A stretch of DNA of 27,590 bases from a virus. Shown here one piece after another: positions 1 to 27,590 of this stretch. A program made the translations under genes and the position numbers. The notes beneath the pieces were generated by a model that saw only the letters and a list, made by a program, of their open reading frames with translations, ran no database searches and had not been told where the DNA came from. Where the stretch lies: IMG/VR virus record IMGVR_UViG_3300042902_000064, positions 64,001 through 91,590 of that record; one strand, given 5' to 3'. How positions within the stretch are numbered: position 1 is the stretch's first letter; every line of letters begins with the position of its first letter.

Positions 1-52
1 TAATCATCTCGTCTCTCCCGCAGCAACTTGCTGTGTGTATTTCGCTAATCAT
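1..52 (-). CDS. Partial hypothetical protein (N-terminus only)
   Basis: An ATG at 52 overlaps the stop of the upstream gene by one base (TAATG), the usual coupling in this leftward operon. The frame is open to the window edge, giving about 17 residues starting MISEIHTASCC. Only the N-terminus is visible, so no function can be given. It is the most distal gene of the unit driven from the promoter at 609-637. Confidence 0.55.
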   Translation of the reverse strand, partial: MISEIHTASCCGRDEMI

Positions 53-201
53 TATCTACTCCTATCAAAATCATACTTCTCAACCGCTTCATCTTCCGTT
101 AATGAATACTCAGCTTGAAACTTAGCAAATGCTTCCATCATTGTGCAGTTGAAATACTTGTGGTGGCTGTAGCGGTTAAACGTTTCGAATATGTGTACCA
201 T
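52..201 (-). CDS. Hypothetical protein, 49 aa
   Basis: A complete short frame with ATG at 201-199 and TAA at 54-52. It starts five bases after the stop of the 89-aa gene and is preceded by an AAGGATAA-type ribosome site. The product (MVHIFETFNRYSHHKY... ending DFDRSR) is aromatic-rich at the N-terminus and acidic at the C-terminus. It has no membrane segment or known motif. Spacing, ribosome site and one-base overlap with the next gene support it being real. I do not recognise it. Confidence 0.65.
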   Translation of the reverse strand: MVHIFETFNRYSHHKYFNCTMMEAFAKFQAEYSLTEDEAVEKYDFDRSR

Positions 202-206
202 ATTAT

Positions 207-476
207 TTATCCTTGTGCAGCATACTTGTTGTTATATATTCTAACTGTTTCCTCCCCAATCGCCTCTACGAGAGCAGATCGGGACTCATTATATTCTAGC
301 TCAAATTTGTCAGCGGCATCTTCTGCATCTTGTAAACCTTCTCTAGCTTTTTCTAAGGTTAACTCAGCCTCTTCTAGTTCCACAGTTCTAATATCAACTA
401 CAGCTACTGACTCTTCTTGCTGACGCTCAAGGTCTTGTAGTTGTTTAAGTAGTTCTTCTAATTCGATTGGTTTCAT
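207..476 (-). CDS. Coiled-coil hypothetical protein, 89 aa
   Basis: Residues about 3-75 are a nearly uninterrupted, strongly acidic helix with heptad-like Leu/Val/Ala spacing (LEELLKQLQDLERQQEES and onward). It is very likely a coiled coil, and the C-terminus (IYNNKYAAQG) is polar. ATG at 476 overlaps the stop of the upstream 34-aa gene as ATGA. An AAAGGA ribosome site lies within that upstream gene. No signal or membrane segment is seen. A coiled coil suggests protein-protein contact or oligomerisation, but no specific role can be assigned. Confidence 0.75.
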   Translation of the reverse strand: MKPIELEELLKQLQDLERQQEESVAVVDIRTVELEEAELTLEKAREGLQDAEDAADKFELEYNESRSALVEAIGEETVRIYNNKYAAQG

Positions 477-577
477 TTTAGTTTTTTCCTTTGTGCTTCT
501 TTTTGTAGTTTACGAAGGCGTTGCTCAAACTCTAGCGCACGCTGGGCTTGTAGTAATTCAGCAAATTTTCTATTCAT
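473..577 (-). CDS. Very small basic helical protein, 34 aa
   Basis: ATG at 577, TGA at 475-473, overlapping the next gene as ATGA. The product begins MNRKFAELLQAQRAL and ends in a Lys-rich tail (QRKKLK). The whole sequence is predicted helical and basic, in contrast to the acidic coiled coil encoded just downstream. An AAAAGGAAAAG ribosome site precedes it, and a promoter -10 lies 32 bases upstream of the start, so it is the first gene of its unit. Below usual length cut-offs. Function unknown. Confidence 0.65.
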   Translation of the reverse strand: MNRKFAELLQAQRALEFEQRLRKLQKEAQRKKLK

Positions 578-608
578 TTTCTTTTCCTTTTCTTCATTTT
601 ATAAGACT

Positions 609-637
609 ATTATACAGAAAATCGGCTCGAGCTTCAA
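609..637 (-). promoter_or_regulatory. Sigma70-like promoter (leftward)
   Basis: Read on the minus strand: TTGAAG (637-632), a 17-bp spacer, then TATAAT (614-609) followed by AGT. It directly precedes the 34-aa gene and matches the promoter type repeated through the window. Confidence 0.85.
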
Positions 638-642
638 ATACA

Positions 643-679
643 AAAAAAGCCTGCTAAACAGTAAATGTTCAACAGGCTT
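643..679 (-). terminator. Rho-independent terminator (leftward)
   Basis: On the minus strand, AAGCCTG pairs with CAGGCTT across a loop of roughly 20 bases and is followed by a run of T. It ends the 687-1716 unit just before the next promoter. Confidence 0.8.
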
Positions 680-686
680 GATTATT

Positions 687-863
687 TTATAAGTTGTCTG
701 GGTTATCTCTCCAGTTAATTTTTACAGTCTCAGGCACATAGTCCAGGTCTTTTATTGCTTCGTAAACTTCTGCGTCAGTAATCTCTCCCCTTGCGAAAGC
801 ATCAACAGCATTTCTAAAATCAGGCAGAAACATCCACGCAGGCAGCGCATTATTCCAACTCAT
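687..863 (-). CDS. Hypothetical protein, 58 aa
   Basis: ATG at 863-861, TAA at 689-687, with a GAGGA ribosome site nine bases upstream. The product begins MSWNNALPAWMFLPDF, is acidic and has an ITDAEVYEAIKDL helix near the middle. It has no membrane segment, cysteine cluster or recognisable motif. It is the last gene before the terminator at 643-679 and lies 12 bases after the 163-aa gene, probably on the same transcript. Not recognised. Confidence 0.7.
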   Translation of the reverse strand: MSWNNALPAWMFLPDFRNAVDAFARGEITDAEVYEAIKDLDYVPETVKINWRDNPDNL

Positions 864-875
864 TTTAGTGTTCCT

Positions 876-1367
876 CTATTTAAGGTATATTACTTCTGAC
901 ATTTCTCTAGGTGTATAGAATAACCTTACTTTATCTACTGCCCTGCAATAAAAAGTATCTTGATCCCTACCGTAGTACTCACTACAAGCGCTACCTAGAA
1001 TAGTATCTTCGAAGTTACAGAAGTAGTCTCCTTCTGTTAGCCAGTCAGTATTAAATTGGTCGTCCTCCTCCCAATAATCATCACCTTTTTGAGGAAACCA
1101 TTTATTTCTAGTTTCTTCTGAAACATGTGGGTGGTCTTCTTTAAGCTGCATAACTGTATCGAATAGCCTTTCAGCAGATACAAAAGCTCCTCCCATACCT
1201 CCATGTGCTGAGAACCTATTAGCCATGTCTACATAAAACTTAGCATCATAGTAAGACAGCCCCTGCATAATATTAGTGGAGTAAGCGTCTGCATCGTTCT
1301 CCCAAGATGTTACACTTAAGAAGTAACCTGCGTTTATGCCTTCATTGAATGGGTCATACTTGTTCAT
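876..1367 (-). CDS. Hypothetical protein, 163 aa
   Basis: A soluble, acidic, aromatic-rich protein (many Tyr, Phe and Trp, and an EED-rich stretch near residues 95-105). It has a glycine-rich HGGMGGAF motif near residue 55 and scattered cysteines, but no pattern I can assign to a known family. The start at 1367 is supported by AAGGATAATAAAAA immediately upstream. It lies between the 100-aa gene upstream and the 58-aa gene downstream, in the unit led by the promoter at 1748-1776. Confidence 0.8.
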   Translation of the reverse strand: MNKYDPFNEGINAGYFLSVTSWENDADAYSTNIMQGLSYYDAKFYVDMANRFSAHGGMGGAFVSAERLFDTVMQLKEDHPHVSEETRNKWFPQKGDDYWEEDDQFNTDWLTEGDYFCNFEDTILGSACSEYYGRDQDTFYCRAVDKVRLFYTPREMSEVIYLK

Positions 1368-1413
1368 TTTTTATTATCCTTAAAAGGCGTATTCTTTGCG
1401 AAAGTTTTGATTC

Positions 1414-1716
1414 TCATAGTATAGCCTCTATCAGAGTTAGTTCTTCTTCCTGATACCAAGCAACACTGCCAATCCCATCAATATTTAGTTTGTAGTCTTT
1501 AGTATTAGAGCCGCCATAGGCGTGGGCATAAGTGTATTCTACAGTAGCATTTACACCTGCATGAAAGTGGCTTTTATTAGGTGCTAAAGTGTTCGATACC
1601 CTAACTCTAGAGCCGCATGGGAACTTTTGACCTTCAGGCTCAGGGCTATTTTTAACTCTTTCAAGACCTAACGCGTAGTACGCTTTGGCTTGTTTTTCTC
1701 GTTCTGTGTATGTCAT
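1414..1716 (-). CDS. Hypothetical protein, 100 aa, possible small beta domain
   Basis: The N-terminus (residues 1-28) is helical and charged. Residues 33-90 alternate hydrophobic and polar residues with many Gly, Val and Tyr (FPCGSRVRVSN, VNATVEYTYAHAYGGS, YKLNIDG), suggesting a small beta-barrel such as an SH3-like fold. That fold is inferred only from the residue pattern. It is the first gene after the promoter at 1748-1776, with an AAAAGGGAAA ribosome site. No function can be assigned. Confidence 0.78.
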   Translation of the reverse strand: MTYTEREKQAKAYYALGLERVKNSPEPEGQKFPCGSRVRVSNTLAPNKSHFHAGVNATVEYTYAHAYGGSNTKDYKLNIDGIGSVAWYQEEELTLIEAIL

Positions 1717-1747
1717 GCTTTTTCCCTTTTCTTTATTTTATGAGACT

Positions 1748-1776
1748 ATTATACCGAATTTTAACATGGAAATCAA
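1748..1776 (-). promoter_or_regulatory. Sigma70-like promoter (leftward)
   Basis: Minus strand: TTGATT (1776-1771), a 17-bp spacer, TATAAT (1753-1748) followed by AGTCT. It leads the 1716-687 unit and lies directly downstream of a terminator. Confidence 0.88.
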
Positions 1777-1780
1777 ATAC

Positions 1781-1817
1781 AAAAAAGCCCACCAAATAGT
1801 AAATACTTGGTAGGCTA
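1781..1817 (-). terminator. Rho-independent terminator (leftward)
   Basis: Minus strand: AGCC-T-ACCAA pairs with TTGGT-G-GGCT around a loop of about 10 bases, followed by six T. It ends the long 1826-3604 operon. Confidence 0.85.
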
Positions 1818-1825
1818 ATTTGTTT

Positions 1826-2005
1826 TTAAACTACTTTAATTCGGCTTTTATAGCCTGCAACAGCCTTTATAGCACCTTCTCTAGACCTATACTCTACACT
1901 AAAATAGTTTGTCCAAATATATCCATTCCACCAAAGACCTAAGAAACCTAATTCTACCCTAAAAGAGGTGTCGTTTCTCATTCCTACCGTTCTATACTTA
2001 AGCAT
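1826..2005 (-). CDS. Hypothetical protein, 59 aa
   Basis: The longest frame starts at 2035, but the ATG at 2005 has a well-placed GAGGA ribosome site inside the preceding gene and overlaps its stop by eight bases. I therefore place the start at 2005. The product (MLKYRTVGMRNDTSF...) has an aromatic central stretch (GLWWNGYIWTNYF) and a basic C-terminus. The pattern resembles a small beta-rich domain, not a membrane helix. No family is recognised. Confidence 0.72.
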   Translation of the reverse strand: MLKYRTVGMRNDTSFRVELGFLGLWWNGYIWTNYFSVEYRSREGAIKAVAGYKSRIKVV

Positions 2006-2567
2006 CAATAATTCCTCTAACAGATAACATAGCATGAATTAGTTCCTCACTAATTGGACCATACTCGTGCAGCTCTACACTGACATTAATATAGCGAGGG
2101 TCTTCTATTTGTAGTCGGTGTAAGTGTCCATGTAAGTTAAAAGCATAGCGAGTCTCTAACTGTTGAGGGTGTACAGGAATGTGTGTCATAATACCTACAG
2201 CACTACCAATAACAATCTCTTTGCAACCGTGCAGTCTATGGAAGTGCCTAGTTAAGTCCTTAACTGAGCCTTCCTCAATAGAATCATTCCAAGTATCATG
2301 GTTGCCCATAATTAACTCTTTAGTGCCATTAAGCCCTTCTAGTAAATCTAAGGACTTATCTCTAGTAATAGCAAAAGCTACGTCACCTAAGTGGTAAACC
2401 GTATCATCAGGCTTAACCCTTAGGTTCCACATTCTGCGCATTTCTTCATTCATCTCTAACATGCTTTCAAAGGGTCTATATCGCTCACCTGGGGCTTGAT
2501 TATCTTTACCCCTCCAGTTAATGATATTGGCATGGTTGAAGTGTGAATCTGATGTAAACCATTTCAT
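1998..2567 (-). CDS. Calcineurin-like metallophosphoesterase, 189 aa
   Basis: Metal-binding motifs of the binuclear metallophosphoesterase fold occur in order: DSHFNH (Asp7, His9), GDVAF (Asp62), GNHD (Asn89, His90, Asp91), a histidine pair in THIPVH (about 129-133) and HGHLH (146-150). Such enzymes use two metal ions to hydrolyse phosphomono- or diesters. The short form with HIPVH and HGHLH is common in phages and is usually annotated only as a phosphoesterase. The substrate is unknown. A second, unrelated-looking member lies at 8017-8796. The ribosome site AAGGAAAT precedes the ATG. Confidence 0.93.
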   Translation of the reverse strand: MKWFTSDSHFNHANIINWRGKDNQAPGERYRPFESMLEMNEEMRRMWNLRVKPDDTVYHLGDVAFAITRDKSLDLLEGLNGTKELIMGNHDTWNDSIEEGSVKDLTRHFHRLHGCKEIVIGSAVGIMTHIPVHPQQLETRYAFNLHGHLHRLQIEDPRYINVSVELHEYGPISEELIHAMLSVRGIIDA

Positions 2568-2752
2568 TCTTTTATTTCCTTGTACCGTTTATTGCCTGCC
2601 TTCCACATAGGCTCTGTTATGTTTAATACGTTAGATAGCAGGTGGTAGTCGTGTCCAAAGCCTGGTTTAATAATCTCCATAAACTTAAAAAGCTCAACCC
2701 TAGCCTGCTCTATAGCATCTAAATCTGATTGCGGAACTAGTACCATTTTCAT
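2564..2752 (-). CDS. Hypothetical protein, 62 aa
   Basis: ATG at 2752 and stop at 2566-2564, overlapping both neighbours by four bases (ATGA), so translation is probably coupled to the phosphoesterase downstream. Residues about 8-30 form a charged helix (QSDLDAIEQARVELFKFMEI), followed by a histidine-containing stretch (GFGHDYHLL) and a basic tail. There is no known motif. Position suggests a partner or co-expressed gene of the phosphoesterase, which is inference only. Confidence 0.72.
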   Translation of the reverse strand: MKMVLVPQSDLDAIEQARVELFKFMEIIKPGFGHDYHLLSNVLNITEPMWKAGNKRYKEIKE

Positions 2753-3102
2753 ACTGTAATCTCTCTTAAGGTTTTAAGTGTAAAAGACTCTAAAGGTGCC
2801 ACCATCATACTATATGCAGCTAAAGGCACCATAGCTTCAGACATTAGCTTAGGCGGTAGGTCTAGATGTTTTGGGGAAATAATAACAAACCTAAACATGA
2901 TTAAACTGCCTGAGTAGCTATGTGGCTCCGCCCAACTTCTATAGTTAAAGGCAGGAGAAGTCTCGAAAGTCTGAGCAGGAAGTGCTTTACTACCTGCAAT
3001 GGGGTTAATGACCTCTGTAATAGGTACAATAAACTCATACTCTGGGAATATACAAAGCTCCTCAATAGTGCCTATAATTTCTTTAATTACAGCGCTAGAC
3101 AT
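2749..3102 (-). CDS. Hypothetical protein, 117 aa
   Basis: A soluble protein with mixed beta-like segments (EYEFIVPITEVI, LIMFRFVIISP) and a C-terminal half rich in Met, Leu and Ala. ATG at 3102 overlaps the previous gene by 16 bases and has GAGG about nine bases upstream. It overlaps the next gene by four bases. No signal peptide or catalytic motif is seen. It belongs to the operon ending at the terminator at 1781. Not recognised. Confidence 0.72.
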   Translation of the reverse strand: MSSAVIKEIIGTIEELCIFPEYEFIVPITEVINPIAGSKALPAQTFETSPAFNYRSWAEPHSYSGSLIMFRFVIISPKHLDLPPKLMSEAMVPLAAYSMMVAPLESFTLKTLREITV

Positions 3103-3386
3103 TGTACCAATACCTCATACTCAACCACACTAGGAAGCTCCCTAATATTAAAGTTATCAACAACTAAGGCAGCAAAAGGAGCTAACATAGTATCATTAGT
3201 AGTGCCAGAGGTTTTATTAACATAGGCAATTAAACCCTCAACAGTATTAATGCGTGTAACCTGTCTAAGCTGTTGAATCAGAGAACTATTCTGCCCGTAT
3301 ATAATACATCTGGAAGTTTGAGATAATTCAGGCGATGCATCTGGCGAACCAGAAAATACAAGTAAGAATAGTAGGATTGTTTTCAT
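3087..3386 (-). CDS. Predicted secreted protein, 99 aa
   Basis: The N-terminus MKTILLFLLVFSGSPDAS is a typical signal peptide: a basic start, a hydrophobic core of about 10 residues, then small residues. There is no lipobox cysteine, so it would be periplasmic or membrane-anchored. The mature part is polar and contains two cysteines (about 27 and 96) that could form a disulfide. A GGGGATAAATA ribosome site precedes the ATG, which overlaps the previous stop. Function unknown; exported small proteins in this region may act in host takeover or exclusion. Confidence 0.72.
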   Translation of the reverse strand: MKTILLFLLVFSGSPDASPELSQTSRCIIYGQNSSLIQQLRQVTRINTVEGLIAYVNKTSGTTNDTMLAPFAALVVDNFNIRELPSVVEYEVLVQCLAL

Positions 3387-3604
3387 TATTTATCCCCAAT
3401 TCTAGTAGACAAGCCTATAGACTTCATTAGTTTATTATACATTAGTTTAGAGTTTAGCATAGATCTTGCATATTCCTCTATTAAGTCCTGAGGAACAGAG
3501 TCCTCTGCTGTACATATATTACCTAGTGTCTGAGAATTAAAATAGCCATCAGCTAAAGCATCACAGATATTAAGCACATCATTACGAGTTAAAGTAACAA
3601 GCAT
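3386..3604 (-). CDS. Hypothetical protein, 72 aa
   Basis: First gene after the promoter at 3640-3668, with a GGAGAA ribosome site. Its stop overlaps the next start by one base (TAATG). The product is predicted mostly helical (RNDVLNICDALADGYF, DLIEEYARSMLNSKLMYNKLMKSIG) and soluble, with two cysteines. There is no recognisable domain. The helical, mixed-charge character would fit a small inhibitor or adaptor, but the sequence shows nothing that proves it. Confidence 0.75.
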   Translation of the reverse strand: MLVTLTRNDVLNICDALADGYFNSQTLGNICTAEDSVPQDLIEEYARSMLNSKLMYNKLMKSIGLSTRIGDK

Positions 3605-3639
3605 TTTTAATTCTCCAAATTATCAATTTCTAAGTATAC

Positions 3640-3668
3640 ATTATACTTTGTTTTTACTCAAATTTCAA
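3640..3668 (-). promoter_or_regulatory. Sigma70-like promoter (leftward)
   Basis: Minus strand: TTGAAA (3668-3663), a 17-bp spacer, TATAAT (3645-3640). It leads the 3604-1826 operon and lies beside the terminator of the previous unit. Confidence 0.85.
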
Positions 3669-3671
3669 ATA

Positions 3672-3705
3672 TAAAAAAGCCCACCTTTAACTAGTAAAGG
3701 CAGGC
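3672..3705 (-). terminator. Rho-independent terminator (leftward)
   Basis: Minus strand: AGCC-TG-CCTTT pairs with AAAGG-TG-GGCT around a loop of about seven bases, followed by six T. It closes the 3712-5583 operon. Confidence 0.85.
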
Positions 3706-3711
3706 TTAGTT

Positions 3712-3966
3712 TTAGTGAGTTTCTTCTGTGTCTGTTTTATAGCAGGAAATATTACTATTAGTTCTACTCGACGCAGGTGTAACAACTATACACCTAGTAC
3801 TTATTGACCCTGCAGGCACATACTCTAAAACTTTAAGAGGCTTACTGCTGTAAGGACTAACAATTAAGTACTCCGCCGTTGGATAGCGTAAAGGCAATGA
3901 AGAATCTAACGGCATATTACAGCCTGTCAGCGCAAGCAAGACAACTGCTAATATACTAAACTTCAT
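3712..3966 (-). CDS. Predicted small lipoprotein, 84 aa
   Basis: From the ATG at 3966 the protein begins MKFSILAVVLLALTGCN. This is a lipoprotein signal peptide with lipobox LTGC, and cysteine 16 would be lipidated after cleavage by signal peptidase II. The frame extends six codons upstream, but those residues would spoil the signal peptide, so 3966 is preferred. The mature part (about 68 residues) is Ser/Thr/Tyr-rich with two further cysteines. T5-like phages carry a superinfection-blocking lipoprotein, so a receptor-blocking role is conceivable. That is inference without sequence match. Confidence 0.8.
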   Translation of the reverse strand: MKFSILAVVLLALTGCNMPLDSSLPLRYPTAEYLIVSPYSSKPLKVLEYVPAGSISTRCIVVTPASSRTNSNISCYKTDTEETH

Positions 3967-4600
3967 ACAGACGAGTCTCTGCAACTGGACGAGGTTCTAC
4001 TTGGTGTGCAGAAACTGAAGCCATAACATAAAAAATAGTGCGTACTGCAGCTCTGTCCACAGCACTTCGCGCTAGAGCTTCAGCAAGATCTATTGCTTTC
4101 TGCAGACCTTTTGGGTTATATTTAAACTGCTCTACTACTTTAACCACACCAGATACTGCAGAACATACTGCGTAGAATGATGTAGGTTCTGTGATTACTA
4201 AAGCATTAAACTTCTCAGCTTTAGTTGGCTTTGGCTCTTTAGTGTTCATAAGGCTATCTATATATTGTTTATCTTTAAAACCAGCAAAACATGTTTTAGC
4301 ATTAATTGTTGGATCCATTTGTTTTTCCTCTTTCATTGATTGTCTTAATTGGCTACTAGATATAACTTTTATGTACCTAGTAGAGTCTTTGTTTGTATTT
4401 TCTATACATTCTACTGAAGATAGTTGATAGGCAAATGATCTTCCAGACCCCTCCTTTGCATGTAGGTCAAATGTAACACTAACTTTAATCTTAGAGCCGT
4501 CCTCAAATACATCTGTGATGTACCCTCTATAACCGACCTTATTACCATTACCTATATACTCAACTCTAGCTCCTACTAGGTATTCTGCTCTTGTTGTCAT
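3956..4600 (-). CDS. Hypothetical protein, 214 aa
   Basis: The start is placed at the ATG at 4600, which has GAGG upstream and overlaps the previous stop (TAATG). Residues about 8-65 look like a beta-rich domain (GARVEYIGNGNKVGYRGYITDVFEDGSKIKVSV). A charged linker follows, and residues about 130-205 are Ala/Val-rich helical (FYAVCSAVSGVVKVVEQF, AIDLAEALARSAVDRAAVR). The helices are amphipathic and do not look like membrane spans. I do not recognise a family. Two domains joined by a linker suggest binding, not catalysis. Confidence 0.75.
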   Translation of the reverse strand: MTTRAEYLVGARVEYIGNGNKVGYRGYITDVFEDGSKIKVSVTFDLHAKEGSGRSFAYQLSSVECIENTNKDSTRYIKVISSSQLRQSMKEEKQMDPTINAKTCFAGFKDKQYIDSLMNTKEPKPTKAEKFNALVITEPTSFYAVCSAVSGVVKVVEQFKYNPKGLQKAIDLAEALARSAVDRAAVRTIFYVMASVSAHQVEPRPVAETRLYEV

Positions 4601-4767
4601 TAGTGAACCTCCCATATTTTCTCACACAGCCCACACTTAGCTGATTTTTTATCTTCAAACCTAAATACTAATATAGCTACTTCTGGGTGTGTACAAGCAT
4701 CTTGTATTTCTCGTATTTGTTCGTTTATATCTGCACGTTTTTTCTTTAATGTTTTAATTAGGCTCAT
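4600..4767 (-). CDS. Small protein with Cys/His zinc-binding pattern, 55 aa
   Basis: The start is set at the ATG at 4767 (GAGGGATTT upstream), not the in-frame ATG at 4791. The N-terminal half is a basic helix (LIKTLKKKRADINEQIREIQ). The C-terminal half holds a C-T-H and C-G-L-C pair arrangement (DACTHPEVA... KCGLCEKIW) that could bind one zinc ion, as in a minimal zinc ribbon. It overlaps both neighbours. A nucleic-acid or protein contact role is plausible but not shown. Confidence 0.72.
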   Translation of the reverse strand: MSLIKTLKKKRADINEQIREIQDACTHPEVAILVFRFEDKKSAKCGLCEKIWEVH

Positions 4768-5059
4768 TTTCAAATCCCTCAGTATATTCAAAGCCTAAGT
4801 CTTTTAAAGCATCTATAGTTACCACATCTAGTTTCATTATATTAAACAATGCTTCATCTTGTGCCTCTATATCAACAGTACCTAGGAACATACCAAACTC
4901 ATTAGTACCAAACACTCCGATAAGGTATTCATCTGCATCTTTATCGTAGTATGCAGTTACTTCTACCATAGAACCAAAGAAATTATCCTCAAAATCGTCA
5001 GATGAAGGCTTATAAAATTGGTAGTCTATGTTTGTTGGTTTATATAGTTCTTCTGACAT
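4754..5059 (-). CDS. Hypothetical acidic protein, 101 aa
   Basis: Strongly acidic (DDFEDNFFGS, YYDKDADEYL, EYTEGFENEPN), with beta-like segments around residues 30-60 and a hydrophobic helix near 70-90. The ATG overlaps the SprT-like gene's stop (TAATG) and has a GAGGAG ribosome site. No motif is recognised. The acidity is of the kind seen in DNA-mimic or inhibitor proteins of phages, but composition alone is weak evidence. Confidence 0.75.
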   Translation of the reverse strand: MSEELYKPTNIDYQFYKPSSDDFEDNFFGSMVEVTAYYDKDADEYLIGVFGTNEFGMFLGTVDIEAQDEALFNIMKLDVVTIDALKDLGFEYTEGFENEPN

Positions 5060-5583
5060 TATTTAATCTCCTCAATAAATTCAATAGTTGTTGTGCAGTT
5101 TTTATGTTTGTAAGCAGTGCCTTTTACAGCTCTGTTATGTCTAATAGCAGACAAAGTAAAGCAAGCCTTGCAGTCTGGGCAGAAGTAGCTGAATGAGCGC
5201 ATTTTACGTTTAACATTGGAGACATCTAAGTCATGGCATCTAGAAGGCACACAACCAAGGGCGCGCATAATTGCTTTCCACTCTGTTCCGTGGTGAGAAA
5301 TACCGCCTTGAGCGGATCTAATCCAGCCGTGTATAGCGTAACAAAGAACATGAGCAATCTCATGAGGAATGGTATCCTCCATAAAGTGCTTTTCATTCTC
5401 TGCTAGAAGCACAGCATTGAAGCTTATAATATTTTCTGAAGATTTAGCCTTTCCTGCAAAACCACCTTTAACATCAAAGTACACTACAGGCATAGGAAAG
5501 TCTCTAGCATATATAACACTAGCAAGTTTCATAAAGTGCTCTACGCGAATAAAGACTTTGCTTTTTAAGTTGTCTGATATCAT
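5059..5583 (-). CDS. SprT-like zinc metalloprotease domain protein, 174 aa
   Basis: Contains the HExxH zinc-protease motif (His74-Glu75-...-His78 in HEIAHVL). About 20 residues later comes HHGTEWKAIM, the SprT-type segment with the third histidine ligand (His98 or His97). A C-terminal zinc ribbon follows (Cys135, Cys138 and probably Cys163). This order matches the SprT/Spartan family. In eukaryotes that family cleaves DNA-protein crosslinks, while the role of phage members is unknown. The ribosome site AGGAAAT precedes the ATG, and it is the first gene after the promoter at 5612-5640. Confidence 0.9.
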   Translation of the reverse strand: MISDNLKSKVFIRVEHFMKLASVIYARDFPMPVVYFDVKGGFAGKAKSSENIISFNAVLLAENEKHFMEDTIPHEIAHVLCYAIHGWIRSAQGGISHHGTEWKAIMRALGCVPSRCHDLDVSNVKRKMRSFSYFCPDCKACFTLSAIRHNRAVKGTAYKHKNCTTTIEFIEEIK

Positions 5584-5611
5584 TTGCTAATTTCCTAATT
5601 TCTAAGAATCT

Positions 5612-5640
5612 ATTATATCAATTTAGGAATACTATTTCAA
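5612..5640 (-). promoter_or_regulatory. Sigma70-like promoter (leftward)
   Basis: Minus strand: TTGAAA (5640-5635), a 17-bp spacer, TATAAT (5617-5612) followed by AGA. It starts the SprT-like operon, only 14 bases from the end of the methylase-like gene. Confidence 0.87.
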
Positions 5641-5653
5641 GTGAGAAATAACT

Positions 5654-6271
5654 TTAATTATCAACGCTAATCCATTTAATAATAGGAGGAAGCTTATGCC
5701 CTTTCTCAAAGTAAAACCAAGCAAAGTCAACCATGCCACTACCTTTATTTACTACAATACCATTCTTATGTAGTGTAATACGATGCCTAAACTGGTACAA
5801 AGTATGAAGCCCTGCCGCTTCCATAATCTTACATCTAGCCTGTCCTGATAGGGCTGTAGTCTTAAGTAGTAAAGCCATTTTATCACAGCCTTCTAGAATA
5901 AAGAAAGCATGCTCAATGAAAGCCTCTACGCCTTTCTTCTTGCCGTTTACTATAGGCATATATGGCGGATTAGTAATAATAGTATTACAACCAGCAGGCA
6001 TATATGGCACATCAAAGAAGTTTGAAACTGACATATCGTCCATACGTCTAGTAATATCTGTATTTATAGTATCATGTCCATAAATATTAAGTACCTCGCT
6101 AATCGCCCCATCGCCGCAACAAGGCTCCCATATTGGGGAACCAGGCACTAAAAGGTTATCCTCTAAAAGAGCCTCCATTAATGCTTGTGTTACCTCGGGA
6201 GGTGTAGGGTAGAAATCTCCTTCTGCTCTATCGCTTTGCTTTCCACCACCTATGAAATTTGCTGCTGACAT
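5654..6271 (-). CDS. Adenine-N6-type DNA methyltransferase-like protein, 205 aa
   Basis: Carries a SAM-binding motif I (WEPCCGDGAI, residues 48-57) and a catalytic NPPY motif IV (Asn101-Tyr104), in the order typical of amino-methyltransferases. A FYPTPPEV segment precedes motif I, as in phage and plasmid adenine methylases and rRNA-methylase-like proteins. At 205 residues it is short and lacks an obvious target-recognition domain. It could therefore be an orphan Dam-like enzyme or an unspecific methylase protecting phage DNA. The start overlaps the previous stop by one base. Confidence 0.87.
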   Translation of the reverse strand: MSAANFIGGGKQSDRAEGDFYPTPPEVTQALMEALLEDNLLVPGSPIWEPCCGDGAISEVLNIYGHDTINTDITRRMDDMSVSNFFDVPYMPAGCNTIITNPPYMPIVNGKKKGVEAFIEHAFFILEGCDKMALLLKTTALSGQARCKIMEAAGLHTLYQFRHRITLHKNGIVVNKGSGMVDFAWFYFEKGHKLPPIIKWISVDN

Positions 6272-6531
6272 TAAACAATCTCCACTTCTAGGAAGGGCTT
6301 ACCGTTTTCTTGAGGCTCAAAAGTTACTAACTTAACTCTAGTGAACCCAGAGTCCTTGGCAAGCTGTAAAGGCTCTATTGCGTTATCATACAGTCTGTAC
6401 CCTTTATTATATAAAGAAACAATAGATTGAATTAACTCTGCAGTACCTTTAGTATCTTTAGCCAAATATGCCCACTCCTCTTGACCTTTCTCTCCGCTGT
6501 ATTCTACTTTAGCTATGTATTTAGTCGCCAT
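6271..6531 (-). CDS. Hypothetical protein, 86 aa
   Basis: Starts at the ATG at 6531 with an AAGGAGAAAAG ribosome site. It overlaps the membrane-protein gene upstream by 11 bases and the methylase gene downstream by one. The pattern is beta-alpha-beta-like: strand (YIAKVEYSG), helix (GTAELIQSIVSLYNKG), strands (RVKLVTFEP, FLEVEIV). This suggests a compact soluble domain. Not recognised. Tight coupling with the methylase gene makes shared regulation likely. Confidence 0.75.
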   Translation of the reverse strand: MATKYIAKVEYSGEKGQEEWAYLAKDTKGTAELIQSIVSLYNKGYRLYDNAIEPLQLAKDSGFTRVKLVTFEPQENGKPFLEVEIV

Positions 6532-6757
6532 GCTGCTTTTCTCCTTTGTGTCTTAAAAAGTATCTATAATCCTTGTGTGCTATGTAAAAGCTTCTAATGC
6601 CTAAAATAGCGAACCCTAAAGAAACTAAAGCGTTACCGAGTGCTAAATTTATAAAGTTAGAACTAAACGCGATGTATGCAAAAATAGAGGCAACAGTAAG
6701 CTCTAATGTTCCTATAGTTTTTAAGAATAGTAAACTATTCAATCTTTTTATTTTCAT
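6521..6757 (-). CDS. Small inner-membrane protein, 78 aa
   Basis: Two hydrophobic segments of membrane-span length (about residues 12-32, ending AYIAFSSN, and about 36-57, LALGNALVSLGFAILGI) with short basic ends (MKIKR; YRYFLRHKGEKQHGD). Positive charges at both ends suggest a hairpin with both termini in the cytoplasm. GGGA lies about ten bases before the ATG. The role is unknown; small phage membrane proteins often act in exclusion or lysis control, but nothing specific is visible. Confidence 0.75.
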   Translation of the reverse strand: MKIKRLNSLLFLKTIGTLELTVASIFAYIAFSSNFINLALGNALVSLGFAILGIRSFYIAHKDYRYFLRHKGEKQHGD

Positions 6758-6763
6758 ATATTT

Positions 6764-7375
6764 TTAGTCCCATAAAGCTTGGAAGTATTTACCAAATAAT
6801 CTAAACCCGTTCGATATTCTATCTTGGTAGGCTTTCCTACCTTCATAATCAGTAACAGGCTTTACATCCCAAACTAGAATAGAATGCCCTGCTTTATTAT
6901 CTACTAACTCTTCTGAGTGCCATTCTCCATGCACAAGATTAAATTGTTCCTCCCAATCATTTGTTAAGCTTTCAAATGCAAAGATCATTTCATTCATGAT
7001 CCAAGTCCAGCGATAATGATAGAACGGGTCTGTTTCATGTGGTCTGTAATCCCAAGAAGGTCTTAAGTAATCAGGTACGTCTTCGAGGTCTACAATAGGA
7101 GAACCGTGCTTTGTTCCTTTTAACTGCTTAAGCATAGGAAGTATGATTGGTGCTAGTGTTTCATCCATTGACCAAGTATCAAAGTAATCAATGCGCACTT
7201 TAACTTTGCGTTTCTTTTTAGATTCTACCCACTCACATAGGTCATTTACTTTAGTATTAGATAAGTATTCTCCTATGTGGTGGCATTGGTCTTCAGACAC
7301 ACCCACTTTTTGCAGTAAGTCTGCCAGCTGGTATGGACCGACCCAGGTTGTATATTTGCCCATATTAACTTTCAT
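6764..7375 (-). CDS. Conserved-looking hypothetical phage protein, 203 aa
   Basis: A soluble protein rich in Trp, Tyr, His and Asp. The central segment (KVKVRIDYFDTWSMDETLAPIILPMLKQLK, about residues 58-87) and the tail GRKAYQDRISNGFRLFGKYFQALWD look familiar to me from hypothetical proteins of large tailed phages. I cannot name the family or a function. The helical segment NEMIFAFESL lies mid-protein. The start at 7375 is supported by AGGGGAATAAT. It lies six bases from the membrane-protein gene, in one operon. Confidence 0.82.
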   Translation of the reverse strand: MKVNMGKYTTWVGPYQLADLLQKVGVSEDQCHHIGEYLSNTKVNDLCEWVESKKKRKVKVRIDYFDTWSMDETLAPIILPMLKQLKGTKHGSPIVDLEDVPDYLRPSWDYRPHETDPFYHYRWTWIMNEMIFAFESLTNDWEEQFNLVHGEWHSEELVDNKAGHSILVWDVKPVTDYEGRKAYQDRISNGFRLFGKYFQALWD

Positions 7376-7376
7376 A

Positions 7377-7649
7377 TTATTCCCCTAACTTCCTTCTTTC
7401 AATAGCGACCATGCGCTGCCCAAAATGCGCAATTTTTTCAGCGTCTCTTAAAGCTGAGTTACCTGGTTTACCATTCCCCTGTCTCTGCCCTGCTTTTCTC
7501 CATATAGCTTTGAAAGCCTCTCCTTCCTGAAAGTTCATTTCTAAGGCTTCGATTACGTCCTCGCACTCACACTGGTAGCTTCCACATCTTTTAGAATCAA
7601 CAATATCTAAAAGCCAGTAGTTATTATCTGTTCCACTTGATTCTGACAC
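7377..7649 (-). CDS. Hypothetical protein, 90 aa, GTG start
   Basis: Begins with GTG at 7649-7647, which shares its first G with the stop TAG of the 40-aa gene. A GGGAGAGAAAG ribosome site supports this start. Four-cysteine spacing in the first 30 residues (RCGSYQCECED) is unusual. The middle is helical (VIEALEMNFQEGEAFKAIWRK) and the C-terminus basic (ERRKLGE). Not recognised. It sits two bases before the 203-aa gene. Confidence 0.75.
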   Translation of the reverse strand: MSESSGTDNNYWLLDIVDSKRCGSYQCECEDVIEALEMNFQEGEAFKAIWRKAGQRQGNGKPGNSALRDAEKIAHFGQRMVAIERRKLGE

Positions 7650-7771
7650 TATCTTTCTCTCCCATTAGTTACGTTATATACAGCAGGTTTATCACACTTT
7701 GCGTTTAATTGTTTTATAGTCTCAAACTGAAGCACCACCAAGACTAGAAGACCTATACATAAATATTTCAT
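7649..7771 (-). CDS. Small single-span membrane or secreted protein, 40 aa
   Basis: ATG at 7771-7769, TAG at 7651-7649, GAGGAAAG ribosome site. The product begins MKYLCIGLLVLVVLQFET, a hydrophobic N-terminus that can act as a signal peptide or membrane anchor, followed by a short polar tail with one cysteine. It is the first gene of the leftward operon behind the promoter at 7794-7822. Below usual length cut-offs but well supported by context. Confidence 0.68.
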   Translation of the reverse strand: MKYLCIGLLVLVVLQFETIKQLNAKCDKPAVYNVTNGRER

Positions 7772-7793
7772 CTACTTTCCTCACTTTTTATAT

Positions 7794-7822
7794 ATTATAC
7801 GTTGATTTGGTTCTGAAATCAA
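7794..7822 (-). promoter_or_regulatory. Sigma70-like promoter (leftward, divergent)
   Basis: Minus strand: TTGATT (7822-7817), a 17-bp spacer, TATAAT (7799-7794). It drives the 7771-5654 operon and is divergent from the rightward promoter at 7956-7984. Confidence 0.87.
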
Positions 7823-7955
7823 GTTTGAAAACTACAAGCCTTGTGTCGAGTAACCTAGAAAATAAAAAATATAATTGACAAATCTTATCCTGGTATGTTA
7901 TTACGCGCGTGCGCGCATTTTATAAAGGAGTAGAAGAGAGATACCTAAAATAGAC
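7823..7955. other. Divergent intergenic control region with alternating Pu/Py tract
   Basis: No gene is seen here. At 7902-7918 every base alternates pyrimidine/purine (TACGCGCGTGCGCGCAT), a GC-rich, near-palindromic tract that stands out in AT-rich DNA. It could adopt left-handed DNA under supercoiling or be an operator. A TTGACA at 7875-7880 has TTATTA 17 bases downstream, a weak candidate for an extra promoter. Confidence 0.6.
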
Positions 7956-7984
7956 TTGATATTGCGCCCTGTTTTTAGTATAAT
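7956..7984 (+). promoter_or_regulatory. Sigma70-like promoter (rightward)
   Basis: TTGATA, a 17-bp spacer, TATAAT followed by AGTTAAATAA. It leads the metallophosphoesterase-thyA-phoH unit, with AAAAAAGGAG ahead of the first ATG. Confidence 0.88.
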
Positions 7985-8016
7985 AGTTAAATAAATGAAT
8001 AAAAAAGGAGAATAAA

Positions 8017-8796
8017 ATGCTTATCCGGTTAATCAGTGATACACATTTAGAGACGGGCAAGCAGATAAATATTCCTAGATTAGAGGAAGATGCTAGTACT
8101 GTTCTAGTTTTAGCAGGCGATATAGGCTATGTAGAGGAAGTACAGGAGTTAGTAGAAGAACTAATACCGCACTTTCTAGCTATAGTATATGTGGCTGGAA
8201 ACCACGAGTATTATGATGTAACATCTGACAAGTTAGAAATAGACAGCATACTTGATAATATGTTTTCAAAATATGAAAGCGCACACTTTTTAAACAACAC
8301 ATCTGTAGTTATAGAGGGCGTAACCTTTATAGGTTCTACACTTTGGTCTAATATTACAGATAAAGTACATCTAATGGGGAGTATAAAACATCAGTTAAAT
8401 GATTTCAGGCTAATAAAGTATTATCCAGAGGATACTGATGATGGTTTCGTTAAAGCATTAGACCCAGAAGAAATGGGCAGATGGAATACAGAAAGTGTAA
8501 AGTATTTAGAGGAGATTATACCTAGGACTAAAGGTGAGATAGTAGTTGTAACACACTTCTCCCCTAGTATTGAGTCTACACATCTGAAGTACTTTGGTAA
8601 TGTGCTAAATCCTTACTTTAATAATAGCTTAGAGCCTTTACTAAACAGTAATAAACTTACATGGCTACATGGGCACACACATAGTTCTTGCAATTATTCA
8701 ATTGGAGAATCTAGAGTTTATTGTAACCCTTGGGGGTACTACGATATATATGTAGAAAACCCCGACTTTGATCCATATTTGAGAATAGAAATTTAA
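8017..8796 (+). CDS. Calcineurin-like metallophosphoesterase, 259 aa
   Basis: Full set of metallophosphoesterase motifs: SDTHLE (Asp8, His10), GDIGY (Asp35), GNHEYY (Asn62-Glu64), a THFSPS histidine segment near residue 180 and HGHTH near 220. The GNHEYY and HGHTHSS variants place it among the larger phage/bacterial phosphoesterases, distinct from the 189-aa protein at 1998-2567. Expected to use two metal ions to cleave a phosphoester; the substrate is unknown. It has a strong ribosome site and overlaps the next gene by one base (TAATG). Confidence 0.93.
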   Translation: MLIRLISDTHLETGKQINIPRLEEDASTVLVLAGDIGYVEEVQELVEELIPHFLAIVYVAGNHEYYDVTSDKLEIDSILDNMFSKYESAHFLNNTSVVIEGVTFIGSTLWSNITDKVHLMGSIKHQLNDFRLIKYYPEDTDDGFVKALDPEEMGRWNTESVKYLEEIIPRTKGEIVVVTHFSPSIESTHLKYFGNVLNPYFNNSLEPLLNSNKLTWLHGHTHSSCNYSIGESRVYCNPWGYYDIYVENPDFDPYLRIEI

Positions 8797-9059
8797 TGAT
8801 AATAGAATACGCTCTAGTAGCTACCGCTTTCGGTGTTTCCAGTTATTTCGGACTGTACAGGAAAGCCAGAAATAAAGCAAAAGAAACATTAAAGTTAGAA
8901 AAGGATACAAAAATAGAATATACAATAACTTTCCTAGTTTGGACAGTATTTACTGGGATAGCAATGCCACTTATGCTTCCTTCATATCTATTCTTACACG
9001 ATACAACACAAGAAAAAGTATACGAAGCAATTTTAGAACATTTAGTAGAGGAGATATAA
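8796..9059 (+). CDS. Small membrane protein, 87 aa
   Basis: An N-terminal hydrophobic segment (residues about 3-20, [18 protein letters not shown]), a basic/charged loop ([15 protein letters not shown]), then a second membrane segment (about 45-68, containing [19 protein letters not shown]) and an acidic tail. Two-span topology is likely. Its 3' end is followed directly by the TTG start of thyA, so the two are translationally coupled. Function unknown. Confidence 0.78.
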
Positions 9060-9061
9060 GC

Positions 9062-9967
9062 TTGAAACATTATTTAAACCTAGTAAGGGAGGTATTATAT
9101 GGTGGTGAAGTTAGAGGCGATAGAACAGAGACTGGTACTATTTCTAAGTTTGGCCCACAGGTAGAGTATGACTTAAGAGCAGGCTTCCCTTTAGTAACAA
9201 CTAAAAGAACCTACTGGAAAGGTATAGTTCACGAACTGCTTTGGTTTCTACAAGGCTCAACCAACATCGGATATTTACAGAAGCACGATGTGGGCATTTG
9301 GAATGAATGGGCAGACGAAAAAGGTAACCTAGGTCCTGTGTACGGAAAACAATGGAGAGCATGGGAAGCATTTCACCCACTAGTTCAAGGTCCCGCCACT
9401 AAGGCTACTCTTTTAGAAAAAGGCTTCCCCGCAGCAGAACAAATGCTAGAAGATGATATAGAGTATTGGTCTAGGTTAGATGTAGTAACACAGATAGACC
9501 AGATAGCTGAAGTAATACAAAGAATAAGAGATAATCCAATGGATAGGCGTTTAATAGTAAATGCTTGGAACCCTGCAGATATCCCTAATATGGCTCTTCC
9601 ACCGTGCCACATGATGTTTCAGTTCTACTGTCATGTAGATGGTGGATTAAGCTTAAAAATGTATCAAAGAAGCGCAGATTTATTTCTTGGCGTTCCTTTC
9701 AATATTGCCAGCTACGCTTTACTGCTAGCAATGGTAGCCCAGGTTACGGGGCGACATGCGAAGAAGTTCATTCACACAATGGGAGACGCGCATATCTACA
9801 GTAACCACATCGAACAGGTTAAATTACAACTTAGTAGGGAAGTTAAAAACCTGCCTAAACTAAACTTAAATCCAGCGATAACGGAAATAGATGATTTTAC
9901 CTTTGAAGATATAACATTAGAGGGCTATGACCCGCATCCTGGCATTAAAGGAAAAGTAGCTATTTAA
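9062..9967 (+). CDS. thyA: Thymidylate synthase, ThyA type, 301 aa, TTG start
   Basis: Makes dTMP from dUMP with methylenetetrahydrofolate. Family landmarks: DRTETGT (Arg21), [38 protein letters not shown], the catalytic cysteine in [10 protein letters not shown] (Cys182), and the dUMP-binding YQRSAD/FNIASYA and HIYSNH segments. The open frame extends 41 codons upstream, but alignment with known ThyA N-termini (KQYLELM...) begins at the TTG at 9062. That codon is preceded by GAGGAG about 8-10 bases upstream. Residues about 103-145 are an insertion relative to the 264-aa E. coli enzyme. It works with the reductase at 10753. Confidence 0.96.
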
Positions 9968-10692
9968 TGTCGAGAAGAAGAAAACGCGAAAGACTAGAAG
10001 GGGACTTAGGGGTAGTACACGAAGAGTCTCATTATGCCTATAAAGAGGTTAAGCAGTATAGGGCTATATCAGCTAAAAATGCTGCTCAAAAACACTATCT
10101 CATTAGTATGCAAGAACATGATATAACTTTTGGTGTGGGTCCAGCAGGTACTGGAAAAACCTACCTATGTGGTGCTATGGCAGCACAGGATTTAATGGAT
10201 AAAAAAGTTGAAAAGATTGTAATTACTAGACCTGTTGTAGAGGCGGAGGAAGCGCTTGGCTTTCTTCCAGGAAGTATAGAGGAGAAATTCGCTCCGTACT
10301 TTAGACCTTTCAGAGACGTATTAGATGAAAGACTCGGAAAAAGTCATGTTGATTATTTAATAAAACTTGGTTATATTGAGATAGCCCCTCTAGCCTATAT
10401 GCGTGGAAGAAGCTTTAAAAACTGTTGGGTAGTATTAGATGAAGCACAGAATACTACCCCAAATCAAATGAAACTATTCTTAACCAGACTAGGAGAAGGT
10501 TGTAAAGTAGTAGTTAACGGGGATCTAGGACAGAAGGATATACTTGGACAATCAGGACTAGAGGATGCAGTAAGAACTCTAGAACATCTGACTAAGATAG
10601 GCTTTAGTTACTTTACTAAAGAGGACATTGTTAGAAGCGGTATTGTTCAGGAAATCGTGGAAGCCTATGAAGATGCCGAATCTTTGACTTGA
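9967..10692 (+). CDS. PhoH-like P-loop ATPase, 241 aa
   Basis: Walker A is GPAGTGKT (residues 58-65) and Walker B is WVVLDEAQN (Asp157, Glu158). ITRPVVEAEEALGFLPGS and VVVNGDLGQKD are hallmark PhoH segments. The family has an SF1-helicase-like ATPase core; bacterial relatives include PhoH and the RNA-linked PhoH2. In phages its role is debated (RNA handling or phosphate-stress response). The N-terminus is basic (SRRRKRERLEG). Its start overlaps the thyA stop by one base, so the two are co-translated. Confidence 0.94.
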   Translation: MSRRRKRERLEGDLGVVHEESHYAYKEVKQYRAISAKNAAQKHYLISMQEHDITFGVGPAGTGKTYLCGAMAAQDLMDKKVEKIVITRPVVEAEEALGFLPGSIEEKFAPYFRPFRDVLDERLGKSHVDYLIKLGYIEIAPLAYMRGRSFKNCWVVLDEAQNTTPNQMKLFLTRLGEGCKVVVNGDLGQKDILGQSGLEDAVRTLEHLTKIGFSYFTKEDIVRSGIVQEIVEAYEDAESLT

Positions 10693-10717
10693 TTTGGTAA
10701 GTCAAACAAAGTATAAT
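10689..10717 (+). promoter_or_regulatory. Sigma70-like promoter (rightward)
   Basis: TTGATT, a 17-bp spacer, TATAAT followed by AGTTACTTAA, ahead of the reductase gene. The -35 lies inside an inverted repeat TTGACTT/AAGTCAA (10684-10705), which could be an operator. Confidence 0.88.
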
Positions 10718-10752
10718 AGTTACTTAATTTGATGAAAAAGGAAATAACAATA

Positions 10753-11247
10753 ATGTCAGTAAGTTTAATAGCAGCAGTAGCTTCAAACGGTGTCATCGGC
10801 AATGAGTTAAACGAAATGCCTTGGGAACCAATTTTGGAAGACCTGAAAAACTTTAGAGATATTACTACTGGCAATATTATTGTTATGGGGGCTAGGACAT
10901 TTGAGAGTATCAACTGTATACCCCTCCCTAATAGGGTTAATGTTGTCTTTACACGTAGAATTAAGCCAGAGTATCCACGAAAAGGGGTTGTATATTTCAA
11001 CAATGAGTCGGATTTCTTAAAAGCGTATGATGTAGTTAAAGATGATATTTTCATTATTGGTGGATCTAACATTTTCAAAATGTTTATGCCTATAGCAGAC
11101 AGTATGTACCTTACTGAAATAAAGAAAGCGTACATTGGAAACATTAAATTTCCTACTATCAACAAGAAAGAGTGGAATAAAGAAGTACTTGCTACAAGTA
11201 AGCAAGGCGATATTGAGTTTGACTTTACAGAATATACACGGGGGTAA
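10753..11247 (+). CDS. Dihydrofolate reductase, 164 aa
   Basis: Regenerates tetrahydrofolate with NADPH, which the phage thymidylate synthase needs. Visible family landmarks: SLIAAVASNGVIGN at the start, MPW followed by the catalytic acid (Asp30), VMGARTFESI, LPNRVNVVFTR, and the IIGGSNIF dinucleotide-binding stretch. I start at the ATG at 10753 because AAAAAGGAAAT precedes it and alignment begins at MSVSLIAAVA. Earlier in-frame starts (10729, 10732) would overlap the ribosome site. It has its own promoter at 10689-10717. Confidence 0.92.
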   Translation: MSVSLIAAVASNGVIGNELNEMPWEPILEDLKNFRDITTGNIIVMGARTFESINCIPLPNRVNVVFTRRIKPEYPRKGVVYFNNESDFLKAYDVVKDDIFIIGGSNIFKMFMPIADSMYLTEIKKAYIGNIKFPTINKKEWNKEVLATSKQGDIEFDFTEYTRG

Positions 11248-11249
11248 TT

Positions 11250-11495
11250 ATGATTGAGCAATTTGAGTACACAAAAGAAACTGGTGACGTCAGCCAACGT
11301 ACTGTTATTATACTGAATAAACCCTCAGATAAAATACTAGCCTTAGATGTGACTGAGTTCAGCACAGCAGAGCGTGAGTACTACAATGAAGCTGTTGAAG
11401 ATGCTCAGGAAATTTTCAGAGAAACAATTAAAAACCTAGGGCTAGGCAGTCAATACCGATATTTCAAAAAAGCAGGGATTACTACATATGAATAG
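11250..11495 (+). CDS. Hypothetical protein, 81 aa
   Basis: Starts two bases after the reductase stop, with GGGG just inside that gene. The N-terminal half looks beta-rich (SQRTVIILNKPSDKILALDVT), and the second half is an acidic helix (AEREYYNEAVEDAQEIFRETI) with a basic tail. It overlaps the next gene by eight bases. The strand-strand-helix pattern suggests a compact domain, but I recognise no family. Confidence 0.75.
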   Translation: MIEQFEYTKETGDVSQRTVIILNKPSDKILALDVTEFSTAEREYYNEAVEDAQEIFRETIKNLGLGSQYRYFKKAGITTYE

Positions 11496-11811
11496 TGAGC
11501 TTACATTGAGAGTAATGGAGTTAAAAACCGAGGACTGTTTAGTAGTTAGTGACTCTAAAGGTACTAGAAACGTACAGCAAGGGGACGAGCTGTTTGTAGA
11601 CGATGAAATAATCTCTGGAAGTATAGAACTAGAAGTAATCGGGCAGTTTACAGATGGTACAGTCTGGGTAGAAGAAATAGAACTTACAGAGAATGACGAA
11701 GTACTAGTCGCTCTCTACTCATACGGCATAAAAGTGCCGAAGGTGTTATTAGATGGATTATTTAGCGGCAATATATATAGTTCTAACGCTACTTCAGGCG
11801 ATAGTGAGTAA
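11488..11811 (+). CDS. Hypothetical acidic protein, 107 aa
   Basis: Acidic (about a quarter Asp/Glu) with alternating hydrophobic residues through residues 5-80 (LRVMELKTEDCLVVSDS, GSIELEVIGQFTDGTVWVEEIEL), which suggests a beta-barrel. The C-terminus (residues 90-107) is Ser/Asn/Gly-rich and probably disordered. The start lies inside the previous gene. It is the last gene before an AT-rich hairpin and the tRNA island promoter. Not recognised. Confidence 0.75.
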   Translation: MNSELTLRVMELKTEDCLVVSDSKGTRNVQQGDELFVDDEIISGSIELEVIGQFTDGTVWVEEIELTENDEVLVALYSYGIKVPKVLLDGLFSGNIYSSNATSGDSE

Positions 11812-11864
11812 CTGGTGTTTTTATGCTTTTGAGGCGCTTAGGTTTATTAACTTTATGAAGCACT

Positions 11865-11892
11865 TTCATATTCTATAAATTTATAGTATGAA
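11865..11892. repeat. AT-rich inverted repeat / hairpin
   Basis: TTCATA and TATGAA flank the self-complementary CTATAAATTTATAG, giving a 13-bp hairpin-forming repeat with a two-base bulge. There is no T run downstream on the plus strand, so it is not a clear terminator. It separates the metabolic operon from the tRNA-island promoter ten bases further on and could be a binding site. Confidence 0.55.
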
Positions 11893-11901
11893 AAAATAAA
11901 C

Positions 11902-11930
11902 TTGAATAAGCGGAGCTTAAGTAGTATAAT
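11902..11930 (+). promoter_or_regulatory. Sigma70-like promoter for tRNA-Ser and the island
   Basis: TTGAAT, a 17-bp spacer, TATAAT followed by AGTTAAATAA. The expected RNA start is only a few bases before tRNA-Ser (11944). Confidence 0.88.
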
Positions 11931-11943
11931 AGTTAAATAAATT

Positions 11944-12033
11944 GGAAAGTTAATCAGTAAGGTTACTGACATTGATTGCTAATCAAATGGCACTATAAAA
12001 TAGTGTGGGAATCGTTTTCTCAGCTTTCCGCCA
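11944..12033 (+). tRNA. tRNA-Ser(GCT)
   Basis: Acceptor GGAAAGT pairs with GCTTTCC, then G73 and an encoded CCA. The anticodon loop TTGCTAA gives GCT (reads AGC/AGU). A long variable arm (CACTAT/ATAGTG) and G73 both fit serine. First RNA of the island, directly behind the 11902-11930 promoter. Confidence 0.93.
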
Positions 12034-12086
12034 CAAATAGATATTAGTATGCTAGCATCCTAAAGGGTATAAAGAGGAAGAAAACA

Positions 12087-12701
12087 ATGTATTATATAAT
12101 ATATGTTACTACTAATACAGTAAATGATATGTACTATGTAGGGATGCATAAAACTAAAAATTTAGCAGACGGATACTTAGGCTCAGGTAAAAACCTTTTA
12201 AAGGCTGTGGAAAAGTTCGGTAAAGATAAATTTATAGTAGAAATATTAGACTATGCAGAAAATTACTCAGATTTAAAAATGCTAGAGGCTAAGTATGTAA
12301 CCGAAGAGGTTTTAAAAGACCCTATGAACTATAATATGGTTTTAGGTGGGCAGTCTACGGGTTGGACATACATAAACAGCAATCAAGGCAGCATAGTAAA
12401 CCCTAGAAATACAGGAATCAAAAAAACAGAGGATTCTAAAAATAGAGCATCTATTGCTTTAAGAAAGACATGGGAAGAAAGAGGGCATCCGTGGCAGGAC
12501 AGAAAACATACTGCCAAAACCAAAGAAAAACTAGTTGCTACTTTAAGTAAAATTAAACACCAACAAGGCGAGAAAAATTCCCAGTATGGAACTTGCTGGA
12601 TATATAATTTAGAATTAAAGAAAAATAAGAAAATACCTAAAGAAATGCTAGAGGATTATATATCTGATGGGTGGCTTAAAGGTCGAAAAATGAAACTATA
12701 G
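12087..12701 (+). CDS. GIY-YIG homing endonuclease, 204 aa
   Basis: The N-terminal domain shows the GIY-YIG fold: YYIIYVTT (residues 2-9), MYYVGMH (15-21), YLGSGKNLLKAVEKFGKDKF (30-49), and Glu67 in MLEAKYV as the likely metal ligand. The region after about residue 110 is basic with NUMOD-like DNA-contact character (NRASIALRKTWEERGHPW, KTKEKLVATLSK). It resembles Seg-type free-standing homing enzymes of phages, which spread by cutting related genomes. It sits between tRNA-Ser and tRNA-Tyr, a common site for such insertions. The ribosome site AGAGGAAG is good. Confidence 0.9.
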   Translation: MYYIIYVTTNTVNDMYYVGMHKTKNLADGYLGSGKNLLKAVEKFGKDKFIVEILDYAENYSDLKMLEAKYVTEEVLKDPMNYNMVLGGQSTGWTYINSNQGSIVNPRNTGIKKTEDSKNRASIALRKTWEERGHPWQDRKHTAKTKEKLVATLSKIKHQQGEKNSQYGTCWIYNLELKKNKKIPKEMLEDYISDGWLKGRKMKL

Positions 12702-12711
12702 GAGAATAAAT

Positions 12712-12759
12712 ATGAAAGAACGATATCAAAGCTATTCCTTAAAGAGAATAGTAACTTAA
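12712..12759 (+). CDS. Possible 15-residue peptide gene
   Basis: ATG at 12712 with an excellent GGAGAATAAAT ribosome site, encoding MKERYQSYSLKRIVT and ending one base before tRNA-Tyr. The ribosome site looks functional, but the product is tiny. It may be the head of a gene truncated when the tRNA region was inserted. Low certainty that the peptide matters. Confidence 0.3.
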   Translation: MKERYQSYSLKRIVT

Positions 12760-12760
12760 A

Positions 12761-12854
12761 GGATGTGAGCTCGATACTGGTTTAAGCGGGGGCGGTCTGT
12801 AAAACCGTACAGGTGCTAGACACCGTGGTGGTTCAATTCCACCCATATCCACCA
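12761..12854 (+). tRNA. tRNA-Tyr(GTA)
   Basis: Acceptor GGATGTG pairs with CATATCC, A73, encoded CCA. Anticodon stem GCGGT/ACCGT with loop CTGTAAA gives GTA. A long variable arm and T-stem GGTGG/CCACC are present, as expected for bacterial-type tRNA-Tyr. Confidence 0.94.
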
Positions 12855-12869
12855 AGTTGAAAACTGAAG

Positions 12870-13038
12870 TATATATAAAGCGTGGGCTTCTCAGAGCCGT
12901 TGACATAGAAGCATCTAGCCCTACACTCATTCGCCTGATGATACCTGAAATGGTTGAAACAACAAAACATCGTTGTAGCGTGGAGTCTCCCAAGTAGGGG
13001 AATAACTGGAGACCTAGACGGCTCACTCTTTATATATA
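12870..13038 (+). ncRNA. Structured ncRNA element between tRNA-Tyr and tRNA-His
   Basis: Closed by a perfect 11-bp helix (TATATATAAAG at 12870-12880 with CTTTATATATA at 13028-13038). Inside lies a 7-bp helix (GAGCCGT at 12894-12900 with ACGGCTC at 13018-13024). Internal hairpins include CAAC/GTTG and GTCTCC/GGAGAC. There is no good gene on either strand. It is 15 bases after one tRNA and 5 before the next, so it would be cut out with them. Family and function unknown. Confidence 0.6.
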
Positions 13039-13043
13039 TTTAT

Positions 13044-13113
13044 GTGGCGTATTGCTGTGCAGACATTGGGTTGTGATCCCATATGAAGAGGTTAGATTCC
13101 TCGCGTCACCCCA
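13044..13113 (+). tRNA. tRNA-His(GTG), atypical
   Basis: Acceptor GTGGCGT pairs with GCGTCAC, C73, encoded CCA. Anticodon loop TTGTGAT gives GTG. It is only 70 bases long because the D-arm is about four to five bases shorter than usual. The base before position 1 is T, not the G(-1) normally encoded for tRNA-His. C73 supports the histidine call. Confidence 0.82.
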
Positions 13114-13116
13114 AAT

Positions 13117-13190
13117 GTGTTCGAGTCTGAGTTGACTAGTAGCGAGCGGTGTAAGGCAGTGCGTAGCTGTAGCTACACCCACTTGAGCAT
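13117..13190 (+). ncRNA. Structured spacer RNA between tRNA-His and tRNA-Ser
   Basis: TGTTCGAGT near the 5' end pairs over nine positions (two G-U) with ACTTGAGCA near the 3' end. Inside are GTAGC/GCTAC around TGTA, and GGTGT/ACACC. It has no coding capacity. It could be a small stable RNA or a processing scaffold. Weaker than the neighbouring element at 12870-13038. Confidence 0.45.
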
Positions 13191-13200
13191 AACATATATA

Positions 13201-13293
13201 GGAAGTCCCATCCGAGGGCTGGCGACGGATGCGGTCTTGAAAACCGTTAGGGTATAAATTCCCGTTAGAGTTCGATCCTCTAGGCTTCCGCCA
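13201..13293 (+). tRNA. tRNA-Ser(TGA)
   Basis: Acceptor GGAAGTC pairs with GGCTTCC, G73, encoded CCA. Anticodon stem GCGGT/ACCGT with loop CTTGAAA gives TGA (reads UCN). A long variable arm (AGGG/CCC) and T-stem TAGAG/CTCTA are clear. Confidence 0.95.
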
Positions 13294-13363
13294 ATTAAAA
13301 AGACCTCTCACACCACGCAATTAGAGCGGAAATGTCAAGTCTATAAACACTAAAGGTAATCAA

Positions 13364-13561
13364 ATGAGTATAGCAGATTGGAACGAAGGATATATTATAG
13401 AAGCCTTAGACAGACTACACATTATATCCAGCAACTTAGATGAATACCTCAAAGATCATCCTGCAATAGTAAAAGCAGAGCAGCGTAAAAACATAAAGAA
13501 AGCACTTAAACTGCTAATGAAAGCCTACCAAGCGGTAGGGAGCTTGGATCAGGAGCAATAA
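13364..13561 (+). CDS. Hypothetical helical protein, 65 aa
   Basis: All-helical pattern with a basic second half (AIVKAEQRKNIKKALKLLMKAYQAVG), no membrane segment and no known motif. TAAAGGTAAT precedes the ATG. The stop is immediately followed by the ATG of the next gene, whose ribosome site (AGGAG) lies in the last codons of this one. The two are therefore translated together, suggesting a shared process. Not recognised. Confidence 0.75.
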   Translation: MSIADWNEGYIIEALDRLHIISSNLDEYLKDHPAIVKAEQRKNIKKALKLLMKAYQAVGSLDQEQ

Positions 13562-14089
13562 ATGAGTATAGTAAATACACTAGAAGATTCAAGAAATGCA
13601 GAACAGCTTAGGTTTCTAAAGAATTCTATGCAAGATGTTGAATTATCTTCCGCTGAAAAGCTAGATATGTTAAACGCTCTTATTAACTCTAGTATAGAAA
13701 TATATGGTGTGGTGGACATAGAGCAGTCTAGAGACTTAACAGCTGTACTAGCCAGCGGTAGGGGCTCAGAAGAAGAAATACTATTGGCTAAATATGTAGC
13801 AGCTCTTGGGATAGGTTTGAAAGACGAGGACTTCTCTATTATAGAAGGCACAGCGGCTGATGATAATACTAAAAAAGTGGTAGCTTTGTTATGGAGAAAC
13901 ACAGTTTTAGAGTATAAAACTAATAGTAGAGTACACGAAAGCAATAGTAATATAAAGCCCAGTAAAGAATATAAAGGTAAGGAAATGAGAAGGGTTAATC
14001 CTCACTGGGATAGAACCTTTGCATTGCCCGACCAAGCAAGTCAGCGAGCACTAGATGCTATCGCGGCTCATAAGAAAGTAAAAATATAA
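13562..14089 (+). CDS. Degenerate transglutaminase-like cysteine peptidase paralogue, 175 aa
   Basis: By eye this protein aligns with the active-looking enzyme at 14364-14846. LASGRGSEEEILLAKYVAAL and its continuation GIGLKDEDFSIIE (residues about 64-95) match LARGCGDCEDFAIAKYTLAL and KVGIKPEDLMLVY. The catalytic cysteine (GDC) is replaced: GCGDCED becomes GRGSEEE, with Glu70 where Cys63 would be. No clear histidine follows in the matching place. It is probably a non-catalytic duplicate, perhaps a regulator or inhibitor. The C-terminal third is basic and unique. It ends one base before tRNA-Asn. Confidence 0.72.
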   Translation: MSIVNTLEDSRNAEQLRFLKNSMQDVELSSAEKLDMLNALINSSIEIYGVVDIEQSRDLTAVLASGRGSEEEILLAKYVAALGIGLKDEDFSIIEGTAADDNTKKVVALLWRNTVLEYKTNSRVHESNSNIKPSKEYKGKEMRRVNPHWDRTFALPDQASQRALDAIAAHKKVKI

Positions 14090-14090
14090 T

Positions 14091-14168
14091 TGGCTTATAG
14101 CACTCTAGGTGATTGCGTTCCGCTGTTAACGGAAATTGAGGTTGGTTCGAATCCAACTAAGCCAGCCA
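14091..14168 (+). tRNA. tRNA-Asn(GTT)
   Basis: Acceptor TGGCTTA pairs with TAAGCCA, G73, encoded CCA. Anticodon stem TTCCG/CGGAA with loop CTGTTAA gives GTT. T-stem GTTGG/CCAAC. It starts one base after the preceding gene's stop codon. Confidence 0.95.
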
Positions 14169-14174
14169 AATAAC

Positions 14175-14250
14175 CTCTTTATGGTGTAGTCTGGTAACAC
14201 TCGTGCTTTGGGAGCATGTATCTTAGGTTCAAATCCTAATAAAGAGACCA
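14175..14250 (+). tRNA. tRNA-Pro(TGG)
   Basis: Acceptor CTCTTTA pairs with TAAAGAG, A73, encoded CCA. Anticodon stem CGTGC/GCATG with loop TTTGGGA gives TGG. T-arm TTAGG/CCTAA. Confidence 0.94.
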
Positions 14251-14258
14251 ATTAAAAT

Positions 14259-14344
14259 GCTAGTTTCGCATAGTGGACGATCGCAACGGTTTTGTAAGCC
14301 GTTCTCGCAAGGGCACGTAGGTTCGAATCCTACAACTAGCTCCA
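14259..14344 (+). tRNA. tRNA-Thr(TGT), enlarged variable loop
   Basis: Acceptor GCTAGTT pairs with AACTAGC, T73, encoded CCA. Anticodon stem ACGGT/GCCGT with loop TTTGTAA gives TGT. T-stem GTAGG/CCTAC. About 14 bases separate the anticodon stem from the T-stem, more than the usual 4-5 for a threonine tRNA. The D-stem pairing is weak. Confidence 0.86.
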
Positions 14345-14363
14345 AATATGAATGAGGGTATAA

Positions 14364-14846
14364 ATGAATAATTCAACATTAGATGCTTATATTTTCATTA
14401 AGAATGTTTTACTAACAAGTGAGCTTTCTGATGGTAGGAAAATGGCTGAAATAAATAATTTCTTCAATACATATATAAAGTATGTGCCAGATGGTGCTAA
14501 AGACCACTGGCAAACACTAGATGAAACTTTGGCTAGAGGTTGCGGAGATTGCGAAGATTTCGCAATAGCCAAATATACCTTAGCTTTAAAGGTAGGCATA
14601 AAGCCAGAAGATTTGATGCTAGTATATTGCTATCAAGAAGATAAGCAAGCACATCTAGTATTAGTGTGGGACTGTATAATATATGATAATGCTAGAGAAG
14701 GAGGCTTAGAATGTAAGCACTCTAAGCTAGTACCAGTATATGGGTTCAATATAACTAGCAGATTCCTACTAGACAAAGAATGGAATAAAATATCAACAAA
14801 ACATTTCCCACTTAAGAAGTGGGACTCTTTAAACTTAAAGGTATAA
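14364..14846 (+). CDS. Transglutaminase-like cysteine peptidase (BTLCP-type), 160 aa
   Basis: Shows the bacterial transglutaminase-like cysteine proteinase pattern. The nucleophile is Cys63 in GCGDCEDFAIAKY, His97 lies in AHLVLVW and Asp108 in IIYDNA, in the spacing expected for the papain-like triad. In bacteria related enzymes include LapG, a periplasmic protease. This protein has no signal peptide and is shorter, so it should act in the cytoplasm. The target is unknown. A degenerate copy lies just upstream (13562-14089). GAGGGT precedes the ATG. Confidence 0.87.
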   Translation: MNNSTLDAYIFIKNVLLTSELSDGRKMAEINNFFNTYIKYVPDGAKDHWQTLDETLARGCGDCEDFAIAKYTLALKVGIKPEDLMLVYCYQEDKQAHLVLVWDCIIYDNAREGGLECKHSKLVPVYGFNITSRFLLDKEWNKISTKHFPLKKWDSLNLKV

Positions 14847-14851
14847 ATAAT

Positions 14852-15049
14852 ATGGGCATATTCTCTAAAGGCACTCCAGAAACACCTGAAGTAAGTGATT
14901 TAGATTTACAATACCTGGCGGCGGCATCTATTTTAGGTGCGCAAGCAGGAAGTCTACCAACGCAGAAAGCTATAGAAGTAGCTATAAACAAAGCTAGGAT
15001 GCTCTATGAAGCCATGTACTTAACAGAAGAAAGTACTCCAACAGAATAA
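14852..15049 (+). CDS. Hypothetical protein, 65 aa
   Basis: The longest frame begins at 14819 inside the previous gene, but the ATG at 14852 has AAAGGTAT upstream and lies five bases after the previous stop, so it is preferred. The product starts MGIFSKGTPETPEVSD, a flexible N-terminus. A helical, Ala-rich region follows (LQYLAAASILGAQAGS, KAIEVAINKARMLYEAMYL). No motif is recognised. It is the last gene before the tandem promoters of the large ncRNA. Confidence 0.75.
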   Translation: MGIFSKGTPETPEVSDLDLQYLAAASILGAQAGSLPTQKAIEVAINKARMLYEAMYLTEESTPTE

Positions 15050-15054
15050 TTTAC

Positions 15055-15083
15055 TTGAATTAGTAGCCTGATTTCGGTATAAT
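15055..15083 (+). promoter_or_regulatory. Sigma70-like promoter, upstream of tandem pair
   Basis: TTGAAT, a 17-bp spacer, TATAAT followed by AGTT. No protein gene follows, so it feeds the non-coding region beginning near 15174, together with a second promoter 84 bases downstream. Confidence 0.85.
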
Positions 15084-15138
15084 AGTTTTCTGATTTAGAG
15101 AAAAGCAATTTTACTATTTAAGGTTTCAAAATTTTCAC

Positions 15139-15167
15139 TTGAAATTGTCTAACTAATTCTGTATAAT
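15139..15167 (+). promoter_or_regulatory. Sigma70-like promoter of the large ncRNA
   Basis: TTGAAA, a 17-bp spacer, TATAAT followed by AGTTACATAA. The expected start is about 15174, at the 5' edge of about 1.1 kb without protein genes. Confidence 0.87.
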
Positions 15168-15173
15168 AGTTAC

Positions 15174-16213
15174 ATAAGATTGAGAAATCGGAAACGGTTT
15201 CAAAACGCAAGGCAAGCACGTTACGCTTCCAACAAGTTTAGGGTGTTTTAGGTCTCATACGTGCTCCTCGGGGTAATTAACGAGATAAAAACTTAATTTC
15301 TGGTAAAACCCTTCCCAGAAGCCGACAAATATATGGCTTGGCATGAGAACTAGGCGCGAGTTTAGGGAAAGGAGAGAAGCAACAACTCTTCTCCACTGCA
15401 AGGTGGTCAATCCAAGCAAGCCCAACCCGCTTCCGCAAGGAAGTCTTCAGTAATTTCGAGAGCTGGAGAATATTAGAACGTAAAGATAAGAAAAGCATAC
15501 TGGGTAACTCCGAAGTATGAAACTGCTGTGAGAGGCAAGTACTTATACTCAAACTTTATTACTAAAAATGGGGAAAGGTAGGAACATCAGTCCAAGTCTA
15601 ATAAACAAGGGCAGGTTCCAGTTTGATAGGAAATGGGTGGCGTGTGAAATCGTTCAAACATTATCTTGAAAGACAGCTAAGTAACGTAATTGCGTGAAAG
15701 GCAATAGCTGAGTGTATTATATCGTAGTTCAAAAGATTACGGCATTACTGGTTGCGCACTTAGTAGTTGAATATAACTTTGTTGATTAACGGTAAATCAA
15801 TTCCCTCTTAAGGAATCTATGTTGGTTCAAATCCAGCCTATAAATGCAAAGACGTAACCGCTACATATCGTAAATGGTCAAATTCTGGAAACGAAAGTTA
15901 ATCCAGAGCTTAGACACTCGCAAGGTGAATAAGTTTTATACTGAACGCAACGACCTGTCCTTTAGCGGGGATAGCCGAACCAGAAGGTGTAGAGTAGATA
16001 TGTAGGACAGAGCCAGCTGCCCAGCTCTTTAATCAAAGGCGACCATGAGCATCAACTACCGAGAGGAAGTGGACAAGCGACTAACAAATAAGGTTAGCGA
16101 ATGGGTGTTCCGTTAAAGGTGTAATCTCAACCTTAACAAAATATAAGTAAGTAATCTTAGTAAGCATCGGCAAGCCTTATGGGTGAGTTGACTTGATAAC
16201 CTTTTAGATTACT
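15174..16213 (+). ncRNA. Large structured non-coding RNA candidate (about 1.04 kb)
   Basis: No credible gene is present on either strand, yet two promoters point into it. Base pairing is rich: AGCACGT/ACGTGCT (15215-15265), CTTCC-GCAA-GGAAG near 15435, CTGTCCT/AGGACAG (15955-16020), TAAGGTT/AACCTTA near 16100, TCTGG/CCAGA enclosing AAC-GAAA-GTT, and AGTAATCT/AGATTACT closing the 3' part. GNRA loops and a tRNA-like core (15782-15837) fit a large ornate RNA. From memory GOLLD and ROOL RNAs share size and phage/tRNA context, but I cannot match sequence. The 5' and 3' ends are approximate. Positions 16214-16329 hold little beyond a T-rich stretch. Confidence 0.65.
15782..15837 (+). other. tRNA-like core (CTT anticodon loop) without acceptor stem
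   Basis: D-arm TTGAT/ATCAA with GG in the loop, anticodon stem ATTCC/GGAAT with loop CTCTTAA (CTT, lysine-like), a 4-base variable loop, and T-arm GTTGG/CCAGC with loop TTCAAAT. No 7-bp acceptor stem or CCA flanks it. Instead CTTTG (15777-15781) and CAAAG (15847-15851) can pair. It looks like a tRNA body built into the larger RNA. Confidence 0.6.
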
Positions 16214-16329
16214 TTCTTATATTATATAGTAGCAGGCTACAGTTCTTAGAAAATATTCGGTTAATCCTCCAAATACCTCTTTTCTTTGCTGTTGTCTGCT
16301 TTTTTTATCTTCAAAATAAGCAGGCATAA

Positions 16330-16926
16330 ATGGCACGTATAAAAAAATTTACTTGGGACGTTGAGACTGCTGGACTAGACTCTAAAAAAGATTCAATTTT
16401 ACAGTTTGCTGCTATCATAGAAATAAATGATATAGAAGTAGAAAGACTAAATTGGTTTATAGAGCCAGAGGATTGGTCTAAGTGTGCTCCTGAAGCCTTA
16501 GCCATCAACGGAATGGATAAGCATTTTGAGGAAAACCCTGGCAAGTTCATAACTCAAGCGCAGTTTTATAAAGACTTGATAAAAGTGCTAAGTAAGTATA
16601 TAAATAAGTTTGATGCACAAGATAAGTTCTATATGATTGGCTACAATAGCCACGCTTTTGATGCCCAATTCCTGAGAACAGTATTTCTAGCTAATGGAGA
16701 TAACTTCTTTGGCTCTTACTTTTGGAATCCTAATGTTGACGTAATGCTTTTAGCTATGGCGGCATGTATAGGGCAGAGACATAATCTACCAAACTTCAAA
16801 CTGGGAACAGTTGCTAAGAGTTTAGGTATAGTAATTGATGAAGATAGACTACATGATGGTCTTTATGACGTAGAAGTTACTAGAGATATGTTTAATATTT
16901 TAGATAAAGAACTAGGATTAACCTAA
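16330..16926 (+). CDS. DnaQ-like 3'-5' exonuclease (DEDDh), 198 aa
   Basis: All DEDDh exonuclease motifs are visible: DVE in motif I (Asp10, Glu12), IGYNSHAFDAQFL in motif II (Asp111) and HDGLYDVEVT in motif III (His175, Asp180). The fold is that of proofreading subunits and RNase T/exonuclease I relatives, which remove nucleotides from 3' ends using two metal ions. Standing alone, it could trim RNA ends in this tRNA-rich region or degrade DNA; the sequence does not decide. The start has AGCAGG upstream, and CTGCTT/AAGCAG could form a hairpin over that site. Confidence 0.92.
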   Translation: MARIKKFTWDVETAGLDSKKDSILQFAAIIEINDIEVERLNWFIEPEDWSKCAPEALAINGMDKHFEENPGKFITQAQFYKDLIKVLSKYINKFDAQDKFYMIGYNSHAFDAQFLRTVFLANGDNFFGSYFWNPNVDVMLLAMAACIGQRHNLPNFKLGTVAKSLGIVIDEDRLHDGLYDVEVTRDMFNILDKELGLT

Positions 16927-17768
16927 TGAACACATTAGAAGAATTAAACGCTCCAATGCAGGTACCTAGAGATATAGTGCCTGAAACGGGAGAGACCCTT
17001 ACAGATATTCTAACAGAAGATATCACACTAGAGGAAGAAAAGCTTCTAGAAGGCATTAATGAGTTAGATGCTACTGATGCAGGTGCAGGTGTGGCTGTTG
17101 GTAATGAAGGACATACTACTGTAGTAGTAGACTATTTAGCTCCTGAGGCAGAAGTAACTAGCGGGTTTGATACAACAGGTATCTCTCTAGCTTTCGAAAA
17201 CTCCGTAGAAGAATATGGTATAAAACTAGAGAAAGCTAATGAACAGAACAACGAAAGCACAAGAGCTACCCCGCAGAATCCTGAAAATGGAACGCCTACT
17301 TCAGACCCAGAGCCAGAAGTGCAAAACCCTGAAAATCCTGCTAACCCTGAGCCTCCTGTTGAACCTCTTACTGATGATCCTGTAGGGCACAGCAATAATG
17401 GGCATGGAAACAATGAAGATGGGACAGATAGTTCTAATCCAGGAAACTCTAACGGCACAGGAAATGTAGATCATGACGCAGAAAGCGGTGATAGCACAGA
17501 TGATGAGGTTAATGGAGATAGTAGTTCTAGCGATGAGCCTAGCACTCCTAGTGACACCCTTGATATCGGCGATATATTGGATTCTGGAAAACCTATAATC
17601 CAACACCAGGATAATGGTTTTGGTAACGGCGACGATGATGCCCCCGGAAATTCAGAGCAAAACAACAATGCTGAAAACGCTGGTGGAAATCATGACGGTA
17701 CAGTAAATGCTCCAGGTAATAGTAATCATGTACTAGATGTTCCTCAATATCATGTAGATGTAAGTTAA
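16926..17768 (+). CDS. Acidic low-complexity protein, 280 aa
   Basis: Starts within the stop of the exonuclease gene (TAATG). The N-terminal 110 residues are acidic. From about residue 115 the protein is low complexity: NPENP/PEPP repeats, then Gly-Asn-Asp-Ser repeats (GHSNNGHGNNEDG, SSNPGNSNG, PGNSEQNNN). It is almost devoid of Lys, Arg and Cys and surely disordered. Similar Gly-Asn-Asp repeats occur in calcium-binding or extracellular linker regions. No catalytic domain or export signal is seen, so its role is unknown; it could be a scaffold or decoy. Confidence 0.8.
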   Translation: MNTLEELNAPMQVPRDIVPETGETLTDILTEDITLEEEKLLEGINELDATDAGAGVAVGNEGHTTVVVDYLAPEAEVTSGFDTTGISLAFENSVEEYGIKLEKANEQNNESTRATPQNPENGTPTSDPEPEVQNPENPANPEPPVEPLTDDPVGHSNNGHGNNEDGTDSSNPGNSNGTGNVDHDAESGDSTDDEVNGDSSSSDEPSTPSDTLDIGDILDSGKPIIQHQDNGFGNGDDDAPGNSEQNNNAENAGGNHDGTVNAPGNSNHVLDVPQYHVDVS

Positions 17769-17771
17769 ATA

Positions 17772-17850
17772 ATGCCTCTCTATCCCAATCGGTAGAGGAA
17801 CAGTCCTTAGAAGTCTGCAAGTCTCGGTTCGAATCCGAGGAGGGGTACCA
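17772..17850 (+). tRNA. Atypical tRNA, anticodon TAG (Leu?)
   Basis: Acceptor ATGCCTC pairs with GAGGGGT (one G-G mismatch), A73, encoded CCA. The T-arm CTCGG/CCGAG is perfect. The best anticodon loop is CTTAGAA, giving TAG (reads CUA), on a stem CAGTC/GTCTG with one T-T mismatch. The variable loop is only five bases, whereas leucine tRNAs normally have a long arm. The amino acid is uncertain. Confidence 0.72.
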
Positions 17851-17867
17851 AATTAAAGGCGTACAGT

Positions 17868-18011
17868 ATGGCAATTATGAAAGCTAATGAATTACTAAGC
17901 ACAGAATCGGAGGCTGTTAAGGCAGCGCATCTTATAAAAGAAGCCCTAGATAAGCTTAGGGAAGAGGATTTAATAAAGCTGTTAAGAGGCTTGGAGAATA
18001 AATGTTTTTAG
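17868..18011 (+). CDS. Hypothetical small helical protein, 47 aa
   Basis: ATG at 17868, TAG at 18009-18011. The product (MAIMKANELLSTESEAVKA...) is a charged amphipathic helix over most of its length (AAHLIKEALDKLREEDLIKLLRGLENK). The ribosome site is weak (AAAGG 11 bases upstream). The stop overlaps the start of the next small gene, whose strong GGAGAATAA site lies inside this one. The overlap and composition support a real gene. Function unknown. Confidence 0.6.
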   Translation: MAIMKANELLSTESEAVKAAHLIKEALDKLREEDLIKLLRGLENKCF

Positions 18012-18142
18012 AAATAGTAGCACGAATGGGTTTAGCAGATGCTATTTACTCAAAAGGTAAGAGAGTGCCTAAGTGGACTACCGAAGAGGAAACTAAGGCT
18101 TATATATTGGGGTTTGACTACGGTAAAAATCAGATTAAATGA
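18002..18142 (+). CDS. Hypothetical small protein, 46 aa
   Basis: ATG at 18002 with an ideal GGAGAATAA ribosome site, TGA at 18140-18142 overlapping the next ATG (ATGA). The product MFLEIVARMGLADAIYSKGK... has a short hydrophobic helix, then a basic segment and ends AYILGFDYGKNQIK. There are no cysteines or known motifs. Strong coupling to the nuclease gene downstream suggests co-expression. Confidence 0.68.
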   Translation: MFLEIVARMGLADAIYSKGKRVPKWTTEEETKAYILGFDYGKNQIK

Positions 18143-18813
18143 AACACTGGGACAATGAAGAAGTAGACCTATTAAGGGCTTTCATAAATTCTGGGATGTC
18201 CTATGAAGAAATAGCACTAGAGTTAGATAGGAGCTGGAACTCTGTAAGAGATAAGTGCAGAAGGGAAGGAACTACATCGAATGTGCAAACTACATTATTA
18301 GGCACTACTGCTAAGTATAAACAAGCCTTGGCAAAAGTAAACCCATACCTAGAGGTACTTGAGGAATACACCAACAGTCTAACAGCTATAGATCACAAAT
18401 GCCTAAACTGTGGGCTTATATCAAAAAGCCTACCTAAAAGTAAACTTAGAGGTCTTGGGTGTGTTGGTTGCTGCAATAGAAATAACGGGTCAGGCATAAG
18501 AGGAACCAAAGGTATATTTTATGTAGTATATTTTCCTAAGCTGTATTTATATAAGTTTGGTATTACCGCAAGGTCTGTGAAAGAAAGAATGAAAGGTCTT
18601 GGTAAGCAGAATAAATACACCTTAATCCTGGAACTGTCCAACAAATCCACAACAAGTATAGAAAGCCTAGAAAAAGAAGTGAAACTAAGCCTCGCTGAAC
18701 AGCTCTGTAATACCGGTAATTTAGTAGACGGGAACACAGAAACATTTAAAACAAATAATATATCAACTATAGTTGAAGATATTAACATGTTGGCTAAGAA
18801 ATTATTGATTTGA
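18139..18813 (+). CDS. Predicted GIY-YIG nuclease with HTH and zinc ribbon, 224 aa
   Basis: Three parts are visible. Residues 1-45 look like a SANT/HTH DNA-binding helix set (WDNEEVDLLRAFINSG, SYEEIALELDRSWNSVRDKCRR). Residues 86-112 hold two CxxC pairs (Cys88/91, Cys108/111), a zinc ribbon. From residue 125, GIFYVVYF and YKFGITARSVKERMKGL match the GIY-YIG strand-helix core, with a later glutamate (SIESLEKEV) as probable metal ligand. It is probably a free-standing homing or site-specific endonuclease. Canonical GIY and YIG residues are modified, so activity is not certain. Confidence 0.75.
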   Translation: MKHWDNEEVDLLRAFINSGMSYEEIALELDRSWNSVRDKCRREGTTSNVQTTLLGTTAKYKQALAKVNPYLEVLEEYTNSLTAIDHKCLNCGLISKSLPKSKLRGLGCVGCCNRNNGSGIRGTKGIFYVVYFPKLYLYKFGITARSVKERMKGLGKQNKYTLILELSNKSTTSIESLEKEVKLSLAEQLCNTGNLVDGNTETFKTNNISTIVEDINMLAKKLLI

Positions 18814-18838
18814 TTTCCTTTATCTAAACAAGTATAAT
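18810..18838 (+). promoter_or_regulatory. Sigma70-like promoter (rightward)
   Basis: TTGATT, a 17-bp spacer, TATAAT followed by AGTTACATAA. A second TTGATT lies five bases upstream at a poor distance. It leads the 69-aa gene. Confidence 0.88.
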
Positions 18839-18869
18839 AGTTACATAAATTAGAGAAAAAGGAAAGATA

Positions 18870-19079
18870 ATGAAAATTACTGAATATTACTCAAGAGTTG
18901 AAGCATACTCTAAAAACAAAGACATACGCATAGGGCAAGCCCTTTTCAATGTTTTAGTTGCGGCTCACCCAAAACTAGCAGAAGCAGTACGCGCATCAGC
19001 ACTAGACCCTTTCCATGCTAATTCTTGGGAAGACCGCCGAGTTATTGCTTTTATAGATTTCATAGAAGATAACTGGTAA
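18870..19079 (+). CDS. Hypothetical protein, 69 aa
   Basis: First and only gene behind the promoter at 18810-18838, with an AAAAAGGAAAG ribosome site. The product is helical and soluble (MKITEYYSRVEAYSKNKD, IGQALFNVLVAAHPKLAEAVRAS) and ends in an acidic aromatic tail (AFIDFIEDNW). I do not recognise a family. Its dedicated promoter suggests a separately timed, strongly made product. Confidence 0.78.
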   Translation: MKITEYYSRVEAYSKNKDIRIGQALFNVLVAAHPKLAEAVRASALDPFHANSWEDRRVIAFIDFIEDNW

Positions 19080-19084
19080 TTTAC

Positions 19085-19113
19085 TTGATTTAATCTGCTA
19101 AACAAAGTATAAT
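19085..19113 (+). promoter_or_regulatory. Sigma70-like promoter (rightward)
   Basis: TTGATT, a 17-bp spacer, TATAAT followed by AGTTACTTAA. Its spacer and flanks are nearly identical to those at 19476 and 25085 (shared GCTAAACAAAG ahead of the -10). Confidence 0.9.
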
Positions 19114-19138
19114 AGTTACTTAAATTGGAGAAAATAAA

Positions 19139-19474
19139 ATGAGCGATTATGTGCCAGATAACTTTGTTATCCTAAAGCTAGTAAACAAGGGTGAAGTAAT
19201 ATATAAAGTATTAGCTGGCTGGTTCGGCGGTTTTGCAGGATCTAATAGTTGGAGAATTAACTCTGGCATTACTAAGTTCGAGAAAGAAGATGATGTTTAT
19301 TTCTTTCACGGGCATACAGGGTCTACTTATATCTGCCATGAAACCAAAGAAAGAATGTCTATGCTAATGAGCAGTACTTTAGCTTCTTTCGTGGAGCAGG
19401 CAAAAGACGTGGCAGGTGTTTCTGTAGAGGTAATAACATTAGAAGATTTTGTTAAAGAGTTCGATAATAATTGA
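19139..19474 (+). CDS. Hypothetical protein, 111 aa
   Basis: Behind its own promoter, with GGAGAAAATAAA ahead of the ATG. Residues 10-60 look beta-rich with aromatic turns (FVILKLVNKGEVIYKVLAGWFGGFAG, NSWRINSGI, VYFFHGHTGSTYIC), and the second half is helical. The GWFGGF and HGHTGS segments are striking and may be conserved, but I cannot name the family. No membrane segment or export signal is clear. Confidence 0.8.
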   Translation: MSDYVPDNFVILKLVNKGEVIYKVLAGWFGGFAGSNSWRINSGITKFEKEDDVYFFHGHTGSTYICHETKERMSMLMSSTLASFVEQAKDVAGVSVEVITLEDFVKEFDNN

Positions 19475-19475
19475 T

Positions 19476-19504
19476 TTGATTTAAGTTGCTAAACAAAGTA
19501 TAAT
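19476..19504 (+). promoter_or_regulatory. Sigma70-like promoter into the second ncRNA region
   Basis: TTGATT, a 17-bp spacer, TATAAT followed by AGTTACTTAAG. It sits at the end of the 111-aa gene and points into about 900 bases without a convincing protein gene but with tRNAs. Confidence 0.88.
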
Positions 19505-19510
19505 AGTTAC

Positions 19511-20010
19511 TTAAGATTGAGAAAAAGAATAAAACAATGAATTATATAGAATGGGCGACGAAGGCGAAGATCAACACTTCTAGCTCAAAAGAAAGAAGTC
19601 GAGTGGAATATGTGAAACTACCTTTGACGACTCTAAACCTATCATAAATAGTTCCCGTGTGGATTGCGTCACCCGTCCCATAATGGTGGTAATGATTGCC
19701 CACCAACTCTAGCGAGTATGAAGAAATGGCGTCTTAGTAGCCTCATAAGCTGAATATCGGTGGGTTCGAATCCTACACTCGCTACCATTTATTTGCTGGA
19801 ACAAAAGCCAAAAAGTAGAGATACTCGCCTCAATGAGAGGTTTAAGAAAGAGCAGTTCTGGGAAGGTAAAGCAGGCACGATAGGTTCTGCTAAAGACCTC
19901 TACCTAGTAGGGGCAATGACATAATATATGGGATCTCCCAAGCGTACGTACTGCAGTGCAAGAAGCTAAGAACCTGAATAACTACAGCTGGACTCGTAGT
20001 ACATATACTA
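19511..20010 (+). ncRNA. Structured non-coding region around tRNA-Met
   Basis: Transcribed from 19476-19504. Before the tRNA, GGTGG/CCACC forms a hairpin (about 19685-19705). After it, CCTC-AATGA-GAGG forms another (about 19830). A 36-codon frame (19537-19647, MNYIEWATKAKINTSSS...) has only a weak ribosome site, so I do not call it a gene. Together with the helix-closed element at 20012-20170 it may be one RNA of about 660 bases with a tRNA embedded. Confidence 0.5.
19711..19787 (+). tRNA. tRNA with CAT anticodon (Met or Ile2), copy 1
   Basis: Acceptor AGCGAGT pairs with ACTCGCT, A73, encoded CCA. D-stem AAGA/TCTT, anticodon stem TAGC/GCTG with loop CTCATAA, T-stem GTGGG/CCTAC. The A1-U72 pair argues against initiator tRNA. 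It is embedded in the non-coding region 19511-20170. Confidence 0.85.
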
Positions 20011-20011
20011 A

Positions 20012-20170
20012 AAGTTAGTTTATAAAAACCTATGTAAATAAAGTACATTAAAACGTACCTTCGGTACGAAGTTTATCCTACCGCGTTGCAACGCGTACTG
20101 TACACCAAGAGCCATGTGCATATGTAGTCTCAAGGTAAAACGTAGGTGTTAGGTTTTTATAAGTTAATTT
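20012..20170 (+). ncRNA. Helix-closed ncRNA element next to tRNA-Ala
   Basis: Positions 20020-20032 and 20150-20162 form a perfect 13-bp helix (TTATAAAAACCTA with TAGGTTTTTATAA). It extends outward by eight more pairs, three of them G-U, to about 21 bp. Inside are CGTACC/GGTACG, the 14-base palindrome CGCGTTGCAACGCG and GTACA/TGTAC as a second closing stem. The element ends three bases before tRNA-Ala. Function unknown. Confidence 0.68.
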
Positions 20171-20173
20171 AAC

Positions 20174-20245
20174 GGGGACTCCAGACGGGCTGGACTCTGC
20201 ACTTGCAATGCGGAAGGATCGGATCGTTACCGATAGCCTCCACCA
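20174..20245 (+). tRNA. tRNA-Ala(TGC), short D-arm
   Basis: Acceptor GGGGACT pairs with AGCCTCC (one A-C mismatch, one G-U), A73, encoded CCA. Anticodon stem CTGCA/TGCGG with loop CTTGCAA gives TGC. T-stem ATCGG/CCGAT. D-stem CCAG/CTGG has a loop of only five bases, making the gene 72 bases long. Confidence 0.85.
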
Positions 20246-20251
20246 TATTAA

Positions 20252-20327
20252 AGTCGATTAGCTTAGTGGCAAAAGCAACTCCCTTACAAGGAGAAGATCC
20301 TCAGTTCGAGTCTGAGATTGACTACCA
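20252..20327 (+). tRNA. tRNA-Val(TAC)
   Basis: Acceptor AGTCGAT pairs with ATTGACT, A73, encoded CCA. Anticodon loop CTTACAA gives TAC, on stem CTCC/GGAG. T-stem CTCAG/CTGAG. Confidence 0.93.
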
Positions 20328-20332
20328 GCTAT

Positions 20333-20409
20333 ATGCCCTTAGCTCAGTTGGTTAGAGCGAGCCACTCATAATGGTTAGGTGCTAGGTTCGAATCCTAGAG
20401 GGCGTACCA
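20333..20409 (+). tRNA. tRNA with CAT anticodon (Met or Ile2), copy 2
   Basis: Acceptor ATGCCCT pairs with AGGGCGT, A73, encoded CCA. D-stem GCTC/GAGC, anticodon stem AGCCA/TGGTT with loop CTCATAA, T-stem CTAGG/CCTAG. C4-G69 and C5-G68 are present, pairs I recall as favouring lysidine modification to an Ile tRNA, so this is the best Ile2 candidate. Confidence 0.93.
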
Positions 20410-20439
20410 TATTTTACAACAAACAAGTAGGGATTAAAA

Positions 20440-20700
20440 ATGAAAATACGAGTAGTTTTATATTACACAAACGACACTTCTTATACTTTAAGGAATGTTG
20501 TGGGGCTTAACGACTTCGCAGGTCAGATACAAGTTGCTAGCCAAGACAGTAGACGTATCAGTAACGTAGTATCAGAAAATACAGGGACTATTACCACTAT
20601 TGGTAAGTCTGACTTACTGGGCTATTCTATTGTAGAAAAGGGTAAAATAACCTATATTAAATTATCTGATAGATTTAGTACATTAGTAGTAACACGATAA
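20440..20700 (+). CDS. Hypothetical protein, 86 aa
   Basis: A beta-rich soluble pattern throughout: MKIRVVLYYTNDTSYTL, GQIQVASQDSRRISNVV, GTITTIGKSDLLGYSIV, KITYIKLSD. Alternating hydrophobic residues fit a small barrel or sandwich. The ribosome site TAGGGATT is adequate. It lies alone between tRNA-Met copy 2 and tRNA-Arg, ten bases before the latter, on the tRNA transcript. I recognise no family. Confidence 0.72.
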   Translation: MKIRVVLYYTNDTSYTLRNVVGLNDFAGQIQVASQDSRRISNVVSENTGTITTIGKSDLLGYSIVEKGKITYIKLSDRFSTLVVTR

Positions 20701-20710
20701 TACTTATTAA

Positions 20711-20787
20711 ATCCTCGTAGCTCAGTGAATAGAGCAGTTGGTTTCTACCCAATAGGTTGGGGGGTTTGAATCCCTCCGAGGATACCA
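20711..20787 (+). tRNA. tRNA-Arg(TCT)
   Basis: Acceptor ATCCTCG pairs with CGAGGAT, A73, encoded CCA. Anticodon stem GTTGG/CCAAT with loop TTTCTAC gives TCT (reads AGA/AGG). AGA is a frequent codon in this window and often scarce in hosts. Confidence 0.94.
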
Positions 20788-20791
20788 CTAT

Positions 20792-20867
20792 AGAAATATA
20801 GCTTAAGTGGTAAAGCGGCTGCTTCATACGCGGTCAGTTTCTGGCTCGAACCCAGATATTTCTACCA
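20792..20867 (+). tRNA. tRNA with CAT anticodon (Met or Ile2), copy 3
   Basis: Acceptor AGAAATA pairs with TATTTCT, A73, encoded CCA. The anticodon stem GCTGC/GCGGT with loop TTCATAC gives CAT. A one-base shifted reading would give TCA (UGA suppressor) but breaks the stem. T-arm TCTGG/CCAGA has loop CTCGAAC. Confidence 0.88.
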
Positions 20868-20873
20868 GAACTG

Positions 20874-21115
20874 GCTCTAGTAACTATACAGAAAACTAGA
20901 GGGATGCCGATACAGTATAGAGTAGGCGGGCATCGGGGCTTCTACTACAGCGTAGGGCGAGTTCGTAAGGTAGGCGGTAAGGCGAGCATTTATTGGATAG
21001 TAGGTAGGCGCACAAAAGTGTTGGTAGGTGTTAAAAGCTTAGATTGCACGTGCGGTAGACGCGAGAGACGCAAACCTTGGGACTCGAACCTTGGGGACTT
21101 GCTTACTATCCAATA
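20874..21115 (+). ncRNA. Structured RNA region closed by a 12-bp helix
   Basis: TATTGGATAGTA (20991-21002) pairs perfectly with TACTATCCAATA (21104-21115). Upstream in the same spacer are hairpins CTCTAGT/ACTAGAG, GATGCC/GGCATC and CTAC-AGC-GTAG. The GC content is locally high. A 70-codon frame across it has poor protein character and follows the palindromic structure, so I treat the stretch as RNA. It lies six bases after tRNA-Met and nine before tRNA-Cys. Confidence 0.58.
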
Positions 21116-21124
21116 ATAAATAAT

Positions 21125-21200
21125 GCACAGGTGGCTGAACGGCTTAGGCGGTGGCTTGCAAACCCACTTTATGCTGGTTCGAATCCAGTCTTGTGCTCCA
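21125..21200 (+). tRNA. tRNA-Cys(GCA)
   Basis: Acceptor GCACAGG pairs with CTTGTGC, T73 (usual for Cys), encoded CCA. Anticodon loop TTGCAAA gives GCA. The anticodon stem has a C31-C39 mismatch, then GTGG/CCAC. T-stem GCTGG/CCAGT. Confidence 0.9.
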
Positions 21201-21222
21201 AATACTTAGATAAGGAGAGTAT

Positions 21223-21423
21223 ATGATACCTTCTAAAGGTAGGAAACAGATTGTAGTCAATGATATAAAATACTTTTATATCATTAAAGGGTTTGTTAGA
21301 GCTATTATTCTCAATACTAAAACTAATAAGCTTAGTAGCTGGGGAGAAGAGGTAAAACCTAAGTGGGGTACACAGGTTACTCCTTCTTTTATAGAGAAAC
21401 TGATAAAAGAAAATAATTATTAA
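21223..21423 (+). CDS. Hypothetical basic protein, 66 aa
   Basis: Strong ribosome site (AAGGAGAGTAT). The product is basic (many Lys) and beta-rich in the first half (GRKQIVVNDIKYFYIIKGFVRAIILNTKTNKLSSWG), ending in a helix (TPSFIEKLIKENNY). The IIKGFVRAIILN core might be a nucleic-acid-binding strand pair, but that is a guess from composition. It lies alone between tRNA-Cys and tRNA-Gly. Confidence 0.75.
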   Translation: MIPSKGRKQIVVNDIKYFYIIKGFVRAIILNTKTNKLSSWGEEVKPKWGTQVTPSFIEKLIKENNY

Positions 21424-21425
21424 TT

Positions 21426-21498
21426 GCGGGTATACACGAGGTGTGTCGCCAGCCTTCCAAGCTGTGCAGTAGGGTTTCGATTACCCTTATCCGCTCCA
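21426..21498 (+). tRNA. tRNA-Gly(TCC)
   Basis: Acceptor GCGGGTA pairs with TATCCGC, T73 (usual for Gly), encoded CCA. Anticodon stem CAGC/GCTG with loop CTTCCAA gives TCC. It starts two bases after the preceding stop codon. Confidence 0.94.
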
Positions 21499-21505
21499 AT
21501 ACAAT

Positions 21506-21578
21506 GGGCTGTGTCGTCTAGACCCGAAAAGCTTTAAAATAACTCTCACATGAGAGGTGCTTAGTAGACAGCCCACCA
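21506..21578 (+). ncRNA. tRNA-like RNA with acceptor stem and CCA but no T-arm
   Basis: GGGCTGT (21506-21512) pairs with ACAGCCC (21568-21574), followed by A and CCA, exactly like a tRNA end, and the total length (73) is tRNA-sized. The interior lacks a T-arm or a valid anticodon arm. Instead it has CTCTC-ACAT-GAGAG and GTCTA/TAGAC pairing. It may be a tRNA mimic, decoy or decayed tRNA. Confidence 0.6.
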
Positions 21579-21583
21579 TTTTT

Positions 21584-21667
21584 AGTAAGTATGTAGGTTC
21601 GTCTAATGGCTAAGACTTCCCTATCCTGGGTAAATGCGGGTTCGAGTCCCATAAATACATGCTTATT
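21584..21667 (+). ncRNA. tRNA-like RNA with 12-bp extended acceptor helix, no CCA
   Basis: Positions 21584-21595 pair with 21656-21667 over 12 bp (two G-U). A tRNA-type D-arm (GTCT/AGAC) and a T-arm-like hairpin (GGG-TTCGAGT-CCC) are inside. The anticodon arm is unclear (CCC/GGG around TATCCT). No CCA is encoded. It is either a degenerate tRNA or a tRNA-like element. Confidence 0.55.
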
Positions 21668-21676
21668 ATTTTTTAC

Positions 21677-21751
21677 AGTCGGTTAATATAAAGGTTATTA
21701 TTCACAACTGATAATTGTGCTATCCAAGTTCGAATCTTGGACTGACTACCA
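21677..21751 (+). tRNA. tRNA-Ile(GAT)
   Basis: Acceptor AGTCGGT pairs with ACTGACT, A73, encoded CCA. Perfect anticodon stem CACAA/TTGTG with loop CTGATAA gives GAT. T-stem CCAAG/CTTGG. Confidence 0.94.
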
Positions 21752-21756
21752 ATTAA

Positions 21757-21834
21757 AGATCATGAGCTAGTATGGTTATTCAGCGCGGGTTTGAAGAACC
21801 TGAGAACTTGGTTCGATTCCAAGATGATCTACCA
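21757..21834 (+). tRNA. tRNA-Phe(GAA)
   Basis: Acceptor AGATCAT pairs with ATGATCT, A73, encoded CCA. Anticodon stem CGGGT/ACCTG with loop TTGAAGA gives GAA. T-arm CTTGG/CCAAG. Confidence 0.93.
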
Positions 21835-21837
21835 AAT

Positions 21838-21941
21838 ATATAGTGTAGCAACAACAATAAAACATACGGGAGTGCACTTCCAGAAACCTAAACGGCTAGG
21901 CGGTTGTCCGTAAGCTAGACCTCGCGACCTAGCCACTATAT
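21838..21941 (+). ncRNA. Helix-closed spacer RNA between tRNA-Phe and tRNA-Arg
   Basis: ATATAGTG (21838-21845) pairs with CACTATAT (21934-21941). Inside, GGCTAGG (21894-21900) pairs with CCTAGCC (21928-21934), and GGGAGTGCACTTCC forms a small hairpin. No coding capacity is seen. It fits the tRNA spacing like the other elements. Function unknown. Confidence 0.55.
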
Positions 21942-21950
21942 TTAATTATT

Positions 21951-22023
21951 GCCTTAGCCAATGGACTTGGTGTCGGGGTTACGAACCTTGATTACGGTTG
22001 TTCGAATCAACCCTAGGGCTCCA
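21951..22023 (+). tRNA. tRNA-Arg(ACG)
   Basis: Acceptor GCCTTAG pairs with CTAGGGC, T73, encoded CCA. Anticodon stem CGGGG/CCTTG with loop TTACGAA gives ACG, whose A34 would become inosine to read CGN codons. T-stem GGTTG/CAACC. Confidence 0.91.
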
Positions 22024-22028
22024 GTTAC

Positions 22029-22103
22029 AAGGGGCTATGATAATGGCAGTCGGCAGCACTCCAAACGCTCGCAGTGGGGGTTCGAATCCCTCGCCCTTTG
22101 CCA
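22029..22103 (+). tRNA. tRNA-Trp(CCA)
   Basis: Acceptor AAGGGGC pairs with GCCCTTT, G73, encoded CCA. Anticodon loop CTCCAAA gives CCA. The stem is weak (AGC/GCT core with an A31-C39 mismatch). T-stem GGGGG/CCCTC. Confidence 0.87.
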
Positions 22104-22112
22104 AATATTTAT

Positions 22113-22141
22113 TTGATTTACTCTGCTTATTCCAGTATAAT
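22113..22141 (+). promoter_or_regulatory. Sigma70-like promoter (rightward)
   Basis: TTGATT, a 17-bp spacer, TATAAT followed by AGTTATTTAA. It leads the 82-aa gene in the middle of the tRNA island. Confidence 0.88.
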
Positions 22142-22166
22142 AGTTATTTAAATCGGAGAAAAGCAA

Positions 22167-22415
22167 ATGATTAACAAACTGCTAGAAGCTCTAGAAATAG
22201 CAGGCTTTGATACTGGCGAACCCTATGCAGTACATTATTTAGCTAGTGAATTACACGCATATGCAGAGAACTTAGAAGAACGTAATGAGATTGAAAACCA
22301 AATATATAATATAGGGCTTTTAATGGATGATGCAGAAGCATCAGAAGATACTGACAGATTTCAAGAGTTAGAAATCGAGTTAGCTGACTTAGAGCGTGAA
22401 CTGGAGAATTTGTAA
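22167..22415 (+). CDS. Acidic coiled-coil protein, 82 aa
   Basis: GGAGAAAAGCAAA precedes the ATG, directly behind the promoter at 22113-22141. Residues about 30-82 are an acidic helix with heptad-like leucines (HAYAENLEERNEIENQIY, FQELEIELADLERELENL), so a coiled coil is likely. The N-terminus (LLEALEIAGFDTGEPYAVHYLASEL) is helical too. Not recognised. The small gene downstream encodes another acidic helix and may be a partner. Confidence 0.78.
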   Translation: MINKLLEALEIAGFDTGEPYAVHYLASELHAYAENLEERNEIENQIYNIGLLMDDAEASEDTDRFQELEIELADLERELENL

Positions 22416-22470
22416 TTAGACTTTATTCTCTAGGTGTTTCACTACATAACTTATACTATGAGGATTATCT

Positions 22471-22632
22471 ATGAACGACGAAATAGATTATGAATTAGAA
22501 GAACTTTACGCTAGGCACGAGACATTGATAAATATAATATCAGATGCTAGTCTAGAAATGGAATACATAGAAGATGAAATATTCAACATGAAAGAACGAC
22601 AACAAAGCGAACAGTCTACCGAAACATCATAG
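22471..22632 (+). CDS. Hypothetical acidic coiled-coil protein, 53 aa
   Basis: ATG at 22471 with TGAGGATT upstream, TAG at 22630-22632. The product (MNDEIDYELEELYARHETL...) is a single acidic helix with heptad-like hydrophobics, ending in a polar Ser/Gln/Glu tail. The last base of its stop codon is the first base of the tRNA-Gln acceptor stem. Below common length cut-offs, but the ribosome site and composition support it. Function unknown. Confidence 0.7.
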   Translation: MNDEIDYELEELYARHETLINIISDASLEMEYIEDEIFNMKERQQSEQSTETS

Positions 22633-22706
22633 GCGGGTTCGTATAATGGAAGTACAACAGGTTTTGATCCTGTTAGCGATAGGTTCGATTCCTACACCCG
22701 CTTCCA
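22632..22706 (+). tRNA. tRNA-Gln(TTG)
   Basis: Acceptor GGCGGGT pairs with ACCCGCT (first pair G-U), T73, encoded CCA. Anticodon stem ACAGG/CCTGT with loop TTTTGAT gives TTG. The 5' end overlaps the stop codon of the preceding gene by one base. T73 is unusual for Gln. Confidence 0.9.
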
Positions 22707-22715
22707 CTAAAAGTA

Positions 22716-22812
22716 AATTTAAGTAAGGTAACAGCTATGACGATAGTATCACTGGTTGTGCAGGCGCGCGTTGGCTGATGGGTTCAATTCCCTTTGTTAC
22801 CTTTCTTAAATT
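22716..22812 (+). ncRNA. tRNA-like RNA closed by an 18-position helix, no CCA
   Basis: Positions 22716-22733 pair with 22795-22812 at 17 of 18 positions (one T-T mismatch). The innermost seven (AGGTAAC/GTTACCT) act as an acceptor stem. A D-arm-like CTAT/ATAG and a T-arm-like GGG-TTCAATT-CCC follow. The anticodon domain is GC-rich and non-standard (AGGCGCGCG), closed by ATCA/TGAT. No CCA is encoded. It may be a pre-tRNA relic or a tRNA-like regulator; its 3' strand runs up to the next gene's ribosome site. Confidence 0.58.
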
Positions 22813-22828
22813 TATTGGAGATATAAGT

Positions 22829-23089
22829 ATGTCAAGAGCATTATTGGAAGATATGCTTTACGAAGCAAGAACAAGCGCACAAGGCGAAGAAGTGTCGCTA
22901 GAGTATGCGTACATTTGCTTCATTAGGGACTACAAGGAAGACCTAACAAAAGAAGAATGGGATTCCTTAGATAAGGAAATGATACGCACTAACCTAGTAC
23001 ATTACATAGAGCCTAGGGATAATATGTGCTTAGTTCTAAAGAACATGTCGGTAGATAATGCGTTGCAGTATTTATCTAGAATACAATAA
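22829..23089 (+). CDS. Hypothetical protein, 86 aa
   Basis: The frame is open further upstream (22778), but that would translate through the tRNA-like element. The ATG at 22829 has a TTGGAG ribosome site and is chosen. The product (MSRALLEDMLYEARTSAQGEE...) is acidic and helical throughout (VSLEYAYICFIRDYKEDLTKEEWDSLDKEMIR, NALQYLSRIQ). No known motif. It ends six bases before tRNA-Lys. Confidence 0.76.
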   Translation: MSRALLEDMLYEARTSAQGEEVSLEYAYICFIRDYKEDLTKEEWDSLDKEMIRTNLVHYIEPRDNMCLVLKNMSVDNALQYLSRIQ

Positions 23090-23094
23090 ACAAC

Positions 23095-23170
23095 GAGAGT
23101 ATAGCTTAGCGGCAAAAGCATCTCCCTTTTAAGGAGTCGATCCAGAGTTCGAATCTCTGTACTCTCACCA
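23095..23170 (+). tRNA. tRNA-Lys(TTT)
   Basis: Acceptor GAGAGTA pairs with TACTCTC, A73, encoded CCA. Anticodon stem TCTCC/GGAGT with loop CTTTTAA gives TTT. T-stem CAGAG/CTCTG. Confidence 0.95.
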
Positions 23171-23177
23171 CCAATAT

Positions 23178-23254
23178 GGTTCATTAGTGAAAAGGTTATC
23201 ACGCGGGCTTGTCAAGCCTGAATTGTAGGGTTCAATGTCCCTCATGAACCGCCA
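23178..23254 (+). tRNA. tRNA-Asp(GTC)
   Basis: Acceptor GGTTCAT pairs with ATGAACC, G73 (usual for Asp), encoded CCA. Anticodon stem CGGGC/GCCTG with loop TTGTCAA gives GTC. The T-arm (AGGG/CCCT) appears to have an eight-base loop, one more than normal. Confidence 0.9.
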
Positions 23255-23256
23255 AA

Positions 23257-23351
23257 TTTAGAGACTAAGTAGGCAACCTTGGTTGTCTGGCGTAGAGTAA
23301 GGCATAACTAGCTATACACTTGAAGGGTCGTACCTTATACGTTTCTCTAAA
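23257..23351 (+). ncRNA. Helix-closed spacer RNA between tRNA-Asp and tRNA-Glu
   Basis: TTTAGAGA (23257-23264) pairs with TCTCTAAA (23344-23351). Inside, GGCAACC/GGTTGTC forms a hairpin, and AAGG near 23312 can pair with CCTT near 23333. No coding capacity. It begins three bases after tRNA-Asp and ends ten before tRNA-Glu. Function unknown. Confidence 0.52.
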
Positions 23352-23361
23352 CATTTTTTAT

Positions 23362-23436
23362 ACACCTATCGTATAACGGTTAGTACAGTGGCTTTTCATG
23401 CCATTAATCGGAGTTCAACTCTCCGTAGGTGTACCA
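23362..23436 (+). tRNA. tRNA-Glu(TTC)
   Basis: Acceptor ACACCTA pairs with TAGGTGT, A73, encoded CCA. Anticodon stem GTGGC/GCCAT with loop TTTTCAT gives TTC. T-stem CGGAG/CTCCG. Last tRNA of the island. Confidence 0.94.
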
Positions 23437-23440
23437 ACAT

Positions 23441-23591
23441 AAAGTACCTAGCCACTTAATAAAGATATATGCGGAGTCTTAGAGGGTTAATAGACTGATA
23501 AGTAACACCCTAGGAAGCGAACGTAAGGCTACCTCTTTACTTTCCGCGGGTCTAGTCAGCGATATATAGTTGCTGTCGTGGGTACTTTTTT
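23441..23591 (+). ncRNA. Helix-closed element ending in a T run, before the tmRNA
   Basis: AAAGTACC (23441-23448) pairs with GGTACTTT (23581-23588), and the 3' strand runs into six T. A hairpin CAGC/GCTG lies near the 3' end, and GCGGA/TCCGC (near 23471 and 23545) closes the interior. The T run makes a terminator or attenuator possible, though the helix spans 150 bases. It could otherwise be a 5' structural part of the tmRNA precursor. Confidence 0.5.
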
Positions 23592-23971
23592 CCTATCTGC
23601 CATGTGTAGAAAAGGTTACGGTAGCGTCTTATGGCGCTATCAGCATTATTGTTGTATGAAGCAGACAACAGACCTCTTGGACGGCGGTTCGACTCCGCCC
23701 TACTCCACCAAAATAATACTTAGCTGTTAGGTAGTCGTACAACTACTTATAAGTGAAAGAACTAAGAACATAGAGACTGTACGGTTTCTGAATAATGCAC
23801 TAGACCTGAACAGTCTAGGGATTCCTCTCGTTCGATGGGCTTGGCTCTCGCCATGTAGCATAAGAAGTTTTAGTATTATTTTGATGGGGTAGCTTGGTTT
23901 CGACAGGAGGGGGAAGGCAAGCGGACAACACGAGCGGAAATACTCGTAAAACAGAATGAACTAACTTAAAC

Positions 23972-24004
23972 GCAAATGACAACATTTACGCTCTAGTAGC
24001 CTAG
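23972..24004 (+). other. tmRNA tag reading frame (ANDNIYALVA)
   Basis: The resume codon GCA at 23972 opens a 10-codon frame reading Ala-Asn-Asp-Asn-Ile-Tyr-Ala-Leu-Val-Ala and ending in TAG at 24002-24004. The start AND and end YAL-A match the bacterial tag pattern (E. coli ANDENYALAA counted from its resume codon). The LVA ending is a functional degradation signal in engineered ssrA tags, so tagged proteins should still reach ClpXP-type proteases. Confidence 0.88.
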
Positions 24005-24163
24005 CTTCTAGATGGAGTTGGCAACTTACTTTATAAAATAAAAGTTGCATCTATTAATAACTAAAAGGTGGTGAAACGTATGTGGACAAAACCTCAGTAC
24101 TCAGATATGCGCTTCGGTTTCGAAGTAACAATGTATATTTGTAGCCGTTAGTATTAAATTTGG

Positions 24164-24199
24164 GCGACTTACCTGTCTTGATAGGTGGGTCGCTTTTTT
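24164..24199 (+). terminator. Rho-independent terminator of the tmRNA
   Basis: GCGAC (24164-24168) pairs with GTCGC (24189-24193), with inner ACCT/AGGT, followed by six T (24194-24199). It is the only strong terminator found in the rightward half. Confidence 0.92.
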
Positions 24200-24217
24200 G
24201 TCTCTGGAGATTAGATA

Positions 24218-24478
24218 ATGAACCAAAAGAAAGCAAAAAGATTTCGTAGAATTGCAGAAGCAAGCACACAAGGAATCCCTTACACTAGTTATGAAGTAGG
24301 GCAAAACCCTAAATTTATGGCTAGAAGAGTTATGAAACTAGGCACAGATGGCTTATTAGTGCCTACTGATGATTTTGTAGTTCCTTACATTTTTGATAAA
24401 GTAGAAAAAGGAGTACCTAAAAAGCTAGGCTATTGTACTCGTTCTGTATACCAAAGAATGAAAAAGTTAAATGGATAG
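24218..24478 (+). CDS. Hypothetical basic protein, 86 aa
   Basis: Starts 18 bases after the tmRNA terminator with a CTGGAGATT ribosome site. The product is strongly basic (MNQKKAKRFRRIAEAS, FMARRVMKLG, KKLGYCTRSVYQRMKKLNG) and small, consistent with nucleic-acid or ribosome binding. Its placement directly after the tmRNA is suggestive (SmpB is a small basic tmRNA partner), but I see no SmpB signature. The function is unassigned. It overlaps the next gene by eight bases. Confidence 0.78.
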   Translation: MNQKKAKRFRRIAEASTQGIPYTSYEVGQNPKFMARRVMKLGTDGLLVPTDDFVVPYIFDKVEKGVPKKLGYCTRSVYQRMKKLNG

Positions 24479-24602
24479 TCTAGAGCTAATAGAGTTACGA
24501 CAGCATCTGGAAGACTACGAAATATTGCTTCTAGAGCATGACAGTGTAGAACAGGCCGATCTACTACACGAGTACATAGAGAACCTCTTCGAAAATGCTT
24601 GA
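24471..24602 (+). CDS. Hypothetical acidic helical protein, 43 aa
   Basis: ATG at 24471 lies within the end of the previous gene, and TGA at 24600-24602 lies within the start of the next. The product (MDSLELIELRQHLEDYEILL...) is an acidic leucine-rich helix, perhaps a coiled coil (EHDSVEQADLLHEYIENLFENA). The ribosome site is weak and translation is probably coupled. Overlaps on both sides support it being a gene. Function unknown. Confidence 0.6.
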   Translation: MDSLELIELRQHLEDYEILLLEHDSVEQADLLHEYIENLFENA

Positions 24603-24984
24603 TATAGCAATAATCTGCCTCACCGCCGCAATTTACCACGAAGCCAGGGGAGAGCCCCTAATAGGTCAAAGAGCGGTAGCGGAGGTAATTATTAATAGAG
24701 TAGAAAGCAAGCACTGGCCTAACACTATATGTGAAGTAGTAAAACAAAAGAACCAGTTCTCTTTCTACGACGAAAAAAATCCTAAAGTAATACTTAACTG
24801 GGAGGCAGAGGCTGTAGCTTTTACTATCGCTAGTAATTATATAATATATGGGTCGCAGGGGATAGTGTCAGGTGCTACATGCTACACAACCTTAGAGATA
24901 AACAACAGTTGGACTCAACAGTACCAAGTCTTAAAAAAGATAGGTAGCCACAAGTTCATAGACTGTCTAAGAAAGAAAAGATAA
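24595..24984 (+). CDS. SleB/CwlJ-type cell-wall hydrolase, 129 aa
   Basis: Matches the Hydrolase_2 (SleB) family: AIYHEARGEPLIGQRAVAEVIINRV with the catalytic glutamate (Glu16), then WPNTICEVVKQKNQFSFY, a hallmark block. Family members are thought to cut peptidoglycan glycan strands (lytic transglycosylase-like). The N-terminal LDIAIICLTAAIY is short and is part of the fold, not a clear signal peptide. It could be an endolysin component or a DNA-entry enzyme. No holin is adjacent, so a lysis cassette is not shown. Confidence 0.9.
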   Translation: MLDIAIICLTAAIYHEARGEPLIGQRAVAEVIINRVESKHWPNTICEVVKQKNQFSFYDEKNPKVILNWEAEAVAFTIASNYIIYGSQGIVSGATCYTTLEINNSWTQQYQVLKKIGSHKFIDCLRKKR

Positions 24985-24992
24985 ATATTCAC

Positions 24993-25021
24993 TTGCTTTG
25001 TTATGCTGAATTCGGTATAAT
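24993..25021 (+). promoter_or_regulatory. Sigma70-like promoter (rightward)
   Basis: TTGCTT, a 17-bp spacer, TATAAT followed by AGTTACATAA. The -35 is the weakest match of the set. Tandem with the promoter at 25085; no gene lies between them. Confidence 0.75.
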
Positions 25022-25084
25022 AGTTACATAATCTGAAGAAAAGAAAAGAAATAAACATACATAAACAGTTAGAAATTTATTTAC

Positions 25085-25113
25085 TTGATTTAACCAGCTA
25101 AACAAAGTATAAT
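25085..25113 (+). promoter_or_regulatory. Sigma70-like promoter (rightward)
   Basis: TTGATT, a 17-bp spacer, TATAAT followed by AGTTACTTAAG. It shares GCTAAACAAAG with the promoters at 19085 and 19476. It leads the 118-aa gene. Confidence 0.9.
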
Positions 25114-25157
25114 AGTTACTTAAGATTGATAAACAAACCAACAAAAGAGGAATAAAA

Positions 25158-25514
25158 ATGAGCACAGCGTGGACAGATGAATTAAAAGCAGAAGTAGTTC
25201 AAGCATACCAAGATCGTAACCCTACCCCTGAAAACTCAATGGATATCGTTAAAGAATTAGCCGAAGAATACGAAAAGACTGCAAACGGCATCCGCATGAT
25301 TTTAACATCAGCAGATGTATATGTTAAAAAAGCAGCAGCAGCTCCTGCCGCTAAGAAAGAAGGTGCAGCTCCTCGTGTTAATAAAGCAGAATGTATTGCA
25401 GCATTAAGTGCCGCTATTACAGAAGCTGGTGGCGAGATTGATGATGAAATTCTGAGCAAGTTAACAGGTAAAGCGGCAGTTTACTTTACAGCGGTATTAG
25501 CTGCTTCTAAATAG
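25158..25514 (+). CDS. Putative DNA-binding protein, 118 aa
   Basis: Behind tandem promoters, with an AGAGGAATAAAA ribosome site, so probably highly expressed. Residues 4-50 look like a SANT/Myb or HTH-type helix set (WTDELKAEVVQAYQDR, SMDIVKELAEEYEKTANGIRMIL). An Ala/Lys-rich linker follows (KKAAAAPAAKKEGAAP), and then a second helical domain (KAECIAALSAAITEAGGEI and onward). Two small domains with a basic Ala-rich hinge suggest an abundant chromatin-like or regulatory protein; this is inference. Confidence 0.78.
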   Translation: MSTAWTDELKAEVVQAYQDRNPTPENSMDIVKELAEEYEKTANGIRMILTSADVYVKKAAAAPAAKKEGAAPRVNKAECIAALSAAITEAGGEIDDEILSKLTGKAAVYFTAVLAASK

Positions 25515-25536
25515 ATTATAAAGAGGACTAGATATA

Positions 25537-26157
25537 ATGGCTAGAGTAACTAAAGTTAAAGATCATGAGATTTTGACAGATGCTAACATCGCTAAAGTAA
25601 TTGAGTTATTAAATGCTAGTCCTCCTATCACTAAAAAAGCTGCTTGTGAGATATTAAATATCTCCTACAATACAGCAAGGCTAGGGAATATTATAGAGTC
25701 TTGGCAAAACCAGCAAATATATGCTAAAAAGCGTAGAGCGGAGCTTAGGACTAAACCTGTAAGTACAGAAGATATTAAATATATTATATCTGAGTATTTA
25801 GACGGTGTTGCTGTACAGGAAATATCTGAGCGTACTTTTAGAAGCGTATCTGCCCTTAAGAAAGTATTAGAGAAGTATAAAGTACCTTTACGAGAAGTAG
25901 GTAGTAGTTACTTTAATCCTGTGGTTCTTCCAGATGATGGGTTTTCTCCAGAGTATGAGGTTGGTGATTTGGTATTCAGTGCTAGATACAATGTTCCAGC
26001 CCGTATAGAGGCTTTTAGAACTAAAGACAAAACCCATGGCAATGTATATCAGATATATTTGCTTGGTAATGAGAAACAAAAAGCATATCAACCTGCTTAT
26101 GAATTAGGGGACTTAAGGTTCTTGGAAGAAGATTTAGGTATACGGCTTGCTAAATAG
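25537..26157 (+). CDS. Putative HTH DNA-binding protein, 206 aa
   Basis: Residues about 12-70 hold one helix-turn-helix-like unit (NIAKVIELLNAS, ITKKAACEILNISYNTARLGNII). Residues 80-115 hold another (SEYLDGVAVQEISERTF, SVSALKKVLEKY). The C-terminal part is beta-rich (PEYEVGDLVFSARYNVPARIEAF, GNVYQIYLLG). The layout suits a transcription regulator or terminase-small-subunit-like protein, but no family is certain. The ribosome site AGAGGACT is good, and it follows the 118-aa gene by 22 bases. Confidence 0.76.
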   Translation: MARVTKVKDHEILTDANIAKVIELLNASPPITKKAACEILNISYNTARLGNIIESWQNQQIYAKKRRAELRTKPVSTEDIKYIISEYLDGVAVQEISERTFRSVSALKKVLEKYKVPLREVGSSYFNPVVLPDDGFSPEYEVGDLVFSARYNVPARIEAFRTKDKTHGNVYQIYLLGNEKQKAYQPAYELGDLRFLEEDLGIRLAK

Positions 26158-26165
26158 GAGAAAAT

Positions 26166-26411
26166 ATGAAAGATAAAGAACTGCGACAGGCTTTGAAAGA
26201 TGCTGGTATATTTTATGGCGAAGAGTGTAGCACACCCACATATGAGCTAACAAGCTTACTAGAGTCTGGTGTTGGTAATACAACTATTAGTTCGCTTAAC
26301 CATAGAATAAAATACCTAGAAAAGCAGGTAGAGATGCTTATAAAATACCTCAATATAAGAGTAGAATTTATCGAGGCTAGTACATCATTTGTAGATAAGG
26401 AAGAAGAATGA
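26166..26411 (+). CDS. Hypothetical protein with C-terminal coiled coil, 81 aa
   Basis: AGGAGAAAAT precedes the ATG. The N-terminal half is mixed (LRQALKDAGIFYGEECSTPTY). Residues about 43-70 are a leucine/valine heptad helix (LNHRIKYLEKQVEMLIKYLN), then an acidic tail. Probably a small oligomer. The stop overlaps the next ATG (ATGA). It lies between two putative DNA-binding proteins, so it may be an accessory subunit. Not recognised. Confidence 0.75.
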   Translation: MKDKELRQALKDAGIFYGEECSTPTYELTSLLESGVGNTTISSLNHRIKYLEKQVEMLIKYLNIRVEFIEASTSFVDKEEE

Positions 26412-26770
26412 GCAAATTAAAGGTTTCGGCAAACCGTAAAGCCCAGGCAGGCGCATATAAGCTAGAAGGGCGCTTCGATAAGAATAAAAAACGTAAGCTA
26501 GAGCGACACTTGAAAGAGTTCCCGAATGATACACAAGCTAGTAAAGCATTAAAAGGTGATAACTTTACCTTCCGCAAAGCTCCGCGTTCTGTAGTACCTA
26601 AGTATGTTACTATTACTAAGAAAACAGCTAATGGTAAGACTTTCCAAGTGAAAGAGCTGGCTCGTCCACGTAAAATTAAAGCTTCTGAGTATGTTAATGG
26701 TATCGCTGTTTGTGTAGACAACACAAGCAAGAATGCAATGCATTTAGCGTTAGAATCGGCAAAGGTATAA
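26408..26770 (+). CDS. Hypothetical very basic protein, 120 aa
   Basis: About a quarter Lys/Arg, concentrated in residues 1-40 (KLKVSANRKAQAGAYKLEGR, KNKKRKLERHLKEF) and again near 68-100 (ITKKTANGKTFQVKELARPRKIKASEY). The AAGGAAGA ribosome site lies in the preceding gene. Such charge suggests nucleic-acid binding. It is immediately followed by the DNA ligase gene, consistent with a replication or repair setting. I recognise no family. Confidence 0.77.
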   Translation: MSKLKVSANRKAQAGAYKLEGRFDKNKKRKLERHLKEFPNDTQASKALKGDNFTFRKAPRSVVPKYVTITKKTANGKTFQVKELARPRKIKASEYVNGIAVCVDNTSKNAMHLALESAKV

Positions 26771-26773
26771 AAA

Positions 26774-27590
26774 ATGACAACAGCAGTAGAAAAACTTTTA
26801 GATAGAGCTTGTTCTGCATACTATAAAGGAGAGCCTATAATGACAGATGCTCAATTTGATAGTTTAGCGAATAAGCACAACTATCAGAAAATTGGGTCTA
26901 CTGTGTTAGAGCCTTGGAGCCCTACAGTTACACACTTATTCAAAATGTATTCATTGAGTAAGGTATATGATGATGAAGAATATAATATATCTTATCCTGA
27001 AGATCATTGGGTTAAAACCCCTAAGCTGGATGGTGCGGCTGTAGAAGTAACCTATATTGATGGTTATTTAGCCGTGGCTGCCACCCGAGGTGATGGGGTA
27101 AAAGGTCAGGATATTACTGAGAAGATGTTATTATTAGTTCCAAACTCTATTGATGTTGCAGGAAGCACTCAGATAGTAGGTGAAGTAGTAGTTATAGATA
27201 AAAACATTGAAAATTCCCGTAACTATGCCTCAGGTGCTTTGAACCTTAAAGATATTGAAGAGTTCAAAACTAGAGTACCAAATCTAGTATTTATAGCTTA
27301 TAATATTCAAAATACCGAAACAGTGAATGACAACTACATACTAGATATGTTAAATTTAGCACAGTTGGGCTTTGATAATGTTATGGGTATTAAAGAAGGA
27401 CATACCTACCCTACTGATGGGGAGGTTTATCGTCTTAATTCTAATAAAGAGTTCGCTAAGTTAGGCTTCACTTCTAAGTTCCCAAGAGGAGCATATGCAA
27501 GAAAGCAATCAGACGCTGTGGAGATTGAAGAAACTGAATTACTAGAGGTAGTTTGGCAAGTAGGTCCAAGCGGTAAGGTTACTCCTGTTG
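26774..27590 (+). CDS. ligA: NAD-dependent DNA ligase, N-terminal part (runs off the window)
   Basis: Seals nicks by forming an enzyme-AMP intermediate from NAD. Visible are an N-terminal domain (DRACSAYYKGEPIMTDAQFDSL), the KxDG motif KTPKLDGA with catalytic Lys84, RGDG, the glutamate motif EVVV, SRNYASGAL, DGEVYRLN and a final VWQVGPSGKVTPV. The last corresponds to QVGRTGxLTPVA at the start of the OB domain. The 272 visible residues cover the adenylation domain; bacterial LigA is about 670. T5 is known to split this enzyme into two proteins, so whether this one is full-length or split cannot be seen. The ribosome site is weak (AAAGGTAT). Confidence 0.93.
   Translation, partial: MTTAVEKLLDRACSAYYKGEPIMTDAQFDSLANKHNYQKIGSTVLEPWSPTVTHLFKMYSLSKVYDDEEYNISYPEDHWVKTPKLDGAAVEVTYIDGYLAVAATRGDGVKGQDITEKMLLLVPNSIDVAGSTQIVGEVVVIDKNIENSRNYASGALNLKDIEEFKTRVPNLVFIAYNIQNTETVNDNYILDMLNLAQLGFDNVMGIKEGHTYPTDGEVYRLNSNKEFAKLGFTSKFPRGAYARKQSDAVEIEETELLEVVWQVGPSGKVTPV

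Follow-up and report, generated by a model that had tools for sequence, protein, structure and literature searches.

Two-piece tmRNAs account for 53 of the 133 unique tmRNAs counted in phages, almost all of them marine or aquatic (Buchholz 2022, PMC9004378), so that the gene described here is not the first two-piece phage case. A first-pass annotation of this DNA had taken phage tmRNAs to be one-piece, a view contradicted by that 2022 report and by our own searches, in which 17 of the 24 tmRNAs called by ARAGORN among IMG/VR pattern matches were permuted, although this figure is no census because the search pattern prescribed some of the acceptor-stem sequence. Melnitz, a myophage of Methylophilales, encodes a permuted tmRNA that is reported to be closest to alphaproteobacterial ones and is tied to a glutamine riboswitch (PMC9004378). 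A 2020 paper (PMC7678222) had already described a methylotroph phage with PqqA. In the open-licence literature we found no description of a T5-like carrier, of a host of the one-piece type or of a tmRNA–pqqA neighbourhood.

The phage studied here is represented by a window of 27,590 bases (bases 64001-91590 of a 91,590-base IMG/VR virus record). It likewise encodes a permuted tmRNA and apparently infects a methylotroph, as Melnitz does, and both phages carry a pqqA-like frame. In contrast to Melnitz, the window phage appears to be T5-like, its tmRNA is not of the alpha type, and a long intervening segment (175 bases) separates the two pieces; in the permuted genes delimited in alpha- and betaproteobacterial genomes this segment spans 5-115 bases, and in most cases some 20-50. 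An Rfam search of the window with E up to 1 gave no riboswitch match. The window tmRNA resembles the Rfam family RF04321 (tmRNA_permuted) over the whole tRNA-like domain and the start of the tag, with a score over the cut-off, and has the GGTTCGA T loop and general layout in common with the beta-type family RF01850, which occurs in cells and in the phage contigs L012 and L029. The one-piece tmRNA of Methylophaga has a nearly equal tag (ANDNNYALAA against ANDNIYALVA in the window) but the standard gene order, and is 56-59% identical to the window tmRNA in the compared parts. The frame in Melnitz (MZ577097.1; L314 15001-15066) lies beside a tRNA-Leu gene and is not annotated as PqqA, the annotated CDS being on the opposite strand.

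The permuted tmRNA gene and its carrier phage

The record holds phage-type genes for DNA polymerase, a DnaB-like helicase, an SbcC-like nuclease subunit, ribonucleotide reductase, head proteins and terminase. For both the terminase and the polymerase, the closest named records come from Vibrio and Enterobacter phages (43-48% identity), and from the names of these records together with the set of replication and packaging genes we read the carrier as a T5-like phage. Permuted tmRNAs would thus be spread by phages other than the reported marine myophages as well, here by a T5-like lineage. ARAGORN finds 21 tRNA genes in the window, with the tmRNA after them. No smpB was found in the 91.6-kb record or in the 58-kb contig of a relative (L041), both of which are possibly fragments, and a blastn comparison of the tmRNA region with 50,697 phage records returned no match.

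The phage does carry a circularly permuted tmRNA gene, as had been claimed. ARAGORN calls a permuted tmRNA (tmRNA*) at 23618-24095 with the tag ANDNIYALVA, and RF04321 matches 23650-24004 over the whole model (1-213) with 107.8 bits (gathering threshold 47, E 1.9e-20), whereas the standard one-piece model RF00023, for which 47 bits are needed, matches as two halves only, in swapped order, with 33.9 and 28.0 bits. The features of the region are as follows.

23441..23592, + strand: candidate conserved non-coding RNA, not tmRNA; a T run and a separate closing stem are present (125/148 identical in L041)
23649..23710, + strand: acceptor piece with the 3' strand of P2, T arm, 3' strand of the acceptor stem and encoded CCA (RF04321 start at 23650 and L041 comparison; about 15 bases' uncertainty at the 5' end)
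23711..23885, + strand: intervening segment, 175 bases, presumably removed when the RNA matures, with a closing stem beside the acceptor stem (fold and relatives' stems)
23886..24004, + strand: start of the coding piece, with GGGGTAG as the 5' strand of the acceptor stem, GGTTTCGAC, 5' strand of P2, hairpin and tag frame (ARAGORN, RF04321, L041)
23972..24004, + strand: tag frame ANDNIYALVA-stop, resume codon GCA (ARAGORN; ANDNIYALAA in L041)
24005..24079, + strand: remaining coding piece (helix after the tag), 3' end approximate (fold; poorly conserved in L041)
24080..24151, + strand: pqqA-like gene, outside the tmRNA (Pfam PF08042, 45.8 bits against a cut-off of 21.1)
24162..24199, + strand: intrinsic terminator behind pqqA (predicted at 24162-24195)

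The permuted order is evident from the CCA at 23710, followed by GGGGTAG at 23886 and the tag at 23972. As the first-pass annotation had noted, the acceptor strands CTACTCC and GGGGTAG form seven of seven pairs, one of them a G-U, which falls at position 3-70; a G3-U70 pair is an identity element for alanyl-tRNA synthetase. The tRNA-like part also has a canonical T arm with the GGTTCGA loop and the GGTTTCGAC signature, confirming the proposed 5' hallmark in the coding piece, and P2 is formed by 23650-23654 with 23926-23930. The tag frame was likewise read correctly, and the predicted terminator exists, though behind pqqA. A PK1-like stem had also been noted: the hairpin ACGAG/CTCGT lies in the coding piece ahead of the tag, and inspection by eye found no second stem pairing the hairpin loop with the sequence before the tag.

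The interval first assigned to the tmRNA, 23592-24199, overreaches at either end. L041 has some 270 bases, including an ORF, between its counterpart of the element at 23595-23646 and the acceptor piece, so the acceptor piece most likely starts near 23649 and not at 23592. At the other side 24080-24151 is pqqA, and because the ARAGORN end (24095) falls inside this gene, the coding piece either ends earlier or overlaps it.

Conservation of the mature pieces and of the intervening segment

Between the window and L041 the acceptor piece is identical at 62 of 62 positions and the coding piece up to the tag stop at 116 of 119, or 178/181 (98%) for the mature pieces together, whereas the intervening segment retains 98/165 (about 59%) with 31 gap columns. 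For comparison, pqqA has 62/72 and the adjacent endolysin gene 361/386 identical positions. The segment is predicted to fold in both phages (z -3.95 in the window, -5.41 in L041), and its closing stem, CAAAATAATACT/AGTATTATTTTG in the window and CATATAACTTTTT/AAAAAGTTATATG in L041, occupies the same position with its pairs mostly changed on both sides. A third relative, L441, whose terminase is 56% identical, reaches 108.9 bits on the permuted model and has the tag ANDNDFAMAA; its intervening segment has a closing stem of its own, with TTGAT just before GGGG, and its acceptor stem (GGGGCTG/CAGCTCC) has two pairs changed on both sides while pairing in full and keeping G3-U70. The segment lengths are 175, 186 and 180 bases in the window, L041 and L441 respectively, and range from 20 to 194 bases in other phage contigs. 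Since the mature pieces are 98% and the segment only about 59% identical, and since the closing stem is compensated, also in the third relative, the gene is under selection and is probably functional. The long intervening segment and its compensated closing stem amount to a natural experiment on precursor maturation.

The pqqA neighbour and the probable host

The encoded PqqA has the E-x-x-x-Y motif (E15 and Y19 in EVTMY) and keeps 21 of 23 residues in L041, where pqqA also lies behind the tmRNA, at a larger distance than in the window. A genome scan found PqqA of the exact phage type in at least 107 stretches, with titles that are nearly all Methylophaga, other gammaproteobacterial or Pseudomonadota MAGs, and 20 of 22 residues are identical to the PqqA that dominates in Methylophaga among the matches listed. 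PqqA-like matches among annotated phages lie mostly in phages of Methylophilales, and pqqA therefore marks phages of methylotrophs. From this one small peptide we infer a Methylophaga-like host. The combination with the tmRNA is not a general one: ARAGORN detected no tmRNA at the remaining viral loci with pqqA, and the sequence read behind the L441 tmRNA showed no pqqA. In the Methylophaga genomes themselves (L046-L152) pqqA occurs in many dispersed copies, and a single genome often has several. A 38-base, 92% match of window 13303-13340, just after a tRNA-Ser gene, was considered as a CRISPR-spacer link to Methylophaga and rejected, since there are no repeats around the matching sequence (L317).

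Of the 18 genomes to which the listed PqqA loci led, 15 have a one-piece tmRNA above cut-off; the tags that ARAGORN could read among these are ANDNNYALAA or ANDNNYSLAA. The sole permuted match above cut-off among the 18 is in Kmv26, a Methylophaga-like MAG that has its own one-piece tmRNA besides the permuted one. The permuted gene (L231 15359-15907, tag ANDNNFAQAKIAA) is on a 209-kb contig (G016:C4) with genes for DHFR, a ClpP-like protein and ribonucleotide reductase amid small ORFs of no assigned role, and this contig looks like a large phage. With one-piece tmRNAs in 15 of 18 genomes and the permuted match on a phage-like contig, the likely host offers no explanation for the permuted architecture. 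If the host indeed has its own one-piece tmRNA, as it appears to, both architectures can serve in one cell.

Function and origin of the permuted form

We conclude that the locus is very probably a circularly permuted ssrA gene of a T5-like phage that works as a two-piece ribosome-rescue tmRNA. By analogy with known two-piece tmRNAs, a precursor would be transcribed acceptor piece first, and the intervening segment would fold back via a closing stem that would stack onto the acceptor stem, so that the two processing sites would lie side by side. Host tRNA-processing enzymes would then cut the precursor, RNase P at 23885/23886 and an endonuclease, with trimming, at the encoded CCA (23710), and the two released RNAs would be held together by the acceptor stem and P2. 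The host alanyl-tRNA synthetase would charge this RNA via G3-U70 and host SmpB would deliver it to stalled ribosomes, where the tag ANDNIYALVA would terminate the stalled chain and mark it for host proteases, giving added rescue capacity during infection alongside the 21 phage tRNAs. We suggest more tentatively that a two-piece tmRNA of foreign type with a near-host tag, in one expression unit with the PQQ precursor gene pqqA and in a host of the one-piece type, might supply rescue together with a methanol-oxidation cofactor.

Two other accounts of what the gene does have to be weighed against ribosome rescue. That a captured ssrA is simply decaying or being carried along here, without function, could be argued from the metagenomic nature of the contig, the poor conservation of the region after the tag and the failure of the lineage models to reach their cut-offs; such a copy is nevertheless hard to reconcile with a 98% identity that is restricted to the mature pieces, an intact tag frame, closing and acceptor stems that are compensated in relatives, and a permuted tmRNA in the more distant L441, and we regard it as highly improbable. 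Alternatively, the gene might interfere with host trans-translation by occupying host SmpB or ribosomes as a decoy, an action reported for a tag-less tmRNA-like gene in phage DS6A (according to the citation in PMC11915505). The phage does carry a tmRNA though its likely host has a one-piece copy, and no smpB was found in its record, but the tag frame, the stop codon and the alanine identity pair, all dispensable for a decoy, are intact and conserved, which makes this reading very unlikely as well.

As to origin, the first-pass annotation had suggested acquisition from a host with a permuted ssrA. This suggestion is weakened, as PqqA points to a Methylophaga-like host and 15 of 18 such genomes have the one-piece form; one-piece tmRNAs in Methylophaga-type genomes argue against simple acquisition from that host. 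Of the model searches it had proposed, ARAGORN gave its permuted call, while the Rfam models for the alpha, beta and cyano types all stayed below cut-off: RF01849 gave 25.7 bits (cut-off 50), RF01850 36.0 (cut-off 84), the best of the three, and RF01851 28.8 (cut-off 70). L041 is also below the cut-off on RF01850 (37.2 bits), whereas the beta-type phage contigs L012 and L029 score 106.7 and 105.7. The window tmRNA is clearly not alpha-type. In both of our trees, which have about 180 columns and leave out the cyanobacterial permuted sequences (compared by model score only), the window group is separate from both the alpha and the beta permuted clade, without firm placement.

This separation would fit an independent permutation in phages of a one-piece gammaproteobacterial-type gene, an origin that is compatible with a functional tmRNA and that might also account for the likeness of the phage and host tags. 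A single clade of all permuted rows had p 0.02 in the first test, in line with such an origin; when long branches were left out, however, p was 0.116 for all permuted rows and 0.204 for the non-alpha ones, neither significant. A grouping with the Methylophaga one-piece genes, for its part, was not supported (p 0.02 in the first test, 0.31 without long branches). With only about 180 columns in the trees, and with 18 contiguous bases of the acceptor piece, TTATTGTTGTATGAAGCA, recurring in the phage permuted tmRNA L033, which itself groups with other permuted phage rows in the second tree, we give an independent permutation little credence. The common stretch points to an ancestry shared with other permuted tmRNAs of phages.

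Several further elements lie near the tRNA and tmRNA genes. The candidate at 23441-23592, between tRNA-Glu and the tmRNA, had no match in Rfam and has a counterpart at 2096-2242 of L041 with the same overall closing fold. The element at 23595-23646 (L041 2245-2297) is short and conserved, with a hairpin. Upstream of the tRNA cluster, window 15707-16133 holds a GOLLD RNA (171.3 bits) with a tRNA-like match within it at 15779-15840, and the L041 contig also has a GOLLD RNA, at 4398-4818 (174.4 bits).
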